DNA from: Pyxidicoccus sp. MSG2
GTDB taxonomy: Bacteria > Myxococcota > Myxococcia > Myxococcales > Myxococcaceae
Direction of reading: 5' to 3'
NCBI RefSeq assembly: GCF_026626705.1
Contig: NZ_JAPNKC010000001.1
Span: 5,784,001 to 5,848,000, forward strand
Length of the DNA stretch: 64,000 bases
Translations under genes and position numbers: made by a program
Notes under the pieces: model-generated
Seen by the model: the letters and a program-made list of their open reading frames with translations, nothing else
Told to the model about the DNA's origin: nothing
The model's database searches: none
Shown here: in pieces, positions 1-64,000 of the stretch
Numbering within the stretch: the first letter of the stretch is position 1
How the letters are laid out: each line of letters starts with the position of its first letter

Positions 1-2
1 GG

Positions 3-695
3 CTCGGCTACTTCGACCAGCTGTACCAGGTGGAGCTGCGCCTCTCGCGCCGCGCGGAAGGGGTGCTCGCCACCGGCACCGGCCTCGCGTCGGAGGACCT
101 GCTGGACGGGCTGCGCAAGGTGGCCGCCGCGCAGTGGGGCTCCGCCCGGTATGTGCTCCCCGCCGAGAGCATCCCCTTCCTCCGCGACGCCGCGCGGCTG
201 CTCGGCTTCGTCTCCGCGGAGGCGCTCCTGGCCCCGCTGGAGTCCCAGCCCCAGGGCCGGTACGAGACGCTGTCGCTTGGCCACCTGGAGCTGGTCTTCA
301 CCGGGCCGGGTGGGAAGCGCGTCTCCGCGCGGGAGCTGGGCTACGGCCAGAAGCGCTTCGTGGCCTTCCTGCACTACCTGGCCCATGCGCGCGCCGTGGT
401 GGTGGCCGACGAGCTGGCCCACGCCCTCCATCCCCGGCAGCTCCGCGCGGGCCTCGAGCAGCTCGGTGCCCGGCAGGCCTTCCTCACCAGCCAGAGCCCG
501 CTCCTGCTCGACAGCCTCAAGTTCGACTCGGCCGAGCACGTGCGTGGCACCTTCGTACGTTGCCGCCGCGAGGACGGCACTGGCGTGCTCGTCTGGGAGG
601 ACCTGTCCCCCGATGCCGCCGAGGACTTCTTCACCGCGTACCGCGCCGCCTCCCAGCGCGTGGGCGAGCTGCTCCAGGCCCGCGGGCTCTGGTAG
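3..695 (+). CDS. AAA family ATPase, C-terminal part (5' end outside window)
   Basis: The reading frame is already open at the first bases, so this is the 3' part of a longer gene. The visible ~230 residues match the C-terminal half of an ABC/OLD-like AAA ATPase. A GYGQKR segment stands where the ABC signature would be. A Walker-B-like run VVVADELAHALHP contains the D-E pair and the usual LHP tail. LTSQSPLLLD is the switch segment, with Q where many relatives have H. Proteins of this class act in DNA repair, overcoming-lysogeny-type defence or as stand-alone ATPases; the missing N-terminus (Walker A and any nuclease or effector domain) prevents a choice. A 26-bp tandem duplication spans its stop codon. 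The family is fairly sure, the role unknown. Confidence 0.7.
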   Translation, partial: LGYFDQLYQVELRLSRRAEGVLATGTGLASEDLLDGLRKVAAAQWGSARYVLPAESIPFLRDAARLLGFVSAEALLAPLESQPQGRYETLSLGHLELVFTGPGGKRVSARELGYGQKRFVAFLHYLAHARAVVVADELAHALHPRQLRAGLEQLGARQAFLTSQSPLLLDSLKFDSAEHVRGTFVRCRREDGTGVLVWEDLSPDAAEDFFTAYRAASQRVGELLQARGLW

Positions 696-735
696 CGCCG
701 GCAGGCGCGGGGCTCTGGTAGCGCCGCCAGGCGCG
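684..735. repeat. 26-bp tandem duplication across a stop codon
   Basis: Positions 684-709 and 710-735 are two adjacent copies of a 26-bp unit differing at one base. Each copy carries GGGCTCTGGTAG and a small GCGCC/GGCGC inverted repeat. The first copy contains the last codons and TAG stop of the ATPase gene; the second copy is non-coding. Confidence 0.85.
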
Positions 736-757
736 TCCGTCGCCCGGATGACGTCCC

Positions 758-776
758 GTGCCACTTCGGGTGGCAC
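758..776. terminator. Hairpin downstream of the AAA ATPase gene
   Basis: GTGCCAC and GTGGCAC form a perfect 7-bp stem around a TTCGG loop, about 60 bases after the ATPase stop codon and 48 bases before the next start. No T-run follows, as is common in GC-rich genomes, so termination is an inference. Confidence 0.5.
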
Positions 777-824
777 GTCGCGTCACGGACTGGCCTATCC
801 TTCCGGGTGGGGAGGGAACCGCCA

Positions 825-1652
825 ATGCCGATGCTGTCCGTCAATGGAACCGAGCTCCACTACGAGGACACAGGGGGCTCCGGGCCGCCCATCATCTTCA
901 GCCATGGGCTGCTGTGGAGCACCCGGCTGTATGACCCGCAGGTGGACGCGCTGCGAGGCCGCTACCGCTGCATCGCGTATGACCACCGGGGGCAGGGCCG
1001 CAGCGCGGTGCCGCCGGAGAGCGTCATCGACATGGAGACGCTGTACCTGGATGCGATTGGCCTCATCGAGAAGCTCGGCGTGAAGCCGTGCCACTTCGTG
1101 GGCCTGTCCATGGGGGGCTTCATCGGCATGCGGCTGGCGGCGCGCAGGCCGGACCTGCTGCGCTCGCTGGTGCTGCTGGAGACGTCCGCCGACCCCGAGC
1201 CCCTGGCCAACGTGCCGCGCTACACGCTGCTCAACCTCATCGCCCGGCTCGCGGGCGTGCGGCCGGTGGCGGACCCGGTGATGCGCATCATGTTCGGCAA
1301 GGGCTTCCTGAGCGACCCGAACCGCGCCGAGGAGCGGGCCCTGTGGCGTGCGCGGCTGCTGGAGAACCGCAAGGACGTCTGGCGCGCCGTCAACGGCGTC
1401 ATCAAGCGCCGCGCCGTGAGCGCCGAGCTTCCCAGCATCAAGGTGCCCACGCTCGTCGTCGTGGGCGAGGAGGACGTGGCCACCGTCCCCGCGAAGGCCG
1501 AGCGCCTCCACCAGCTCATCCCCGGCTCGCGCCTGGTGCGGCTGCCGCGCGGGGGACACTCCGTCACCGTGGAGGAGCCCGCGCTCGTCAACGCCACCCT
1601 GGGCACCTTCCTCGACGCGCAGTCCGAGCAGTCCGCGGCGCAGGCGGGCTGA
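825..1652 (+). CDS. Alpha/beta fold hydrolase
   Basis: A 275-residue cytoplasmic alpha/beta hydrolase of the esterase/haloperoxidase-like class. The catalytic triad can be read directly: nucleophile Ser95 in the elbow GLSMGG, acid Asp217 in VVGEED, and His245 in RGGHS. The oxyanion-hole HG lies near residue 27. The length is normal for the family and there is no signal peptide. I chose the ATG at 825 because GGGGAGGGA lies about 8 bases upstream; an in-frame GTG at 807 and an ATG at 831 are alternatives. The substrate cannot be inferred, because these folds cover esterases, lactonases and C-C hydrolases. It appears monocistronic. Confidence 0.88.
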   Translation: MPMLSVNGTELHYEDTGGSGPPIIFSHGLLWSTRLYDPQVDALRGRYRCIAYDHRGQGRSAVPPESVIDMETLYLDAIGLIEKLGVKPCHFVGLSMGGFIGMRLAARRPDLLRSLVLLETSADPEPLANVPRYTLLNLIARLAGVRPVADPVMRIMFGKGFLSDPNRAEERALWRARLLENRKDVWRAVNGVIKRRAVSAELPSIKVPTLVVVGEEDVATVPAKAERLHQLIPGSRLVRLPRGGHSVTVEEPALVNATLGTFLDAQSEQSAAQAG

Positions 1653-1787
1653 GCCGGAGCATGCGGTGCACACGGCCACGCGGGCCGTGGAGCACCTGAC
1701 AGGACGCGCGGCGGGCGTGCTTCCGTGAGTGCGCCCCCGCGCGTTCGCCGTTATGCCGCACCTTCGAGCCTTGGAAGGAGGGTCGTC

Positions 1788-2072
1788 ATGCCAGTGGCGA
1801 AGTGGAACGGGGTGGTGATTGCGGAGAGCCCGCGCTGCGAGAAGGTGGAAGGCAACTGCTACTTCCCGGTCGAGGCCATCCGCCGCGAGTACTTCCGCAC
1901 GAGCGACACGCACACCGTCTGCCCGTGGAAGGGGACGGCGAGCTACTACGACGTCGTCGTCGACGGGCAGGTGAACAAGGACGCGGCCTGGTACTACCCG
2001 GAGCCGAAGGCCGCCGCGTCCAACATCACCGGCCACGTGGCCTTCTGGCGCGGAGTCACGGTGGAGGGCTGA
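1788..2072 (+). CDS. DUF427 domain-containing protein
   Basis: A 94-residue protein made of a single DUF427 domain, a small beta-rich fold. It shows the family's conserved features: an N-terminal WNG segment, a Y-F-P motif, the C-P-W-K-G motif in the middle, and an aromatic W-Y-Y-P segment before the C-terminal strand. The biochemical role of the family is not established. The ATG at 1788 follows an excellent ribosome site (AAGGAGG, about 9 bases upstream), so I reject a longer in-frame extension beginning at 1725. It converges with the SWIM gene, with only four bases between the stop codons. Confidence 0.85.
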   Translation: MPVAKWNGVVIAESPRCEKVEGNCYFPVEAIRREYFRTSDTHTVCPWKGTASYYDVVVDGQVNKDAAWYYPEPKAAASNITGHVAFWRGVTVEG

Positions 2073-2076
2073 GCGC

Positions 2077-4971
2077 CTAAGTCTTCACCCCCAGCAGCTT
2101 CTTCGCCGTGCGGGACAGCGCCTTGTCCGCGGCCACCTCGGGCACGCCCAGCATCACCTGGGCCACGTGCTTCCCGGCGCCGTGCGCGTTCTCCGCCGCG
2201 AGCTTGAGGTACACCGCGCACCGGGAGAGGAACTCCGGGTGCTCGCGCGAGGCCCTCATCCGCTGGAGCAGCTCCTCCGCCAGCGCGTCGCCGGGGAACT
2301 TCTCGAACAGGTTGCGCAGCGCCTGGCGCTCCACCGCCTCCGGGCGGATTTCCGCCAGCCGCACAGCGGGCCCGAGCATGGCGAGGCCGAACGTCTTCAG
2401 CGACTCGGACACCACGCCCGGCTTCCAGCCGTCCACGAAGGCCGCCAGCAACGTCTCCGCCCCGCGCACGTCGCCCAGCACGCCGAGGGCATACGTCGCC
2501 GTCTTCGCCTCCTCGTCGTCCCCGCCGCGCGCCTCCACGCTGGCGACGAAGCGCTCCAGCACCTCCGCGTCCCCCAGCCACGCCAGGGCCATGGCCGCGC
2601 GGTTGCGCACCTCGCGTGCCGGGTCTCCGTACAGCACCTGCCGCAGCACCGGCCACGCCACCGTCAGCCCCACGCCCTCGAGCTGGTCCACCGCCCCCCG
2701 GCGGGCCTCCTTCGTCGGCTCCGTCAGCGCCCGCTGCGTATACGCGTGGATGCGCTCACGGCGCGTCTTCAGCAGCGTCGCCACGGCCTCCGGGCCCGCC
2801 TCGCGCGCCCGCACGTCTTCCAGCACCTCACGCGCGAACAGCCGCAGGCCCGCGTCGTGCCCCTTGCGCGTGAGCGCATCCAGGAGCTGCCGCGCTTCAG
2901 TGCCGCCCAGCATTCCCAGCACGCGAATCGCCGTGCGGCGCACCATGCGGCTGTGGTGCTCGGCCAGGGCCGTCTTCGCCACTGCCAGCGCCTTGTCCCG
3001 CGAGCCCTGCGCCACCGCGCGCGCCACGAAGGCACTGGCCGCGCCGTCGCTCCAGGCCGGGTACAGCTCACCCAGCAGCGCGTCCGGCTTCATGCTCGCG
3101 TAGAAGTGCGCCGCGTGGGCCGCCGCCTCGTAGCGCGTCAGCTCGCGGCGCGCCCGCTTCAGCAGCGCCTCGCCTGGAGGCAGCGGCACCTCGGGCCTGC
3201 GCACGTGGATGCTCGGGTGCGTGGGCACCGGCTGCAGCGCGCCGCCGTCCACCTGCACCGCGCCCGCCAGCCGCACCAGGGCGATGCCGAGCACCTGATA
3301 CACCTTGATGAAGTCGTCCAGCCGCTCCCCCGCGTCGGGCCTTCCGGCCAGCGTCTCCAGCAGCGCCCCCGGCTTCTCCAGCCCCAGCTCCCGCAGCCGC
3401 GCCACCAGCGGCTCCACCGCGCGCGTGGACAGCGCGGGCAACCCGTTGGCGAACTTCTCCGCCAGCTCGTCCCGCACCTCCGCCAGGGCAATGGCCGCGC
3501 GCGACGCGCCCGCCGCCCGCGCCGCGTCCGACCACCCGCTCCGGGGCACCGCCACCGGCGCCGCCGCCGGCTTCGAGCCACCCCGACGGCGCGACGTGAA
3601 GGCCTCTCCCTCCAGCCGTCCCAGGCCGCGCAACTCCAGCCCCTCCGGCGTCTCCACCACCACCGCGAGGGGGAACAGCGTGGGCAGCGCCGCCTCCAGG
3701 CCCACGTCTCCCAGCACCACCTTCAGCTTCGCGCCCTCCAGCGCCGCGGCCAGGGGTTCCTCCAGCGCCGCGTCCCCCGGGAGGAACAGGCCCCGGTCCC
3801 CGGAGTCCACCAACTGCGAGCGCTGTCCGCTGGCCAGCAGCGTCTCCACCCGGAGCGTCACCGGCAGCAGGTCCGGCGCGAAGACGTCCTTGCGGTGCTC
3901 CTGGAAGGCCGCCAGCGCGGCGCCCACGTCCGGCAGCGCCACCTCCACCAGCCGCCGCAGCGCAGCGCCGTCCAGCGGCAGCTTCCGCGCCTCATCGTCC
4001 AAATCCAGCCGGTGCGGCGCGAAGCCCGGGTACTGGCCGCCCTTCGCCCCTTCCAGCACCAGCCCCGCGTGGCTCTTCTTCGGCTCCACGCTCTTGAGGA
4101 ACGCGGGGAGAATCTGCTTCTCCGCGTAGTGCTTCCCGGAAGCGAGGTCCACGAAGCGGCTCTCGCGCACGAGGAAGTTGTCCGGCGTGGTGCGCGTGGT
4201 GAAGGCGTACTCCACCAGCGTCAGTCCCTCCACCGGTGCGCGGTCCTTCTTCGTCCACGTCTTGCCAATCAGCTCCTCGACGTAGCGGTCCTCCAGTGTC
4301 TCGCCGCCCAGGTGCTTCTCCACCTTGCGCACGGTGAGCAGCATGTCCGCCACCAGGTCCGCGTACACCGGCGCCTCGAAGGTGCCCGTGCGCGCCACCG
4401 CGAGGTCCAGCAGCCCCGCCACCTCCACCGTGCGCGCCGCCAGCCGGCGCAGGCCATTGGCCCGCAGCACCTCTCCGAGCTGGCGCACCTGCTCCGGCCG
4501 GTCCGCGCCCAGCGACACCACGCCCGACAGGCCCAGCTCCCGCACCAGCGTGGACACTTGCGCCACGCCTGCCTTCATCAGGTCCGCCGCCTCGGCCTTG
4601 CCCTTCTTGACGCTCTTCTTCTTCGTGCCGTCCGAGCCGCCCGCGGGCGCCGCGTCCGTGGTGACGAAGGCCTCCGGCGCGCGGGCCCACGCCACCAGCA
4701 GCGCCGCCGCGTGTTTGCAGAAGGGCCGCGAGCGCGCCGCCATGCACGAGCAGCGTCCCTTCACCTCGCGCCCGTCGCCGAACACCAGCGACACCTTGTA
4801 CGGCGAAGCCCCCGAGCCCAGCGCGTCCGCGAAGAGCCGGTTCTCATACCGGGACAGATTGGAGAGCTGCTTGCCGTCGAAGAGCTGCGCGCCCTTCGCC
4901 AGCTCCGCCCGGTCGCTGATGATTTCCGTCAGCCCTCCGAGTCCCCCCGTCAGCTTCCGCACCTCAGCCAT
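2077..4971 (-). CDS. SWIM zinc-finger protein with HEAT-like repeats
   Basis: A 964-residue protein and the last gene of the four-gene minus-strand operon. Residues 74-87 form a SWIM zinc finger of pattern CxCx8CxH (Cys74, Cys76, Cys85, His87), preceded by a short SNLSRYENRLF segment typical of such N-termini. SWIM domains bind DNA or protein partners. The C-terminal third (about 590-960) reads as alpha-helical HEAT/armadillo-like repeats, with recurring segments such as VRRTAIRVLGMLG and VRNRAAMALAWLGD. The middle is unassigned. The ATG overlaps the end of the VWA gene by 8 bases, implying translational coupling. I infer that it is a scaffold or recognition subunit for the MoxR/VWA machine. 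Confidence 0.85.
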   Translation of the reverse strand: MAEVRKLTGGLGGLTEIISDRAELAKGAQLFDGKQLSNLSRYENRLFADALGSGASPYKVSLVFGDGREVKGRCSCMAARSRPFCKHAAALLVAWARAPEAFVTTDAAPAGGSDGTKKKSVKKGKAEAADLMKAGVAQVSTLVRELGLSGVVSLGADRPEQVRQLGEVLRANGLRRLAARTVEVAGLLDLAVARTGTFEAPVYADLVADMLLTVRKVEKHLGGETLEDRYVEELIGKTWTKKDRAPVEGLTLVEYAFTTRTTPDNFLVRESRFVDLASGKHYAEKQILPAFLKSVEPKKSHAGLVLEGAKGGQYPGFAPHRLDLDDEARKLPLDGAALRRLVEVALPDVGAALAAFQEHRKDVFAPDLLPVTLRVETLLASGQRSQLVDSGDRGLFLPGDAALEEPLAAALEGAKLKVVLGDVGLEAALPTLFPLAVVVETPEGLELRGLGRLEGEAFTSRRRGGSKPAAAPVAVPRSGWSDAARAAGASRAAIALAEVRDELAEKFANGLPALSTRAVEPLVARLRELGLEKPGALLETLAGRPDAGERLDDFIKVYQVLGIALVRLAGAVQVDGGALQPVPTHPSIHVRRPEVPLPPGEALLKRARRELTRYEAAAHAAHFYASMKPDALLGELYPAWSDGAASAFVARAVAQGSRDKALAVAKTALAEHHSRMVRRTAIRVLGMLGGTEARQLLDALTRKGHDAGLRLFAREVLEDVRAREAGPEAVATLLKTRRERIHAYTQRALTEPTKEARRGAVDQLEGVGLTVAWPVLRQVLYGDPAREVRNRAAMALAWLGDAEVLERFVASVEARGGDDEEAKTATYALGVLGDVRGAETLLAAFVDGWKPGVVSESLKTFGLAMLGPAVRLAEIRPEAVERQALRNLFEKFPGDALAEELLQRMRASREHPEFLSRCAVYLKLAAENAHGAGKHVAQVMLGVPEVAADKALSRTAKKLLGVKT

Positions 4972-6175
4972 GGCGCGACTCCTTGTCGGCCGACACGAGC
5001 GGCCCCAAATCCTGGTTGCGCATCACCCGCTCCACCACGTCCACCAGCTTGCGCGGCGTGCAGCCGAAGCACGGAATCCCCAGCGCGGTGAGCTTCTCCG
5101 CCATCGCATGGTCATACGAGGGCTTGCCCCCGTCCGACAGCGCCAGCAGGCACAGCACCTTCGCCCGCGAGTCCACGAGCTGCCGCAGCCGGGCCACCAA
5201 TTCCTCGGCGTTGCCGCCCTCGTACAGGTCCGTAATCAGGATGAAGAGCGTCTTCTCCGGCCGCTGCACGTGGTTGGCCTGTGCGTACGCCACCGCGCGG
5301 TTGATGTCCGTGCCACCGCCGAGCTGCGCCGTGAAGAGCACCTCCACCGGGTCCGCCAGCATGGGCGTCATGTCCACCACCTCGGTGTCGAACAGGACGA
5401 GGCTGGTGCGCAGCACGTCCAGCGACGCGAAGATGGCCGCCATCACCGAGCTGTAGACGACGCTCTCCGCCATGGAGCCGGACTGGTCCACCACCAGCGT
5501 CACGTCCCACTCGTGGTGCCGCCGCTGGTTGGGCCAGAAGTAGAAGCGCTCCGGAATCAGCCGCTTGCGCTCCGCGTCCCAGCCCTTCAGGTTCTGCCGA
5601 ATCGTGCGCTTCCAGTCCATGTTGCGCGCAATCGGCAGCGGGCTCGTCCTGTCCCGCTTCAGCGCTCCGAACACGGCCGTGCGGACGGACGCCTCCAGCT
5701 TCCTACGCAGGTCATCGACGACTTCGCGGACGATTTGCCGGGCGATGTCCTTCGCCTGGTCCGGAATCAGCCCGCGCGCGCTGACCAGCGTCGTCACGAG
5801 CTCCACGTTCTTGTCGAGGAAGGGCAGCGTCTCCGGCTCGAAGAGGAGCTGCGTCAGCCCCTTCTTCTCAATCGCATCCTTCTGGACGAGCGCAATCACG
5901 TCGTCGCGGAAGAAGCCTCGCAGCGCGCCCAGCCACTTGGGGATGTACGGCCGTGAGCCCGACGCGCTCGCGCTCTTCTCGCCGTAGACGAAGGAGAGCG
6001 CGTCATCCAGTTCCTCCAGGTCGGACTCGCCGACGCCCACCGCGCCCGCGCCGCCGGCCAGTCCTCGCAGCGACGGGCACGAGCCCGTTTTCTCCGCCGC
6101 CGGGCCCAGCGCCAACCGCCAGCGCAGCAGCGCATCCCGGTCCTTCTCCGACAGGTCCTTGGGGTCCACGCTCAT
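4964..6175 (-). CDS. VWA domain-containing protein (MoxR partner)
   Basis: A 403-residue cytoplasmic protein. The N-terminal ~215 residues are helical and of unknown fold. Residues ~224-390 form a von Willebrand factor A domain with an intact metal-ion-dependent adhesion site: Asp230, Ser232 and Ser234 of DQSGS, Thr289 of GGGTD and Asp316 of ITDLYEGG. Such proteins pair with MoxR AAA ATPases, which use the metal-bound VWA domain as an adaptor for substrate remodelling. Its ATG lies in an ATGA overlap with the stop of the DUF5682 gene, and its own stop overlaps the SWIM start by 8 bases. The operon context strongly supports joint function. Confidence 0.9.
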   Translation of the reverse strand: MSVDPKDLSEKDRDALLRWRLALGPAAEKTGSCPSLRGLAGGAGAVGVGESDLEELDDALSFVYGEKSASASGSRPYIPKWLGALRGFFRDDVIALVQKDAIEKKGLTQLLFEPETLPFLDKNVELVTTLVSARGLIPDQAKDIARQIVREVVDDLRRKLEASVRTAVFGALKRDRTSPLPIARNMDWKRTIRQNLKGWDAERKRLIPERFYFWPNQRRHHEWDVTLVVDQSGSMAESVVYSSVMAAIFASLDVLRTSLVLFDTEVVDMTPMLADPVEVLFTAQLGGGTDINRAVAYAQANHVQRPEKTLFILITDLYEGGNAEELVARLRQLVDSRAKVLCLLALSDGGKPSYDHAMAEKLTALGIPCFGCTPRKLVDVVERVMRNQDLGPLVSADKESRHG

Positions 6176-8481
6176 AGCAGGTCGTCCAGGTCATCGAGCG
6201 CCTTGCCCAGCTCCGCGCTCATGTCCTTGAGCTTCTCCTTGTCCTTCTCTTCGAGGACGCCCTTCACCGCCTGCCCCTTCGTCCCGAGCTGCCGCAGCGC
6301 CACCACGTTCTCCATCAGGTAGCGGCGCTCCGTGGGACCCAGCGCGCCCAGTGCTCTTCTCAATACCGGTAGGGTCTGACGGAAGCGCTCGGGCTCCACG
6401 CTGGTGAGGAAGTCGTCCAGCGCTTTCACCACCTCGCGGCTCTTCACCAGCACCAGCGCATTCACGTGGAGGAAGCCCTCCAGGTATGCCGCGCCCGCCT
6501 CCGGCTCCACCGCCAGCGACAGCCGCCGCCCCACCTCCAGCGCCACATCCGACTCGGCCAGTTCCTGCGCGAGGTACAGCAGCCCCGTGGCAAGCCCCGA
6601 CGTCGACGGATGCACGGCGTGGCTCTCCATCAGCCCGCGCGCCTCCGCCAACCAACCGGCCTTGTCCGCGCGAGGCTGCGCCAGCGCCACCTCGTGCAGC
6701 GTGCGCAGCGCCTCCAGCACCGGGCCCACCGCGTCCGGCGCGCAGGCACTGGCCTCGCGCACGCGCAGCAGCGCGCGGCCGAAGGTCTTCTCGCACAGCA
6801 CCGCCACCGCCTCGTCGCCCACGTCGGCGTGCGCCCGGGACGTGCCGTACGCCACCAGTCCGGACAGGGCTCGCGCGGCGGAGGCGAGCGACGGCAAATC
6901 GGAGTCCGTGGCCGCGTGCGCATCACAGGCCCGCAGGGCCGCCGCCACCGTCTGCGAGCAGCCGGTAATCACAGACTCCAGCAACACGTTCGCCGCGTCG
7001 GCGGTGGACTTCGCCTCGGTCAGGCGCTCCTGGAGGATGCGTGTCGTCACCGCCTCCAGCGTGTCGCCGAGGACGATCTTCTCTATCAGCGCCACGTCCG
7101 TGGACGGCGTCCACTGCGCCTGCCAGGACTCGCGCACGCGGGTGAGCGCGGAGTAGCCCCCGGCCTCCTGCGGCGGTGCACCTCGCTGCTGCCCCGCGCC
7201 CTGGAGCGCCGCGTATGGAATCCCCGCCACGCGCAGCCGGTGCAGGAAGACGGAGGAGCCCACCTCCACGTCGTTGTTCAGCCGCAGGGAGAACGTCTCC
7301 GGACTGTCCGAGCGCGGCAGGCGGCGCGCGTCCACCTCGCGCCAGAACTCCGCCTGGAGCGAGTTCTGCCCGATGCGGCTCGCCACCCGGCCCACCTGGT
7401 GGCCGATGACGCTCTTCCACAGGAAGCCGTCCACGTGCGTCGCGTCCCCGCGGCACAGCGTGGCCACCGTGGCCTCGCGCAATTCGTCCAGGCCCGGAGC
7501 GCTCTTCTCCCGCATGTCCGCCAGCGTCAGCGCCAGCCGGTACGCCTCCAGCACGTCCGACAGCGACGCGGTGAAGCCTCGCGTGCGCAGGTGCCCCGCG
7601 AAGTCGATGAGCACCTCCAGCGTCGCGCGCCGGAAGTCGCACTTCGCCTCGTGGGCCTTCTGGTAGAAGTGCGGCGCCCGGTTGCCCGCGCCATACCCGA
7701 GCTGCTCCGCCAGCCGGGGGAAGCTGTACGGAATCACCGTCACCGCGCAGGGCACGCCCTTGGGCAGCTTCGCCTCCAGCGCCTCGTCCACGTCGCCCGC
7801 GATGAAGGCCGCCACGTGCGCGGCGCCCGCCACCACCGCCACCTTCTCCGGCGGCACACCGCTGGCCACCACCTCCAGCACCTTGCGCGCCATGAAGGCG
7901 TCGCGCCAGCGGTGGTAGTCATTCCTCGGGCCCGCGTTCAACACGTCCGCCCAGGCCAGCAGCACCGGCCGGAAGCCCTCGGGCGTCCAGTCCGGCGCCT
8001 CGAACATCGCCTCCCACAGCTCCTCGAAGGAACGGTAGCCGCGCTCCTTGGCGAAGCGCTCCGAGATGGGCTCCTCGGGCTCGTGGGTGACGGCCGTGGC
8101 GGCGGACTCCGTCTCGACGCCGGGCTCCTCGGCGTCCTCGCGGTCCACTTCCAGGCTGACGCCGACGGGGATGTCGATGAACTCCGCGCGGGCCTTGTTC
8201 GACTTCGCCCAGCGCAGCGCCGCGTACTCGGGCGAGTACTCCGCGAAGGGCCACAGCGCCGAGCGCGGCGTGCCGTCCGTCCGGTAGCCCAGAATCGCCA
8301 CCGGCGGCTTCGTCGCCTCGTCGCACAGCACGTCCACGAGGCCCGTCGCGTCGCACGGGCCTTCCACCAGGATGACTTCCGGCCGGACACGCGCCAACCA
8401 TTTGCCAAGCACCGCCGTGGTGCGCGGCGAGTGGTGGCGCACCGGGAACAGGTGCACCTTGGAGAGCAGGGCGAGGTCCAT
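6172..8481 (-). CDS. DUF5682 family protein
   Basis: A 769-residue protein matching DUF5682, a large family almost always found beside MoxR and VWA genes. Visible features are an N-terminal PVRHHSP motif (residues 13-19), a VEGP motif (39-42) and a later VVAGAAHVAAF segment. RHH plus VEGP resembles the TraB/TIKI/EreA-like metal-site folds; this distant relationship is my inference. The C-terminal half is helical. I place the start at the ATG at 8481, whose A is the last base of the preceding MoxR stop (TGATG), rather than at an in-frame upstream codon at 8526 that would overlap MoxR by 46 bases. No biochemical activity is established for the family. Confidence 0.85.
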   Translation of the reverse strand: MDLALLSKVHLFPVRHHSPRTTAVLGKWLARVRPEVILVEGPCDATGLVDVLCDEATKPPVAILGYRTDGTPRSALWPFAEYSPEYAALRWAKSNKARAEFIDIPVGVSLEVDREDAEEPGVETESAATAVTHEPEEPISERFAKERGYRSFEELWEAMFEAPDWTPEGFRPVLLAWADVLNAGPRNDYHRWRDAFMARKVLEVVASGVPPEKVAVVAGAAHVAAFIAGDVDEALEAKLPKGVPCAVTVIPYSFPRLAEQLGYGAGNRAPHFYQKAHEAKCDFRRATLEVLIDFAGHLRTRGFTASLSDVLEAYRLALTLADMREKSAPGLDELREATVATLCRGDATHVDGFLWKSVIGHQVGRVASRIGQNSLQAEFWREVDARRLPRSDSPETFSLRLNNDVEVGSSVFLHRLRVAGIPYAALQGAGQQRGAPPQEAGGYSALTRVRESWQAQWTPSTDVALIEKIVLGDTLEAVTTRILQERLTEAKSTADAANVLLESVITGCSQTVAAALRACDAHAATDSDLPSLASAARALSGLVAYGTSRAHADVGDEAVAVLCEKTFGRALLRVREASACAPDAVGPVLEALRTLHEVALAQPRADKAGWLAEARGLMESHAVHPSTSGLATGLLYLAQELAESDVALEVGRRLSLAVEPEAGAAYLEGFLHVNALVLVKSREVVKALDDFLTSVEPERFRQTLPVLRRALGALGPTERRYLMENVVALRQLGTKGQAVKGVLEEKDKEKLKDMSAELGKALDDLDDLL

Positions 8482-9566
8482 CAGCCCCTCAAGAGCTTCT
8501 TGCTCGCGGTGTACAGCTCCTTCCACGCGCCCGTGCGGCTCTTGGCCACCGTCTCCATGTACTCGCGCAGGGCCTTCACGTCGTCCTCCTGCTCCTTCAC
8601 CACCGCGCCCACCAGCGACGCCGCCAGCTCGTGCGGCGTCACCTTCCCGCCGCCGAACTGCTCCGCGAGGATGGAGCTGTTGAACAGCACGCTGATGGCC
8701 TCCGCCGTGGACAGCACCGCGCCCGGCGTGCGCACCTTCGTCTTCCCGTCCTTCGTCACGCCCTTGCGCAATTCCTGGAAGAGCGTCAGCAACAGCCGCG
8801 ACAGCTCCTCCGGCGGCGGCACGCCGACCTGGTAGTCATTGCGCAGCTCGGCCTCGCGCCTGGTGACGATTTGAATCTCCTGCTCCAGGTCCTCCACCAC
8901 CGGCACGGTGACGAAGTTGAAGCGGCGCTTGAGCGCGGCGCTCATCTCGTTCACCCCGCGGTCTCTCGTGTTCGCGGTGGCGATGAGGTTGAAGCCCCGC
9001 TGCGCGCTCACCACGTCGCCCAGCTCCGGAATGGAGACCTGCTTCTCCGAGAGGATGGAGATGAGCGCGTCCTGAATCTCCGGCGACGTGCGCGTCACCT
9101 CCTCGAAGCGGGCGAACTTGCCCGCCTTCATCGCGCGCAACACGGGGGAGGGGACCAGCGCCTCCGGTGACGGGCCCTGCGCCAGCAGCAGCGCGTAGTT
9201 CCACGAGTACTTGAGGTGGTCCTCGCTGGTGCCCGCCGTGCCCTGGACGATGAGGGCCGAGGTGCCGCTGACGGCCGCGGAGAGGTGCTCGGACAGCCAG
9301 CTCTTCGCGGTACCGGGCTCGCCCACCAGCATCAGCGCGCGGTCGGAGGCGAGCGTGGCGATGCACACCTGGATGAGGCCCTTGTCACCGACGTACTTGG
9401 GCGTAATCGGCACGCCTCCGACGGGCTTGGGGCTCCCGAGGATGTACATCTCCACCGCGCGCGGCGAGAGCGACCAACCCGGTGGGCGGGGCTTGTCGTC
9501 GTGGGCGGCGAGGGCTTCGAGCTCGGTCTTGTACTTCGCTTCGGCGGGCAGGCGGATGTCCGGCAT
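8481..9566 (-). CDS. MoxR-type AAA ATPase
   Basis: First gene of the four-gene operon, 361 residues from the ATG at 9566; a GTG at 9596 is possible but neither start has a strong ribosome site. The AAA+ core is clear: Walker A GEPGTAKS (83-89 region), Walker B with the acidic pair in RFEEVTR (~155), sensor-1 Asn199 in ATANT, and arginines in ALKRRF (~214) as the arginine-finger region. MoxR ATPases form hexameric chaperone-like machines that act with VWA partners. The following DUF5682, VWA and SWIM genes overlap end to start, so the four products are probably made in coupled amounts. Confidence 0.92.
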   Translation of the reverse strand: MPDIRLPAEAKYKTELEALAAHDDKPRPPGWSLSPRAVEMYILGSPKPVGGVPITPKYVGDKGLIQVCIATLASDRALMLVGEPGTAKSWLSEHLSAAVSGTSALIVQGTAGTSEDHLKYSWNYALLLAQGPSPEALVPSPVLRAMKAGKFARFEEVTRTSPEIQDALISILSEKQVSIPELGDVVSAQRGFNLIATANTRDRGVNEMSAALKRRFNFVTVPVVEDLEQEIQIVTRREAELRNDYQVGVPPPEELSRLLLTLFQELRKGVTKDGKTKVRTPGAVLSTAEAISVLFNSSILAEQFGGGKVTPHELAASLVGAVVKEQEDDVKALREYMETVAKSRTGAWKELYTASKKLLRG

Positions 9567-9748
9567 GCAGGGAACGCTATCCGCCCGGTCTGACACACGG
9601 CAATCCGTGGAGTGGCCTCGCGGGTGGGATGAAAGACAACCCTGGAGGTGACGTCACGCGTCTGTCTCCAGCGCTGTCAGGCCCTCGGGATTCGCGGCGT
9701 CAACGGCTGCCCCGCCGCAGGATGTGAACCCCGTCGAAGGAGGTCTTC

Positions 9749-10609
9749 TTGGCCCTCGTGATGGCGATGTTCTACGTGCTCCGTCCCACGCAGGCGCTTC
9801 TCCAGTGGTTGGAAGAGCAGCAGATTCCCTGGTGGGTGTGGTCGGTCCAGCCCCGTGTCTGGAGCCAGATGGGAGAGGACGACCATGTCTACCCGGGCCA
9901 GGAGGAGAACGCCCAGACCTTTCTCAAGCTCGCCATCCTCGCCCACTTCCAGTGGGAGCTGGAGTGCGCCATTCGGTCTGGCATGACGGAGCCGGTGGAC
10001 TACTACGCGGTGACGCGGCGGGTGCTCACGGGGCTGCTCGGCCCACCGCCGCTGACCGTGGAGGTCTTCGACCGCTGGTGGTCCCTGGAGCGCGCCGACG
10101 GAATGAACAGCGTCGAGTCCACCCTGGCCCACACGCCCGTCGCCACGCTGCGCAAGGTGCGCGGCCCGGAGAAAGTCAGTCCCGCGGTGATGGCCCATTC
10201 ATGCACCAGGAGGTGCAACCGCCCAGTGGGGGAATGGTGGAGGGACGCCATCGAAGAGCGCGAGGAGCACCTGCCCTGCCTCCAACTCGCCGTGACGTGG
10301 ATTCTGGCACGCCTCGCGGAGATGACGCCGCACAGGACCTGTGCCATCCGGACGCAGGCCCTTTCGCTTGATGCGCCCGTCGAGGAGGTACTCCACGTGT
10401 CGGGCTGGACGCTGCAAGGCCGCCCCTACATGCTGCACGAGGGCATCAGGCTCAGACTCCATGAATACGACCGGTACTCCAATGCGTGGATCTTCACGTA
10501 CCAGGTGGTCGAGGGAGAGCGCCGGCCCGTGTCGAAGGGCACCGCATCCCTCCAGCTCGAGAAGAAAGAGGACGGCTGGACGGTCCGCTCCGGCACCCTG
10601 GAGCCTTGA
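9749..10609 (+). CDS. Conserved-looking hypothetical protein, TTG start
   Basis: A 286-residue protein I do not recognise. It is rich in Trp and acidic residues, has no membrane segment or signal peptide, and contains two Cys-containing patches (CTRRC near residue 150; a single Cys near 180). The last ~70 residues look like a beta-rich domain. AAGGAGG at 9737-9743 lies 5 bases before TTG 9749, which suits that codon better than the in-frame GTG 9758 or ATG 9761. It is divergent from the MoxR operon, with ~180 bases between them containing a perfect GTGACGTCAC palindrome at 9648-9657. No function is proposed. Confidence 0.6.
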   Translation: MALVMAMFYVLRPTQALLQWLEEQQIPWWVWSVQPRVWSQMGEDDHVYPGQEENAQTFLKLAILAHFQWELECAIRSGMTEPVDYYAVTRRVLTGLLGPPPLTVEVFDRWWSLERADGMNSVESTLAHTPVATLRKVRGPEKVSPAVMAHSCTRRCNRPVGEWWRDAIEEREEHLPCLQLAVTWILARLAEMTPHRTCAIRTQALSLDAPVEEVLHVSGWTLQGRPYMLHEGIRLRLHEYDRYSNAWIFTYQVVEGERRPVSKGTASLQLEKKEDGWTVRSGTLEP

Positions 10610-10656
10610 AGAATTGCCTGTGGCGCGCGGGTCCGCGTCTGCGCAGATTACCGGCC

Positions 10657-11178
10657 ATGATTCGGACCTATCCACGCACGGTGACGACCGAGCGGCTGCT
10701 GCTCCGCCCCTTCCGCGAGAGCGAAGTGGAGGTCATCCTCGCCCTCCACGGGGACCCGGAGACCAACCGGTTCAACCCCAGCGGGCCCATGCGCACCCTG
10801 GACGACGCGCGAGAGCGGCTGGCGCTGTGGCTGGGCGACTGGTCCCAGCAGGGCGTGGGGTACTGGGCGGTGGAGCGGCTCGAAGCCCCTGGCGTCGTCG
10901 TGGGCGTCGGCGGCGTGCGCCACAAGGAGCTCGAGGGACAGACGGTGCTGAACCTCGCCTACCGCTTCGCTCCCGAGGCGTGGGGCACGGGGTATGCGAC
11001 GGAGGTGTCCCGCGTCGCGCTGGAGCAGGCGCGCAAGCACATCCCCGAGGTCCCCTTGGTGGCCATCATCAACCAGGTGAATGCGCCGTCCATCCGCGTG
11101 GCGGAGCGGCTCGGGATGCGGCTGGACAGGGTTATCGACTACCTCGGCGTCCCGAGCCGCGTGTACATGCCCGGGTGA
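10657..11178 (+). CDS. GNAT family N-acetyltransferase (RimJ/RimL type)
   Basis: A 173-residue GCN5-related N-acetyltransferase. The opening T-x-R-L-L-L-R-P-F is the hallmark of the RimJ/RimL branch. The acetyl-CoA-binding segment follows the strand around LAYRFAPEAWGTGYATE, where WGTGYA replaces the usual Q/R-x-x-G-x-G/A loop. The late N-x-x-S-I-R-V-A-E-R-L-G-M segment is also typical. The family acetylates N-terminal amines of ribosomal proteins, antibiotics or small molecules; the acceptor is unknown here. I take the ATG at 10657, where homology to the family begins; upstream in-frame sequence overlaps the preceding gene. It converges with the DUF3088 gene 14 bases away. Confidence 0.87.
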   Translation: MIRTYPRTVTTERLLLRPFRESEVEVILALHGDPETNRFNPSGPMRTLDDARERLALWLGDWSQQGVGYWAVERLEAPGVVVGVGGVRHKELEGQTVLNLAYRFAPEAWGTGYATEVSRVALEQARKHIPEVPLVAIINQVNAPSIRVAERLGMRLDRVIDYLGVPSRVYMPG

Positions 11179-11191
11179 GCCTCACCGCGCC

Positions 11192-11542
11192 TCACGGGTG
11201 CGGCGAGGCGATGCCGAAGCGCGCGGAGAGCCATCGGGCGATGGCCGCCTTGCCGGAGATGAACCGCCGCCCCTCGTGGGTGCCCGTCGCGCAGCCGTGG
11301 TCGTTCGAGCCCTCGCCGAGCACCAGCAGCGGGAGCCACTGGTTGTGCTCGCCCACCAGCTCCACCACCGCGGTGCGGGGCCGGGGCCAGGGGATGCGGC
11401 GCACGTCCAGCGCGCTCGCGGCCTGCGGGTAGTAGTTCAGCACTCCCTCCAGTTGTGCGCAGTGCTCGCAGTAGAAGCGCTGGCCGGGGTATGCCGGGTC
11501 CTCGAAGCCGGGAGACAACAGAAACAAGGTGTCGGATGGCAT
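11192..11542 (-). CDS. DUF3088 domain-containing protein
   Basis: A ~116-residue protein that closely matches DUF3088: the opening DTLFLLSPGFEDP, the CEHC motif (a CxxC-like pair), the IPWPRPR segment and the LPLLVLG strand are all family features. DUF3088 looks like a thioredoxin-fold relative, so a redox or glutaredoxin-like role is possible but unproven. The ATG at 11542 is preferred; a GTG two codons upstream (11548) is equally open and neither has a good ribosome site. It lies downstream of the hydrolase lipoprotein gene on the same strand, ~60 bases away, and may be co-transcribed with it. Confidence 0.82.
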   Translation of the reverse strand: MPSDTLFLLSPGFEDPAYPGQRFYCEHCAQLEGVLNYYPQAASALDVRRIPWPRPRTAVVELVGEHNQWLPLLVLGEGSNDHGCATGTHEGRRFISGKAAIARWLSARFGIASPHP

Positions 11543-11602
11543 GGTCACCGAGCTAAGCCTCGTTCAGTCCGGGAGCCAGGGCAAATCGACCACGGGCGCC
11601 CC

Positions 11603-12286
11603 TCAATGAACAGCGAGCAGGCGCCGCACCGCCGCCGCGATGGCATCCGGACGATCTCTGGGAATGTGATGGCCCGTCCGCTCGACGACCTCGACTTCGC
11701 CGGGCGCACCTCCGGTGACGAGCTTGATTTGCGAGGCCAGGTTCTCCTCCCAGCCCGGCTCGCCGCGGTGGTCCGCGACGAGCGCGAGAACCGGCACGCC
11801 GTGTGGAAGCTCCACGGACGTGGCATCTCGGAAGCTGCGGACCCAGTCGATGTGCTGCCGCTCCGACACCGGAGCGGCCTGCGCCGGGTCGAACAGGTCC
11901 TCATGCACGGAGTCCACGAAGACGGCGCCGGCCAGTGCGTCGGGCTCGGTGGCCGAGGCCACGCGCACCACGAGCCCGCCATACGAGTGCCCCACGAGCA
12001 CCCAGCGCTTTGCCTGTCCCTTCAGTGCGTCGAGCAGCAGCCGCGTGTCGCTGCCAGCGGTGCGAGGCCCCGAGTGCGGTGGCTCCCACGCGCACGTCCG
12101 CACATCCGGGTCCAGGGCCGCGCGCACCGCGTCCCAGTCCGCCGCGCCCCGCGATGCGCCCGCGATGAAGACCACCGCGGGCTCCCCCGCGTTGCGACAG
12201 TCGAGGTGCCCCACGTCGGTGGCGGGCGCTGGACGGACGGTGGAGCAAGCGGAGAGCAGGAGCAGGGCGGGGAGGAATCGGCGCAT
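11603..12286 (-). CDS. Alpha/beta hydrolase lipoprotein
   Basis: A 227-residue predicted lipoprotein: a short basic start, a hydrophobic stretch and lipobox LSAC with Cys14. The rest is a compact alpha/beta hydrolase with nucleophile elbow GHSYGG, an oxyanion region near FIAGASRG, and a late TGHH that supplies the catalytic His. The protein is probably anchored in the envelope and acts on esters or amides outside the cytoplasm; the substrate is unknown. At 227 residues it is on the short side for the fold, implying a reduced cap. It is divergent from the DUF4185 gene. Confidence 0.82.
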   Translation of the reverse strand: MRRFLPALLLLSACSTVRPAPATDVGHLDCRNAGEPAVVFIAGASRGAADWDAVRAALDPDVRTCAWEPPHSGPRTAGSDTRLLLDALKGQAKRWVLVGHSYGGLVVRVASATEPDALAGAVFVDSVHEDLFDPAQAAPVSERQHIDWVRSFRDATSVELPHGVPVLALVADHRGEPGWEENLASQIKLVTGGAPGEVEVVERTGHHIPRDRPDAIAAAVRRLLAVH

Positions 12287-12456
12287 CGGATGAGTCTATG
12301 GGTTCATTCCCGCCCGTCTGTGAACGGACAGCTCGCGCCTTCGCGCGCTGTGCCCGGAGGGGGCTCCCGATGTTGATTCTGGTATGTCTCGGAAGACATG
12401 GATTCCTGTTCTGGACTCCAGTTTGAACCGACATGCCCGAGAGGCGGACCCGAGCG

Positions 12457-14409
12457 ATGAGACGCACGACGCGCTGGAAGTGGACCCTGCTGCTGCTCGC
12501 CTTCACGGGGAGCGCCCACGCGGTGACGCCGACGGGCGTGACGAAGGTGTCGCGCGTCACCGGGGCGACGCCGGCCGGGGAGTCCATTCCGAATCCCAAC
12601 CAGACGCACACCAACTACGAGGTGTACGGGACGGACCTCGGCATCATCTGGGACAAGGGCGGCGGTGAGGTCTTCCTGGTGTTCGGCGACACGTTCGGCG
12701 TGGGGTGGTGCGGCAACGGCGGCTGTGGCGGCGGCTGGCGCAGCAACGTGCTGGCCCGTTCCTCCGATACGACGCTGTCGAACGGACTCACGTTCACCAC
12801 GATGATTCAGGACGCCACCCGGCACGCGAAGGAAATCCTGCCGTCGAAGAAGGTGAACAACGACGAGATGACGGTCATCCCCACGGCCGGCGTCACCGTG
12901 GGCTCGCGGCACTACCTCCACTACATGTCCGTGAACCACTGGGGCGAGGCGGGCCTCTGGTACACGAACTACTCGGGCATCGCGTACTCGGACGACAACG
13001 GGCAGAACTGGGTGAAGCACCCGAGCGCGCGATGGCAGAACAACGCCTCCTGGACGAACAACTTCCAGATGGCCGCCTTCGTGAAGAATGGCGGGTTCGT
13101 CTACATGTACGCGACGCCGAACGGGCGCCGCGGCAACGTGCACCTGGCGCGGGTTCCCGAGGGCTCGCTGCTGGATATCAACGCGTATCGCTACTGGGAT
13201 GGGAATGGCTGGTCCGCGTCCCAGGCCGCGGCGCGGCCCGTCGCCATCGGCATCGCGAGTGAGCTGTCCGTCTCGTACAACGCGGCGCTCGGCCGGTTCC
13301 TGATGACGTACCTGAACGAGCATCGGCAGGCCATCGTCCTTCGTGACGCCGGCACGCCCACGGGGCCGTGGAGCGGGGAGAAGGTGCTCGCCAGTGGCAG
13401 TGCGTTCCCCGGGCTCTACAACGCGTTCATCCACCCGTGGGGGAGCACCGCCAACGAGCTGTACTTCGTCATGTCCCAGTGGACGCCGTACAACACGTTC
13501 CTGATGCGGGCGACGCTGACGGGTGACTCGGAAGGGGACAACCTGCTCTCCGAGCCCGGCTTCGAGACGCAGGCGGCGACGCCGGTGATGGCGCCCTGGT
13601 GGGTGGAGGGCGGTGGTGGCGTGGACCGCAACCTGGGCGGCGCGCGGACGGGACAGGACAACGGCTTCGTGCGCGCCAGCAGCGGCTGGAATGTGCTGAA
13701 GCAGGGTGTCGTGGTGCAGCCGTATACGGACTACACGCTGCGGGGCTGGGTGCGCACGTCCGCGAACAACACGGAGGCGTACTTCGGAGCGAGGGGACCG
13801 GGCAACGGGCCCATCCTGGGCGAGCGGCCCTTCGGCTCGCTGCCGGGGTACACGGAGCAGGTCGTGAGCTTCAACTCCGGAGCGAACTCCGTGGTGGAGG
13901 TGTACAGCGGACTGTGGGCGAACGGGGACACGTGGCTCCAGCTCGATGACGTGAGCCTGCGCAAGGGGGCCAACCTCGTCGGCCACGCGGGCTTCGAGCA
14001 GCAGCCGTCCGCGAGCGCGACGTCACCCTGGTACGCCGAGGGCAATGCGGGCATCGACCGGGGCCTGGGGTACTCCCGGACGGGGGCGAACAACGCGTGG
14101 GCGCGGAACACGGACGGGTGGAATGCCATCAAGCAGGAGGTCGGCGTGACGCCGAATACGAGCTACACGCTCACTGGCTGGGTGAAGACGGCCGGGGCGC
14201 ACACCGAAGGCTATTTCGGTGCGCGCATGCTGCGTGGTGGCCCCATCCTGAACGAGGTCCAGTTCGCGCAGCCGCTGGGCAGCTACACGCAGCTGACGGT
14301 GACGTTCAACTCCGGAGCGAACCACAGCGTGGAGCTGTTCGCGGGGATGTGGGGCCACGGCACGGACACCTGGATTCAGGTGGATGACGTGAGCCTGACG
14401 CGGAACTGA
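12457..14409 (+). CDS. Secreted DUF4185 (GH183-like) protein with two C-terminal carbohydrate-binding repeats
   Basis: A 650-residue exported protein with a signal peptide (basic MRRTTRWKW, hydrophobic core, cut after ~AHA, residue 22). Residues ~50-355 are a DUF4185 beta-propeller domain with its two landmark motifs, YGTDLG (Asp60) and FGDTFG (Asp78). DUF4185 includes the GH183 endo-D-arabinanases, in which two aspartates about this far apart are catalytic; I infer, but cannot prove, that this protein cleaves a glycan. Residues ~362-503 and ~505-650 are two homologous ~145-residue beta-sandwich modules resembling CBM4/9-type domains (both have GWN, GYFGAR/AYFGAR and D-D-V-S-L). I prefer the ATG at 12457 (GAGGCGG upstream) over the ATG at 12433. 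Confidence 0.83.
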   Translation: MRRTTRWKWTLLLLAFTGSAHAVTPTGVTKVSRVTGATPAGESIPNPNQTHTNYEVYGTDLGIIWDKGGGEVFLVFGDTFGVGWCGNGGCGGGWRSNVLARSSDTTLSNGLTFTTMIQDATRHAKEILPSKKVNNDEMTVIPTAGVTVGSRHYLHYMSVNHWGEAGLWYTNYSGIAYSDDNGQNWVKHPSARWQNNASWTNNFQMAAFVKNGGFVYMYATPNGRRGNVHLARVPEGSLLDINAYRYWDGNGWSASQAAARPVAIGIASELSVSYNAALGRFLMTYLNEHRQAIVLRDAGTPTGPWSGEKVLASGSAFPGLYNAFIHPWGSTANELYFVMSQWTPYNTFLMRATLTGDSEGDNLLSEPGFETQAATPVMAPWWVEGGGGVDRNLGGARTGQDNGFVRASSGWNVLKQGVVVQPYTDYTLRGWVRTSANNTEAYFGARGPGNGPILGERPFGSLPGYTEQVVSFNSGANSVVEVYSGLWANGDTWLQLDDVSLRKGANLVGHAGFEQQPSASATSPWYAEGNAGIDRGLGYSRTGANNAWARNTDGWNAIKQEVGVTPNTSYTLTGWVKTAGAHTEGYFGARMLRGGPILNEVQFAQPLGSYTQLTVTFNSGANHSVELFAGMWGHGTDTWIQVDDVSLTRN

Positions 14410-14411
14410 GG

Positions 14412-16643
14412 TCAGTACACGCGGGTGGCCTTCTTCGCCCAGGGGCTCTTCTTGTAGTGCTCGTGCAGGTAGCGGAAGGCCTCCTTGGCTTCCGCCGTGC
14501 CCTGGCGGCAGCCGCGCCGGCTGGCCCTCACGACGCGGAAGAGCGCCTTGGGCGAGCGCGGGTCCTCGGGATGCGCCTTCGCCCAGTCGAGCGCCACGCG
14601 CGCGAAGTACGGCACCGAGTCCCCCGCGTCGATGAGCGCCTTCCACTCGGCGGCGGAGGTCTTCTGCTCCGCCTCGCTCGCGAAGGGGAAGGGTTGCACG
14701 GGCTCGCCCGCCTTGGGCGCGCACCACCAGTTCGTTCCGGACACGTCCAGCGTCAGGTCGAACTTCGGGTCGTCCGTCGCCAGCCGGGACACCCAGGGCC
14801 CCAGCCGCGCCGACACCGCGGGCAGCCCCATGAGCAACATCTGCGCCTCGAACCGACGCTCCTCGGGCGTCGGCTTTCCGTCGATGGCGAGCAACTCCGC
14901 CTTCGCCGCGGGCTCCTTCGCGGCGAGCGACTTCGCCGTGGCCCGCATCGTCTCGTCGTCGCCCACCACGGTGGCGCGGGCGAAGGCCGTCCAGCCCACC
15001 CACCGGTGCAGGGCCGGGGACAGGGCGTCGCTCGCGGCCAGTTCGGCCATCCGACGCGTCGTCAGCCGGGGCTCCAGGATGGGGAGGACCTCCTCACCGA
15101 AGGACACCGGCCGCGCATCGGGCGGCATGTCCACCGCGTCGCTGAAGCTCTCCATGGACTGGATGCCGGCGAGCCGCCGCGTCGAGTTGCGGAACAGCTC
15201 CTCCCAGCTCCGCGCCGTCGCGAAGCGCTCCTCGCGCAGCAGGTTGTCGGTGGACACCTGCTCCCTCGTCAGCTCCAGCGGCACCGTCGCGAGCCGCGCC
15301 TGTGCCCCCTTCACGTCCCCCCGCTCGCGCAGCAGGTGCGCGGAGCGGTACGCCAGCGTCACCCCGGCCGGTGAGGCGACAGGCACCTTCGCCGCGTCCG
15401 CAAGCAGCGCCGCCAGTCCCGCGGAGTCCGGCCGCGCCTTGAGCAGCGCGGTGACGAGCCACGGCACGTGCGCCGACTTCTTCCAGCGGGCCACGGCCGT
15501 GTCGTACGCCTGGAGGCGCGCGTCCTCCTCCGACTGTCCGGGCTTCGTGATTCCCCGCGTGGCGACGAGCCACTCGGACAGCTCCGCCGCGGGAGCGGGG
15601 AGCCCCGTGCAGCGCTCCGCCTGCCAGCCCACCAGGTCCAGGTCGCCCAGCTCCGCGCCGAGCGACGAGCCCGTGCCCGGCTGGAGCACGCGCGAGAGCA
15701 GCTCGCAGCCCCAGGTGTCCGGCCGCAGGCGCACGCGCACCAGGCTCTGCAGGCGCCGCGCGGGCCCGTGCACCTGCGCCCACTTCGGCGTGGCCAGGAC
15801 CTTGTCGATGACCTTGTCCGCTTCGGTGAGCCGCGCGACGAACTCGGGGTCCGTGGCCGGGTCACCGAGGAAGGAAGCTTCCTTCCGCCCGAAGAGCGCC
15901 TGGCGCACGCGGCTGCGCGCCACGAGGTACGCACCGAGCGCCTGGTACGGCGAGTCCGCCGACTGGGAGATGCCCTGGAAGGCCTCGGCCGCCCCGTCGT
16001 AGTTGCCGCAGTAGAAGGAGGCGGCGGCTTCCTGGTAGGCGTGCTCGGCGGTGCGGCGGGCCTTCTGCGCGGGCTTCAGGCCCTCGTCGAGCTTCGGCTC
16101 CAACTCCTGCACCACGCCGCACGCACTGAAGACGGCGTCCTGGTTGCTCACCCACTCTTCCACCAGCGACGGGTGCTCCTTCCACTCGCGCGCGAGCGTG
16201 CGCGCGGTGTCCGCGGCCTTCAGGAAGGCATCGCCCTGGATGCGCGCGTACTGGGCATAGTCGGTCTCCCCCACGGCGTGCGGCGCGGAGGGCGGTAGCG
16301 CGGGAGCCACCTCCGCCCGGACGGCGAGCCAGAGCTTCAGCTCCTCCTCCGTGCCGGGAAGCGACACGTCGCCCTGCTTGCGCGACCACATGTCCACGAG
16401 GTGTCGCTGCTCGTCCGCCGTGGTGGGCACGCCCATCATCGAGCGGTACGCATAGGCGAGGTACATGTGCCGGTACGTCTCGCGCAGCACGCCCAGGCGC
16501 CCCGCGGCGAAGGACGTGAAGGGCCGGTCGGGATGGGTGCGGTGGACGTGGATGGGCGAGCCATCGTCGGTGGCACAGGCCTCCGCGGAGGACGGAGGCA
16601 CGAGGAGCGCGAGGCCGAGCGCGGCCGGGAGCAGAATCTTCAT
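14412..16643 (-). CDS. Secreted hypothetical protein
   Basis: A 743-residue protein that I do not recognise. It starts with a clear Sec signal peptide (MKILLPAALGLALLVP, cut near SSAEA). The mature part is alpha-helical with many Trp, Arg and Ala residues and a few scattered Cys, and looks like a helical-repeat (TPR-like) periplasmic protein, although no repeat is clean enough to call. The open frame continues upstream to 18176, but that extension overlaps real genes. The ATG at 16643 lies in an ATGA overlap with the DUF3142 stop, so the two genes are translationally coupled and probably act together. It ends two bases from the convergent DUF4185 gene. Confidence 0.75.
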   Translation of the reverse strand: MKILLPAALGLALLVPPSSAEACATDDGSPIHVHRTHPDRPFTSFAAGRLGVLRETYRHMYLAYAYRSMMGVPTTADEQRHLVDMWSRKQGDVSLPGTEEELKLWLAVRAEVAPALPPSAPHAVGETDYAQYARIQGDAFLKAADTARTLAREWKEHPSLVEEWVSNQDAVFSACGVVQELEPKLDEGLKPAQKARRTAEHAYQEAAASFYCGNYDGAAEAFQGISQSADSPYQALGAYLVARSRVRQALFGRKEASFLGDPATDPEFVARLTEADKVIDKVLATPKWAQVHGPARRLQSLVRVRLRPDTWGCELLSRVLQPGTGSSLGAELGDLDLVGWQAERCTGLPAPAAELSEWLVATRGITKPGQSEEDARLQAYDTAVARWKKSAHVPWLVTALLKARPDSAGLAALLADAAKVPVASPAGVTLAYRSAHLLRERGDVKGAQARLATVPLELTREQVSTDNLLREERFATARSWEELFRNSTRRLAGIQSMESFSDAVDMPPDARPVSFGEEVLPILEPRLTTRRMAELAASDALSPALHRWVGWTAFARATVVGDDETMRATAKSLAAKEPAAKAELLAIDGKPTPEERRFEAQMLLMGLPAVSARLGPWVSRLATDDPKFDLTLDVSGTNWWCAPKAGEPVQPFPFASEAEQKTSAAEWKALIDAGDSVPYFARVALDWAKAHPEDPRSPKALFRVVRASRRGCRQGTAEAKEAFRYLHEHYKKSPWAKKATRVY

Positions 16644-17398
16644 GGCTTCATTCCCACCACCGCTCGCGCGAACGCATCGGGCGTCCACGGGCGGGGGCTG
16701 AAGAGGTAGAGGGTGGAGACGCCGGGAGGCACGGGCTGCCACTCGTCGAGCGCGAGGCCCACGCTTCCCTTGCACGGCAGTGGCAGCCCGCGCGCGAAGC
16801 GGGCGCGGAAGGCGGGGGCCTCGGCGCCCATGCGGAAGAGCTGGGGCACCACCTCGTCCACCGGCGCGCGCGTGAGCCAGCTTCCCGCAACGCACCAGGA
16901 GGCCAGCCCGGTGATGGACAGGGGCAGGGCCGGAGGCAGCAGCCGGCGCGTCTCCTGGAGCAGCGTGACGTAGGCGTCCTGCTCCGACTCGCGCGCGTCG
17001 AAGTCGAGCTGCAACGCCGTCACGTCGGGGCGGTGCGCGAGGGTGGCGAGGCGCTCGGCCAGGGCGCGAAGGCGCTCGGGGGAAAAGTCCGCGAGCGAGG
17101 CTCCCGGGTGCATCTCCAGGCGCACGGTGGCCTTCAGCGAGACTCCCGGTGGCAGGTGCAGCGGCTGGCGGCGCGGGTGCACGAGCACGTCCGTCCCGGT
17201 CAGCTCCAGCGTCGCCAGCAAGAAGGCCACGTCCACGGCCTGGCCCGCGAGGAAGCGGAGGTCCTCCGGCCGCTCCCAGGCCCAGAGGACGACGCGCGGG
17301 GGCTCGGCGGCGGGCGTGCAGGCCAGGAGGGTGCACAGCAGCAGCGCGGCCCGGTGGCCATGGCGTGGCGGGGCGGCCTCGGAGTCCTTCGGGCGCAT
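16640..17398 (-). CDS. DUF3142 domain lipoprotein
   Basis: A 252-residue protein matching DUF3142. Landmarks are WAWERPEDLRF near the start of the domain, the central LQLDFDARESE segment, LSITGLASWC and a late LFRMG. The fold resembles a TIM barrel related to glycoside hydrolases, and the D-F-D segment may line an active site; no activity is established. From the ATG at 17398 the protein has a lipoprotein signal ending in LLAC (Cys27), whereas the longer frame from 17485 would hide this signal, so I prefer 17398. It is upstream of and translationally coupled (ATGA) to the 743-residue secreted protein. Confidence 0.82.
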   Translation of the reverse strand: MRPKDSEAAPPRHGHRAALLLCTLLACTPAAEPPRVVLWAWERPEDLRFLAGQAVDVAFLLATLELTGTDVLVHPRRQPLHLPPGVSLKATVRLEMHPGASLADFSPERLRALAERLATLAHRPDVTALQLDFDARESEQDAYVTLLQETRRLLPPALPLSITGLASWCVAGSWLTRAPVDEVVPQLFRMGAEAPAFRARFARGLPLPCKGSVGLALDEWQPVPPGVSTLYLFSPRPWTPDAFARAVVGMKP

Positions 17399-17666
17399 GG
17401 CGGTTGTCGGGCCACATCCGTCGACGGCCCGGGCTGTTCGGCGCGGCAGGATGGCCTCGGGCGGTAGGGGATGCGCTGGGAACATTGAGTGGATGCCGGA
17501 CGCCGGTGGCCCGGCGGCACGACGGCATTCTGCAATGCCAGCGCCAGGGATTCATCCCGGGGCGGGTCAGGGTGTCCTGGGGTATGCGCGCCCCGGTCTC
17601 GCGGTGCGGGTCCGGGCAGCGGCGTGGACGCGCCCGGACACGGGCGCCCGGAATAGAGTCCCGCGC

Positions 17667-18275
17667 ATGAGCGACGATGATTCCCGGAAGCATCTGTTCG
17701 CCCGCGTCGAGTGTGCGGTGCGCGGCGGCTTCGAGGACGAGGAAGAGCTCCTCGAGAGCCTGGAGCAGTGGGTGGAGGACGAGCTGGGCGAGAGCAGCGG
17801 CGTGCTGACCGAGCAGTTGCAAGACCACGCCCGGAAGCTGCTCCAGGAGCAGCGCGTCCGGGAGGCGGGCTGGAGCGAGCCGACGCTGAATGATGCCATC
17901 GACAGCGCCTTCGACGAGCTGAACCAGCGTGGCATCGTCGCGCTGGAGAACGCGGGCTACACGATGTCCGACGGCTGGTCCGACGTGAATGAGGTCGCCA
18001 GCTACCAGGACACTCCGCCGCGCGGGGCCGTCTTCTACCACGGGCAGGATTTGGAGCGCGGCGTCGCGGGCCAGGGGCTGATGCTGGCCTTCGGCGCCTA
18101 CGAGAACAACTCCGCGAAGCACGCGGCGGCGAGCCTCGCCATCGGCCGCGAGGTGTGTGAAGTGCTCGGGCGCCATGGGGTGAAGACGGAGTGGAACGGC
18201 TCCGTGGAGGAGCGCATCCAGATTCCCCCCTTCGAGTGGCGCAAGCGCCGGTGGAGCGAGCTGGCCCGGGCGTAG
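17667..18275 (+). CDS. DUF6891 domain-containing protein
   Basis: A 202-residue acidic cytoplasmic protein resembling DUF6891. It has an N-terminal helical region with repeated Glu (FEDEEELLESLEQWVEDE), then SAFDELNQRGI, and the family's most conserved segment, GAVFYHGQDLERGVAGQGL, near residue 122. No catalytic motif is obvious and the function is unknown. The start is the ATG at 17667; upstream in-frame codons fall in the divergent promoter region shared with the DUF3142 gene. It ends one base from the convergent HxlR gene. Confidence 0.8.
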   Translation: MSDDDSRKHLFARVECAVRGGFEDEEELLESLEQWVEDELGESSGVLTEQLQDHARKLLQEQRVREAGWSEPTLNDAIDSAFDELNQRGIVALENAGYTMSDGWSDVNEVASYQDTPPRGAVFYHGQDLERGVAGQGLMLAFGAYENNSAKHAAASLAIGREVCEVLGRHGVKTEWNGSVEERIQIPPFEWRKRRWSELARA

Positions 18276-18276
18276 C

Positions 18277-18606
18277 TCAGCCGCGCTTCGCCCAACGCTC
18301 CGCCCAGTCCACGAGCGGGAGGAAGCGCTCCAGCAGCTCCCGTCCGAGCGGGGTGAGCACGTAGCCCTCGGCCTCGTCGAGCGTCACCAGGTCGCTGTCG
18401 CGCAGCTCCTTGAGACGCGTGTTGAGGACCGAGGGGCTCACGTCGCCGCAGGCCTCGCGCAGGGCGCGGAAGGTGAGGGCGTCCCCCCGCAGCTCCCAGA
18501 CGATGCGCAGCGCCCACCGCCGGCCGAGCAGGTCCAGCAACACCATGACCGGCCGGCCGGTGCGGGAGCCTCGGGCGGCGGAGCCGGGTCTGGGCGTTCG
18601 TGCCAC
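18277..18606 (-). CDS. HxlR family transcriptional regulator
   Basis: A 109-residue winged-helix DNA-binding protein of the HxlR/MarR-like class. The RRWALRIVWEL segment followed by LTFRALREACGDVSPSVLNTRLKEL is the characteristic HxlR helix-turn-helix, then a short wing (DEAEGYVLTPLGREL) and a C-terminal dimer helix. There are no Cys residues in the sensing helix, so it is probably not a thiol-switch member such as YodB. It is transcribed away from the carboxymuconolactone decarboxylase gene, and two matching palindromes lie between the genes. That suggests it represses itself and its neighbour and responds to a substrate of the decarboxylase. Confidence 0.87.
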   Translation of the reverse strand: MARTPRPGSAARGSRTGRPVMVLLDLLGRRWALRIVWELRGDALTFRALREACGDVSPSVLNTRLKELRDSDLVTLDEAEGYVLTPLGRELLERFLPLVDWAERWAKRG

Positions 18607-18620
18607 GGTGTCTCCCTTGC

Positions 18621-18668
18621 GCTACGGAAAGCGTAGCGTTAGAAGGTGGGTGCTACGGAATACGTAGC
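18621..18668. promoter_or_regulatory. Twin operator palindromes between HxlR regulator and decarboxylase
   Basis: Two 17-bp perfect inverted repeats, GCTACG-N5-CGTAGC, sit at 18621-18637 and 18652-18668. Their spacers are GAAAG and GAATA, and their centres are 31 bp apart, about three helical turns, so bound dimers would face the same side. They fill most of the 86-bp gap between the divergent genes. Confidence 0.75.
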
Positions 18669-18692
18669 ATCCCGAAGACGAGGAGGCGAGAC

Positions 18693-19247
18693 ATGAACGG
18701 GGCCCGAATCGCGCCCATGGAGCCGCCGTACTCCGAGGCCGTCACCGCCGCGCTCGCGCGAATCATGCCGGAGGGGGTGCCGCCCCTCGGGCTCTTCCGA
18801 ACGCTGGCGAAGAACGAGAGGGTCTTCAGCCGGCTGATGGCGGGCGGGCTGCTGGACAAGGGCAGCGTGAGCCTGCGCGAGCGGGAGCTGGTCATCGACC
18901 GGACGTGCTGGCGCTGCGGCTCCGAGTACGAGTGGGGCGTCCACGTGGCCTTCTTTGGCGAGCGCGTGCGCCTGACGCCCGAGGAGGTCCACGGCCTGTG
19001 CACGGAGGACGTGGAGGCCACGCCGTTCAGCCCGCGCGAGCGGCTGCTGCTGCGGCTCTGCGACGCGCTGCACGCGAGCGCCACCGTGCCGGACGCGCTC
19101 TGGACGGAGCTGGCGCGCGAGTGGAGCGAGGCGCAGTTGTTGGAGTTGCTCGTGCTGGCGGGCTACTACCACGCCATCTCGTTCGTCACGAACGCGCTGC
19201 GCCTGCCGCTGGAGTCCTTCGCCGCGCGCTTCCCCGGCCCGCCGTGA
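18693..19247 (+). CDS. Carboxymuconolactone decarboxylase family protein (AhpD-like)
   Basis: A 184-residue all-helical protein of the CMD/AhpD superfamily. The segment RTCWRCGSEYEWGVHV (residues ~68-83) has the conserved C-x-x-C pair followed by YEWGVH, typical of members with peroxidase-like or decarboxylase-like thiol chemistry. GAGGAGG at 18680-18686 precedes the ATG at 18693, so I reject an upstream in-frame start. The family covers alkylhydroperoxidases and aromatic-ring decarboxylases; the C-x-x-C favours a redox role, but no ring-cleavage genes are nearby. It is probably controlled by the divergent HxlR regulator. Confidence 0.85.
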   Translation: MNGARIAPMEPPYSEAVTAALARIMPEGVPPLGLFRTLAKNERVFSRLMAGGLLDKGSVSLRERELVIDRTCWRCGSEYEWGVHVAFFGERVRLTPEEVHGLCTEDVEATPFSPRERLLLRLCDALHASATVPDALWTELAREWSEAQLLELLVLAGYYHAISFVTNALRLPLESFAARFPGPP

Positions 19248-19250
19248 CGC

Positions 19251-20042
19251 TCAGGCCTGGGACTTGCTCTTCGCGCGGCGCTGCAGCCAGTTCTTGATGA
19301 AGGCCTTCACCTCGGGGTGCTGGGACTCGCGGAACTTGTCCGGGGGGCCGTATTCGACGATGAGGCCCTCGTGCATGAGGGCGAGGGCGTCGGCCATGCC
19401 GAAGGCGGACGCCACGTCCGGCGTAATCACCAGTGAGGTGGCGCCGAGCTGCTGCTTGCCGGTGAAGATGATTTCGTTGACGGCGGCGGTGGTGAGCGGG
19501 TCCAGACCGGCCGTGGGGTCGTCGTAGAGGAGGATTTTCGGCTGGAGGATGGTGGCGCGCGCGAAGCCCACGCGCTTCTGCATGCCGCCGGACAGCTCGC
19601 CCGGGAAGCGCGTGGTGGCGTGCGACAGGCCCACCTTGGCCAGCGTCTTGTCCACCGTCTCCTTGATTTCCGCCTCGGACATCTTCGTGCGCTCGCGCAG
19701 CGGGAACGCCACGTTGTCGTAGACGTTGAGCGAGTCGAAGAGGGCGTTGGCCTGGAAGAGGATGCCCTGCTTGCGGCGCATGTTGTTCAGCGCCGTCTCA
19801 TCCATCTGCGCCAGGTCCTGGCCCTCCACCAGCACCGCGCCCTTGTCCGGCTTGAGCAGGCCCATGATGTGCTTCATCAGCACCGTCTTGCCCGAGCCGG
19901 ATACGCCCATCAGCACGCAGGTGGTGCCCTCGGGGACGACGAGGCTGACGCCTCGCAGCGCCTCGGTGGCGCCGAAGGACTTGTGGATGTCCCTGACCTC
20001 GATGGCCGGGGGACGCGCCGGCTCGCCGCTCGTGTTGCTCAT
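19251..20042 (-). CDS. ABC transporter ATP-binding protein, MlaF/Mkl-like, with unusual catalytic residues
   Basis: A 263-residue ABC ATPase of the lipid-transport (MlaF/Ttg2A/Mkl) branch. Walker A reads GVSGSGKT, the Q-loop lies in ILFQANALFDSL and the signature is LSGGMQKR. Two catalytic positions differ from the family: Walker B ends in YDDPTAGLD, with Asp in place of the usual catalytic Glu, and the H-loop reads VITPD, with Pro in place of the usual His. Both were checked in the DNA. It may therefore hydrolyse ATP slowly, or may bind ATP as a regulator. No MlaE permease or MlaD gene is adjacent. The ATG at 20042 has GGAGCC upstream; a longer open frame is not credible. Confidence 0.85.
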   Translation of the reverse strand: MSNTSGEPARPPAIEVRDIHKSFGATEALRGVSLVVPEGTTCVLMGVSGSGKTVLMKHIMGLLKPDKGAVLVEGQDLAQMDETALNNMRRKQGILFQANALFDSLNVYDNVAFPLRERTKMSEAEIKETVDKTLAKVGLSHATTRFPGELSGGMQKRVGFARATILQPKILLYDDPTAGLDPLTTAAVNEIIFTGKQQLGATSLVITPDVASAFGMADALALMHEGLIVEYGPPDKFRESQHPEVKAFIKNWLQRRAKSKSQA

Positions 20043-20336
20043 GGCGGCTCCACCATAGTGCGCGGGGCTTCCCTCCGCTGCCCCAATCCCTTCGTTCTCG
20101 GGAGGGCGTACCCCGGGTGCGCGGCGTCTCCGGCGGCTGTGTGGGGGATGCACTCCGGTGTCCGGGCGGCGTCCCCAGGCGTGTCTGTGGGGGGCGCGGG
20201 ATGTCCGCGGGTGCACGGCGGCGTGACGGAGTGCTTGCCGTGCAGGCAGGGGAAGGGATGCTCCGAGCCATGCGGACGTCGATACGGTGTGACGCGCGGT
20301 GGGCCCGGGGTCCGGGCACCGGGGAGGTCTAGCCGC

Positions 20337-21350
<1,014 letters not shown>

Positions 21351-21356
21351 GCGGCG

Positions 21357-21863
21357 CTACGCGTGCAGCTCCGCCGGTGCGTACGCCAGCTCCCTCGGAC
21401 GGTCCCTGACGATGTGCCCGAGCAGCGGCTCCTCCAGTTGGAGGAAGTCCTCGAAGCGCAGCTCGATGGCCTCCGTGTGCGAGCCCGCGCGGAACAACAG
21501 TCGCCCGGCGTGGCGCAGGTGCTCGTCCACCACCACGGGCAGGCCGTAGAGCTGGCCGAAGGGGGGCTCGGCGCCCGGCTCGCACTGCGGGAAGAGGTCG
21601 ACGAATTCCGACTCCTCCGCCAGCCGCAGCCTGCGGACTCCGAGCATCTCCGCGACGCGGCCCAGGTCCACGGTGTCCGGCGCGCTCACCACACAGAGCC
21701 ACAGCCGGTCCGACGCGTGGATGATGACCGTCTTCGCCACCTGGAAGCCCGTGACGTGCAGCGACGCCGCGAGTGACTGCGCGCGGAGGGCCCGGAAGTG
21801 CGACCGCCGCTCGAAGGGGACGCGGTGGCGCTGGAGATACTCGATGATGGAGTCCGGAATCAT
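21357..21863 (-). CDS. YbaK/EbsC-type aminoacyl-tRNA deacylase
   Basis: A 168-residue protein of the YbaK/ProX-like editing-domain family, which hydrolyses mischarged aminoacyl-tRNAs such as Cys-, Ala- or Ser-tRNA in trans. Family features are FRALRAQSLAAS near the N-terminus, then the strand VAKTVIIHASDRLWLCVV containing the conserved Lys of the active site, and PPFGQLYGLPVVVDEHL with the G-P-x-x-P-F-G-like motif. The exact tRNA specificity cannot be read from sequence. It follows a small ORF with a 19-base gap and converges with the MalK-type gene, six bases away. Confidence 0.85.
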   Translation of the reverse strand: MIPDSIIEYLQRHRVPFERRSHFRALRAQSLAASLHVTGFQVAKTVIIHASDRLWLCVVSAPDTVDLGRVAEMLGVRRLRLAEESEFVDLFPQCEPGAEPPFGQLYGLPVVVDEHLRHAGRLLFRAGSHTEAIELRFEDFLQLEEPLLGHIVRDRPRELAYAPAELHA

Positions 21864-21882
21864 GCGAGCCGCTGCGCCGGAC

Positions 21883-22080
21883 TCAGGCGTAGACCTGATT
21901 CCCTTCGAGCGTCATCTCCAGACGCCGTGTGAGCTGTTCCATCCGGTCGTACCGCTCTCGCAGCATGTCGCGATACGCGCGCTGGTCGGCATGGGCAATC
22001 TCGTCCAGGAGCACGCGCAGCGCCGAGTCCAGCGCCTGCTTCAGCTCGCGCGCCTCTACCGCGGACAGTTCCAACAGCAT
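21883..22080 (-). CDS. Small coiled-coil-like hypothetical protein
   Basis: A 65-residue, highly charged protein predicted to be almost entirely helical, with heptad-like Leu spacing (ELSAVEARELKQAL through RMEQLTRRLEM). The ATG at 22080 is preceded by AGGAGGTG at ideal spacing, which argues that the gene is real and fixes the start; the longer frame from 22110 lacks this. It is 19 bases upstream of the deacylase on the same strand and probably co-transcribed. Function unknown. Confidence 0.65.
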   Translation of the reverse strand: MLLELSAVEARELKQALDSALRVLLDEIAHADQRAYRDMLRERYDRMEQLTRRLEMTLEGNQVYA

Positions 22081-22314
22081 GAAGCACCTCCTGCGGCGAA
22101 CGTTAGGCACCGACGCGAGTGCCGGCCCCGCGTGCCCGCACGGGGCCCACGTTGCCCGTCTGCCTGACGCCGCATCCCTCTCCGCTTCCTCGTTGGAGCA
22201 GTGGAGCGCTCCTCCGGCCGTCTCCCCCGACGGTGCCGCCCGCCGCGCGAGCCCTCACTGTTCTTCTCATGAGGGCCCGGAGGGTCCGGGTGCCACGAGC
22301 ACGAGGAGGCCCAG

Positions 22315-22641
22315 ATGGTTCAGGTCGGGGATGTGCGCGAGGGGATGACGGTGCGGACCGCGGACGGGCGCGTCGTGGGGCGTGTGGCCGCGATAGGAGA
22401 CATCCACTTCGAGCTGGAGCAGGGGCTCGTGCCCATTCCGCGGCGCGACTACCTGGTGGAGTACGGCGACGTGGACTTCATCCGCGACCAGGACGTGTAC
22501 CTGGCGAACGCGGACCACCCGCTGCTCACGCTCGAGGAGGACGACGACGGCAGTGCCCTGCCACCCCGCCACTGCCAGGGCATGGACGCCGAGCCCGTGA
22601 ATGCCGCCTCCGACATGGAGGTGGAGCCCGTCCGGCACTGA
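22315..22641 (+). CDS. DUF2171-like (PRC-barrel-type) small protein
   Basis: A 108-residue protein. The first ~70 residues read like a small beta-barrel of the DUF2171/PRC type: VREGMTVRTADGRVVGRV, then an IHFELEQG-x4-PRRDYLVEYGDVDFI segment. The C-terminal tail is acidic and looks disordered. Members are often stress-induced or bind other proteins, but there is no defined role. GAGGAGG at 22303-22309 supports the ATG at 22315. The gene stands alone. Confidence 0.65.
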   Translation: MVQVGDVREGMTVRTADGRVVGRVAAIGDIHFELEQGLVPIPRRDYLVEYGDVDFIRDQDVYLANADHPLLTLEEDDDGSALPPRHCQGMDAEPVNAASDMEVEPVRH

Positions 22642-22813
22642 CTGATGCGCTGCGCCAGCGCCCCTGGCCCAGGCCCCCGTCACGAACCCGCTTTGCTGGA
22701 ATTCCGACCCGCGGGGCGGTGTAAGCGTCGGGAATCACTCAGGTGGGATAGCCCAGAAATGTCAGACCGTCAGGCTAAACGAGTCCTCTTCGACCAGCCA
22801 TCCGGGTGGGCTC

Positions 22814-24064
22814 ATGCGACGGTTCTCGACATCCTGCGTTACCGCGGCGCTCTTCGCGCTGGTGTTCTCGTGCAGCTCTGATCCACGTGCCGAAGAGGGG
22901 CACGTGGACGCGGCCGCGCGGCCGCTGGCGTTGGCCACGCCGCGCAAGCTGCTGCCGTTCGTCTCGCTGGCGGATGGGCGGGTACTGGCCGTGGGAGGGC
23001 ATGACGGCAATCGCACGCTCGCGAGCTGCGAGGTGTTCGAGCCGGGGTCGGGCCTGTGGCACGTGACGGGTTCCCTGCGCACGGCGCGGCGCAACCACGC
23101 GGCGGTGCGGCTGGCGGACGGGCGCGTGCTGGCGGTGGGCGGCACGCACGGCGCGGCGATGGGCGCGCTCGCGAGCGCCGAGGTGTACGACCCGGCCACG
23201 GGCGCGTGGACGGACACGGCATCGATGGCCGAGGCGCGCAATGACCCGGCGATGGTGCTGCTGCCGGACGGGCGCGTGCTGGTTGCGGGAGGCACGGACG
23301 TGGACCGGCGGCCGCTGCGCTCGGCGGAGCTGTACGACGCGGTGACGGGCACGTGGAGCGCGGCGGAGGCGTCCGGCTTCGCGCGCGGCGGTGCGCGGAC
23401 GGCGGTGCTGCTGGCCAACGGCAAGGCGCTCTTCGCGAGCGGCCTGCAGGCGGAGCTGTACGACGCGGCGACGGGCCACTGGGAGAAGGCGGGGCCGGCG
23501 GGTGGCGCGGCGGGGACGCACCGGTTGGCGCACACGGTGACGCTGCTGCCGGACGGGCGCGTGCTGGTGGTGGGCGGCACGACGGCGCGCGCGGCGGGCA
23601 CGGCGGAGGTGTACGCGCCGGACACGGGCGAGTGGACGCTGGTGGCGGCGCCGGCGGTGCCTCGCGAGCACCACGCGGCGGTGGTGACGGCGGACGGCGC
23701 GGTATGGGTGCTGGGTGGCGAGCACTACACGACGGGGGCACTCGCGTCGGTGGAGCGCTTCGAGCCAGCGACGGGGACGTGGGCGTCGGTGCCGGCGCTG
23801 GTGGAGCCGCGCGGGAAGCTGGCCGCGGTGGTGCTGCCGGACGGCGCGGTGCTGGTGATGGGCGGTGGAAACGAGGTGGAGGGGATGCTGTCCGTGAGCG
23901 AGCGGTACGTGCCGGGCGGATGCGTGCCGACGGTGTGCTCGGCGCGCGAGGGGATGTGCGGGCCGGTGGCGGATGGCTGTGGTGGGACGCTCGACTGCGG
24001 GCCGTGCGGCGCGGAGGTCTGCGGGGCGGGGGAGTGCCGCGCGGAGGGGTCGGGCGTGCCGTGA
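22814..24064 (+). CDS. Kelch-repeat beta-propeller lipoprotein with Cys-rich tail
   Basis: A 416-residue predicted lipoprotein; the signal ends at Cys20 (LVFSC, an imperfect lipobox). Residues ~40-375 contain about six kelch motifs, each with DGRVLxxGG and a following Y-D/E-P-A-T-G-x-W, which form a beta-propeller. The last ~45 residues hold eight closely spaced Cys (CVPTVC through CGAGEC) including a GCGGTLDCGPC segment common in myxobacterial surface proteins. It is probably a cell-surface or secreted binding protein; kelch propellers usually mediate protein or glycan binding, and galactose-oxidase-like catalysis is not indicated. Confidence 0.82.
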   Translation: MRRFSTSCVTAALFALVFSCSSDPRAEEGHVDAAARPLALATPRKLLPFVSLADGRVLAVGGHDGNRTLASCEVFEPGSGLWHVTGSLRTARRNHAAVRLADGRVLAVGGTHGAAMGALASAEVYDPATGAWTDTASMAEARNDPAMVLLPDGRVLVAGGTDVDRRPLRSAELYDAVTGTWSAAEASGFARGGARTAVLLANGKALFASGLQAELYDAATGHWEKAGPAGGAAGTHRLAHTVTLLPDGRVLVVGGTTARAAGTAEVYAPDTGEWTLVAAPAVPREHHAAVVTADGAVWVLGGEHYTTGALASVERFEPATGTWASVPALVEPRGKLAAVVLPDGAVLVMGGGNEVEGMLSVSERYVPGGCVPTVCSAREGMCGPVADGCGGTLDCGPCGAEVCGAGECRAEGSGVP

Positions 24065-24123
24065 GCGGGCGGGCATGCGGCGCCGTGGATGACGGCGGCG
24101 CCGCGCCCGGGTGAGATGCGGGC

Positions 24124-24489
24124 ATGAGGCGATTCCTGGTGGTGGGCGTGCTGCTCGCGGGCTGCGGAGGCTCGGAGGAGCCGCAACTCAGTTACACCGA
24201 GCTGGCGGAGCGCACGGCTGCGGCGATGTGCACGTACGCGGAGCGGTGTGACGGGAGCACGGGGCCTTATGAGCAGTGCGTGGCGGAGGTGCTCGCGGCG
24301 TATGCGGCGGTGGAGCCGGAGCTGAACGGTGGTGTCTCGGGAGCGAAGTCGGGCTGCGTGCAGTGCATGCGCATCCGCACCGAGGAGCTGGAGTCGGCGC
24401 TGGCGAGCGAGTGCCAGCGGGCTCCGGATGCTGCGCGGGTGAGCGCGGTGTGCGGCGTGGATGACTCGGCGTGCGCGGGGGCTCCTTGA
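24124..24489 (+). CDS. Small Cys-rich lipoprotein
   Basis: A 121-residue lipoprotein with lipobox LAGC (Cys14). The mature part has eight Cys in a spacing that suggests four disulfides (C-x6-C, C-x2-C pairs) and an otherwise helical composition. I do not recognise a family. It lies 59 bases after the kelch lipoprotein on the same strand, so co-expression is plausible. Confidence 0.7.
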   Translation: MRRFLVVGVLLAGCGGSEEPQLSYTELAERTAAAMCTYAERCDGSTGPYEQCVAEVLAAYAAVEPELNGGVSGAKSGCVQCMRIRTEELESALASECQRAPDAARVSAVCGVDDSACAGAP

Positions 24490-24591
24490 GGTCCGTGTCC
24501 GTTTCCTGACGCGCGGTAGCTCGGCGCGCTCCTGGCTGCGGAAGAGAAGTCACTATCGTGTCCGGCAGCAACGGTCCTCGTCGGAGGCACG

Positions 24592-24996
24592 ATGGATATG
24601 AAGCTCTGGCTTCGACGAGTCGGGCTGTTGCTCGGAGTGGCAGGTGGGGCAGTCATCCTGCTTTCCTGTGGAGCGCACCCTGTTGGCTCCCGCTCCATGC
24701 TTCGAGCGGATCATCCGCGTGGACCCGGGAGCTTCTGTGCGCTGAATCCAGAGGGATGTCCGCCTCCGGCCGCTGCTTCCGTGAAGCCTGGGGCCTTCAA
24801 CCTGGACACGTGCCTCAAGGCTTGTGATGCCGGAGGCGCGGTGCTCGAGAGCTTCTGTCGGGGACTGTCGGAGGCCTGGCAGCGTGAGCTGTGTTGGGGT
24901 GCTGTTTCCGGCACGAAGGTCGCGTGCAAGAACATGTGCTACCGCGTGCATGTGTGTATGGACGATTCGGCCCGGTGTCCCGAGCGGACCGAGTGA
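24592..24996 (+). CDS. Small Cys-rich lipoprotein
   Basis: A 134-residue protein with a lipoprotein signal (hydrophobic run ending LLSC, Cys26). The mature part contains nine Cys (FCALNPEGC, CLKAC, FC, LC, ACKNMC, VC, RC), consistent with a small disulfide-bonded surface domain. No family is recognised. GGAGG at 24583-24587 fits ATG 24592, or ATG 24598 two codons later. It is followed 10 bases downstream by another small gene, so the two are probably one transcript. Confidence 0.68.
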   Translation: MDMKLWLRRVGLLLGVAGGAVILLSCGAHPVGSRSMLRADHPRGPGSFCALNPEGCPPPAAASVKPGAFNLDTCLKACDAGGAVLESFCRGLSEAWQRELCWGAVSGTKVACKNMCYRVHVCMDDSARCPERTE

Positions 24997-25006
24997 GAGG
25001 AGCCTC

Positions 25007-25318
25007 ATGGCTGGATGGCTGCCGCAGCTCACCTCCATTGATGACCCGATTGCCGACGACTACTGGTCCTTCGAAACGGATGAAGGGCAGAAGCGCTTCG
25101 TCCGCATCACCGTCGGCCGGCCCGTCCCGATTCCGGGAGACCCGAACGGGGATTGGTATTGCCCGCTGCTCATCGAGCACCCGCAGCATCCCGACTTCTA
25201 CTCGGTCGTGGGTGTCGGCCCCGTCGATGCACTGAGGAACGCGATGCGAATCGTGGACGATGGGTTCCGCGACATGCGCAAGGTGAGCCCGCGCGCGAAG
25301 CCCCCTGCCGTTCCCTGA
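25007..25318 (+). CDS. Small conserved-looking hypothetical protein (DUF6968-like)
   Basis: A 103-residue cytoplasmic protein. Landmarks are RITVGRPVPIPG, then DWYCPLLIEHP and VVGVGPVDALRNAMRIV, which resembles small proteins annotated DUF6968; I hold that match loosely. The ATG at 25007 follows GAGAGGAG directly. It is 10 bases from the preceding lipoprotein gene. It could be an immunity-like or accessory protein, but nothing in the sequence shows this. Confidence 0.6.
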   Translation: MAGWLPQLTSIDDPIADDYWSFETDEGQKRFVRITVGRPVPIPGDPNGDWYCPLLIEHPQHPDFYSVVGVGPVDALRNAMRIVDDGFRDMRKVSPRAKPPAVP

Positions 25319-25378
25319 CTTTCACGTCCCGTGCGTCACAGCGGCACCGCGCCCCGGCCCGTGACAGACTGCGCGCCC

Positions 25379-26785
25379 ATGCGCACCCGGACCCTGCTCG
25401 TTGCTCCGCTGCTCCTGTCCACCGCCTGTGCCACCGCCCCCGCCGCATCGCCGGGGGAGCCGCTGGCCGTCGCCGCCACCCGCGCCCCCGCGCCGGAGCG
25501 CCCCTTCGGCACCCTGCGCGAGCAGGCCCAGCGTCAGCAGGCCTGGCTCAACGAGCGCATGGAGAAGGCCCTCCCCCAGCTCATGCGCCAGTACGGCATC
25601 GAGCTGTGGGTCGTTCCCATGCGCGAGTACAACGAGGACCCCGTCTTCACCGCGCTGTCCGCCCCCACCACCTTCGCCGCCCGCCGCCGCACCATCTACG
25701 TCTTCCACGACCGCGGCCCGGAGAAGGGCGTGGAGCGGCTGGCCCTCGGCGGCGGCTCGCAGGGCGGCGTCTTCACCCCGCGCCGCGCCCAGCGTCAGGT
25801 GGACGGCGGCGGCGTCAGCCGCGAGGCCGAGCTGTGGGGCCCCGAGCAGTGGCAGGTCCTCAAGCAGGTCCTCCAGGAGCGCAACCCGAAGGTCATCGGC
25901 ATCAACGTGTCCCGGACGTTCGCCTTCGCCGACGGCCTCACCCACGGCGAATACGAGGGCATGGCCGAGGCCCTCGGCCCCGATTGGGTCAAGCGCTTCA
26001 AGCCCGCGGAAGGGCTCGCCGTGGACCTCATCGCCTGGCGCTCCGCCGACGAGGCCCGCTTCTACGAGGACATGACGAAGCTCGCGTGGAACATCATCGA
26101 GCGCGCCTTCTCCAGCGACGTCATCACCCCCGGCACCACCCGCGCGCACGACGTGGAGTGGTGGATGCGGCAGCGGCTCACCGACCTGGGCCTGGACACC
26201 TGGTTCCACCCCTCCGTGGACGTGCAGCGCCAGGGCGCCACCGAGGCGGAGCTCGGCGAGGACCCCGTCATCCAGCGCGGCGACGTGCTCCACTGCGACT
26301 TCGGCATCACCGCGCTGCGGCTGAATACGGACACGCAGCACATGGGCTACGTGCTGCGCGAAGGGGAGACGGACGCCCCCGAGGGCCTCAAGGCCGCGCT
26401 CAAGGCGTCCAACCGCCTCCAGGACATCGTCTTCGAGGAGCTGCGCCCCGGCCGCACCGGCAATGAAATCCTCCGCGTCGCGCGCGAGCGGATGAAGGGC
26501 GAGGGCCTCGACGGCACCATCTACTCGCACCCCATCGGCCTGCATGGCCACGGCGCGGGGCCCTTCGTCGGCCTGTGGGACCGTCAGGAGGGCGTGCCCG
26601 GCAACGGCGACCACAAGGTCATCGCCAACCAGTGGTTCTCCATCGAGCTCCAGGCGACGAGCGCCGTGCCCGAGTGGAACGGGCAGCGCGTGCGCTCCGC
26701 GCAGGAGGAGGACATCACCATCGACGCCCAGGGGAAGGTGCACTGGGGCTGGCAGCGCCAGACGGCCTTCCACCTGGTGCGCTGA
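25379..26785 (+). CDS. M24 family metallopeptidase lipoprotein (Xaa-Pro aminopeptidase-like)
   Basis: A 468-residue predicted lipoprotein (lipobox STAC, Cys17). After an N-terminal creatinase-like domain (~45-230), the pita-bread metallopeptidase domain carries all expected metal ligands: Asp307 in HCDFG, Asp318 in NTDTQH, His391 in HGHGAG, Glu423 in SIELQ and Glu443/444 near the end. The two-metal site therefore looks intact. Relatives cleave N-terminal residues before proline, or dipeptides. Envelope anchoring would suit scavenging of peptides released from prey or matrix; this is an inference. Transcription probably ends at the hairpin at 26797-26821. Confidence 0.88.
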   Translation: MRTRTLLVAPLLLSTACATAPAASPGEPLAVAATRAPAPERPFGTLREQAQRQQAWLNERMEKALPQLMRQYGIELWVVPMREYNEDPVFTALSAPTTFAARRRTIYVFHDRGPEKGVERLALGGGSQGGVFTPRRAQRQVDGGGVSREAELWGPEQWQVLKQVLQERNPKVIGINVSRTFAFADGLTHGEYEGMAEALGPDWVKRFKPAEGLAVDLIAWRSADEARFYEDMTKLAWNIIERAFSSDVITPGTTRAHDVEWWMRQRLTDLGLDTWFHPSVDVQRQGATEAELGEDPVIQRGDVLHCDFGITALRLNTDTQHMGYVLREGETDAPEGLKAALKASNRLQDIVFEELRPGRTGNEILRVARERMKGEGLDGTIYSHPIGLHGHGAGPFVGLWDRQEGVPGNGDHKVIANQWFSIELQATSAVPEWNGQRVRSAQEEDITIDAQGKVHWGWQRQTAFHLVR

Positions 26786-26796
26786 GCGGACGTCGC

Positions 26797-26821
26797 GGGG
26801 CTCCCACCCGGCGGGAGCCCC
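26797..26821. terminator. Bidirectional hairpin between convergent genes
   Basis: GGGGCTCCC and GGGAGCCCC form a perfect 9-bp stem with a 7-base loop. It lies between the convergent M24 peptidase and di-haem peroxidase stop codons, so it could terminate both. There is no T-run. Confidence 0.7.
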
Positions 26822-26831
26822 GGAGCCGTCG

Positions 26832-28016
26832 TCAGCGCGCCGCGCCGGTCATCGACTTCAGCAGCGCCACCAGCGCCTGCTTCTCCGCGTCGGTCAGGTC
26901 CAGCTTCACGATGGTGTCCGTCCTGCGCCCCGTGAAGGAGCCCGCCGGGTCACCGCCCTCGTTGTAGAAGTCGACGACGTCCTCCAGGGTGGCCTGAGCT
27001 CCGGTGTGCATGTACGGCGCCGTCAGCGCCACGTTGCGCAGCGACGGCGTGCGGAACGCCCCCTCCATCTCCTGCTGGTTCGCCTCCGCCCGCAGCGTCT
27101 TCAGCCGCACGGCGTCCGTGCCCGCCGGCGCGTCGCTGAAGGCGCTCGCGGCGTTGAACTCCCAGTCCAGCAGCGGCTCCAGCGCCGCCCACTGTCCACC
27201 CGCGCCGCTCCCCGAGTCCTCCACGCCGATGTTGTGGAACAGGTCGTCACTCAGCGACGGGCTCTTGTGGCACACCACGCACTGGCCCTTGCGCACGAAG
27301 GTCTTCAGCCCGAGGTACACCGGGTCGTTCTCCGCCGTCCCGGCTTCCGCCGCGGCGATGAAGCGCTTCACGTCCTCGTCGAAGGGCGCGTCGGTGCGCA
27401 CCAGCGTCCGCTCGTACGCCGCCAGCACCTTGCCCACGTTGGCCAGCAGCGTCGGGCCCGTCTCGTCCTCCGGAAACCTCCCGAAGAGGGCCTGGTACTC
27501 ACCCCGGTACTCCTCCGCCGCCAGCCGCGCGCCCACCACCGTCGCGTCCGAGTTCATCTCGTCCGGGTTCGTCAGCGGCAGCACCGCCTGGCTCCAGAGC
27601 CGGTCCGCGCGCCCGTCCCACATGAACCAGCGGCTGTAGGCCACGTTCAGCACCGTGGGCGGGTTGCGCACCGTGCGCTTGCCGCCGCAGCCCTCCGCCG
27701 TCGCCGTGTCCACCGTGCGCCCGTCGCCGCCGTGGCAGCTCTGGCACGACACCGTCCCGCAGCGCGACAGCTTCGGGTCGTGGAAGAGCAGGTCTCCCAG
27801 CCGCTCCGCCCGCGCGACGCCGTCCACCCGGTTGGTGACGTCCTTCGGGGGCTGCCGGGCCTGGGTGTGGAGGCTGCGGAGCTGGTCCAGCTCGTCGACG
27901 TTGGGAAACGCCTCCTCGGAGTCACAAGCCAGCCCCAGCCCGCCCAGGGCCAGGGCGAGCGCGGCGGTGCGCAATCGGTACGGGGTCTTCACCGGGTCGT
28001 CCTTCTTCACGTCCAT
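26832..28016 (-). CDS. Di-haem cytochrome c peroxidase family lipoprotein (CcpA/MauG-like)
   Basis: A 394-residue exported protein with lipobox GLAC (Cys31) and two haem-c attachment motifs: CQSCH (Cys91-Cys94-His95) and CVVCH (Cys246-Cys249-His250). Other family features are FHDPKLS before the first haem, MWDGRADRLWSQA, and FRTPSLRNVALTAPYMHTG near the C-terminus. It probably reduces hydrogen peroxide in the periplasm with electrons from small cytochromes, or acts as a MauG-like oxidase. The ATG at 28016 is chosen because the signal peptide follows; an in-frame start at 28097 would add an unneeded leader. Confidence 0.9.
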   Translation of the reverse strand: MDVKKDDPVKTPYRLRTAALALALGGLGLACDSEEAFPNVDELDQLRSLHTQARQPPKDVTNRVDGVARAERLGDLLFHDPKLSRCGTVSCQSCHGGDGRTVDTATAEGCGGKRTVRNPPTVLNVAYSRWFMWDGRADRLWSQAVLPLTNPDEMNSDATVVGARLAAEEYRGEYQALFGRFPEDETGPTLLANVGKVLAAYERTLVRTDAPFDEDVKRFIAAAEAGTAENDPVYLGLKTFVRKGQCVVCHKSPSLSDDLFHNIGVEDSGSGAGGQWAALEPLLDWEFNAASAFSDAPAGTDAVRLKTLRAEANQQEMEGAFRTPSLRNVALTAPYMHTGAQATLEDVVDFYNEGGDPAGSFTGRRTDTIVKLDLTDAEKQALVALLKSMTGAAR

Positions 28017-28143
28017 GGCGGCCCCGGCCCTCGCGGTACCTCGAGCCACCCCTGGACTTCGAACCGGCAGCTTCGCGTTCCCTCCCGCGCGAATCAATCC
28101 CCGCGTCCCCCCCGACGGGAGAGGGGACGCGGACCCGGCGTCA

Positions 28144-28554
28144 TCAGGCGCCGCAGCTCAGCGTGAAGTCCCGGTTCGAGGTGCCGTAGTCCTTCAGCTT
28201 CACCGCCGACGGGGCGGGCGTAATCGTCGGCGCGGCCCCGCTCTCACACTTCAGGCCCGAGTCCGCCGCCAGACCTACCTGCAGGTCCATCTCGCTGGGC
28301 AGGCTCGACACCGTGAACGAGCAGCGACCATTGCGGCTGGGCTTCACCATCGCCCGGCCCAGCGCGTCCGCCGGCGTGGCCGGCGACGACACCACCACCT
28401 TCAGCTGGTCGCACGCGCCGTCGGTCTTCATCCCGCTCTGCGGCAGGCTCACCACGCCCGCGACGGTGGCGTTGCCCTCGCGGCTGCCTCCGCCACCCAT
28501 GGTGGCGCAACCGGTGGCGGCAAGGACGAGGGCGGCAATGGCAATCCGATACAT
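28144..28554 (-). CDS. Small lipoprotein, unknown function
   Basis: A 136-residue protein with a clean lipoprotein signal (lipobox ATGC, Cys16) followed by a Gly-rich spacer. The mature domain looks beta-rich, with four Cys that could form two disulfides. No family is recognised. It lies ~130 bases upstream of the peroxidase gene on the same strand, but the gap argues against tight coupling. Confidence 0.7.
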   Translation of the reverse strand: MYRIAIAALVLAATGCATMGGGGSREGNATVAGVVSLPQSGMKTDGACDQLKVVVSSPATPADALGRAMVKPSRNGRCSFTVSSLPSEMDLQVGLAADSGLKCESGAAPTITPAPSAVKLKDYGTSNRDFTLSCGA

Positions 28555-29007
28555 GAATCCTCACTTCGTGGGGTAACGAGAAGGCGGCTCGGCCGCGGTA
28601 CAGGCGACCTACGGCGCGGCCACCCATACAATTGCGTAGGGAATTCATTCCACTGCTTTTGTGCCACCCCACCGGTACGGGGTTTCTGGAATTCTCCAGG
28701 AATTCCGCCCGGTTCCGGACGCTGTGTCGCCCCGGTGAACACGCGCTGTATCGGAGAATCAGCCGGCTTCATTGGTCCAATCAAAGACAGACATGACACG
28801 GTGCGGGACGTCCCGGGAATGGACACACGCGTCCCACTTTCGCGAAGCCGGGAGGCCGCTTGCTCCCCCCGACGAGGCTCCGGTGGCGCTCCGGTGACGC
28901 TCCGTGACGCTCCGGTGACGCGGAGCAAACGGCCGGGACGATGGCCCTCCGCCTGCTGCCAGCCGCTGCCGCCGCCCCCACGGTGAAGGCCAGGAGAGGA
29001 GACGCGC
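28555..29007. other. Gene-free stretch with GGAATTC repeats and a short tandem repeat
   Basis: 453 bp between divergent genes. The part from ~28620 to 28810 is AT-richer than its surroundings and holds GGAATTCATTCC at 28640-28651 and a GGAATTC pair at 28688-28706 that includes CTGGA-ATTC-TCCAG. A tandem repeat follows at 28877-28919. No small ORF with a ribosome site was seen. Confidence 0.6.
28877..28919. repeat. Four tandem ~11-bp units
   Basis: Four consecutive units of GCTCCGGTGRC (one shortened to 10 bp) at 28877, 28888, 28899 and 28909, about 90 bases upstream of the DUF2267 start codon. Confidence 0.8.
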
Positions 29008-29466
29008 ATGTCGATGCAGAAGCAGGATCAGACGCAGTCGTGGTCGGGGCTGGGGGTGGGGACGGACCGGAAGTCCTTCCTCGACAAGGTGTCGGCGCAG
29101 ATTCCGGACTACGAGGCGGAGCGCGCCGCGGAGGCGGTGTTCTGTGCGCTGTCGGAGCGGCTGCCTGGAGGCCTGGTGCGGCAGCTGCGCGAGCAGCTCT
29201 CGCCGGACGTCCGGGAGATGATGGGCGCCTGCCACCGGCACCGCGGCGAGGAGCCCGCCAACCTGGACCGCGACGACTTCTACCTCATGGTGGCCAACCA
29301 CCTGAACGCCGAGCCGGAGAACGTGCGCCTCGTGCTCCACGGCGTGTTCGCCGCGCTGCACACGCAGATTGTCGAGGCCGAGGCCCGGAAGATAGAGGGC
29401 CAGCTCCCCAAGTGGCTCCAGGGCACGTGGGCTGCCGCGCGCCTGCAGATTGACCGCCCGGCCTGA
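29008..29466 (+). CDS. DUF2267 domain-containing protein
   Basis: A 152-residue, mostly helical cytoplasmic protein matching DUF2267. Landmarks are FLDKVSAQIPDYEAERAAEAVFCALSERL, then LPGGLVRQLREQLSPDVRE and a second similar helical unit ending in a VFAALHTQI segment; the two halves look like internal repeats of the same fold. The role is unknown; many relatives are stress- or stationary-phase-associated. The ATG at 29008 follows a purine-rich GGAGAGGAG region. A strong hairpin (29485-29512) closes the gene. Confidence 0.83.
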   Translation: MSMQKQDQTQSWSGLGVGTDRKSFLDKVSAQIPDYEAERAAEAVFCALSERLPGGLVRQLREQLSPDVREMMGACHRHRGEEPANLDRDDFYLMVANHLNAEPENVRLVLHGVFAALHTQIVEAEARKIEGQLPKWLQGTWAAARLQIDRPA

Positions 29467-29484
29467 GCCGTCCCGTGCCCGTCG

Positions 29485-29512
29485 GGGCGGGAGGGCCGGT
29501 GTCCTCCCGCCC
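29485..29512. terminator. Hairpin terminator after DUF2267 gene
   Basis: GGGCGGGAGG and CCTCCCGCCC form a perfect 10-bp stem with an 8-base loop, starting 19 bases after the stop codon. Confidence 0.7.
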
Positions 29513-29615
29513 GGCCCTCCCCGGAGTACGGCCCCCCGGAAGCAGGCGCGGGCGCCCGGAGCATGCTCGAGTCCGGACGCCCACCGTCACCCGCGGCCCC
29601 CGTGCAGGCGGGCGC

Positions 29616-30284
29616 TCAGTAGGTCCCTCCCACCGACAGCGTCGCCGAGTAGCGGCCGTCCCCCACGCCCGGTTGCAGGGTGCTGGGGGCGAAGTCCTGG
29701 TCGAACAGGATGTTGTAGGCGACGCGCGCGTCGGCGGTGATGAGGCCGCCCAGCTGGTAGCGCAGCCCGAGGCCCGCCGGGACGTAGCCGCTGGTGTCGT
29801 CGTTGAAGCCGAGCGCCTCGCCCCTCCTGTCGCTGCGGACGTTGTAGGTCTCCACTCCGACGCCGCTCACCACGTACGGCTGCAGCTTCGTGTCCGTCAT
29901 GTTGCCCACGAGGAGGGCCTGGCCGCCATTGCGGACGAGGTCCGGGCCGTTGGCGATGCCGCCGCCGTCGGCCCGGTTGAAGTCGACGTCGCTCACGCCG
30001 CCGCTGTAGCCCAGCTCGACTCCGAAATAGGGCGAGGGGCGGTAGCCCAGCGTGGCGCCATAGGACAGGCCGGGGTTGATGGTCGGTGCCAGCTGCCCGG
30101 TGTAGCCCTCCGCGCCACCGCCCAGCATGGCGTAGATGCCGGTGTCGGCCCGGTTCGTCCGGGTGTCCACCTGCACGGTCTCCAGCTCGACGCTCTGCGC
30201 GGACGGCCGGTAATCCTCCTGGGCTCGCGCCGCGCCACCCCAGAGCGCCGCCGCGCACAACCCGCTCAGCACGAATGCCTTCAT
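29616..30284 (-). CDS. Outer-membrane beta-barrel protein
   Basis: A 222-residue exported protein with a signal peptide (MKAFVLSGLCAAALWGG, cut at ARA|QEDY). The mature part alternates hydrophobic and polar residues in short strands (GLSYGATLGYRPSPYFGVELGY, YVPAGLGLRYQLGG) and ends in an aromatic Tyr, as OmpA/OmpW-like barrels do. It is probably an 8-stranded porin-like or structural barrel; no OmpA C-terminal domain is present. The ATG at 30284 has AAAGGAG upstream. It follows the subtilase gene on the same strand, but a large hairpin separates them. Confidence 0.8.
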   Translation of the reverse strand: MKAFVLSGLCAAALWGGAARAQEDYRPSAQSVELETVQVDTRTNRADTGIYAMLGGGAEGYTGQLAPTINPGLSYGATLGYRPSPYFGVELGYSGGVSDVDFNRADGGGIANGPDLVRNGGQALLVGNMTDTKLQPYVVSGVGVETYNVRSDRRGEALGFNDDTSGYVPAGLGLRYQLGGLITADARVAYNILFDQDFAPSTLQPGVGDGRYSATLSVGGTY

Positions 30285-30363
30285 CGCTCGGACTCCTTTT
30301 TCCTTCGTCCGAAAGGCAACGTGCTCCGCGTGGGTAGTCCCGGCAACGTCCCGGCGCCGGGGG

Positions 30364-30450
30364 ATGCGCCCGTCCTTCCCTCCCCGCGGGGCGGGGCGGC
30401 CCCTCGGGCACTCCATGCGCCCGGCCTTCCCACCCCGCGGGGCGGGAAGG
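30364..30450. repeat. Two ~36-bp direct repeats, 51 bp apart
   Basis: ATGCGCCCG at 30364 and at 30415 begin two copies of a 36-bp segment with about four mismatches; each contains CCCCGCGGGG. Only the second copy folds into the long hairpin. Confidence 0.7.
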
Positions 30451-30452
30451 CC
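30423..30452. terminator. Long hairpin after the subtilase gene
   Basis: GGCCTTCCC (30423-30431) pairs with GGGAAGGCC (30444-30452) around CCCCGCGGGG, which is itself palindromic, giving a near-perfect 30-base hairpin with one A/C mismatch. It lies just beyond the stop of the minus-strand subtilase gene. Confidence 0.75.
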
Positions 30453-30481
30453 TCATCCCGAGGGCGGCCGGAGCGCCCGGC

Positions 30482-32218
30482 TCACGGCAGCTGCGACATC
30501 GAGTCCAGCGCGGCCTTCGCCTGCACCAGTCCCTCGCCGTAGTCCGTGTCGCGGTCCTTGGTGCCCAGGTCCTCCGCGGTATCCAGCAGGGCATTCTTGA
30601 CCTGCTCCGGCGTGGCGGTCGGGTGGGCGCTGAAGAGCAGCGCGGCGATGCCGCTCACGTGCGGCGCGGCCATGGACGTCCCGGACATGTACGTGTAGTC
30701 CGCCCGGTTCACGTCGATGCGCACGGGGTAGTCGAACCGCTGGTCCAGCATGGTGCTGCCCCCGCTGTTGATGGTGACCGCCGGCACCCACGTGCCGCCC
30801 TGGGGCAGCGAGAGAATCTGCGCGCCATCCTCCACGTCATCGGTGGAGAAGATGACGGCCCTCGCGCCCTGCCTCATCACGTTGACCATGGCCTGCGCCG
30901 CGGAGACGCGGCCGGGGCGCACGTAGGCGATGAAGCCGCTGCACACGCTGCCCGCGCACGAGTCCATCGTCTCCGCCGCGCCGCAGTCCACCAGCTTCTG
31001 GTTGTACTCGCCCGGGGGCGCGTACAGCAGCGCGCGAGACAGCATGTCCGTGCCGTCCGCCTCCATTTTGGATAGGGTGCCCCAGCCGCGGGGGAAGGTG
31101 GACAGCACGTCCACGCCCGGTGCCACCAGGTCCAGGTCGCCGCCGCCGGCGGAGAACCGCGCCCGCCGGTCCTGCGCGTCCACCGCGCCCACCGCCAGCA
31201 CGGACGGGTCCGACGCGGGGTAGGACACCACCTGGCTGCCGTCGTTGCCGGACGCGGCCACCACCAGCATCCCGCCGGTGTACGCCGCCTTGAAGGCCTG
31301 CAGCGTGGTGCGCGAGGCGAAGCCGCCGCCCAGTGACAGCGAGGCCACCTTCGCCCCCTGGCTCGAGCAGTACTCCAGCGCCGCCAGCACATAGCTCATC
31401 TGCGTGCTGCCGTAGACGTCCAGCACCCGGGCGATGACCAGCTCCACCTCCGGCGCCACGCCGATGAGGCCGCGGCCCCGCGGCAGCTCGATGCCGGCCT
31501 CGGCGCCTCCGCCCGCCCGCGCGGCGATGATGCCCGCCACGTGCGTGCCATGGCCGGTGCCCCACGCCTTGAGACTCCCGTCCCAGGGCTCGTCGTCACC
31601 GTCCAGGAAGTCGTGTCCCGCCACCACCGCGCCCCGCAGCTCCGGGTGCTCCAGGTCCAGCCCGCTGTCGATGATGCACACCCGCACGCCCCGGCCCGTG
31701 GGGCGCCCCGGGTCCGGCTGTTCGTCTCCGTCCAGGTCCCATACCTGGTTCGCCTGCACCCGGAGCAGCCCCGCGGTGTACTCGCTGGAGATGCTGCCCT
31801 TCACCACCGAGGAGGCGAGGGTCCGCGCCGGCATGGTGGCCGGCCCCAGCGAGTGCCAGACCTGGTCCGGCTCGATGCTCTCCACTTGCGCGTCCCTCGC
31901 CAGCGCGTCGCGCTCCTGCTCCGACAGGCGTGCGGCCACGGCGGGCACGCTGCGGTACGTGGACGTCACCCGGCCGCCCAAGCCCAACTGGTGCACCTGG
32001 GCGGCGGCCGATACGCCGCCGTCCCGGAAGCGGACGATGTACGACTTGCGGCCGTCATCCCCGGGCGTGGCCGGGGCGCCAGTCTGACCCGGCGGTGCCA
32101 CTTCCAGCGCGCCCGCCGAGATATTCGGGCACACCCCGCCCTGGGCGTCCTTGTACGAAGTGTTCTCCGGCGCGCATGCCACCATCGCCACAAGCCCGAC
32201 GAGTCCCCAGCGCTTCAT
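30482..32218 (-). CDS. Subtilisin-like serine protease (S8) lipoprotein with a PA-type insert
   Basis: A 578-residue exported protease. The lipobox is MVAC (Cys15). Residues ~57-120 resemble an I9 propeptide (YIVRFRDGG). The catalytic triad is intact: Asp184 in IIDSGLD, His223 in GHGTHVAG, Asn325 of the oxyanion hole in ASGND and Ser515 in SGTSMAAPH. Between Asn325 and Ser515 an insert of ~110 residues (about 385-495, with paired Cys and a VIFSTDD segment) resembles a protease-associated domain, which usually controls substrate access. A surface-anchored subtilase suits degradation of prey proteins or processing of matrix proteins. Confidence 0.9.
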   Translation of the reverse strand: MKRWGLVGLVAMVACAPENTSYKDAQGGVCPNISAGALEVAPPGQTGAPATPGDDGRKSYIVRFRDGGVSAAAQVHQLGLGGRVTSTYRSVPAVAARLSEQERDALARDAQVESIEPDQVWHSLGPATMPARTLASSVVKGSISSEYTAGLLRVQANQVWDLDGDEQPDPGRPTGRGVRVCIIDSGLDLEHPELRGAVVAGHDFLDGDDEPWDGSLKAWGTGHGTHVAGIIAARAGGGAEAGIELPRGRGLIGVAPEVELVIARVLDVYGSTQMSYVLAALEYCSSQGAKVASLSLGGGFASRTTLQAFKAAYTGGMLVVAASGNDGSQVVSYPASDPSVLAVGAVDAQDRRARFSAGGGDLDLVAPGVDVLSTFPRGWGTLSKMEADGTDMLSRALLYAPPGEYNQKLVDCGAAETMDSCAGSVCSGFIAYVRPGRVSAAQAMVNVMRQGARAVIFSTDDVEDGAQILSLPQGGTWVPAVTINSGGSTMLDQRFDYPVRIDVNRADYTYMSGTSMAAPHVSGIAALLFSAHPTATPEQVKNALLDTAEDLGTKDRDTDYGEGLVQAKAALDSMSQLP

Positions 32219-32683
32219 GAGCCACTCCTTCCGTCACCGCCACCCGGCGAGACACCCACACGCAGCGGGCCGGATGCCTCCGGTCCGCTGATCGGGCATG
32301 CCTCCAGGGAGTGCATCCCCTCGCGCCTCCGCAACGGTTGCGGGAGGCCGGGGCAACGGGAGGTGTGGAGGTTCACATCCCGTCTGTTGGGGGCCGGAAC
32401 CGCTGTGCCGGACCCTGCGACGCCCCTGGAACCGCGGTTACGGCTCCGCGCTCCGGCCGCCCACCCCGACCGACGGGTGGGCCCCGGACTCACTCGTGAA
32501 AAGTCTCAACGACGCGGAGCCGTGGACGTATTGGCGGTTTCACGGACAGTCTTGACGGATGGGTCTGACACCTCCCCGGGGGAGGGGCTTTCCGTTCAGG
32601 GCGCCAGCGGTGTCCAAAACCACTGGAAGTCCCCCGCCTGCTTGATTCGTCCAGTGGCGGGTGCTTCGCTGCCGGGAGAAGCC
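32219..32683. other. Divergent intergenic region between subtilase and Ser/Thr kinase
   Basis: 465 bp that should hold both promoters. I see a CCTCCCCGGGGGAGG-type palindrome near 32570 and a TTGACG at ~32550, but no convincing paired -35/-10 or sigma-54 site, and no small ORF with a ribosome site. Confidence 0.45.
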
Positions 32684-35140
32684 ATGAGCACCGCACCTAC
32701 AGAGTCCCCACGCTTCCTCGGGCGTTACGAGCTCGTCCACCCCCTGGGCCAGGGCGGCATGGGCGAAGTCTTCCTGGCGAAGATCAGCGGCGCGGCCGGC
32801 TTCGAGAAGCCGTGCATCGTCAAGACGATTCTCCCGGCGCTGCTGAAGGACCGGCAGTTCCTGGACCGCTTCCACCACGAGGCCAAGGTGCTGGTGCACC
32901 TCGTCCACTCGTCGATTGCCCAGGTGTACGACATGGGCGAGGCGGACGGCACCTACTTCATGGCGCTGGAGTACGTGGCCGGCGTGGACCTGGCGTACCT
33001 GCTGGAGCAAGCGCGGGCGCAGAACGTCCAGGTGCCGGTGCCGGTGGCGCTCTTCCTCGGCCAGCGCATGGCGGAGGGCCTGGGCTACGCGCACCGCAAG
33101 GCGGGGCCGGACGGCACGCCGCTGGGCATCGTCCACCGCGACGTGTCCCCGCACAACGTCATGGTGTCGTACGAGGGCGAGGTGAAGGTCATCGACTTCG
33201 GCCTCGCCAAGTCCGCGGCGCGCAGCAAGTACACGCTGCCGGCCACGGTGATGGGGAAGCTGGGGTACATGTCCCCGGAGCAGGTGCGCGCCGAGGCCCT
33301 GGACCACCGCAGCGACATCTACTCGGCCGGCGTGGTGGTGTGGGAGATGCTCGCGGGCCGCTCGCTGATTCCCCACGGGACGGTGGGGGAGATGATGGCG
33401 GCCATGTCGCAGCCGGTGGTGCCCTCGCTGACCGAGGCCCGGCCGGACGTGGACGCCGCGCTGGACGCCGTCGTGCGGCGCGCGCTGGAGGCGAAACCGG
33501 ACGCGCGCTACGGGCGCTCGGATGAGTGGGCCCGCGCGCTCAACGGGGAATTGGTCCGCACGGGCGCGGCGGTGGGCGCCGAGGAAGTGGGCCAGTTCGT
33601 CCGCGCGCTGTGCCCGGAGGCCTTCGCCTCGCAGCGCAAGCTCATCTCCAAGGTCAGCTCGTCTTCAGGCCACCACCGCACCCCCGCGCCGAGCACGGGC
33701 ACGGGCGTGTTCGGCACCGGCCCGCAGCCGCCGGCGGCGGAGGAGGATGTCTCCGGCTACGGGTCCACGATGGTGCGCAGCGGCAGCGACAGCCAGCTCG
33801 CGCGCCAGTCGGGAGGCATGGCCCGGCCCGACGCCGTGTATGCGGACGGTGACGACGCGGACCTGGGCGCCACCACGGTGCGCCAGCCCTCTGGCGCCGC
33901 GCCGGCTCCCGCGCGTGCGCCGAGTGGAAGCCAGGGCGTGCGCAAGCCGTCGCGCCCGGTGCCCGCGGTGGAGGTGGACGCGGCCGCCGCCGAGGAGGCG
34001 CTGGAGGAGCGTGCGGCCCGCAGGCGCCCGACGGGGCTCTACGCCGCCATCGCCGTGCTGCTGGTGATTGCCACCGCCGCCAGCACCGCGCTGTTCATCG
34101 GCCGGACGGGGGCTCCGGTGGCGCAGGCCCCGGCCACTCCGGTGAAGGACACGCCAGCCCCCACGGCGAACAGCGCGAGCGCGAAGGGACCCGAGGCGAC
34201 GACTGGCACCTCGGGCACGGTGGCCGCGGGGACTTCGGGCACGGCCCCCAATACGGGGACCGCCGCTGCCGGGACTCCGACCGCTGGGACCGCGGACGCC
34301 GGGGCCGTGGTGGCCGCCACGGGACAGGGCGCTCCGGCGGCAGCGGCCGTGCCGTCCTCGGCGAGCGTCGCCGCTGGCAGCGTGACGCCGGGCAAGACGG
34401 AGCCGGTGGAGCCCGTGGCGCACCCGGCGCCCACGACGACGGCGAAGACCCCGGTGAAGAAGAAGCCAGCCACGCCGGCACCCGCCGCGCCGACGGTCCG
34501 GTACGTCTCTCCCTCCCTGGTGCTCAAGGTGGTCGAGGAGGGGGAGAACCACTACGTCGAGCGAGGCTTGGCCGCGGGGCTCGTCCCGGGTGCGCAGGTG
34601 ATGGTGGTGGGGCCGGCGAAGAACGGCCAGCGGCCCGTGGTGGGGTCCGCCACCGTGCAGAAGCCCGCCAGGGGGCTCAAGGGGTTGAAGAAGCTTCGCA
34701 AGACATACCTCGTGCTGGAGCCAGCGGACCTCGCCTCCGCTGGAGACATCTACGTGGCCGTGCCCGAGGGCTCGGCCCCCGCTCCCGACAAGGCCGAGGG
34801 GGACACCGACACCGAGGAGCCGGACACCGCCGAGGAGCCCGTGAAGCCCGTGAGGGAGGCCCTCTATGCGGACATGTCGCTGCCGAGCGTGTTCGAGCAG
34901 GTTGCCAAAGTGGCCATCAAGGTCCGTAACCAGGGCACCACTCCATGGACCGGGTGCTCGGTGGTGATGCCCGTGCGCAGAGTGGCCTCGGTGGGCAAGA
35001 TCGCGGCAAACGAGGAGCGGGCGGTTCCCGAGAGGCTATTCAGGCCCAACCAGGAAGCGAAATTCGACCTGGGCTCCAGCAAGCTGGGCATCTTCTGCAA
35101 CGAAGGTGAATACACCGTGGAGAAGAAGCTGGTGAGGTAG
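32684..35140 (+). CDS. Membrane Ser/Thr protein kinase with extracytoplasmic C-terminal domain
   Basis: An 818-residue eukaryote-like kinase. Kinase domain residues ~15-290: glycine loop LGQGGMGEVF (21-30), Lys47 in IVKTI, catalytic Asp153 in VHRDVSPHN and Asp171 of DFG; the active site is intact. A ~160-residue low-complexity linker leads to one transmembrane helix (~452-473). Outside lies a long Ala/Thr/Pro/Gly spacer (~480-600) and a ~215-residue C-terminal domain I do not recognise. The ATG at 32684 has GGGAGAAG upstream, so I discard a 380-residue upstream extension. Myxobacteria use such kinases in development and stress signalling; the ligand is unknown. Confidence 0.9.
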   Translation: MSTAPTESPRFLGRYELVHPLGQGGMGEVFLAKISGAAGFEKPCIVKTILPALLKDRQFLDRFHHEAKVLVHLVHSSIAQVYDMGEADGTYFMALEYVAGVDLAYLLEQARAQNVQVPVPVALFLGQRMAEGLGYAHRKAGPDGTPLGIVHRDVSPHNVMVSYEGEVKVIDFGLAKSAARSKYTLPATVMGKLGYMSPEQVRAEALDHRSDIYSAGVVVWEMLAGRSLIPHGTVGEMMAAMSQPVVPSLTEARPDVDAALDAVVRRALEAKPDARYGRSDEWARALNGELVRTGAAVGAEEVGQFVRALCPEAFASQRKLISKVSSSSGHHRTPAPSTGTGVFGTGPQPPAAEEDVSGYGSTMVRSGSDSQLARQSGGMARPDAVYADGDDADLGATTVRQPSGAAPAPARAPSGSQGVRKPSRPVPAVEVDAAAAEEALEERAARRRPTGLYAAIAVLLVIATAASTALFIGRTGAPVAQAPATPVKDTPAPTANSASAKGPEATTGTSGTVAAGTSGTAPNTGTAAAGTPTAGTADAGAVVAATGQGAPAAAAVPSSASVAAGSVTPGKTEPVEPVAHPAPTTTAKTPVKKKPATPAPAAPTVRYVSPSLVLKVVEEGENHYVERGLAAGLVPGAQVMVVGPAKNGQRPVVGSATVQKPARGLKGLKKLRKTYLVLEPADLASAGDIYVAVPEGSAPAPDKAEGDTDTEEPDTAEEPVKPVREALYADMSLPSVFEQVAKVAIKVRNQGTTPWTGCSVVMPVRRVASVGKIAANEERAVPERLFRPNQEAKFDLGSSKLGIFCNEGEYTVEKKLVR

Positions 35141-35175
35141 CCAGGCTCCAGCGGAGCAGGCCGGCCCCGTGCCCC

Positions 35176-35847
35176 TCACTCGTTCAGCCGGTCCACGGCC
35201 ACGGGACAGTCGGCCACCAGCGCCTTCGCCTCCGCGTCACCGCCGCGCGCGTTGCGCACCAGCCGGTCCAGCGAGCGCCGGCACTCCCACGTCGCATCCC
35301 GCGTGCCGTGGCAGCAGTGCCAGCCGGTCAGCGTCTTCCCCAGGTACTTCAGCGCCTCCGCCTTCGTCGGCGTGATGAGCAGCCACACCGCGCCGGCCAG
35401 CACCCCCAGCCACGGCAATTGCACGGCCACGCCCTTCAGCCGTGGGCCCGCGCCCGGCGCCACCGGCTGGGCGTGCAGGCCCAGCTTCGCGTCCAGCGGA
35501 CGCCGGTGCAGCACGCCCGTCAGCAGCAACTCCACGGGCGCGGTGGCGGCCCGCGCCAGCCCGAGCGGCAGGCCCGGCGCCGCCTCTCCCCGCACCAGTC
35601 GCACGCCGGCCACCTGACGCCACAGCGTCCGGCCGGTGAGCCCACCCACCGCGGACGCGACGAGCCACGCCAGCGCCATGGCGAGCAGCAGCGTCCCCGC
35701 TGTGCGCTCCACCTCCAGCAGGCGCAGCGCGGCCCAGCCGACCAGCGCCGCCGTCGCCAGGTCCAGCAGGTCCGCCAGCCAGAGGTGCCACTGGTACCGG
35801 GACTCGGGTCTCACCGAGTCCGTCGAGAACAACGCCCCGTCGCTCAT
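35176..35847 (-). CDS. RDD family membrane protein
   Basis: A 223-residue protein with three hydrophobic segments (about 24-65 containing two helices, then ~150-165). The RYQWHLWLADLLDLA opening, followed by GRTLWRQVAGVRLV, fits the RDD family. The C-terminal ~60 residues are soluble with three or four Cys (WHCCHG, WECRR). The role of RDD proteins is mostly unknown; some act in cation exchange. It converges with the kinase gene, 35 bases away. Confidence 0.75.
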   Translation of the reverse strand: MSDGALFSTDSVRPESRYQWHLWLADLLDLATAALVGWAALRLLEVERTAGTLLLAMALAWLVASAVGGLTGRTLWRQVAGVRLVRGEAAPGLPLGLARAATAPVELLLTGVLHRRPLDAKLGLHAQPVAPGAGPRLKGVAVQLPWLGVLAGAVWLLITPTKAEALKYLGKTLTGWHCCHGTRDATWECRRSLDRLVRNARGGDAEAKALVADCPVAVDRLNE

Positions 35848-36474
35848 CCACCCTCTTTTCGGGAAGGGGAAGCATAGACCGGCCCGAGACGCCGGGCCGC
35901 ACGGACATTCCGCCGTGACAGACGGGGAACACCTCGCGCGTGCCGCCGTGTCTCATCGGGGAGGCGCCCCGGGCGCGAGCCGCGCTGAAGCCTGAAGCCC
36001 CGGGGGCGGGGTGCCCGCGACTCCCGGACGATGCCGGCCCGCCGCCGCGTGTCCACCTTCCCCACCCTCCCCGGATGAAGGTCTCCCGGCCGCGAGCGGA
36101 GGCAGCCGAGGCGGGAGGCGCCCGGTGTGTCGTCTGGTTCGACCGGAGGACGTGCCTCGTGTCGCCTTCTCGCAGTGGCGTCAGAGGGGAACGGCTCTCA
36201 TCTTGAGTCCAGCGCGATGCGGCGAAGCCTCCACCACCACCGGGGCTTCGTGCCGGCAGGCGCGGGCTCCTGGCCAGCTGGAAGCCGGGAAGGCCCCCTG
36301 AGTGGTGGGCGGTGGCGGGCGGGGCGGCAGCGGCGGGGGCGGTGGGGGGCTGTACAGGGGATGGAGGTCGCGCCCCCGCCGCTGCCGCCAAGGCTGCACC
36401 ACTCAACGTTCCACCTGGGGTGAGACGTACCGCGTTTGGCCTCCCGACCGGTTCTGCCGGACACTAGGGGCCTC
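35848..36474. other. Long gene-free stretch with a palindromic element
   Basis: 627 bp upstream of the hybrid kinase. Apart from the hairpin element at 36299-36405, I see no ORF with a ribosome site, no tRNA and no clear promoter. TAGGGG near 36466 may serve as a weak ribosome site for the kinase. Confidence 0.5.
36299..36405. repeat. 107-bp palindromic element with perfect 19-bp inner stem
   Basis: TGAGTGGTG (36299-36307) is matched by CACCACTCA (36397-36405). Inside it, 36323-36341 (beginning GGCGGCAGCGG) is perfectly complementary to 36371-36389, leaving a 29-base loop. This could be a MITE-like or REP-like element or a transcriptional roadblock ahead of the histidine kinase gene. Confidence 0.8.
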
Positions 36475-39400
36475 ATGTGCATTCCGGGGTACAGACCCCA
36501 CGCCGGGTGGCGTGGGCTCATCGGGCTCTTCTTCCTCGCGGGGCTCCTCCTCGCGAGGCCGGGCATGGCCCTGGACCCGGAGCGCCGCGTCTCGCAGTTC
36601 AGCCAGGACTCGTGGCGCAGCGACGACGGGCTGCCGCAGAACAGCCTGCTGTCGCTGGCGCAGACGCGCGACGGCTACCTGTGGCTGGGCACGTGGGAAG
36701 GGCTGGTGCGCTTCGACGGGGCGCGCTTCGTCGTCTTCGACAAGCGCAACACGGAGGAGCTGCGCAATCACACCATCAAGGCGCTCGCGGAGGACGCGTC
36801 GGGCACGCTCTGGGTGGGCACCGAGCAGGGCCTGGTGGCGTACCGCGACGGCCGCTTCGAGCGCGCTCCGGGCGCGGCCGCGCCGCTGGACGGCGTGAAG
36901 GTGGAGGAGCTGCTGGTGGGCGAGGGCGTGCTGTGGGTGGGCACGTCCGTGGGCCTGTGGCAGGTGCCGCTGGGAGACGGGGCGGCGCGCCAGTACACCG
37001 TGGAGCAGGGCCTGCCGAACTCGAACGTCACCGCGCTGACGCAGGGCGAGGGCGGCTCGGTGTGGGTGGGCACGGCGGAGGGGCTGGCGCGGGTGGTGGG
37101 CGGCGAGGTGGAGCACGGCACCTTCGCCATTCCGGGGCCGAAGCCGCGTCAGGAAATCCAGGCGCTGAGCCGGGACTCGTCGGGCGTGCTGTGGGTGGGC
37201 ACGATTTCGGGGCTCGTCTCGTGGAACGGGACGGTGGCCCGGCGCTTCACGACGGACGACGGACTGCCGGCGACCTCCGTCACCGCGCTGTTCACGGACA
37301 CGCGCGGCACGCTCTGGGTGGGCACGCGCCGCGGTGGCCTGGTACGTCACTCCGCGGACGGCTTCAGCGAGCCGGTGCCCGGCACCGGGCTGGTGGAGGC
37401 CGAGGTGCTGTCCCTGCTGGAGGACCGGGACGGGCACCTGTGGGTGGGCACGTATTCGGGGCTGTTCCGCCTGCGTGACGGCTCGTTCTCCACCTACGGG
37501 CTGCCGGAGGGGTTGGACCCGGAGGGGACGGTCAGCGCCGTGCTGGAGGACCGGCGCGGGACGATGTGGATTGGCACCGTGGGCGCCGGGCTGTACCGCC
37601 TGGAGAACGGCGTCCTCCGCCACGTGGGCGCGGAGGAGGGGCTGGCGGAGAAGGTCATCCCCGCGTTGCACGAGGCCGCGGACGGCACGCTGTGGGTGGG
37701 CACCGTCGGGGGCCTGTACCGGTATGACGGCAAGCGCTTCACGAAGCTGCCGCGCGAGCAGGGCGGGCCCCAGGAAGTGGTGACGGCCATCCTGGTGGAC
37801 TCGCGGGGCGACACCTGGGTGGGGACGCAGTCGGGGCTGGTGCGCATCCACGAGGGCAACGCCACGCCGTACACCGCGAAGCAGGGCGTCACCCACCCGG
37901 TCATCGTCATCACCGAGGACGTGCAGGGGCAGGTGTGGTTCGGCTCGGAGGGGGGGCTCATGCGCTGGGAGGGAGACAAGAAGGGCTTCCGCCAGTACAC
38001 GCAGAAGGACGGGCTGCCGGGAGACCTGGTGCTGGCGCTGCTGGCGGACGAGGACGGCACGCTGTGGGTGGGCACGGAGACGGGGCTGGGGCGGTGGCGC
38101 GACGAGAAGTGGGCGCGCTTCACCGTGCAGCAGGGGCTGTACGACGACGCGGTGTTCAGCCTGGTTCCGGACGGGGACGGGCACCTGTGGATGAGCAGCA
38201 ACAAGGGCGTGTCCCGCGTGTCGCGGCGTGAGCTGGAGGAGGTGGCGGCCAAGAAGCGCCAGCGCGTGGTGTCGCTGGACTTCGACCAGCGTGACGGCAT
38301 GCGCAGCGCCGAGTGCAACGGCAACACGCAGCCGTCCGGCTGGCGGACGAAGGACGGGCGGCTGTGGTTCGCCAACCTGAGTGGCGCGATTGTCGTGGAC
38401 CCGGTGCGCGTGCGCGCGAGCCGTCAGCCGCCCGAGGTGCGGATTGAAGAGGTGCGGGTGCAGGGCCAGCCGGTGCCGGTGGAGGGGCGGGTGGAGCTGC
38501 CGTCGGGAGGCTCGCGGCTGGAGATTCGCTTCACCGCCTTCTCGCCGGTGGACGCGGCGCGGCTGCGCTTCCGCTACCGGCTGAAGGGGCATGACGACGG
38601 CTGGGTGAACGCGGAAGTCCGCATGGCCACGTACACGGGGCTGCGTCCGGGGAGCTACCACTTCGAGGTTCAGGCGGAGGGCCGTGACGGCGCCTGGTCC
38701 GAGCCGGTGGTGCTGGACGTGGTCCTGGAGCCGAGGCTCTGGCAGCGCACGGGGTTCTGGCTGCTGTGCGTGTTGGGGACGGGGCTGCTGGGCGTGAGCG
38801 TGTACCTCTTGCGCGTGGGGCAGTTGAAGGCGCGCGAGCGGTGGCTGGCGGAGCGGGTGCAGGACCGCACGCGGGCGCTGGCGCGGGCGAACGAGGAGCT
38901 GGAGGCGCACATGCGCACGCTGCGGCAGACGCAGGCGCAGCTCGTCCAGGCGGGGAGGATGGCGGCGGTGGGGCAGCTCGCGGCGGGAGTGGGGCACGAA
39001 ATCAACAACCCGCTGGCGTACATCGTGTCGAACCTGGAGCACGCGAGCGAGGAGGCGGAGGCGCTCGCGCGAGAGCTGGGGGAGACGCGGGGCGCGGGGC
39101 CGAGGTTGCGCGAGGTGAGCCAGGCGCTGCGCGAGGCGCTGCACGGCGCGGACCGGGTGCGGCGAATCGTCCGGGACTTGAAGACCTTCTCCCGGCCGGA
39201 CGACGAGAAGCAGGGGCCGGTGGACCTGCACGCGGTGCTGGACTCGGCGGTGAAGATTGCGATGGCCGAGCTGCGCCCGCGCGCGAAGCTGGTGCGGGAG
39301 TACGGCGACGTTCCGAAGGTGGAGGGCAACGAGGCGCGGCTGGCGCAGGTGTTCCTGAACCTGCTCATCAATGCGGCGCAGGCGCTGCCGGAGGGGCGGG

Positions 39401-40578
39401 CGGAGGAGAACGAGGTCCGGCTCGTCACGCGGCTGGCGCCGAATGGGATGGTGATTGCGGAGGTGCGCGACACGGGCATCGGCATCGCCGCGGAGGCGCT
39501 CGGGCGCATCTTCGACCCGTTCTACACGACGAAGCCGCCGGGGGTGGGCACGGGGCTGGGGTTGTCGCTGTGCCACGCGTACGTGTCTGCGATGGGCGGC
39601 ACCATCTCCGTGGAGAGCGAGCCGGGCCGGGGCGCGGTGTTCCGCGTGACGCTCAGGCGAGCGCCCGCCGAGTCCACGGCGGTGCCGGCGGCGCAGGTGC
39701 CGCGCGGGACCCGCGAATCAGGGGTGCTGCCAGCGGTGCAGGTGCAGGGCCCCGCGCTGGAGCCGAAGCCGGTGCAGGTGCAGGGCCCCGCGCTGGAGCC
39801 CAAGCCGGTGCAGGTACAGGGCCCCACGCGCGAGTCGCAGACAGTGCCCGCCATGCAGGGCTGGAGCACCGCGCGCGAGTCGCAGTCCGTATCCACCACC
39901 GTGCCGGGGCGAGGCACCGCACGTGATTCGATGTCGCCGCCCGCCGTGCCGGTGGCCACCACTCCCCCCAGCCCTCCCCCCTCGAGCGTGGATGCCGGAG
40001 CCACCGCGCCGCGGACTTCGGGCTCGGCGGCCGAGGTCGCCCCCTCCGCGAGAGCCCTCCACGAAGTGGCGCGAGCGCAAGCTCCGGGCGTGCAGGGGCC
40101 TCCCCGCGAGTCCCGCACGGACACGCCGCCGCCAGAGTCCACTGCGGGACAGGCCCTCGGCGACAGCCCCGAGCCGGCGCGTGGCCGCGTGCTGGTGGTG
40201 GACGACGATGCGCTGGTGAGCGGAGCCATCCGCCGCACGCTGTCGCGAGAGAACGACGTCGAGGTGCTGGTGAGCGCGAGGCAGGCCCTGGCGCAACTGA
40301 CGGGGCCGGAGCTGCGCTACGACATCGTGCTCTGTGACTTGATGATGCCGGAGATGACGGGCATGGACCTGTTCGAGGCCCTGCAGCGGTCGGCACCGCG
40401 AGTCGCCGAGCGGGTGGTCTTCATCACCGGCGGGGCCTTCACGCCGGCCGCGCGCACGTTCCTGGAGCGGGTGGAGAACCCTCGCGTGGAGAAGCCCTTC
40501 GACCCCGAGGCCCTGCGCACGCTCATCCGCTCCGAGGTCGCGCGCGTCCGTCGCGCGGCCTCCGAGCGGGCCGCGTAG
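36475..40578 (+). CDS. Hybrid histidine kinase with two-component-regulator propeller
   Basis: A 1367-residue one-protein signalling system. After an N-terminal hydrophobic export segment, residues ~35-645 hold about fourteen propeller motifs of the form L-W-V-G-T-x-x-G-L, enough for two seven-bladed propellers. Then come a Y_Y_Y domain (~650-745), one transmembrane helix (~761-783), a coiled coil, HisKA with His841 in GHEINNP, HATPase with the N box and DTGIGI/GTGLGLS, a Pro/Ala-rich linker with 36-bp repeats, and a receiver with Asp1288 in LCDLMMP. The architecture resembles Bacteroides hybrid sensors of glycans but lacks an AraC output. The ATG at 36475 is preferred over 36436. Confidence 0.9.
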   Translation: MCIPGYRPHAGWRGLIGLFFLAGLLLARPGMALDPERRVSQFSQDSWRSDDGLPQNSLLSLAQTRDGYLWLGTWEGLVRFDGARFVVFDKRNTEELRNHTIKALAEDASGTLWVGTEQGLVAYRDGRFERAPGAAAPLDGVKVEELLVGEGVLWVGTSVGLWQVPLGDGAARQYTVEQGLPNSNVTALTQGEGGSVWVGTAEGLARVVGGEVEHGTFAIPGPKPRQEIQALSRDSSGVLWVGTISGLVSWNGTVARRFTTDDGLPATSVTALFTDTRGTLWVGTRRGGLVRHSADGFSEPVPGTGLVEAEVLSLLEDRDGHLWVGTYSGLFRLRDGSFSTYGLPEGLDPEGTVSAVLEDRRGTMWIGTVGAGLYRLENGVLRHVGAEEGLAEKVIPALHEAADGTLWVGTVGGLYRYDGKRFTKLPREQGGPQEVVTAILVDSRGDTWVGTQSGLVRIHEGNATPYTAKQGVTHPVIVITEDVQGQVWFGSEGGLMRWEGDKKGFRQYTQKDGLPGDLVLALLADEDGTLWVGTETGLGRWRDEKWARFTVQQGLYDDAVFSLVPDGDGHLWMSSNKGVSRVSRRELEEVAAKKRQRVVSLDFDQRDGMRSAECNGNTQPSGWRTKDGRLWFANLSGAIVVDPVRVRASRQPPEVRIEEVRVQGQPVPVEGRVELPSGGSRLEIRFTAFSPVDAARLRFRYRLKGHDDGWVNAEVRMATYTGLRPGSYHFEVQAEGRDGAWSEPVVLDVVLEPRLWQRTGFWLLCVLGTGLLGVSVYLLRVGQLKARERWLAERVQDRTRALARANEELEAHMRTLRQTQAQLVQAGRMAAVGQLAAGVGHEINNPLAYIVSNLEHASEEAEALARELGETRGAGPRLREVSQALREALHGADRVRRIVRDLKTFSRPDDEKQGPVDLHAVLDSAVKIAMAELRPRAKLVREYGDVPKVEGNEARLAQVFLNLLINAAQALPEGRAEENEVRLVTRLAPNGMVIAEVRDTGIGIAAEALGRIFDPFYTTKPPGVGTGLGLSLCHAYVSAMGGTISVESEPGRGAVFRVTLRRAPAESTAVPAAQVPRGTRESGVLPAVQVQGPALEPKPVQVQGPALEPKPVQVQGPTRESQTVPAMQGWSTARESQSVSTTVPGRGTARDSMSPPAVPVATTPPSPPPSSVDAGATAPRTSGSAAEVAPSARALHEVARAQAPGVQGPPRESRTDTPPPESTAGQALGDSPEPARGRVLVVDDDALVSGAIRRTLSRENDVEVLVSARQALAQLTGPELRYDIVLCDLMMPEMTGMDLFEALQRSAPRVAERVVFITGGAFTPAARTFLERVENPRVEKPFDPEALRTLIRSEVARVRRAASERAA
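39735..39830. repeat. 36-bp in-frame tandem repeat in the kinase linker
   Basis: Two full and one partial copy of a 36-bp unit (starting GGTGCAGGTGCAGGG) encode a 12-residue VQVQGPALEPKP-type repeat between the HATPase and receiver domains. Confidence 0.8.
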
Positions 40579-40585
40579 CCCGCGG

Positions 40586-41560
40586 CTACAGGTCCAGCAC
40601 CAGCCGCTTGGAGCGGGCGCGAGACACGCAGACGAGCATGCGCTTGTCGCCCGCGGGCTCCTGCTGGAAGAACGTGTCGCGGTGCTCGGGCTGGCCGTCG
40701 CAGACGCGGGTGAGGCACGTGCCGCACGAGCCGGCCTCGCAGTCACTCTCCACGCGCACCCCGTTGCGGCGCAGCACGTTGAGCACGGACTGCCCGGCGG
40801 GCACGTGGAGCACCTGGCCGGTGCTGCGGATGGACACCTCGAAGTCGGAGTCCACCTGGCCGGTGGCGGCGCCGGTGCCCTCGGCGGTGAAGGACTCGAA
40901 GTGCACCTTCTCCCAGGGCCAGCGGTGGTGCGTGGCGGCGTCGCGCACGGCCTTCATCAGGCCCGTGGGGCCGCAGCAGTACAGGCGCGCCCCCGGCCCG
41001 CGAGTGGCCAGCAGCGCCTTCACGTCCAGGCCCTTCGAAGGGTCTCCACCGTCGAAGTAGAAGCGCACGCGGTCCGCGAAGGGCGCGGTGGAGAGCAGCT
41101 CGCGGAAGGCGGTGCGCTCGGGCGTGCGACAGCAGTAGTGCAGCGTGTAGTTCGCCCCGGTGCGCTCGAGCATCCGCACCATGGCCAGCATCGGGGTGAT
41201 GCCGATGCCGCCCGCCACCAGCACGTAGCTGCGTGCGAAGAGCAGGGGGAAGTTGTTGTTGGGCGCGCCCACTTCGAGCACGTCGCCCACGTGGACGCGC
41301 TCGTGCATGGCGCGCGAGCCACCGCGCCCCCTGCCATCCAGGTGCACGGCGATGACGTAGCGGTGCGTCTCGTCCGGGTCATTGCAGAGCGAGTACGAGC
41401 GCACGAAGTCGCCCGGCCCTGGCACGCTGACCTGAAGGTGGGCACCGGCCTCGAATCCGGGCAGCGCGCCTCCGTCCTCGGAGACCAGCTCGTACGACAG
41501 GATGTCCTCTGCCTCGCGAGTGATGCTCGCGACCCGCACCCGCAGGGTGTCATTCGCCAC
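40586..41560 (-). CDS. PDR/VanB-type ferredoxin-flavin oxidoreductase
   Basis: A 324-residue reductase of the phthalate-dioxygenase-reductase family. The flavin-binding RSYSL lies at 54-58 and the NAD-binding GGIGITPM at 117-124. A C-terminal plant-type [2Fe-2S] domain has ligands Cys274, Cys279, Cys282 and Cys311. It passes electrons from NAD(P)H through FMN to an oxygenase or other acceptor. No oxygenase gene is adjacent, so its partner is elsewhere. I take the GTG at 41560 because GGGGAG precedes it; a much longer in-frame extension is not supported. Confidence 0.9.
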   Translation of the reverse strand: MANDTLRVRVASITREAEDILSYELVSEDGGALPGFEAGAHLQVSVPGPGDFVRSYSLCNDPDETHRYVIAVHLDGRGRGGSRAMHERVHVGDVLEVGAPNNNFPLLFARSYVLVAGGIGITPMLAMVRMLERTGANYTLHYCCRTPERTAFRELLSTAPFADRVRFYFDGGDPSKGLDVKALLATRGPGARLYCCGPTGLMKAVRDAATHHRWPWEKVHFESFTAEGTGAATGQVDSDFEVSIRSTGQVLHVPAGQSVLNVLRRNGVRVESDCEAGSCGTCLTRVCDGQPEHRDTFFQQEPAGDKRMLVCVSRARSKRLVLDL

Positions 41561-41996
41561 GGTGTCTCCCCTTCCCCTTGCTCGCCGCCGGCGGGACGCC
41601 GCCACCCGGTCAGGGCGCCCCGGACATTGGTCAGCGGCCGTCCGAGCGGTGATTGCACCAGGGTACAGGGTGTTCGTCCGCTTCAAGGCGCTGCAACTCC
41701 TTGAGGGCCCGTGAAATGGGCTGAAGACCCCGCTGCTCGTGGAGCCCGGCGCGGAGCGCGGCACGCCTGCGTGACACCCGCGCCTCCCGGAGGGGCACGC
41801 GGGGCCGGTCTTGGAGGAGGGTGGATCGGAAGGGTGCCGCCCGGCCGCCTGCCGGGCATGCGGAGCAGCGGGCCATCCCCGAGCCACCCCGGCATGCGGG
41901 AGGCGCCATCCCCACCATCCTGGGCGTGCCGCGCTGCGCCAGGAGTCCTGCGCTCGGCGGGGGGATGCGCGGCCTCACGACTTCAAGGAGGTTTCC
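41561..41996. other. Gene-free stretch before the hemerythrin gene
   Basis: 436 bp between divergent genes. It contains one hairpin, GCCCGGC-N5-GCCGGGC (41839-41857), and two copies of GGCATGCGG (41856 and ~41891). No promoter was recognised and no short ORF has a convincing ribosome site. Confidence 0.45.
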
Positions 41997-42644
41997 ATGG
42001 ATGCCATCGCGTTGCTGAAGGCGGACCACAAGACGGTGGAGCAGCTCTTCCGGAAGTACGAGAAGGCGGGCCCCAATGCCCACAAGCTGAAGCGGAAGCT
42101 GGTGGACCAGCTGGTGCACGAGCTGTCCGTGCATGCCGCCATCGAGGAGCAGGTCTTCTACCCGGCGGTGCGCGCGCGCGCGGAGGAGCTGGGGAGCGAC
42201 GTGCTGAACGCGCTGGAGCAGCACCACGTGGTGAAGCTGGTGCTCGCGGAGCTGGACGCGATGCCGCCCGAGGCGGAGCGCTTCGACGCGAAGGTGCACG
42301 TGCTGATGGAGAGCGTGCGCGCGCACGTGGTGGAGGAGGAGAGCGAGCTCTTCCCGGCCGTGAAGAAGGCCTTCCGACCGCAGGAGCTGCGGACGATGGG
42401 GGACGTGCTGGAGATGGCGAAGAGGGCGGCGCCCACGCGGCCGCACCCGCTGGCGCCGGACACGCCGCCGGCCAACCTGGTGGCGGGCGCGGTGTCGGCG
42501 GTGATGGACATCGGCCGGGACGCGCTGCGGGCCGCGCGCCGCAAGGCGACCACGAAGGTGCGCTCGGTGGCCGGGCTCGGTCCGAGCCCGAAGCAGGAGC
42601 CTCGCCCGGCGTACGAGGCGGGCGGCGACGCGGCGAGCCCGTGA
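41997..42644 (+). CDS. Hemerythrin HHE-domain protein
   Basis: A 215-residue protein whose first ~125 residues form a hemerythrin-like four-helix bundle. Candidate di-iron ligands include His11 in KADH, His46 and Glu50 in VHAAIEE, His76/77 in QHH, and His110 and Glu114 in AHVVEEE. Proteins of this class bind oxygen or nitric oxide, store iron or buffer oxidative stress. The C-terminal ~90 residues are Pro/Ala-rich and probably disordered. The ATG at 41997 follows CAAGGAGGTT directly. Confidence 0.88.
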   Translation: MDAIALLKADHKTVEQLFRKYEKAGPNAHKLKRKLVDQLVHELSVHAAIEEQVFYPAVRARAEELGSDVLNALEQHHVVKLVLAELDAMPPEAERFDAKVHVLMESVRAHVVEEESELFPAVKKAFRPQELRTMGDVLEMAKRAAPTRPHPLAPDTPPANLVAGAVSAVMDIGRDALRAARRKATTKVRSVAGLGPSPKQEPRPAYEAGGDAASP

Positions 42645-42822
42645 GCGGGAGCCGGGCGGATTGCTGAGACGCGCGCCATGGGCCGGCGGTTCCGGCGCGT
42701 GGCCGCACGCATGGGGCAGGCATGTGGAAGGGGGCACCGTGGCGGAGTGAATGCCGCGCGGTGTCCTGCCGTCCCATGGGGTGAGGACGTCGCATCACGA
42801 CCCCCACGCCCGAGGAAGCGCC

Positions 42823-43581
42823 ATGCCTGCTGCCCGACCTGTCCGTTCCCTGTTCCTCACCGCGTTGCTGCTCACCAGCCTGGTGGCCTCCGCGCAGCCC
42901 GAGCCCGTGTCCCAGCCGCGCCCGCCGGTGGACACCGCCGTGCGGACGATTCGAGTGGAGGGCACGGGCGAGGTGAAGGCGCAGCCGGACGAGGCCTTCA
43001 TCGACCTGGCGGTGGAGACGGTGGCGCCGAACGCGAAGGCGGCGGGCGAGCAGAACGCGAAGCGGATGGAGAAGGTGATTGCGGCGCTGACGTCCGCGGG
43101 GATTGCGCGGCGGGAAATCCAGACGCGCAACTACTCGGTGTACCCGGAGTACGCGCCGCCCGCGCCCAACGAGCAGGAGCCGAAGCTGAAGGGCTACCGC
43201 GTGAGCAACGTGGTCAGCGTGCACGTGACGGAGCTGTCGCGGGTGGGAAGCCTGCTGGACCAGGCGCTCGCGGCGGGAGCGAACCGGGTGGACCAGGTGC
43301 GCTTCGGGCTGAGCCGTGAGGACGCGGTGCAGGGCGAGGCGCTGCGTCAGGCCGTGGCGCGGGCGCGCAGGTCCGCCGAGGTGCTGGCGGCGGCGCTGAA
43401 CGTGAAGCTGGGCGCGGTGCTGGACGCGAGCACGGTGACGGAGCCCCCCAGGCTGTACCCGGCACGGCTGGCGATGGCGGAGATGGCGGATGCCCGCGCG
43501 ACGACGACGCCCATCCAGCCGGAGGAGCAGACGGTGCAGGCGAAGGTGACGCTCATCTACGTCATCGAGTCCGCGAAGTAG
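42823..43581 (+). CDS. SIMPL (DUF541) domain exported protein
   Basis: A 252-residue exported protein. The signal peptide (MPAARPVRSLFLTALLLTS) is cut near ASA|QPEP. The mature part is a SIMPL/DUF541 domain; family features are IRVEGTGEVKAQPDEAFIDLAVET at the start, IQTRNYSVYPEY in the middle and GYRVSNVVSV. The name comes from mammalian SIMPL; bacterial members are periplasmic or outer-membrane-associated and linked to oxidative stress. The ATG at 42823 has a CGAGGAAG ribosome site. It is followed by a perfect CGGGCCCGCGCGGGCCCG palindrome (43711-43728), possibly a terminator. Confidence 0.87.
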   Translation: MPAARPVRSLFLTALLLTSLVASAQPEPVSQPRPPVDTAVRTIRVEGTGEVKAQPDEAFIDLAVETVAPNAKAAGEQNAKRMEKVIAALTSAGIARREIQTRNYSVYPEYAPPAPNEQEPKLKGYRVSNVVSVHVTELSRVGSLLDQALAAGANRVDQVRFGLSREDAVQGEALRQAVARARRSAEVLAAALNVKLGAVLDASTVTEPPRLYPARLAMAEMADARATTTPIQPEEQTVQAKVTLIYVIESAK

Positions 43582-43768
43582 TCGCGCTCACCGGGCGGGC
43601 GGCACGGTGCTCCACTGCCTGCCTGACCTCCCTGGGGGCCGGGAGGGATGGAGCACCTGGGTTCTCGGCCGCCTGGACCGTTCGCATCTTGCTGCGGAGG
43701 GGAGGGAAGCCGGGCCCGCGCGGGCCCGGGCCCTCGGACTTCTTGCACGGGCAGGAGGGCAGGGGACG

Positions 43769-44320
43769 ATGACCGGCAGACGCGGCTGGATGTTCGTGGC
43801 GCTCGTGGTGGGCAGTCTGTCGCTGGGGTGCCGGAACGAGGCCGAGGGGCCGGCAGGTCCTTCGGCGGGCGAGAGAGAAGGACGCTCCGACGTCCTGCGG
43901 GGGCTCATGGCTTCGAAGGAACGGGCACCGGAGCCGGAGGACCTGAAGGGTCCCTCCGAGCTGGCGCCCCAGCCCGTCCCGCCCGAGCCCCAGCCGGAGC
44001 AGGGACAGGGAGGCTCGGGCCGTCCCGAGTCCGTGAAGAGTGTGCAGGGCCAGGTGGCGTGGGTCGGAGACGACGAGCTCCTCATCCGCGACGCGGATGG
44101 CAGGGAGCACGACTTCGAGGTGAGCCCGGACACGCGGCTCGTGATGGGGAAGGACGTCGTGCCGCTGCGCTCGATGCGCAAGGACGACACGGTCCGCGTG
44201 AGCTACGACGAGGGCCCCGGCGGTCAGGTGGCGCGCCAGGTGGAGGTGCTGCCAGCGCCGGACACGCGTCCTGGCCAGGGCCGCACGCCGCGGGGCGAAG
44301 AGGCCGCGCCGCTGCGCTGA
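43769..44320 (+). CDS. Lipoprotein with a small beta-barrel (DUF5666-like) domain
   Basis: A 183-residue lipoprotein with lipobox SLGC (Cys21). Residues ~22-85 are a charged, Pro-rich spacer; residues ~88-160 form a compact domain (VQGQVAWVGDDELLIRDADG, then DTRLVMGKDVVPLRSM and DTVRVSYDEG) resembling DUF5666-type OB-like folds. Function unknown. GCAGGAGGG lies upstream of the ATG at 43769. It converges with the large nuclease gene. Confidence 0.72.
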   Translation: MTGRRGWMFVALVVGSLSLGCRNEAEGPAGPSAGEREGRSDVLRGLMASKERAPEPEDLKGPSELAPQPVPPEPQPEQGQGGSGRPESVKSVQGQVAWVGDDELLIRDADGREHDFEVSPDTRLVMGKDVVPLRSMRKDDTVRVSYDEGPGGQVARQVEVLPAPDTRPGQGRTPRGEEAAPLR

Positions 44321-44348
44321 GCGCCGTGTCTGCGCGCGGGGTGTCGCG

Positions 44349-47300
44349 TCAGAACGCGCCGCCGTCCGCGCGCCGGCCCGCGGAGGAGCCGAGTCCCGGG
44401 TTGAGCGTGGTGTGTGAAACCCAGCCCGCGTCGGGCACGGCGTCCGGCATCCGGTTGATGGACACGTTGTCGATGGTGCTGCCGTAGCCCACCATGTCCA
44501 CGATGCCGCCGTCGGGAGCGCGGAGGCTGGGGACATCGCCATCGTTGTTGAGGCCGAGCTGTCCGGTGGACGCGGCCAGCGTGTTGGGGGTGCCGGGCTC
44601 GAACCCGCGGGGGCCGCCGTACACGACGAAGGCGCGGCCCGGCGCGAGCGACGTCCCCGAGGGGAAGACGTGCCGCACGACGGCCGAGTCCCACAGGCTC
44701 CAGCCGGACAGGTCCGCGTTCGAGGCGCCGGAGTTGAGGACCTCGATGAACTCGAAGTGGGGGTCGCCCACGCCGCCATCACCGGCGGGCTCGTTGGCGA
44801 GGACCTCGTTGATGAAGAGCATGGGCGTGGACGGGGTCCCCGAGTCGCCTTCGCCGCCCAGGTCGTACTGGCTGACGACGGGGTAGTGGTCGCTGACGGT
44901 GTTGCCGTAGTTGGGAATCCAGCTGTCGGGGCGCAGCACGCGGACGGTGCCGGACAGGTAGTCCACGGCCATCTCGTTGGTGGCGAGCGTGTGGTCGATG
45001 GCCTCGCGGTACGAGACGGTGGTGCGCTCCCCGGCGAGCGACAGCGGCCGGGTGATGAAGGTGTAGTGGGACGTGTCGAGCACGAAGGGCTCGAAGGGGC
45101 TGGCGAGGTACAGGCCGTCATTGCCGCGGGTGATGGAGCGGTCGACGTCATCGTTCCAGTCGCCGACGACGAGCACCCGGTCTGAGGGCATGGCGGTGTC
45201 GAGGTAGCTCTTGAGCGCGGTGCCGGCGCGCTGCCGCTGCCCGTAGGAGACCTCGTCATCGAACGCCTTCATGTGGAGGACGATGACGATGAGGGGCACG
45301 TCCGTGGCGCCGACGCGCAGGGTGAAGTCCACGCGAAGAGGCGGGCGGCCACCGAAGTCGGCGGCCTGCGTCGTGAGGATGAGCTGGGCGCTGCGCCAGG
45401 TGAGGGTGCTGTCGTAGAGGATGCCGGGCTTCTGCTCACCGGCGCTGTACCAGGACGAGCCGCCAGGGACGAAGGACACGTCGTTGGCGAGGAAGCCGCT
45501 GTACCCGGGAAGCTGGGCCTTGAGGGTGGCGAAGTCCGTGGTGTCCACCATCTCCACGAGTCCCCACACGTTGACGCCCGCGTCGCGCATGACGTCGCGC
45601 GCGTAGGCAATCTGCAGGTCGTCGGGAGTGCCACCGTCGGAGGTGGAGTTCGGAGGCCCCTGGTTGGGGGCGCCGAACCACTCGAGGTTCCACTGGCCCA
45701 CGGTGAGCGGAGCGCTCGCGCCGCGCACGTTGAGCGACAGCGCGCGGGAGTTACCGTTGCCTTCGGCGTCCTGCACGGAGACGGTGAAGCTCGCGGGGCC
45801 GCCTGCCGTGGGAGTGCCGGAGATGACTCCCGAGGACGACAGCGAGAGTCCCGCGGGCAGCGAGCCGGTGTGGCTCCAGGACAGCGGGGCGCGGCCATTG
45901 GAGGCGGTGAGCGTGGCGCTGTAGGGCTGGCCCCGGACGGCATCGGGGAGCGAGGCCGTCGTCACGAGCGGCGGGACATAGACAGGCAGCGTGAGGGTGC
46001 GCAGCGCGACGCGGCCGTTGGCATCCGCGACGCGCGCGGTGAACGACGTGGTGCCGCTGGCGGGTGTGCCGCTGATGCTCCCCGTGCCGGACAGGGTGAG
46101 TCCCGTCGGCAGCGAGCCCGAGGAGATGCTCCAGCTGAGCGGGGCCTTGCCGCCGGAGGCGAGCAGCGAGGCGGAGTAGGACACACCGCCCCGGCCCTCG
46201 GGGAGCGAGCTGGTGGTGACAGTGGGGAGCAGGAAGGTGGTGAGCGCGAAGGCGCGCGACGCGGTGCGGCCATTGGCGTCCGAGATGCCGACCTGTCCGG
46301 AGGTGGTGCTCGGGGTGAGGGGCGTGCCGGCCAGCTCGCCGACGCTGGTGAGGACGAGCCAGCCAGGCAGGGGGCTCGGGGTGAAGAAGGTGTACGGCGG
46401 CTTCCCCTCGCTGGCGAAGTACACGGCGCTGAAGGGCTCGGAGACATAACCGTCGAGCTGGAGGGGCGGGCCCGAGAGGGTGGGCAGCCGGTACAGGGTG
46501 AGCGCGAGCGCGCGGGTGGCGGTGCGCCCGCCGCTGTCGGTGACGCGGACGGTGAGGGAGAAGACTCCGTTGCTTCCGCTGGGGGTACCGGAGATGGCGC
46601 CGCTGCTCTGTGTGAGGGTGAGGCCCTGGGGCAGGGCGCCCGAGTCGATGGACCAGGTGTGTGGTGCGCGTCCCCCGGTGGCGGTGAGGCTGGCGGTGTA
46701 CGTGCCGCCCACGTACCCGTCGGGGAGCGAGCTGGTGGTGACGGTGGGCGGAGCGTAGACGGTGAGGGACAGCGCACGGCTGTCGGTGCGACCGCCGTCG
46801 TCGGTGACGCGAACGGTGAAGGACGAAGCCCCCGCGGCGGAGGGCGTCCCGCTCAGCGTGCCGTCGGACGCGAGCGACAGGCCCGAGGGCAGGGAGCCGG
46901 AAGCGAGGGACCAGGTGAGCGGGGCCCGGCCACCCGAGGCGGCGAGGCGGGTGGAGTACGCCTTGCCCGGGTCGCCATCCGGAAGCGTGGTGGTGGTGAT
47001 GGAGGGGAGCGCGAGGACGGTGAGGGACACGGCGCGCGGGGCGGCGCGGCCGTTGGCGTCACGAGCGCTGACGTCGAAGTTGAAGACACCTGCCTGGGCG
47101 GGCCTGCCATGGAGGAGCCCCTCTTCCGCGAGCGCGAGCCCGGAAGGGAGCACGCCCGAGGCGGTGAACAGGTACGGAGCCTTGCCGCCGGAAGCGGAGA
47201 ACGGCAGCGCGACGCTGTCACCGACATAGGCGCTCTGGGCGGGCACGGCGGCGAGCGAGGGGGGCGGGTACGTGGTGAGAGACACCGCGCGCGTATCGGT

Positions 47301-48425
47301 GGCGCTCAGCGAGTCGGTGACGCGGACGGTGAAGGAGACGGTGCCGGCGGTGGAAGCGGTGCCCTCGAGGGTGCCCGAGCCAGAGAGGGAAAGGCCTGAG
47401 GGCAGCGAGCCCTGGGTGAGGGCCCAGGTGTACGGAGGCTGACCGCCGGCAGCGGAGAGGCCATGTCCGTAGGGGGCATCGGTGTACGCGTCGGTCAGGG
47501 TGGTGGGGGTGACGGTGAGGCCGCCGCGAACGGTGAGCTGGAAGGAGGCGGACGCGGCGCGGTCGTTGAGGTCCTGGACCTCGACGGTGAAGGACGCGGT
47601 GGTCGCAGCGGTGGGGGTGCCGAGCACGGAGCCGCCCTCCAGCCGGAGCCCTTCCGGCAGCGAGCCCGAGGCGATGCGGAAGGAGAGCGGGGCCTTGCCT
47701 CCGCTGGCGTTCAGGGAAGCGGAGTAGGGAGCGCCGATGACGGCGAGGTCGAGCGTAGCGCTGGAGATGGACGGGGGCGCGAAGACGGAAAGCGTGAAGT
47801 CTCGCTGGGCGGAGAGGCCGGAGGAGTCCTGGACGCTGAGGGTGACGGCGAAGGTACCGGAGCCCACGGGAGCGCCAGCGAAGCGGCCATTCGCGCCCAG
47901 GCGCAGGCCCGAGGGCAGCGAGCCGCTAGCGAGGACCCAGATGTACGGGGCCGTGCCGCCGGAGGCGGAGAGCAGCGTCGTGTACTCACTGCCGAGGTAC
48001 GCATCCGGGAGCGAGGAGGTGGCGACCTCGAAGCCGGAGCCGAGGACGTCAATGCCAAGCGTCCCGCGAGCGGACCGGCCGGAGGAGTCGCGGACCTCGA
48101 CGGTGAAGGAAGTGGAGCCCTGTGCGGAGGGGGTGCCGGCGATTTCGCCCGAGCTGGAGAGGGACAGGCCCGCGGGCAGGGCGCCCTGGACGAGCTGCCA
48201 CGAGTACGCGGGCGAGCCGCCGGAGGCGGCGAGGGTGACGCGGTAGGGCTGGGAGACGGTAGCAGCCGGGAGCGCTTCGGTGGTGAGCGTGAGGGACGAA
48301 TCGCCCCCGTCATTGGCGTCCGAACCCGCGTCCGTGAGGGGAACGAGCGGGTTGACGGGCGAAGAGCCCGGGCACGCGGTGAGGAGGAGGGCGATCAGCA
48401 GCGACAGGGCGCGGGGAAACCGCAT
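44349..48425 (-). CDS. Secreted endonuclease/exonuclease/phosphatase with ten Ig-like repeats and a lamin-tail domain
   Basis: A 1358-residue lipoprotein (lipobox LTAC, Cys18). Residues ~47-890 are ten tandem ~84-residue Ig-like (He_PIG/cadherin-like) repeats, each with Y-x-x-x-L-x-A-S-G-G and G-S-L-P-x-G-L-x-L. Residues ~895-1200 form an endonuclease/exonuclease/phosphatase domain with its active-site set: Asn in QWNLEW, Glu in GLVEMVD, the Asp-Asn pair in VGDWNDD and His in SDHYPVV. The last ~150 residues are a lamin-tail domain (INEVLAN, then GWSLWDS). This looks like a cell-surface extracellular DNase carried on a long stalk. CGGAG lies upstream of the ATG. Confidence 0.88.
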   Translation of the reverse strand: MRFPRALSLLIALLLTACPGSSPVNPLVPLTDAGSDANDGGDSSLTLTTEALPAATVSQPYRVTLAASGGSPAYSWQLVQGALPAGLSLSSSGEIAGTPSAQGSTSFTVEVRDSSGRSARGTLGIDVLGSGFEVATSSLPDAYLGSEYTTLLSASGGTAPYIWVLASGSLPSGLRLGANGRFAGAPVGSGTFAVTLSVQDSSGLSAQRDFTLSVFAPPSISSATLDLAVIGAPYSASLNASGGKAPLSFRIASGSLPEGLRLEGGSVLGTPTAATTASFTVEVQDLNDRAASASFQLTVRGGLTVTPTTLTDAYTDAPYGHGLSAAGGQPPYTWALTQGSLPSGLSLSGSGTLEGTASTAGTVSFTVRVTDSLSATDTRAVSLTTYPPPSLAAVPAQSAYVGDSVALPFSASGGKAPYLFTASGVLPSGLALAEEGLLHGRPAQAGVFNFDVSARDANGRAAPRAVSLTVLALPSITTTTLPDGDPGKAYSTRLAASGGRAPLTWSLASGSLPSGLSLASDGTLSGTPSAAGASSFTVRVTDDGGRTDSRALSLTVYAPPTVTTSSLPDGYVGGTYTASLTATGGRAPHTWSIDSGALPQGLTLTQSSGAISGTPSGSNGVFSLTVRVTDSGGRTATRALALTLYRLPTLSGPPLQLDGYVSEPFSAVYFASEGKPPYTFFTPSPLPGWLVLTSVGELAGTPLTPSTTSGQVGISDANGRTASRAFALTTFLLPTVTTSSLPEGRGGVSYSASLLASGGKAPLSWSISSGSLPTGLTLSGTGSISGTPASGTTSFTARVADANGRVALRTLTLPVYVPPLVTTASLPDAVRGQPYSATLTASNGRAPLSWSHTGSLPAGLSLSSSGVISGTPTAGGPASFTVSVQDAEGNGNSRALSLNVRGASAPLTVGQWNLEWFGAPNQGPPNSTSDGGTPDDLQIAYARDVMRDAGVNVWGLVEMVDTTDFATLKAQLPGYSGFLANDVSFVPGGSSWYSAGEQKPGILYDSTLTWRSAQLILTTQAADFGGRPPLRVDFTLRVGATDVPLIVIVLHMKAFDDEVSYGQRQRAGTALKSYLDTAMPSDRVLVVGDWNDDVDRSITRGNDGLYLASPFEPFVLDTSHYTFITRPLSLAGERTTVSYREAIDHTLATNEMAVDYLSGTVRVLRPDSWIPNYGNTVSDHYPVVSQYDLGGEGDSGTPSTPMLFINEVLANEPAGDGGVGDPHFEFIEVLNSGASNADLSGWSLWDSAVVRHVFPSGTSLAPGRAFVVYGGPRGFEPGTPNTLAASTGQLGLNNDGDVPSLRAPDGGIVDMVGYGSTIDNVSINRMPDAVPDAGWVSHTTLNPGLGSSAGRRADGGAF

Positions 48426-48652
48426 GGAAACTCCGGCCCGGCACGGCAGGGCCCACGGAAGAAAAGGGCGTCACTGTACTGTGTTGGACGAATGGGGGGC
48501 CAGGGTCGCCGCCTACCCATCTGAAGAGTTGAGCCTATCCGTGCTTCGCTTCCACTGTCGAGCGCACGAAATGCATCGGGCGACCCCTGGCTGGCAGGAG
48601 TCGCCCGTGCAGTTCCTCTCAATGTGCGCTGCGGCTCAATGCCGCATCACCT

Positions 48653-51292
48653 TTACGGCACGGTGATGCTGTTGACCGCGCCCGCAGTAATCGTGGTGGT
48701 GAACCGGAAGTCATCCACGTTGCTGCCTGTGTCGGTCGACGTCGCGTCGCGGCTCAGCGAGCCCGCCACCGAACCACTGTCCTCAAGAGTCGTCGTGTCC
48801 CCGGTCCCCTCCCGGAGGTCGAACTTGGTCGCCGTGCCGGTGATGGTGGCCTGCGTAATGTTACCTTCGTAGGAGAGCGAATCGACCAACTTATCCGTGC
48901 TTCCGTCGTAGATGGACACGGCATCCGGAGGGCCGTTCTGGATGTAATCCGTGGTGCCCTTCTGCAACGTCTTCACCCCGGGGCGTCCGGCAAGGGGACC
49001 GACAACGTTGGCGGAGCCGACGACGAGGTACTCGCCGGGCTCGAGCGTCGTGCCAGCCTCGGACAGGGCGATCTTCTGGTAGCTCGTGCTGTTGGCGCCA
49101 TTGACGAGCACGAGGAAGAGGTTGGCGAGCGGGATGGAGGTCGTGGACCGGTTGTAGAGCTCCACGAACTCGTTCGCGTCACCGGCACCGGGCATGTCGT
49201 AGTCCACCTCGTTGATGACGATGGGCGCGGGTGGGGGGGGAGGCGTATACCCGGAGAAGTTGGCGGTGTTCCCAGTGCTGCCCACGGGCTTGCCAAGCAG
49301 GTCCGTCACTTCTCCAGAGACCGTCGCGGTATACGCGGTACCGCTGGTCTGGTCAGACGTGGTGAGCACCACCGTGTAGCCGTTCGTCGTAGCACCCGAG
49401 ACGGTCAGCGAGTTGTTGATGGTGAAGTCCGTGGCCTGCGCGGATGCAGCGGCGATCTTCCTGTCGAACGTCAGCTGGGCCGAGGTGGCGCTCAGCGCTC
49501 GTGCCGAAACGAGCTTGGGGGCAGGGCAGTTCGACAGCTGGATGTCGGACGCGGTGAAGGCCGAAGGCTGGGTCACCGCGTTGAACCGCCACACCGGTCC
49601 CACCTGCACCGAGAAGGAGCAGGTCGAGGCAATGTCGAGCTCAGTGGCCAGGGTCGCAGGCACGCGGAGCCGGATATTGGCGACTTGCTGAGTCTCGCCT
49701 TCGGTGGTGATGGGGTAGGCCGTGAAGCCGCCACCGCTACCCGTACCTGCATCGGCGATGGTGCCGCTGAACGCAACGAGCCGGCTCTCGTAGTTGTCCG
49801 CCGTATCCAGGTCGGAAGCAGCGGAGACGTTGGACTTGAGGCCGGCGGGAGTCGCACCGGACAGGTTCTGGACCGGGTGGCCCCTGCTGATGACCGTCAG
49901 GTTGGTCACAGTGAGCGCGATACGCATGCCCGTGGTGATAACGCCAGCGTCGCCGGAGGCTGCGGAGTTGCTACGCTCCGTGACCGTGAAGCTCACCCGG
50001 TCGCCAACAGCGACCTGGCCGAGCGCCGCCGCGTCAGAGACGAACATCGCGGGGCCCGCCGCCTCGGCCTGGACGAAGAAGCCCGGCTTGTCAGTGGCGC
50101 CACTGCCCGTAACCGCGGGCTTGATGTAGGTGACGAATGCGCCCGTGATGGGCAGGTCGACGGTCCCGAACGCGGCCGACAGGAAGGCCGTGATCTGCGC
50201 GCTCGTCTCCGCCGGAGTCGTGGTGACGGTCGAGTTCTCGCAGGTGCCCGACGCATTGCACACCTGGGTCAGGGTGCAGTTCGCGTTGGTGAGGCACTGC
50301 ACGCAAGCCGTCCGGTTGTTGCAGAGGGGCCGGTTCGCGTCCACGGAGGCGCAGTTGGCGTCCGTGATGCACACCTCGCACACGCCGCGGCCGTTGTTGG
50401 CAGTGGTGTCGCAGAAGTCGCGGTTGCTATCCGGCGTGTCCGTGCACTGCGTATCCGAGGAGCAGCCGCAGAAGTTGCTGTTGCACGAAGGCTTGCTCGC
50501 ATCGCACCGGGCATGGCTGCCGGCGGTGCACTCGACGCAGGTGGTCGGCTGCGTGTCCGTGCGGCAGACCGGGGTCTCCGTGGCACACGAAGTGTCATCA
50601 GCGCAGCCCTCGCAGGCCGTGCCCGCCGCGTTGCAGGTCTGGGTGCCCTGGCAACCGACCGTGGTGCCATCGGTCGTTACACAGACCTTGCACTCACCGG
50701 CGCCACTGGCCGCAGTGGTGTCGCAGATGTTGGTGGGTGAGTTGCAACCCTGGTCCGCCGTGTTGCCCTGGGCCGAGTCGAGGCACACCTTGCACGCGCC
50801 CGCGCCGCTGGCCGCAGTGGTGTCGCAGATAGGAGCCGCAGCAGCGCAGCCCGTGTCCTGGGCACCAGCCTGAGCCGAGTCGAGGCACGCCACGCACTTG
50901 TCGTTCGCCGTGTCGCAGACAGGAGTCGCGGCGGTGCAGCCTTGGTCCTGACCCGCGCCCTGGGCCGTGTCGGTGCACGCCTTCACGCCCGCGTCGGTGC
51001 CGGCATCCGTGCCCGCATCAGTCCCCGCGTCGGTGCCGGCATCCGTGCCCGCATCAGTCCCCGCGTCGGTGCCGGCATCCGTGCCCGCGTCAGTCCCCGC
51101 GTCCACGGGAGGCGGCTGGGTGATGTCACGCTGCGAGCACGTGCCGTCGCTGCAGGTCCATTCCCTGCCCGGGTCCGGCTGCCCGTTGTCGTTACGACAG
51201 TCGAACGCGTCGGTGCACTCGTCTCCACAGCCCGTTCCCACCGTCACCAGCACGGCGGTCAAAAGAGCCGGAAGCCAATTCCGTCTCAGCAT
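48653..51292 (-). CDS. Lamin-tail surface lipoprotein with DAGT linker and Cys-rich repeats
   Basis: An 879-residue lipoprotein (lipobox GTGC, Cys22). A Cys-rich head is followed by ten DAGT-like units, then about five Cys-rich ~35-residue repeats containing CDTTAASGAG and CLDSAQ. Next come an OB-like/DUF5689-type region (~360-560), a bacterial Ig-like domain (PKLVSARALSATSAQLTF onward) and a C-terminal lamin-tail domain (IVINEVDYDMPG, NEFVELYN). No catalytic motif is seen, so a binding or structural surface role is likely. Its neighbour at 44349 also carries a lamin-tail domain. GGGAGGGGAA precedes the ATG. Confidence 0.82.
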   Translation of the reverse strand: MLRRNWLPALLTAVLVTVGTGCGDECTDAFDCRNDNGQPDPGREWTCSDGTCSQRDITQPPPVDAGTDAGTDAGTDAGTDAGTDAGTDAGTDAGTDAGTDAGVKACTDTAQGAGQDQGCTAATPVCDTANDKCVACLDSAQAGAQDTGCAAAAPICDTTAASGAGACKVCLDSAQGNTADQGCNSPTNICDTTAASGAGECKVCVTTDGTTVGCQGTQTCNAAGTACEGCADDTSCATETPVCRTDTQPTTCVECTAGSHARCDASKPSCNSNFCGCSSDTQCTDTPDSNRDFCDTTANNGRGVCEVCITDANCASVDANRPLCNNRTACVQCLTNANCTLTQVCNASGTCENSTVTTTPAETSAQITAFLSAAFGTVDLPITGAFVTYIKPAVTGSGATDKPGFFVQAEAAGPAMFVSDAAALGQVAVGDRVSFTVTERSNSAASGDAGVITTGMRIALTVTNLTVISRGHPVQNLSGATPAGLKSNVSAASDLDTADNYESRLVAFSGTIADAGTGSGGGFTAYPITTEGETQQVANIRLRVPATLATELDIASTCSFSVQVGPVWRFNAVTQPSAFTASDIQLSNCPAPKLVSARALSATSAQLTFDRKIAAASAQATDFTINNSLTVSGATTNGYTVVLTTSDQTSGTAYTATVSGEVTDLLGKPVGSTGNTANFSGYTPPPPPAPIVINEVDYDMPGAGDANEFVELYNRSTTSIPLANLFLVLVNGANSTSYQKIALSEAGTTLEPGEYLVVGSANVVGPLAGRPGVKTLQKGTTDYIQNGPPDAVSIYDGSTDKLVDSLSYEGNITQATITGTATKFDLREGTGDTTTLEDSGSVAGSLSRDATSTDTGSNVDDFRFTTTITAGAVNSITVP
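50985..51104. repeat. Ten 12-bp units encoding a DAGT linker
   Basis: Ten 12-bp units encode nine DAGT and one DAGV. Positions 50997-51104 also form three copies of a 36-bp higher-order unit, so the tract can expand or contract in frame. Confidence 0.88.
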
Positions 51293-51412
51293 GCGTTCCC
51301 CTCCCAGGGATACAGGTCTTCGCCCCCCTTACACCCGAACCCGGAGAGGGTCCATTGCTCGCCCCCCGAGTCACGGGCATTTCACTCGGGGATCGCTTGA
51401 ATTGTCAGGTGT

Positions 51413-52831
51413 TCAAGGACTGGCGCGCGGAACCTTCGCCGCCGGTCCCGCGTAGAGGTCGATGACCTCAGTGATTGCGCTCTGACACACCGCGCAGAAC
51501 GGCACCCTGTCTCGGGTGAACATCACGCAGTCGAGCTGGGGTCGGAAATACCCCCTCGGCTCGTACATGGCGCCTTCGAAGGCACCCACGCGCCCGGAGA
51601 ACTTCTGGGAGGACAAGAACTTCTCCTCCCAGTCCCGCTGGGCCACGAAGAGGGCGTCCATCTCCGTCTCCGGCTTGCGCTGGGCGCGAATCTGGCGCCG
51701 CTGCTTCTGCACGGTGTTGGAGTGGCTCTCATAGCCCTCCTTGTTCCAGGGCGTGGGGAGCGGCGTGCCCGGCGCCATCAGGTGCTTCCACTTCAGTTGC
51801 TCCGGGTCATGGAGCGCGGTGACGTTCTTCTCCCAGGGCTCCAGCCGCTCCTCGGTGGGGGCGTAGACGGACTCGGAGGTGTAGTACTCGTCCGCCAGGC
51901 CAGCGAAGTGGTGGCCGAACTCGTGGACGAAGACGTACGGCGCCCACAGGCTGTCGGCGGCGACGGTGCCGTAGAGGCCGAAGATGCCTCCGCCGCCGTA
52001 GGTGTTGCCGTTGGCCAGGATTTCCACGAACTCGTAGGGCGCGAAGGCGGCGGCCTCCCGGAACGCCTTGTTGTCGAACGTGAGGACGTAACGCTCGCTG
52101 CCGAAGGCGTCATACGTGGTGCCCACGGGCGAGCGCCGGTGGATGCCGGTGGACGGCCGGGAGATGCCGGACTGCGCGGCGGCGGGCATCAGTCCCCAGA
52201 CGTTGAAGTCTCCCTTGCGCTCCTTGAAGGGAGAGAAGGTGAAGAGGATGTCCGCCATGCGGCGGGCGTCCTTCTCGAACTTGGGGCGCTCGGCTTCGGT
52301 GTAGCCGTCGCCGAGGATGAGCAGGTCCACCTTCTGTTCCGGCGGCCCGTTCTCCACCAACTTCAGCAGCGGACCGGGTGCCGGCGGTGAGGACGGGTCC
52401 ACGAACATGCCCTTCGGGTCAACGACGAGCGACCACACCTCTCGGAAGGCGTTCTGCGCGTCGCGCTTCTTGAGGAGCACCTGGACGGGGCCTTCCGGCG
52501 CGGGGAAGCGCAGCGACTCGTGGAAGGTGCGGTGCAGGCTCTTCGCTTCGGTCGTGATTTCCCATTCGCCGTAGATGGAGGCGAAGCCGCGTGAGAACAG
52601 GAGGCGGTTGGTGGCCCTGTCGCGCACTTCGAAGAGGTACTTGCCGAGGTTCGTCTCGTCGATGGCGCGCGCCGGGTGCCCGGGCCAGGGCAGCGGCTCG
52701 ATGACCATCTTGTCGAGGCTGAAGCGCTCCTCGGTGGCGTTGCCGGTGTGGAAGTAGTCGACGCGGAAGGTGCGAGGGGCCGCGGCGGAGGCGCTCGTGG
52801 CCAACAGCAGGAACAGGAGGGCACGCATCAT
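51413..52831 (-). CDS. M64 family (IgA peptidase-like) metallopeptidase
   Basis: A 472-residue exported metzincin-like protease. A short signal peptide (MMRALLFLLLATSASAA) leads to an N-terminal beta-sandwich region (~20-160) and an M64 peptidase domain. The zinc site is intact: HEFGHHFAGLADEY, with His303, Glu304, His307 and Asp314. LLILGDGYTEAE near 170 is another M64 landmark. The enzyme probably cleaves extracellular proteins; the IgA link of the family name comes from Clostridium and is not evidence of the substrate. Late Cys (CVMF, CAVC) may form a disulfide. Confidence 0.88.
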   Translation of the reverse strand: MMRALLFLLLATSASAAAPRTFRVDYFHTGNATEERFSLDKMVIEPLPWPGHPARAIDETNLGKYLFEVRDRATNRLLFSRGFASIYGEWEITTEAKSLHRTFHESLRFPAPEGPVQVLLKKRDAQNAFREVWSLVVDPKGMFVDPSSPPAPGPLLKLVENGPPEQKVDLLILGDGYTEAERPKFEKDARRMADILFTFSPFKERKGDFNVWGLMPAAAQSGISRPSTGIHRRSPVGTTYDAFGSERYVLTFDNKAFREAAAFAPYEFVEILANGNTYGGGGIFGLYGTVAADSLWAPYVFVHEFGHHFAGLADEYYTSESVYAPTEERLEPWEKNVTALHDPEQLKWKHLMAPGTPLPTPWNKEGYESHSNTVQKQRRQIRAQRKPETEMDALFVAQRDWEEKFLSSQKFSGRVGAFEGAMYEPRGYFRPQLDCVMFTRDRVPFCAVCQSAITEVIDLYAGPAAKVPRASP

Positions 52832-52937
52832 GCGCGCACTCTACGCCTCCATCGGGGCACACGCTGTCCTTCAGTGAGCTGGCCCTGCCCATGGCGGTGT
52901 CTTGGCGCAATGACCAGGACACGCCATGACGGCAGCC

Positions 52938-54464
52938 TCAGAACGAGCCAGACAGTGTGGCGGACGCGCCATCTCCGTCCATGGAGACGCCCACGGACAC
53001 AGGAGGAGGCGTAGCCGAGGACGGTGACAGCAGGAAAAGGACGGCGCCGGTAGCCACCGCGGCTCCTCCTCCGACGAGCAGCCCGGTCAGGACATTGCCC
53101 TTCTGGGCCAGCGAGTCGCGGAGCACCAGAGACTCCTTGTCGGTCGAGAGGATGCGGCCGTTGTCGAGCCGCTTCTCCAGCGCATCCAGGTCCTTCTGCG
53201 CGAGGAGCCGCACCACGCCCGCGCCGCCCAGCGCCGCCGCCCCCACTCCAAGCGCCACATAGGACGCCGTGCGCAGACCTGAGGTGGAGTGAGGCACCGC
53301 CGTGTCCTCCACACCTTCCGAGAGGCGACTGGGTGCGCTGAGGTCCATTCCTCCCTGCGAGCCGCCCGACTTGTCCACGCTTCCAGCCTGCTCCCACGGA
53401 GCCTTGCCGTTGGAGTTCATCACCACGAGATTGGAAGGGGAGCGGCCAGTGGTGACGAAGTCCACCAGGGCGGAGAGGGCCTCTGCCGGAGCGTCGAGGC
53501 CCTGCGTCTTGAATCCGCCCTCGCGCAACTTCTGGCCACCCTCGACGTTGAGCACGGTGGCGGCGAACCATTTCGGCCCGCTGCTCGGGCGCTCCAGGCG
53601 GACGACGATGACCTCCTCCACGCCGAGCGTGCCGCCCAACCGGACGGAATGGCTGAGCGTCCGCTCGTCATTGCCGTCTCGGGACGCGAGGCACGGAAAG
53701 GGACTGGCGGAGACGGAGCCCTCGTAGGCCACGTCGATGAGCAGCGGCATGTCCGTGCCCTGCACCTGGACCTGGCGCGGGAAACTGGTGGTGGTGCCCT
53801 TCACCAGGGTGATGTCGTAGGTGCCGGCAGCCACCTCCAGCGTCACGGGCGTCTGGCCGACCTTGAGTCCGTCCAGGTACACGTCCGAGGCGGGCTGCGT
53901 GGACTTCACGGACAGCTTCACCTTGCGCGCTTTGGCGAGCTCACGCCGGAGTTTGTCGAAGCCCTGGCGGACGGAGGGCGCGAACTGGTCCGGGTCGAGC
54001 TCGTAGTCGGGCTGGAGTCGGAGGACGTTGCGGAACGCGGTGTCGCTCTCCTTCGGCTTACCCAGGGCGCGGTAGTTCAGGCCGTGGAGGAGCTGGGCAT
54101 CCACATAGAGCTTCCAGCGCGGCTCGCCCACGGGGAGGCGGGTGATCTGCTGGAGGGCTTCGTCGAGGGCCTGGGCGGCCTTGGCGTTTCGGCCCTCGTA
54201 GAAGTGGTCCTGGGCGGCTTCGAGCTGCCGCTGCAGGTCCTCGAAGCTCTTGGACGACTGGGGGAAGAGTCGCTCGCCGAACTCGGTGGCCGTCAGCACG
54301 TCCTGTTCGGGACGAGAGGCGAGTGTGTCCAGGAAGGCCTTGGTCTGGCCGCCCAACTCCGCGTCGGTGCAGTCGCCGCTGGCTACCACCATGCGGCGCG
54401 GTGCTGCATACGTCGAAAGAGGGAGGGCCGCGATGAGAATGGCAATTACACGGAGTGCTTGCAT
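52938..54464 (-). CDS. PEGA-domain protein with TPR-like N-terminus
   Basis: A 508-residue exported protein. After a signal peptide (MQALRVIAILIAALPLSTYA), residues ~60-185 are helical and TPR-like (FYEGRNAKAAQALDEAL). A PEGA domain follows at ~190-235 (DVYLDGLKVGQTPVTLEVAAGTYDITL), a short beta domain usually found in surface or cell-wall proteins. Two hydrophobic segments near the C-terminus (YVALGVGAAALGGAGVV and a second ~60 residues later) may anchor it in the membrane. I chose ATG 54464 for the signal peptide; an ATG at 54542 would mask it. Function unknown. Confidence 0.78.
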   Translation of the reverse strand: MQALRVIAILIAALPLSTYAAPRRMVVASGDCTDAELGGQTKAFLDTLASRPEQDVLTATEFGERLFPQSSKSFEDLQRQLEAAQDHFYEGRNAKAAQALDEALQQITRLPVGEPRWKLYVDAQLLHGLNYRALGKPKESDTAFRNVLRLQPDYELDPDQFAPSVRQGFDKLRRELAKARKVKLSVKSTQPASDVYLDGLKVGQTPVTLEVAAGTYDITLVKGTTTSFPRQVQVQGTDMPLLIDVAYEGSVSASPFPCLASRDGNDERTLSHSVRLGGTLGVEEVIVVRLERPSSGPKWFAATVLNVEGGQKLREGGFKTQGLDAPAEALSALVDFVTTGRSPSNLVVMNSNGKAPWEQAGSVDKSGGSQGGMDLSAPSRLSEGVEDTAVPHSTSGLRTASYVALGVGAAALGGAGVVRLLAQKDLDALEKRLDNGRILSTDKESLVLRDSLAQKGNVLTGLLVGGGAAVATGAVLFLLSPSSATPPPVSVGVSMDGDGASATLSGSF

Positions 54465-54557
54465 CGAACCAACCTTGGGATGCGGTTGAGATGGTCTGGA
54501 CGTGCAGTGGAGTTCCATTGAGATGGCGAACGCCTCTTGCATGATTGAGTCTGTCTG

Positions 54558-56330
54558 TTACCGGTTGAGCCGACGCGCCCGTAGACGGGTTTCATCTCCG
54601 GCGGAGTGAAACCAGGTCAGGATGAGGTCTCCTGACTGGGTGAGTTGCAGCGACTCGGAAGTCACGTAGCTATCGGCCTCGGAGTTGGACGCGTCATCCA
54701 GGAGCTGCCAGCTTGTGCCAGCCCAGCGTTGCACGTGAATCCGGCCGTTTGCCCAGGTGAGGAATGGAGTGCCGGTTGAATCGGCCTGGAGTGAATGGCT
54801 TGACCAGGGGTTTATGGGGCGAAACGGAGGTTGGGCACCCAGAAGTAGCCAATCCTCTCCACTCCAGTGCTCTGTAGCGAGGGCGTAGTTCTCTTCCCCT
54901 ATCCAGGAGTTCCAAGCGATTGTCGGCAACCCGCTACCATTGAATGTCATCGAAATGCTGGCGATTTGGAGATCGGTACCGTGTTCTTCGTTGCCGCTAG
55001 CAAGCCGCGTCCATGTCCCATTGACGTACTGACTGGCGAATATCTTGTTGTAGTCGTCTCGGGTTTCGAACCATGCAACAGTGGCGTTCCCGAAGGGGGA
55101 GAATTTCAGTGCCGGATTGGTGTGGTAGACGGGATTGATCAGGATATCAATGCATGGGCCGATCGGCGCCCATTCGAAAGTTCGCCATTCGCTCGTGCAC
55201 AGTTTGCCCGTAGTACCAGCGCTATCCTCTGCGCTCCATGCGATGCTGGGGTTGCCACGAGGGCTTGTCTGCAGATCGAAGAAATGTCTCCTGGGAAAGC
55301 CATCGGTAGAACTCAACCCACTCCCGAAGTTCACCCATTGATTGTCGACCCATTTCTTGATCGAGATTTCAACGGCGCTCGCGTTGCCCACCTGACTCCA
55401 GGCGATAATGGGAGTGTCACTGCCATCCAGTATTAGGTCCTTGGAAGGGATTTCCCAGTCATTCTTGGCTGATGCCAGACTTGGGCCAAGCGGCTTCCAT
55501 TCGCCAGATTCGAATCTCTTGGCAAGAATAGAGAAGCTGTTGCTGTTCGTGATTCGCCAGATTGCTGTCAGGTTGCCTGTGTCATCGTATGCGTATTTTT
55601 CGACCCAGCCGGATTGATTGCCGACAATGGCATTGTCCGCACTTCCCCACGGAACCCAGTAGGGGACCAGCCACGTCCATCCCTCGGCAAGCTTCACGCT
55701 GTTGCCTGCACGATCCGTCGCCTGGGGTAGAAACTCGAGCGTGACGGGATTCGAAGGCACATACCCCTCCCCCGGCACCACCGTCACCGTCCGCCCATCC
55801 GCCGACACTGCCACCGTCCGGGCCACCTCCACCCCACCCACGCTCAACCGCACGGACTCACTCGTCAGCGTGCCTACCTTCACCGGCTCGGAGAACACGG
55901 CCTGAATCGGGCTCTTCACCCAGACATCTTGAGCCCCCGGTTCCGGAGTCCGCGACACCACCTGCGGCGGCGTCCGGTCCACCACCACCTCCCGCGCCTC
56001 GCTGGCGAACGTCACCTCCCCGAACACCGCCCGCGCCACCAACTGGTGCGACCCCTCCGCCACCCCCGCCGTGTCCCACGCGTACACGTACGGCGCCGCC
56101 ACCTCCGCCAGCACCTCGCCGTCCTTCAGCAGCTCGACGCGCTCGGGCGTATGCCCCGTCACCTCCAGCCTGACCTCCAACACCCCATTCGTGTAGGCCA
56201 GCCCCTCCGGCGAGGTGATGCGCACCTCCGCCTTCGCGGGTTCGATATCCGGCACGCTGATGCACGCCGTTGAAGACAGGACGACGACAGCCACCCAGGG
56301 CAGCAAGAAGAAAGGTCTTGGGGAGTTCAT
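54558..56330 (-). CDS. Ig-like surface lipoprotein with low-GC C-terminal half
   Basis: A 590-residue lipoprotein (lipobox STAC, Cys23). Residues ~33-120 and ~122-220 are two Ig-like domains, the second of the Big_5 type (TPPQVVSRTPEPGAQDVWVKSPIQAVFSEPV). Residues ~230-590 repeat short W-rich motifs (IAWS, VAWF, IAWNS, LTWANG, LTWFHS), suggesting a beta-propeller. The DNA for the Ig part is over 70% G+C, but the propeller part (about 54558-55740) is only about 48-60%, unlike its neighbours; the gene looks like a fusion of native and imported sequence. No catalytic motif is seen. Confidence 0.8.
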   Translation of the reverse strand: MNSPRPFFLLPWVAVVVLSSTACISVPDIEPAKAEVRITSPEGLAYTNGVLEVRLEVTGHTPERVELLKDGEVLAEVAAPYVYAWDTAGVAEGSHQLVARAVFGEVTFASEAREVVVDRTPPQVVSRTPEPGAQDVWVKSPIQAVFSEPVKVGTLTSESVRLSVGGVEVARTVAVSADGRTVTVVPGEGYVPSNPVTLEFLPQATDRAGNSVKLAEGWTWLVPYWVPWGSADNAIVGNQSGWVEKYAYDDTGNLTAIWRITNSNSFSILAKRFESGEWKPLGPSLASAKNDWEIPSKDLILDGSDTPIIAWSQVGNASAVEISIKKWVDNQWVNFGSGLSSTDGFPRRHFFDLQTSPRGNPSIAWSAEDSAGTTGKLCTSEWRTFEWAPIGPCIDILINPVYHTNPALKFSPFGNATVAWFETRDDYNKIFASQYVNGTWTRLASGNEEHGTDLQIASISMTFNGSGLPTIAWNSWIGEENYALATEHWSGEDWLLLGAQPPFRPINPWSSHSLQADSTGTPFLTWANGRIHVQRWAGTSWQLLDDASNSEADSYVTSESLQLTQSGDLILTWFHSAGDETRLRARRLNR

Positions 56331-56662
56331 GGCTCGGAGCCGGTGCAGGGAGCGTTCCGTCCGCTACCCGACAGTCGAGCGCACATACCAAGCCTCCCCG
56401 CCTTCCTCCAAACCACCCCCACTCCCCAGAAACCCAAGTCATTTCCGACCCTTGCCCGCCCCCATCCCCTGTCCATCCGGACTGAAACCCCACGGGAGTA
56501 CGGACGGCCCCCGTCCCGTCCGTGGACCCCCGTCCGCTCCGCCGCCTGCCCCCCAAACGAGCTTGCGATGGCCGGGTGCGTCGCAACGTCCCATCCCCAT
56601 CTTCGCGAAGGGGTTGGGGCCATGGGGGGCAGGGGCTCGGCCCGGCAAGGAGACCGTGGCTT
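56331..56662. other. Divergent intergenic region before the SDR gene
   Basis: 332 bp, strongly C-rich on the plus strand between 56390 and 56560. I see no paired promoter elements, inverted repeat or small gene. Confidence 0.4.
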
Positions 56663-57667
56663 ATGAAGCGTGCTTGGAAGGACCGGGTCATCGTCATCAC
56701 CGGCGCATCCAGTGGAATCGGCCGCGCCACCGCGCTCGCCCTGGCGAAGAAGGGCGCTCACGTCGTCCTCGCCGCCCGCCGCGAAGAGCCACTGGATGAC
56801 CTGGCCCGCGAGTGCGAGTCCCGCGGCGTCCGCGCCCTCGTCGTCCCCACGGACGTCTCGGACCCCGCCGCCGTGCGGCACCTCGCCGACGAGACACTCA
56901 GTGCCTTCGGCCACTTCGACGCGTGGATCAACAACGCGGGCGTCTACCTCATGGGCAGCCTGGAAGAGACGCCCGACGACGCCTTCCGCCAGCTCATGGA
57001 GACCAACTTCTTCGGCACCGTCACCGGCACCCGCGTCGCCGTGACGCAGTTCCGTCACCAGGGCTACGGCACCCTCGTCAACGTCTCCTCCACCTTCGGC
57101 ACCGTCGCCGCGCCGTACGTCAGCGCCTACGTCGCCTCCAAGCACGCCGTGCGGGGCTTCTCCTCCTCCGTCCGCCAGGAATTGCTCAACACCGGCATTG
57201 ACGTGTGCACCGTGCTCCCCGCCGCCGTCGACACGCCGCTGTGGCAGCACACCGCCAACTACACCGGCTGGCGCATCCGCCCCGTGGAGCCCGTCTACAC
57301 GCCGGAGCGCGTCGCCCGCGCCATCCTCCGCGTCCTGCGCAGCCCCCGGCACGAAATCAGGGTCGGCCCCGCCGCCCGCAGCTTCGCCGCCATGCACGGC
57401 CTCATGCCGGCCACCTTCGAGCGCACCATGCGCGGCGTCACCGAGTCCCAGCACTTCGAGAAGGTGCGCCAGGGACACACCTCCGGCAGCCTCTTCCGGC
57501 CCATGGCCGAGGGCACCGGCACCTCCGGCGGCTACCACTCGGCCGGCAAGCAGTGGCTGCGCCGGCTGCTGTGGGCCGGAGGACTGGCGGTAGCGGCCGC
57601 CTCCTTCCGCAGGGGAGGGGCAGGACGAAGACTCGGAGTGCGTGTGGCCCACGCGCTGGCCAGCTGA
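56663..57667 (+). CDS. Short-chain dehydrogenase/reductase
   Basis: A 334-residue classical SDR enzyme. The cofactor site TGASSGIG is at 13-20, NNAG at 90-93, and the catalytic residues are Ser142/143, Tyr156 and Lys160 (S...YVASK). The basic residues after the first strand (AARR) favour NADP(H). The C-terminal extension (~250-334) is longer than usual and ends in a hydrophobic stretch (WAGGLAVAAASF) plus basic residues, suggesting membrane association. The substrate is unknown. AAGGAG 9 bases upstream supports the ATG at 56663; a longer upstream frame is rejected. Confidence 0.9.
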   Translation: MKRAWKDRVIVITGASSGIGRATALALAKKGAHVVLAARREEPLDDLARECESRGVRALVVPTDVSDPAAVRHLADETLSAFGHFDAWINNAGVYLMGSLEETPDDAFRQLMETNFFGTVTGTRVAVTQFRHQGYGTLVNVSSTFGTVAAPYVSAYVASKHAVRGFSSSVRQELLNTGIDVCTVLPAAVDTPLWQHTANYTGWRIRPVEPVYTPERVARAILRVLRSPRHEIRVGPAARSFAAMHGLMPATFERTMRGVTESQHFEKVRQGHTSGSLFRPMAEGTGTSGGYHSAGKQWLRRLLWAGGLAVAAASFRRGGAGRRLGVRVAHALAS

Positions 57668-57749
57668 GGGTCATCTTTGCGTCACGAGCCGCCCCGGGTT
57701 GCGGCGCTGTGACCGGGCCATGACACAGCCTGGGGAGAGTCCGCCCGCC

Positions 57750-58757
57750 ATGACCGACATCGCCGTCCTCGTGAACCTGCGCGCCCGCCGCGGCACCGAA
57801 GGAGTAGGAGGGCTCGTGGAGCGCTTCCTCCCCCGGGCGCGCGTGGCGCTCACCCGCTCTCTCGAGGAGGCGCGGAGCTGGATTTCGGACACGCTCCGGC
57901 CCAACCCTCCCAGGCTGCTGCTCGCGGGCGGAGGGGACGGCACGATTACCGGGCTCCTCAATGAATTGCGCATGGCGGGCGTGGCGCTGCCGGCCATCGG
58001 CGTGCTGCCGCTGGGCACCGGCAATGCCTGGGCCCGCGTCACCGGCGCGCCCCGGCCCGCGGTGGCGCTGAAGCAGATTGCCGCGGTGGGCGAGCGCCTG
58101 CCGCCCCTGCGTCCCTTCTCCCTGGTGCGCGTGGAGGGCAAGGTCGCCCCCTTCGCTGGCACCGGCTGGGACGCGGAGATGATTCAGGACTTCAAGAACC
58201 AGCTCGCCATGGCCGGGCCGCTGCACAGCACCCAGGCGGGCCTGCGCGGCTACCTCGGGGCCATGTTCACCCGCACGGTGCCCCGGCACGTCTTCGGCGA
58301 CGGCAACCCGCAGGTGTCCGTCTACAACATGGGTGACACCGCGCTCACCCTGGACGCGCGGGGCGCGGTGCAGCCGGTGGCCCATGGGGACAAGGGCGCG
58401 CTGCTGTACCAGGGGCCCGCGGGCGTCGCCGGCGCGGCCACCACGCCCGAGTGGGGCTTCGGCTTCAAGGCCTTCCCCTTCGCGCAGGCCGTGCCGCACC
58501 GGCTGTCCGTGCGCGTCTACGGCGCCACCGTGCTGGAGGCCACGCGCAACATGTTCAAGCTGTGGCGCGGCGAGCACCCCCTGCCTCGCATGCACGACTG
58601 GTTCGTCCAGCGCGTGCGCATGGACTTCGACCGCGAGGTGCCCTTCCAGATGGGCGGCGACGTCATCGGCATGCGCCGCTCGCTGGAGTTCGACCTGGCG
58701 GAAGAGAGCGTCCAGCTCGTCGACTGGCGCCAGCTGTCGCGCATGGTGCGGGTGTAG
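57750..58757 (+). CDS. Diacylglycerol kinase-like lipid kinase (DAGK_cat)
   Basis: A 335-residue cytoplasmic protein of the DagK/sphingosine-kinase fold. The ATP-binding AGGGDGT lies at 59-65 and the second conserved loop reads LPLGTGNAWAR. The C-terminal beta domain carries GTGWDAEMI. The family phosphorylates diacylglycerol, ceramide or similar lipids, so the gene may act in phospholipid turnover. A start at 57750 (GGGGAG upstream) is preferred over 57720, which lacks a ribosome site. The stop is 78 bases before the Nudix gene. Confidence 0.87.
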   Translation: MTDIAVLVNLRARRGTEGVGGLVERFLPRARVALTRSLEEARSWISDTLRPNPPRLLLAGGGDGTITGLLNELRMAGVALPAIGVLPLGTGNAWARVTGAPRPAVALKQIAAVGERLPPLRPFSLVRVEGKVAPFAGTGWDAEMIQDFKNQLAMAGPLHSTQAGLRGYLGAMFTRTVPRHVFGDGNPQVSVYNMGDTALTLDARGAVQPVAHGDKGALLYQGPAGVAGAATTPEWGFGFKAFPFAQAVPHRLSVRVYGATVLEATRNMFKLWRGEHPLPRMHDWFVQRVRMDFDREVPFQMGGDVIGMRRSLEFDLAEESVQLVDWRQLSRMVRV

Positions 58758-58770
58758 TCGCGGGCCCGGC

Positions 58771-58800
58771 TTGACCGGGGTGTGCGCTGGACACTATGGG
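58771..58800 (+). promoter_or_regulatory. Putative promoter of the Nudix gene
   Basis: TTGACC (58771-58776) and TATGGG (58795-58800) are separated by 18 bp. The segment GGACACTATG recurs in the promoter of the PP2C gene. The -10 match is weak. Confidence 0.4.
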
Positions 58801-58835
58801 TGCATCCAGTCCAGCGCCCGCGAACGGATGGAGCC

Positions 58836-59525
58836 GTGAGTCACACCTACGAGTATCCCAGGCCCGCCTTGACGGTGGACTGCGTCGTCTTCGGCCAGGA
58901 TGAAGACGACCTGAAGGTGTTGCTCATCCGGCGGGGCGTGGAGCCCTACGCGGGGCGCTGGGCGCTGCCCGGCGGCTTCGTGCGCATGGAGGAGTCCCTG
59001 GACGCCGCCGCGCGCCGCGAGCTGGAGGAAGAGGCCGGCATCCGCCCGGGGCACATGGAGCAGCTCTACACCTTCGGCGACCCGGGGAGGGACCCGCGCG
59101 GGCGCGTCGTCACGGTGGCGTACTTCGCGCTGGTGAAGCTCAGCGACCACACGCTGCACGCGGCCACGGACGCGCGAGAGGCGGCGTGGTTCTCCGTGTG
59201 GGACGCGCCGAAGCTGGCGTTCGACCACGCGGACGTCCTCGCCACCGCGCTGCAGCGGCTCAAGGGCAAGGTCCGCTACCAGCCCATCGGCTTCGAGCTG
59301 CTGCCGCCCAAGTTCACCCTGACGCAGCTCCAGCGGCTGTACGAAGTCATCCTGGAGCGGCAGCTCGACAAGCGGAACTTCCGCAAGAAGATTCTCGCCA
59401 TGGACCTGCTGGAGGAATTGGACGAGGTGGAGCAGGACGTCTCCCACCGCGCCGCGCGCCTCTACCGGTTCGACCACAAGAAGTACAAACAGCTGGAGAA
59501 GGCGGGCTTCAACTTCGAGCTGTGA
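58836..59525 (+). CDS. Nudix hydrolase with C-terminal winged helix (NrtR-like)
   Basis: A 229-residue protein (GTG start at 58836). A perfect Nudix box, GX5EX7REUXEEXGU, spans residues 47-69 ([20 protein letters not shown]...), and a C-terminal domain of ~85 residues ([28 protein letters not shown]) is the winged helix of NrtR-like regulators. NrtR proteins bind ADP-ribose and repress NAD-biosynthesis or ADP-ribose genes. Because the catalytic box is intact, this one may hydrolyse ADP-ribose, regulate, or do both. No nad gene is adjacent. The ribosome site is close to the start, so a start at 58782 is not excluded. Confidence 0.85.
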
Positions 59526-59549
59526 GGCTTTGAAGCGGGGCCCGAAGGC

Positions 59550-60473
59550 TCATCCCTGCTCATTCACGAGCACCCACGCATCCTCGGCGGGGACGTGGGT
59601 TTCGTGCGAGGGCGCGGGCTCGCCGGGTTTGATGTCGAGGGGATGTTTCTCCCAGACAGTCATGGTGAAGCCGGGCAGCCGCACGCGCCGCGCGGGCCCG
59701 TGAAGGGGGAGCTCCACTTCGTCCGCACCCTCGGCCATGCGCTCCGCGGCCTCGATGCCGGCCTGGGTGACGTCGTCCTCGAGGAGGTTCTGCGAGCCCT
59801 TGTGGGAGTGGGCGAGCAGTAGCGCTGCCTCCGTCACCACGCCGCCGCTGAGCGCGCGGAGCACGCGGTCCGCCCAGCGGGCGCGCCAGAGGTCGGACCA
59901 GGCCTCTTGTGACAGCCAGCCCGGCGCTCCCGGGTCCTCGTCCTGGCGCACCGCGTCCCGCCAGTTGACCCAGGAGTGGGACGGGGTGGCGCCACCCTCG
60001 CGGTGGACCCAGAGCGTGTCCGAGTGTCGCGTGTAGCCGGCCAGCCAATACGCCTGCCCATGGCTTTCGAGGAAGTGGCGCGTCTGCGCATCCAGGGACG
60101 TCAGCCTGGCGAGCTGGTCGAGCGCCAGCGCCTTGAGCTCACGCGTGTCGGGCGCGAACTCGGCGTCCAGCTCCGCCATTTCCCAGAGATAGACTTCGAA
60201 CTCGGCGCGCTCTTCCTCGGGGAGCCGGAGGTCGGCCTGTTTGCGCAGCTCGGGCGGAAGCTCGCGCGCGTCGACCAGGGACACGTCGCTCTTCCACTCC
60301 GCCAACGGATGCGCCTCGGGAAAGCCCGCGTCGGGGCCAAGGAGCACGTGCACCCTCTTCCCGAAGGACAGGCTGCTGGGGGAGCGCACGCCGATGACTC
60401 CCGGCACGGCCAGGCGGTTTTCAGCAAGACGAAAGGGACGGATGGCGGGCTCCTGTCGAGGTGCTCCCGTCAT
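59550..60473 (-). CDS. Hypothetical protein, tandem paralogue 1
   Basis: A 307-residue protein of unrecognised family, clearly paralogous to the upstream gene. Shared motifs are RLAENRLAVPGVIGVRSP at the start, VSLVDARELPPELRK, the mid-protein YWLAGYTRHSD, and LHGPARRVRLPGFTMTV. No signal peptide, membrane segment or catalytic motif is visible. The paralogue's start aligns not with an ATG but with ATC at 60443-60441, which still has a ribosome site (GGAG) in front of it; the nearest in-frame ATG is at 60473 with a poor ribosome site. The true start is therefore uncertain. Confidence 0.7.
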   Translation of the reverse strand: MTGAPRQEPAIRPFRLAENRLAVPGVIGVRSPSSLSFGKRVHVLLGPDAGFPEAHPLAEWKSDVSLVDARELPPELRKQADLRLPEEERAEFEVYLWEMAELDAEFAPDTRELKALALDQLARLTSLDAQTRHFLESHGQAYWLAGYTRHSDTLWVHREGGATPSHSWVNWRDAVRQDEDPGAPGWLSQEAWSDLWRARWADRVLRALSGGVVTEAALLLAHSHKGSQNLLEDDVTQAGIEAAERMAEGADEVELPLHGPARRVRLPGFTMTVWEKHPLDIKPGEPAPSHETHVPAEDAWVLVNEQG

Positions 60474-60515
60474 TCTATCCGAGCGTCCGCGCGAAGGACC
60501 GTGCCGACGGCGGAA

Positions 60516-61400
60516 TCAGCGCAGGTCTCTCGTGAGTACCCAGGTATCCTCGGCGGGCACCCGGGCTTCGTGCTGGCTCGCGGGCTTGTCGAGGGGATGG
60601 ACCTCGCTGACGGTCATCGTGAAGGCGGGCAGCCGCACCCGCCGTGCCGGCCCGTGGAGGGGAATCAGCACCTCGTCCGCTCCCGCGGCCATCCGTGCCG
60701 CCACCTCGACACCCTGTCGGGCGAGGTCGTCCTCCAGCAGCTCGCTGCCGTCTCCGCGCTGGCGCGCGAACAGGAGCCCCGTTTCCGTCACCGCGCCGCC
60801 GCTCAGTGCCCGCAGCACCCGGTCCGCCCAGCGCACGCGCCGGAGCTCGTAGTACTGCTCGAGTCGCAGCCAGCTCGGCGGCACATCGTCCGCCGTGTCC
60901 ACGCGGGTTTCATACCACCGGTTGGTCCACGCCTTGATGGGGGTGGGCCCGCCCATGCGGTGCACCCACAGCGAGTCGGAGTGTCGCGTGAAGCCGGCCA
61001 ACCAGTATTCATACCCGTGGGCCTCGAGGACGCGGCGTGCCTGTTCTTCCAGGGGCGTGAGCCGCGCTCGCTGCTGGAGGGCCAACTCCGCGAGCTTCCG
61101 GTCCTCGTAGTCGAAGGTCAGCTCCAGCTCCATCATCTCCCGACGGGAGGCTTCGAGCTCCGCGATTTCCACGTCGGGCAGCTCGAGGCCGGCCTCCTTC
61201 CGCAGCTCGGGTGGGAGCGCGCGCACATCGACCAGGGCCACTTCGCTCTTCCACTCATCCAGCGGCTGGTATTCGGGGAACCCCGCGTCGGGTCCGGTGA
61301 GCACGTGCACCTGGTGGCCGAAGGACAGGCCACCCGGGGAGCGCACGCCGATGACTCCGGGCACGGCCAGGCGGTTTTCAGCGAGACGAACGGGGCGCAT
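60516..61400 (-). CDS. Hypothetical protein, tandem paralogue 2
   Basis: A 294-residue protein and close relative of the downstream gene, from which its stop codon is 42 bases away; they probably arose by tandem duplication and form a two-gene unit. Features are MRPVRLAENRLAVPG, VALVDVRALPPELRK, YWLAGFTRHSD and LHGPARRVRLPAFTMTV. GAGGAG sits 8 bases before the ATG at 61400, so I reject a 22-residue upstream extension. It is divergent from the PP2C/kinase pair. Function unknown. Confidence 0.75.
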   Translation of the reverse strand: MRPVRLAENRLAVPGVIGVRSPGGLSFGHQVHVLTGPDAGFPEYQPLDEWKSEVALVDVRALPPELRKEAGLELPDVEIAELEASRREMMELELTFDYEDRKLAELALQQRARLTPLEEQARRVLEAHGYEYWLAGFTRHSDSLWVHRMGGPTPIKAWTNRWYETRVDTADDVPPSWLRLEQYYELRRVRWADRVLRALSGGAVTETGLLFARQRGDGSELLEDDLARQGVEVAARMAAGADEVLIPLHGPARRVRLPAFTMTVSEVHPLDKPASQHEARVPAEDTWVLTRDLR

Positions 61401-61511
61401 GGCGGGCTCCTCGCGGTGACATTTCGTCATCCTACGCGACAGCGTCTCCACGCCTGACCTGTGCACAAGCCCACTTGGACCGTGCCCTCCGGTGCGAACG
61501 GCCCCGATTGA

Positions 61512-61541
61512 TTTGACAAGGTGTCAAACGGACACTATGTT
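61512..61541 (+). promoter_or_regulatory. Promoter and overlapping palindrome upstream of PP2C gene
   Basis: TTGACA (61512-61517), an 18-bp spacer and TATGTT (61536-61541) form a good sigma-70-like promoter. TTGACA-AGG-TGTCAA (61512-61526) is a perfect inverted repeat covering the -35 box, and GTGTC-N5-GACAC (61521-61535) overlaps it. Repressor binding here would block transcription. The rest of the 326-bp divergent gap shows no other feature. Confidence 0.65.
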
Positions 61542-61726
61542 GGTGTCGTAGAAACACGAACCTGGAAACGAGGCACCGCCCGCCGCGCCACGAGAGGAGA
61601 GGCGCGCTCGCGGCGCCCGCTTCCAGGGGCGTGTGGAGGCCGCCGTCCGTGGGGAGTCCACGGACGAGGTGCGCCGCCCTATGCGTCGTCCCGCTGTCCG
61701 TGCCCGAAGAGGGCCACGGGAGAGTC

Positions 61727-62533
61727 ATGTCCGCGCTGCCCTTCGACATCGCCGCCGCTTCGGTGCAGGGCCGGGAGCACGCTCGGGCGGGGCGCAACAA
61801 CCAGGATGCGCTGTGCATCCGCGCCAGTGAGCACGGGCTGGTGGCGGTCGTGGCGGACGGGTGCGGCAGCCAGCCGTGCAGCGAATTGGGCGCGCAGCTC
61901 GGCGTGCGGCGGTTGGTGCAGGCGGCGCAGCAGCGGCTCGCGGAGGGCGAGCGCGTGGACGCGGCCTCCTTCCTGCCGGGCCTGCGCGAGGACCTGCTGT
62001 GCCTCCTGGGCGAGCTACGGGGCGAGTTGGGCCGCGAGGCACTGGCGGACTTCCTCTTCACCGTGGTGGGCGCGGTGGTGACGCCCGCGAAGACGCTCAT
62101 CTTCTCCGCGGGGGACGGGGTGTGGGCGCTCAACGGGGAGGTGCATCCGCTCGGGCCCTTTCCAGGGAATGCGCCGCCGTACCTCGCCTATGCGCTGATG
62201 CGCGCCGACGACGTGCCGCTGTCCACGCAGGCGCTGATTCCCACCGAGGACGTGCACGCGCTGCTCCTCGGCACGGATGGGGTGGTGGACCTGGAGCGGC
62301 TCGCCTCGGCGCGAATCCCCGAGAAGGACGAGCTGGTGGGTCCGCTGTCCCGGCTCTGGACGGAGGACCGGTACTTCGCCAACCCGGATGCGCTGCGGCG
62401 CCGGCTGGCGTTGCTCAACCGCGAGTCCGTGCGTGCCGACTTCGACGCCCGTCGCGTGGTGCGCACGCCGGGGCTGCTGCCGGACGACACGACGCTCGTG
62501 GTGCTGCGTCGCCGCATCATGGGGAGGGCGTGA
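61727..62533 (+). CDS. PP2C family serine/threonine phosphatase
   Basis: A 268-residue cytoplasmic phosphatase. Motifs in order are GRNNQDAL with the metal-binding Asp, VVADGCGSQP (the DG-x-G site), SAGDGVWAL, LLLGTDGVVDL and DDTTLVVL. Length and motifs fit a minimal PP2C/SpoIIE-like catalytic domain without a sensor domain. The ATG at 61727 has ACGGGAGAG upstream and is preferred to a GTG at 61631. It is followed after four bases by a protein kinase gene, so the two probably control phosphorylation of the same targets, as in TerY-P-type phosphatase/kinase/VWA triads. Confidence 0.88.
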   Translation: MSALPFDIAAASVQGREHARAGRNNQDALCIRASEHGLVAVVADGCGSQPCSELGAQLGVRRLVQAAQQRLAEGERVDAASFLPGLREDLLCLLGELRGELGREALADFLFTVVGAVVTPAKTLIFSAGDGVWALNGEVHPLGPFPGNAPPYLAYALMRADDVPLSTQALIPTEDVHALLLGTDGVVDLERLASARIPEKDELVGPLSRLWTEDRYFANPDALRRRLALLNRESVRADFDARRVVRTPGLLPDDTTLVVLRRRIMGRA

Positions 62534-62537
62534 CGCC

Positions 62538-64000
62538 ATGGACGTATGGCTCGAGGGGAAGAAGGTACGGCTGAACCCGGCGCACGCGCTGGGCAAGGGC
62601 GGCGAGGCGGACGTCTTCGATTTGGGTGACGGCCGCGCCCTCAAGGTGTTCAAACCGCCCGAGCATCCCGACTACACGGGGCTGCCCGCGGAGCAGGCCG
62701 CCGCGCGCGTCCGGCTGGATGAGCACCAGCGCAAGCTGCGCGCCTTCCCGGCGGGACTGCCCGGGCGTGTGGTGGTGCCGCAGGTGCTCGCCACGGACAA
62801 GAAGGGGCACACGGTGCTGGGCTATGCGATGCGCAAGCTCGACGCCGTGGAGCCGCTGCGCCGCTTCGGTGAGCCGTCGTTCCGCCGCGCCGGTGCCACG
62901 TCCGCGCGCGTGGTGGAGGTGCTGCGCGGGCTGCACCGGACGCTCGACGCCGTGCACGCGTCGGGTGTGGTGGTGGGGGACTTCAACGACCTCAACGTGC
63001 TGGTGGCGGGCGTGGCGGACGCGTACTTCATCGACGCGGACAGCTTCCAGTTCGGCGCGTTCCTCTGCCCGGTGTTCACCGAGCGGTTCCTGGACCCGCT
63101 GCGCGTCGGCACCGCCAGCGGCCTGGTGCCCGCGCGGCCCGCGTCGGCGGACAGTGACTGGTATGCCTTCGCGGTGACGGTGATGCAGGGCCTCTTGTGC
63201 GTGGGGCCGCATGGCGGCGTGCACCGGCCGAAGACTCCGGCGGGGCGCACGACGCCCGCGGGCCGGGTGCTCCAGCGCGTCACCGTCTTCCACCCGGAGG
63301 TGCAGTACCCCAAGCCCGCGATGCCGCTGGCCACGCTGCCGGACGACGTGCTGCACCACCTGCACCGCGTCTTCGTGGAGGACCTGCGCGGCGTCTTCCC
63401 GCTGCCGTTGCTGGAGGGACTGCGCTTCACCGCGTGCGCCTCGTGCGGCGTGGAGCATGCGCGCGGGGCGTGTCCCACGTGCCAGCCGAACGCTACGGCC
63501 ACGGTGACGCCTGTCACCTCGGCGCGCGGGCAGGTGACGGCGACGCGCCTGTTCTCCACGCGTGGAGTGCTGGTGCACGCCAGTGCCGAGGACGGTGCCC
63601 TGCGCTGGCTGTACCACGCGGAAGGCGCGTACCGGCGCGAGGACGGGCGCGTCGTGCTGCGCGGGCCGTTGGACCCGTCGCTGCGGTGGGGGCTGCAAGG
63701 CGACGTCACGTTGGTCGGGCGGGCAGGGGAGGTGGCGGTGCTGGCACCGGGGAAGCCGGCGGAGCGCGTGGGGGTGGACGCGCCCGAGGGCCAGCCGGCC
63801 TTCGCCGCCAACGCGCGTCATCGTTACTGGGCCGCGGGAGGCGGCCTGTGGCGGGACGGTGCGTACGGCGCGGAGCGTATCGGCGACGTGCTGGAGGGGC
63901 AGACGCGCCTCTTCGTGGGGCCTCGCTTCGGGCTGGGCTTCCACCGGGCGGGCGGGCTGCGCGGGGCGTTCGTCTTCGACGCGGGGCGCACCGGGCTGAA
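62538..64000 (+). CDS. Divergent protein kinase with zinc ribbon (TerY-P-type), 3' end outside window
   Basis: An open frame of at least 487 residues that runs off the right edge. The kinase-like domain (~1-280) has a glycine loop GKGGEADVF, Lys in LKVFKPP, a degenerate catalytic loop GDFNDLNVLV that keeps Asp and Asn, and IDADSFQF in place of DFG. This GD-x-N...N and DxDSFQ pattern is that of kinases in TerY-P triads. After it comes a four-Cys zinc ribbon (CASCG...CPTC, ~residue 300) and a region with W-G/Y repeats that may be a beta-propeller. Four bases separate it from the phosphatase stop. The downstream part and any VWA partner are not visible. Confidence 0.82.
   Translation, partial: MDVWLEGKKVRLNPAHALGKGGEADVFDLGDGRALKVFKPPEHPDYTGLPAEQAAARVRLDEHQRKLRAFPAGLPGRVVVPQVLATDKKGHTVLGYAMRKLDAVEPLRRFGEPSFRRAGATSARVVEVLRGLHRTLDAVHASGVVVGDFNDLNVLVAGVADAYFIDADSFQFGAFLCPVFTERFLDPLRVGTASGLVPARPASADSDWYAFAVTVMQGLLCVGPHGGVHRPKTPAGRTTPAGRVLQRVTVFHPEVQYPKPAMPLATLPDDVLHHLHRVFVEDLRGVFPLPLLEGLRFTACASCGVEHARGACPTCQPNATATVTPVTSARGQVTATRLFSTRGVLVHASAEDGALRWLYHAEGAYRREDGRVVLRGPLDPSLRWGLQGDVTLVGRAGEVAVLAPGKPAERVGVDAPEGQPAFAANARHRYWAAGGGLWRDGAYGAERIGDVLEGQTRLFVGPRFGLGFHRAGGLRGAFVFDAGRTGL

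Follow-up and report, generated by a model that had tools for sequence, protein, structure and literature searches.

A four-gene operon of PP2C phosphatase, YegI-like kinase, nicotinamidase-type hydrolase and VWA protein with predicted NrtR-type operators

Genes and features of the locus

The window analysed here is a stretch of 64,000 nucleotides from Pyxidicoccus sp. MSG2, and its end cuts through the second gene of a unit that encodes, in order, a PP2C-type phosphatase, a protein kinase, a nicotinamidase-type hydrolase and a VWA protein (Table 1). The last two genes lie wholly outside the window; their coordinates were read from locus L007 (hydrolase L007:4476-5540; VWA L007:5642-6448) and are given in continued numbering, in which window coordinates are extended past 64000. 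An earlier, sequence-only reading had described a PP2C followed after four bases by a kinase, and this is what is found, with the PP2C stop ending at 62533 and the kinase starting at 62538. It had also suggested that the pair belongs to a TerY-P-like triad whose VWA member should be sought in the next ~5 kb. When this DNA was read, the VWA gene was found 1.2 kb past the kinase, and it is kept in the operon across phyla.

Table 1. Features of the operon and of the adjacent regulator gene (positions beyond 64000 in continued numbering)
Feature	Position	Strand	Details
NrtR-type operator upstream of nrtR	58778..58796	.	GGGTGT-N7-ACACTA; by our reading between TTGACC and TATGGG
NrtR-type Nudix/winged-helix regulator	58836..59525	+	NrtR_WHD 5.5e-30; by our reading GTG 58836 likelier start than mechanical 58782
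Sigma-70-like operon promoter	61513..61541	+	TTGACA-17 nt-TATGTT; 1 found vs mean 0.0 (50 shuffles of region)
NrtR-type operator 1	61519..61537	.	AGGTGT-N7-ACACTA; between -35 and -10 of operon promoter
NrtR-type operator 2	61541..61559	.	TGGTGT-N7-ACACGA; 22 bp after operator 1; begins at last base of -10
PP2C-type phosphatase	61727..62533	+	ATG 61727; 268 aa; Pfam PP2C_2 E 2.4e-21
YegI-like protein kinase	62538..64000 (true end 64409)	+	623 aa; cut by window end
Zinc ribbon codons of kinase	63435..63482	+	C300, C303, C312, C315
Nicotinamidase-type hydrolase	64476-65540 (beyond window)		354 aa; D60/K222/C274, D108/H110/H188
VWA protein	65642-66448 (beyond window)		268 aa

The Asp motifs of the PP2C (QD, DG, GDG, TDG, DD.T) are invariant in 14/14 family members. 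The kinase consists of a kinase domain (residues ~1-297), a zinc ribbon (300-315) and a beta-propeller (~322-623). A Pfam search of this protein gave no match; the profile search that had been proposed for it, run with a 13-member profile, matches solved Ser/Thr kinases (PknE, E 3.4e-6). The AF2 model of the protein also matches kinases (best VIA Z 18.2), in a comparison of the whole model that barely covers the propeller part. The motifs GDFNDLN and IDADSF are present, and the glycine loop GxGGEA, K36, D148, N153 and D166 are invariant in 13/13 aligned relatives. The catalytic loop had been called degenerate, which is correct for its Lys, replaced by an Asn150 that is likewise invariant in these relatives, and incorrect for the other catalytic residues. 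A pseudokinase was rejected as simplest reading because those residues are invariant and because E. coli YegI, whose loop is similar (GDVN, LIDSDSFQ), is described in PMC13232886 as an autophosphorylating Ser/Thr kinase and a substrate of the phosphatase PphC. Also rejected was a lanthipeptide-synthetase relative: the NCBIfam LanL model matches residues 106-232 only (E 8.6e-8; 31 bits vs a cut-off of 650), and the kinase domain is followed by a propeller and no cyclase.

The two C-terminal elements that had been read from the kinase sequence were both recovered. All four zinc ribbon cysteines are invariant in 13/13 relatives; among two further relatives outside this alignment, L073 has the ribbon and L076 is without the second Cys pair. 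Residues 318-623, folded alone, give a confident model (pLDDT 94.7, pTM 0.90) with 29 strands, seven blades by our count. Foldseek matches to this part reach E 1.7e-5, their identities are 8-15% and, among the matches listed, TM to the query does not exceed 0.58; many of the best are proteins that we take to be beta-propellers (kelch KLHDC2, clathrin terminal domain, WDR91, TolB). The predicted propeller is thus borne out in the model as a fold class, with no exact relatives claimed. Together, zinc ribbon and propeller are likely to be sensing or docking parts.

In the hydrolase, the Asp-Lys-Cys set and the metal-site Asp-x-His plus His are invariant in 14/14 family members; we take D60/K222/C274 to be the catalytic residues and D108/H110/H188 the metal residues. 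Its profile match to PncA is weak (E 9.5e-4), it aligns with a PncA-type protein at E 1.2e-6, and it falls below the curated cut-offs of Pfam Isochorismatase (18.7 vs 27 bits) and NCBIfam (25.2 vs 174). These motifs and weak matches suggest a putative enzyme on a divergent, longer branch of the PncA-type nicotinamidases. The MIDAS residues of the VWA protein (D67, S69, S71, T136, D172) are invariant in 14/14, and Pfam VWA matches 9/14 family members but not this protein itself.

Conservation of the gene order

The PP2C and kinase genes open an operon of four genes that occurs in several bacterial phyla. The complete order was found in 67 of the 80 kinase loci, and in all 67 the genes lie on the same strand with less than 6 kb from the end of the PP2C to the end of the VWA gene. 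These loci come from Myxococcota, Cyanobacteria, Patescibacteria, Elusimicrobia and others, the phyla being taken from record titles, many of them of metagenome bins (L145 is titled Comamonas). A strain of Myxococcus xanthus (L159) is among the carriers of all four genes. Because the genes are conserved across phyla, the pairing of PP2C and kinase is beyond chance. In seven of the 13 loci without the full order the contig stops no more than 1.1 kb past the kinase, and that of L137 starts just before it. The remaining five are cyanobacteria in which nicotinamidase and VWA genes are not beside the kinase; the nicotinamidase gene lies elsewhere in the genome in 5/5, adjoined by the VWA gene in 4/5 and preceded by an operator in 4/5. 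The distances of the operon genes covary across species (r 0.71-0.92; permuted maximum 0.19), the PP2C covarying most with the kinase (r 0.92), and part of this correlation arises because the species share ancestry. The nicotinamidase gene also occurs without the kinase, in 7 (G038 weakly) of 35 genomes lacking a clear kinase match. Around a second nicotinamidase-type gene of the same genome, no PP2C, kinase, VWA, NrtR or operator (up to one mismatch) was found in 14 kb.

Regulatory sites and NAD/ADP-ribose neighbours

The NAD context described in this section was absent from the sequence-only reading. Sites resembling the palindrome TAGTGT-N7-ACACTA occur both at the promoter of the operon and ahead of nrtR, with a spacing like that of the N7-spaced palindrome of M. 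smegmatis NrtR (PMC6800001). NCBIfam model NF050029 matches the regulator at E 1.4e-53 (181.8 bits, below its 400-bit cut-off). Among family loci, taken from the 30 best of the 46 matched genomes, the tandem operator pair is found in 30/30 and TTGAC at the promoter position in 29/30; in relatives the half-sites are conserved and the spacer varies. Locus L017 does not fit the promoter pattern, yet has tandem sites. Over the wider set, an operator lies near the PP2C start in 39/76 loci (mean 0.55 and maximum 2 in 20 shuffles; 2.04 vs 0.041 sites per kb) and not near it in 37/76, and an NrtR-type regulator is found within 1 kb in 44/80 loci, within 4.5 kb in 47/80 and at the other 33/80 not found. 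Loci without NrtR or operator mostly belong to a branch with ~40%-identical proteins, and some are on short contigs; in this branch regulation may differ, or the motif may have changed. By the nearby gene and the conserved predicted operators, the operon qualifies as a putative member of an NrtR regulon.

Genome-wide, 22 operator-like sites were found, three of them in the window. Because a reversed-pattern control gave more (40), it is position and conservation only that speak for the sites. The surroundings of six further sites were inspected: two precede NAD/ADP-ribose genes, namely PARG and an SPFH/NAD-kinase-like pair, and at the other four no such gene was seen among the filtered ORFs, judged by eye. 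A site precedes the PARG gene in 5/5 loci and the NAD-kinase-2-like gene (of the SPFH pair in this genome) in 19/19. Operon neighbours in other genomes include NAPRTase, PncA-type, PRPP synthetase, NAD synthase, NAD kinase, NADAR and ADP-ribosylglycohydrolase genes. In four cyanobacteria of 42 surveyed loci, an ADP-ribosylglycohydrolase-like gene lies within the operon (Pfam-checked in L160 only).

A possible role in NAD salvage and relation to known systems

The reading favored here, to which we give a probability of about two in three, is that of an ADP-ribose-induced NAD-salvage operon with the nicotinamidase under a kinase/PP2C/VWA switch. What the analysis itself shows is which genes the operon holds and in what order, that their catalytic residues are intact, that the operators are conserved and that the regulon partners are NAD/ADP-ribose genes. 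NrtR would repress the operon by binding the tandem promoter operators; when NAD is cleaved, a rise in ADP-ribose would dislodge NrtR and so allow transcription of the operon. The nicotinamidase-type enzyme would then convert the freed nicotinamide to nicotinate, which would return to NAD synthesis. Kinase and PP2C would form an opposed pair, the PP2C presumably acting on a catalytically active kinase, and the VWA protein is likely a metal-dependent adaptor that keeps the nicotinamidase, product of its direct partner gene, under their control. We infer the kinase target, nicotinamidase and/or VWA protein, and the direction of control; kinase and nicotinamidase are linked by gene order alone. 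As described in PMC6800001, ADP-ribose releases M. smegmatis NrtR from DNA, although 50 mM was required, and NAD strengthens DNA binding by a relative from C. glutamicum, so the inducer of this operon is a guess.

Several other explanations draw on the same observations. The kinase might phosphorylate a small molecule of NAD salvage, such as a riboside, and not a protein, with the PP2C acting elsewhere. Its GDxNDxN loop is without the catalytic Lys, as is that of aminoglycoside/choline-kinase-like enzymes, and several neighbours are metabolic NAD genes. This nevertheless appears improbable: the zinc ribbon and propeller suit protein docking, the PP2C directly precedes the kinase and covaries most with it, and the nearest tested relative is YegI, with its protein kinase activity and partner phosphatase. 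Less improbable, though still rather unlikely, is that co-regulation within an ADP-ribose/NAD stress regulon is all that unites the genes, the triad handling ADP-ribosylated or damaged proteins, with the VWA protein as chaperone, and leaving the nicotinamidase untouched. Such a role would accord with the PARG, NADAR and ADP-ribosylglycohydrolase genes that share the regulon or lie nearby, and with the proposal in section 3.8 of PMC9503650 that VWA, beside Nudix-regulated ARG systems, acts as a chaperone that binds peptides. It accounts less well for an order kept in 67/67 loci and for a nicotinamidase-VWA pair that stays intact even where the kinase is elsewhere (4/5).

An antiphage TerY-P-type defence system, with the nicotinamidase as accessory or effector, would explain the resemblance of three of the four parts to TerY-P-like triads, for some of which antiphage activity is reported (PMC11090510 and PMC7699616). 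It would also suit the ADP-ribose-handling genes near the operon in some genomes and the patchy full-length kinase in cyanobacteria (5/146 sampled genomes, one of which, G195, was picked as a centre for having it). However, kinase, nicotinamidase and VWA are each present in 27/27 genomes of the genus, vs 7/97 genomes of the phylum (one weak) for PADLOC TerY. The PADLOC TerY, PP2C and STK_OB models match none of the four operon proteins up to E 1 and PADLOC models as a whole give weak matches only (best 9.3e-5), whereas all three genes of a separate TerY-P elsewhere in the same genome are identified. Because of the genus-wide presence, the lack of a PADLOC TerY-P match and the NAD regulon, with its operators in the promoter and NAD housekeeping genes nearby in several genomes, defence is considered quite unlikely.

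A stronger form of the NAD-salvage reading is possible but tentative: an NAD-damage response found across phyla may sense NAD cleavage at two levels, at the promoter through ADP-ribose and NrtR, and at the protein through the YegI-type kinase/PP2C/VWA switch that gates the nicotinamidase. If so, this would be the first job known to us for a YegI/TerY-P-like triad outside defence, possibly as a recovery arm after NAD-depleting immunity, and would place protein-phosphorylation control on bacterial NAD salvage. Triads of kinase, PP2C and VWA occur widely in bacteria; through its nicotinamidase and NrtR-type operators, this one offers candidates for both inducer and substrate as well as a metabolite readout, and therefore makes triad function testable.

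Among known systems, NrtR regulons likewise have an NrtR-type regulator beside NAD salvage genes and, in M. smegmatis (PMC6800001), an N7-spaced palindrome; here the regulon member is a kinase/phosphatase/VWA set. A search of open-licence literature found no such set in an NrtR regulon, and an earlier mention elsewhere is possible. ARG-centred systems share a Nudix regulator, sometimes VWA, NADAR or macro domains, and the ADP-ribose theme; as presented in section 3.8 of PMC9503650, they centre on ADP-ribosylglycohydrolase, often with rhodanese-type phosphatases, and nicotinamidase, PP2C and kinase are not named in that section. The TerY-P triad, according to PMC11090510, combines VWA, PP2C and a kinase whose C-terminal part is a zinc ribbon (or OB fold). 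The operon has adjacent PP2C and kinase genes, a VWA gene in the unit and the kinase zinc ribbon, so that the proposed triad holds in its parts; it differs in being a unit of four, in which a nicotinamidase-type gene separates kinase and VWA, in its kinase propeller, NrtR-type operators and often nearby NrtR, and in the occurrence of kinase, hydrolase and VWA in every genus genome searched. Compared with antiphage TerY-P, the operon family gives 4.5e-6 for the kinase, 0.022 for PP2C and 0.024 for VWA, and a reverse search of L186-L188 with its profiles gave nothing at E <= 1e-3. E. coli YegI, PphC and YegL are all related to the operon proteins (hhalign E 1.3e-19 for the kinase, 2.9e-10 for PP2C, 3.8e-5 for VWA), the kinase alignment covering 274 columns over kinase domain and zinc-ribbon region, as expected of a YegI-type kinase. 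Their gene order differs, the 13 features annotated in 14 kb around yegI include no nicotinamidase, NrtR or NAD enzyme, and YegI is reported as membrane bound, with neither expressing condition nor pathway given for its branch, in the part of PMC13232886 available. By these profile comparisons YegI/PphC/YegL is judged to be nearer to the operon than PADLOC's antiphage TerY-P. Some parts of the operon are TerY-P-like, but it is distinct from the antiphage TerY-P present elsewhere in this genome, and its context is NAD/ADP-ribose metabolism.

The genes of the operon

The sequence-only reading had proposed a PP2C gene and a kinase gene, four bases apart, as two-thirds of a TerY-P-like triad with a VWA protein as its third member. 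Both genes are present at that spacing in this 13.3 Mb genome, of which the window covers G000:C1:5784001-5848000, and reading past the window end brought out the VWA gene as well, behind an intervening gene for a nicotinamidase-type cysteine hydrolase.

Features of the operon, of this genome and of module flanks in related loci (L007, continuation past the window end; G000:C1, this genome and contig; other L numbers, loci from this or other genomes)
Feature	Position or locus	Strand	Remarks
NrtR-type regulator (P0005)	58836-59525	+	
Two adjoining related ORFs	59550-60473, 60516-61466	-	Between nrtR and operon
PP2C	61727-62533	+	Pfam PP2C_2, 2.4e-21
Kinase	62538-64409 (past window end)	+	Profile and AF2 model
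Cysteine hydrolase, 354 aa	L007:4476-5540	Same as kinase	Next gene after kinase
VWA protein, 268 aa	L007:5642-6448	Same as kinase	Gene after hydrolase
Second hydrolase	L085:6804-7811 (match G000:C1:8832839-8833804)		About 40% identical
PARG-type gene (PF05028)	L234:4393-5391 (G000:C1:5723392-5724390)		
SPFH/Band_7 gene, then NAD-kinase-2-like gene	L235:4421-6385 (G000:C1:7194920-7196884)		
PADLOC TerY-P (TerY, PP2C, STK_OB)	C1:2788538-2791738 = L186:3539-6739		Complete
NAPRTase	L131, L165; L072		Flank of module; L072 by NCBIfam, 3.5e-31, below cut-off
PncA-type protein	L083		Flank of module
PRPP synthetase	L144, L153		Flank of module
NAD synthase	L153		Flank of module
NAD kinase	L165		Flank of module
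NADAR	L161		Flank of module
ADP-ribosylglycohydrolase	L160, clustering with L152, L157, L175		Between PP2C and kinase

A Pfam search left the kinase without a match. Its 13-member family profile found solved Ser/Thr kinases, and Foldseek with VIA-align matched its AF2 model (pLDDT 85.4) to kinases. The glycine loop, K36, D148, N153 and D166 are all invariant, as is Asn at position 150, where usual kinases carry Lys; the loop is therefore family-specific and not decayed, so that of the "degenerate catalytic loop" described earlier only the loss of this Lys stands. The zinc ribbon is invariant in 13/13 aligned relatives; of two relatives outside the alignment, L073 also carries the ribbon, but in L076 the second Cys pair is missing. 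The C-terminal 306 residues, modelled alone from 29 sequences, are predicted to form a confident separate fold (pLDDT 94.7, pTM 0.90), and many of their best Foldseek matches are proteins known as beta-propellers, in agreement with the additional propeller suggested before.

In the hydrolase, D60, K222 and C274 along with D108, H110 and H188, the counterparts of the catalytic and metal residues of PncA, are kept in 14/14 relatives. PncA-family profile evidence is weak but consistent, and judged from its residues the protein is likely an active enzyme. D67, S69, S71, T136 and D172 of the VWA protein are likewise kept in 14/14; Pfam VWA was matched by 9/14 family members, the window operon's own protein not among them. 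L073, whose VWA reading frame is broken, was omitted from these alignments.

Conservation of the four-gene module

Kinase matches (E <= 0.001) occur in 46 of 80 genomes comprising this one and its relatives, that of G059 being a weak fragment. Kinase, hydrolase and VWA protein are each present in 27/27 genomes of the genus, and the latter two in 102/195 and 88/189 genomes of the phylum, respectively. Searching the genome collection with the kinase profile gave 289 candidate stretches, of which 173 were confirmed; among the best 80 of these, 67 hold all four genes, invariably (67/67) in the order PP2C-kinase-hydrolase-VWA on a single strand, with less than 6 kb from PP2C end to VWA end. Among the 13 incomplete loci, the contig ends within 1.1 kb after the kinase in L102, L106, L114, L120, L125, L127 and L148 and begins just ahead of it in L137. 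In five cyanobacteria (L129, L136, L149, L158, L174) hydrolase and VWA are absent from the sequence available after the kinase (1.6 to 7 kb); the hydrolase lies elsewhere in all five genomes, with VWA adjoining in four and an operator (<=1 mismatch) ahead in four. Since only 5/146 sampled cyanobacteria, among them the genome around which the sample was centred, carry a full-length kinase, its distribution there is patchy. By record titles, the loci belong to Myxococcota, Cyanobacteria, Patescibacteria, Elusimicrobia, Planctomycetota, Blastocatellia and a few other bins. The four genes show correlated evolutionary distances across the 67 loci (r 0.71 to 0.92; permutation maximum 0.19), in part a reflection of common descent of the species.

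Some loci depart from this arrangement. L068 (G067:C386) runs NrtR, hydrolase, PP2C, kinase, hydrolase, VWA, with two hydrolases in one cluster, and L077 (G053:C34) has hydrolase, nrtR and operator, with kinase, PP2C and VWA absent within 13 kb. This genome's second hydrolase has neither the other three genes nor an operator within 14 kb.

Predicted NrtR-type regulation and NAD-related genes

P0005, 2.2 kb upstream of the operon, is an NrtR-type regulator (NrtR_WHD, 5.5e-30; NF050029, E 1.4e-53, below cut-off) and the genome's sole full-length match. The two minus-strand ORFs behind it are related (phmmer 5.8e-64 to a part) and had no match in Pfam, NCBIfam or PADLOC; at other Myxococcaceae loci, for example L135, nrtR immediately precedes PP2C. 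The module has an NrtR-related gene at most 1 kb away in 44/80 loci and at most 4.5 kb away in 47/80, and none was found in 33/80, some of them short contigs; cyanobacterial loci that have the gene carry it divergently. The flanks of 42 chosen loci were surveyed descriptively, the neighbours in the table being checked by family search.

The operator consensus, TAGTGT-N7-ACACTA, was taken from cyanobacterial nrtR/PP2C gaps, 6/13 of which show it clearly (L139, L150, L157, L168, L170, L176). At up to 3 mismatches the window holds four matches against 3.54 expected; its only three sites with <=2 mismatches lie before nrtR (58778) and before PP2C (61519 and 61541). Site 61519 sits between TTGACA and TATGTT of the region's only promoter-like match, and 61541 starts where the -10 ends. 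Among 76 loci with a PP2C start available, a site occurs in the stretch upstream of PP2C in 39, compared with a mean of 0.55 and a maximum of 2 over 20 shuffles; site density is 2.04 per kb there against 0.041 outside. The 37 without one belong mostly to a more distant branch. In the best 30 matches among the 46 kinase-bearing genomes, two sites stand 22 bp apart in 30/30. In 27 the pair lies ahead of PP2C, at a distance of about 0.8-1.0 kb from the kinase; in L031, L035 and L036 it falls between kinase and hydrolase. Their half-sites are conserved and the N7 is variable, and TTGAC precedes a site pair in 29/30. For the window's branch, NrtR-type regulation of the operon is, on sequence evidence, a well-supported prediction.

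Genome-wide, allowing up to 2 mismatches yields 22 sites, against 40 for the reversed control, so that their number alone proves nothing; three of them are at nrtR and the operon. The PARG-type gene has an operator with one mismatch directly ahead, and its loci in the 5/31 searched genomes that have the gene all (5/5) retain a site with at most one mismatch, making it a candidate ADP-ribose-induced bacterial PARG. Another operator precedes the SPFH gene; a tandem pair, its second site with up to 3 mismatches, lies about 1 kb before the NAD-kinase-2-like gene in 19/19 genomes having that gene (31 searched).

Proposed function and relation to known systems

Taken together, these observations suggest an NAD-salvage operon that NrtR would repress and ADP-ribose induce, in which the hydrolase would recycle nicotinamide and the kinase, PP2C and VWA proteins would control that step. 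We give this reading roughly two chances in three (0.66), slightly lowered because of NrtR ligand data: according to PMC6800001, the palindrome bound by M. smegmatis NrtR is of 8-N7-8 form and 50 mM ADP-ribose releases the protein, whereas NAD tightens the binding of the C. glutamicum relative. We infer phospho-control of the hydrolase from gene order, the lasting hydrolase-VWA pairing and the YegI/PphC biochemistry of relatives (PMC13232886). The VWA protein may alternatively act as a chaperone in an ADP-ribose system, a role already proposed for VWA proteins in such systems (section 3.8 of PMC9503650), and we retain this as a rival to its control of the salvage step.

Among the open-licence papers searched, we found no report linking a nicotinamidase to a kinase/PP2C/VWA triad. 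The triad itself fits the broad description of TerY-P as VWA, PP2C and a kinase with zinc ribbon (PMC11090510), whereas its proteins fall outside the antiphage TerY-P of PADLOC. The genome carries a separate, complete system of the latter type, which differs from the operon in gene order and whose proteins are only weakly related. E. coli YegI, PphC and YegL are each related to their counterparts in the operon, namely the kinase, the PP2C and the VWA protein.
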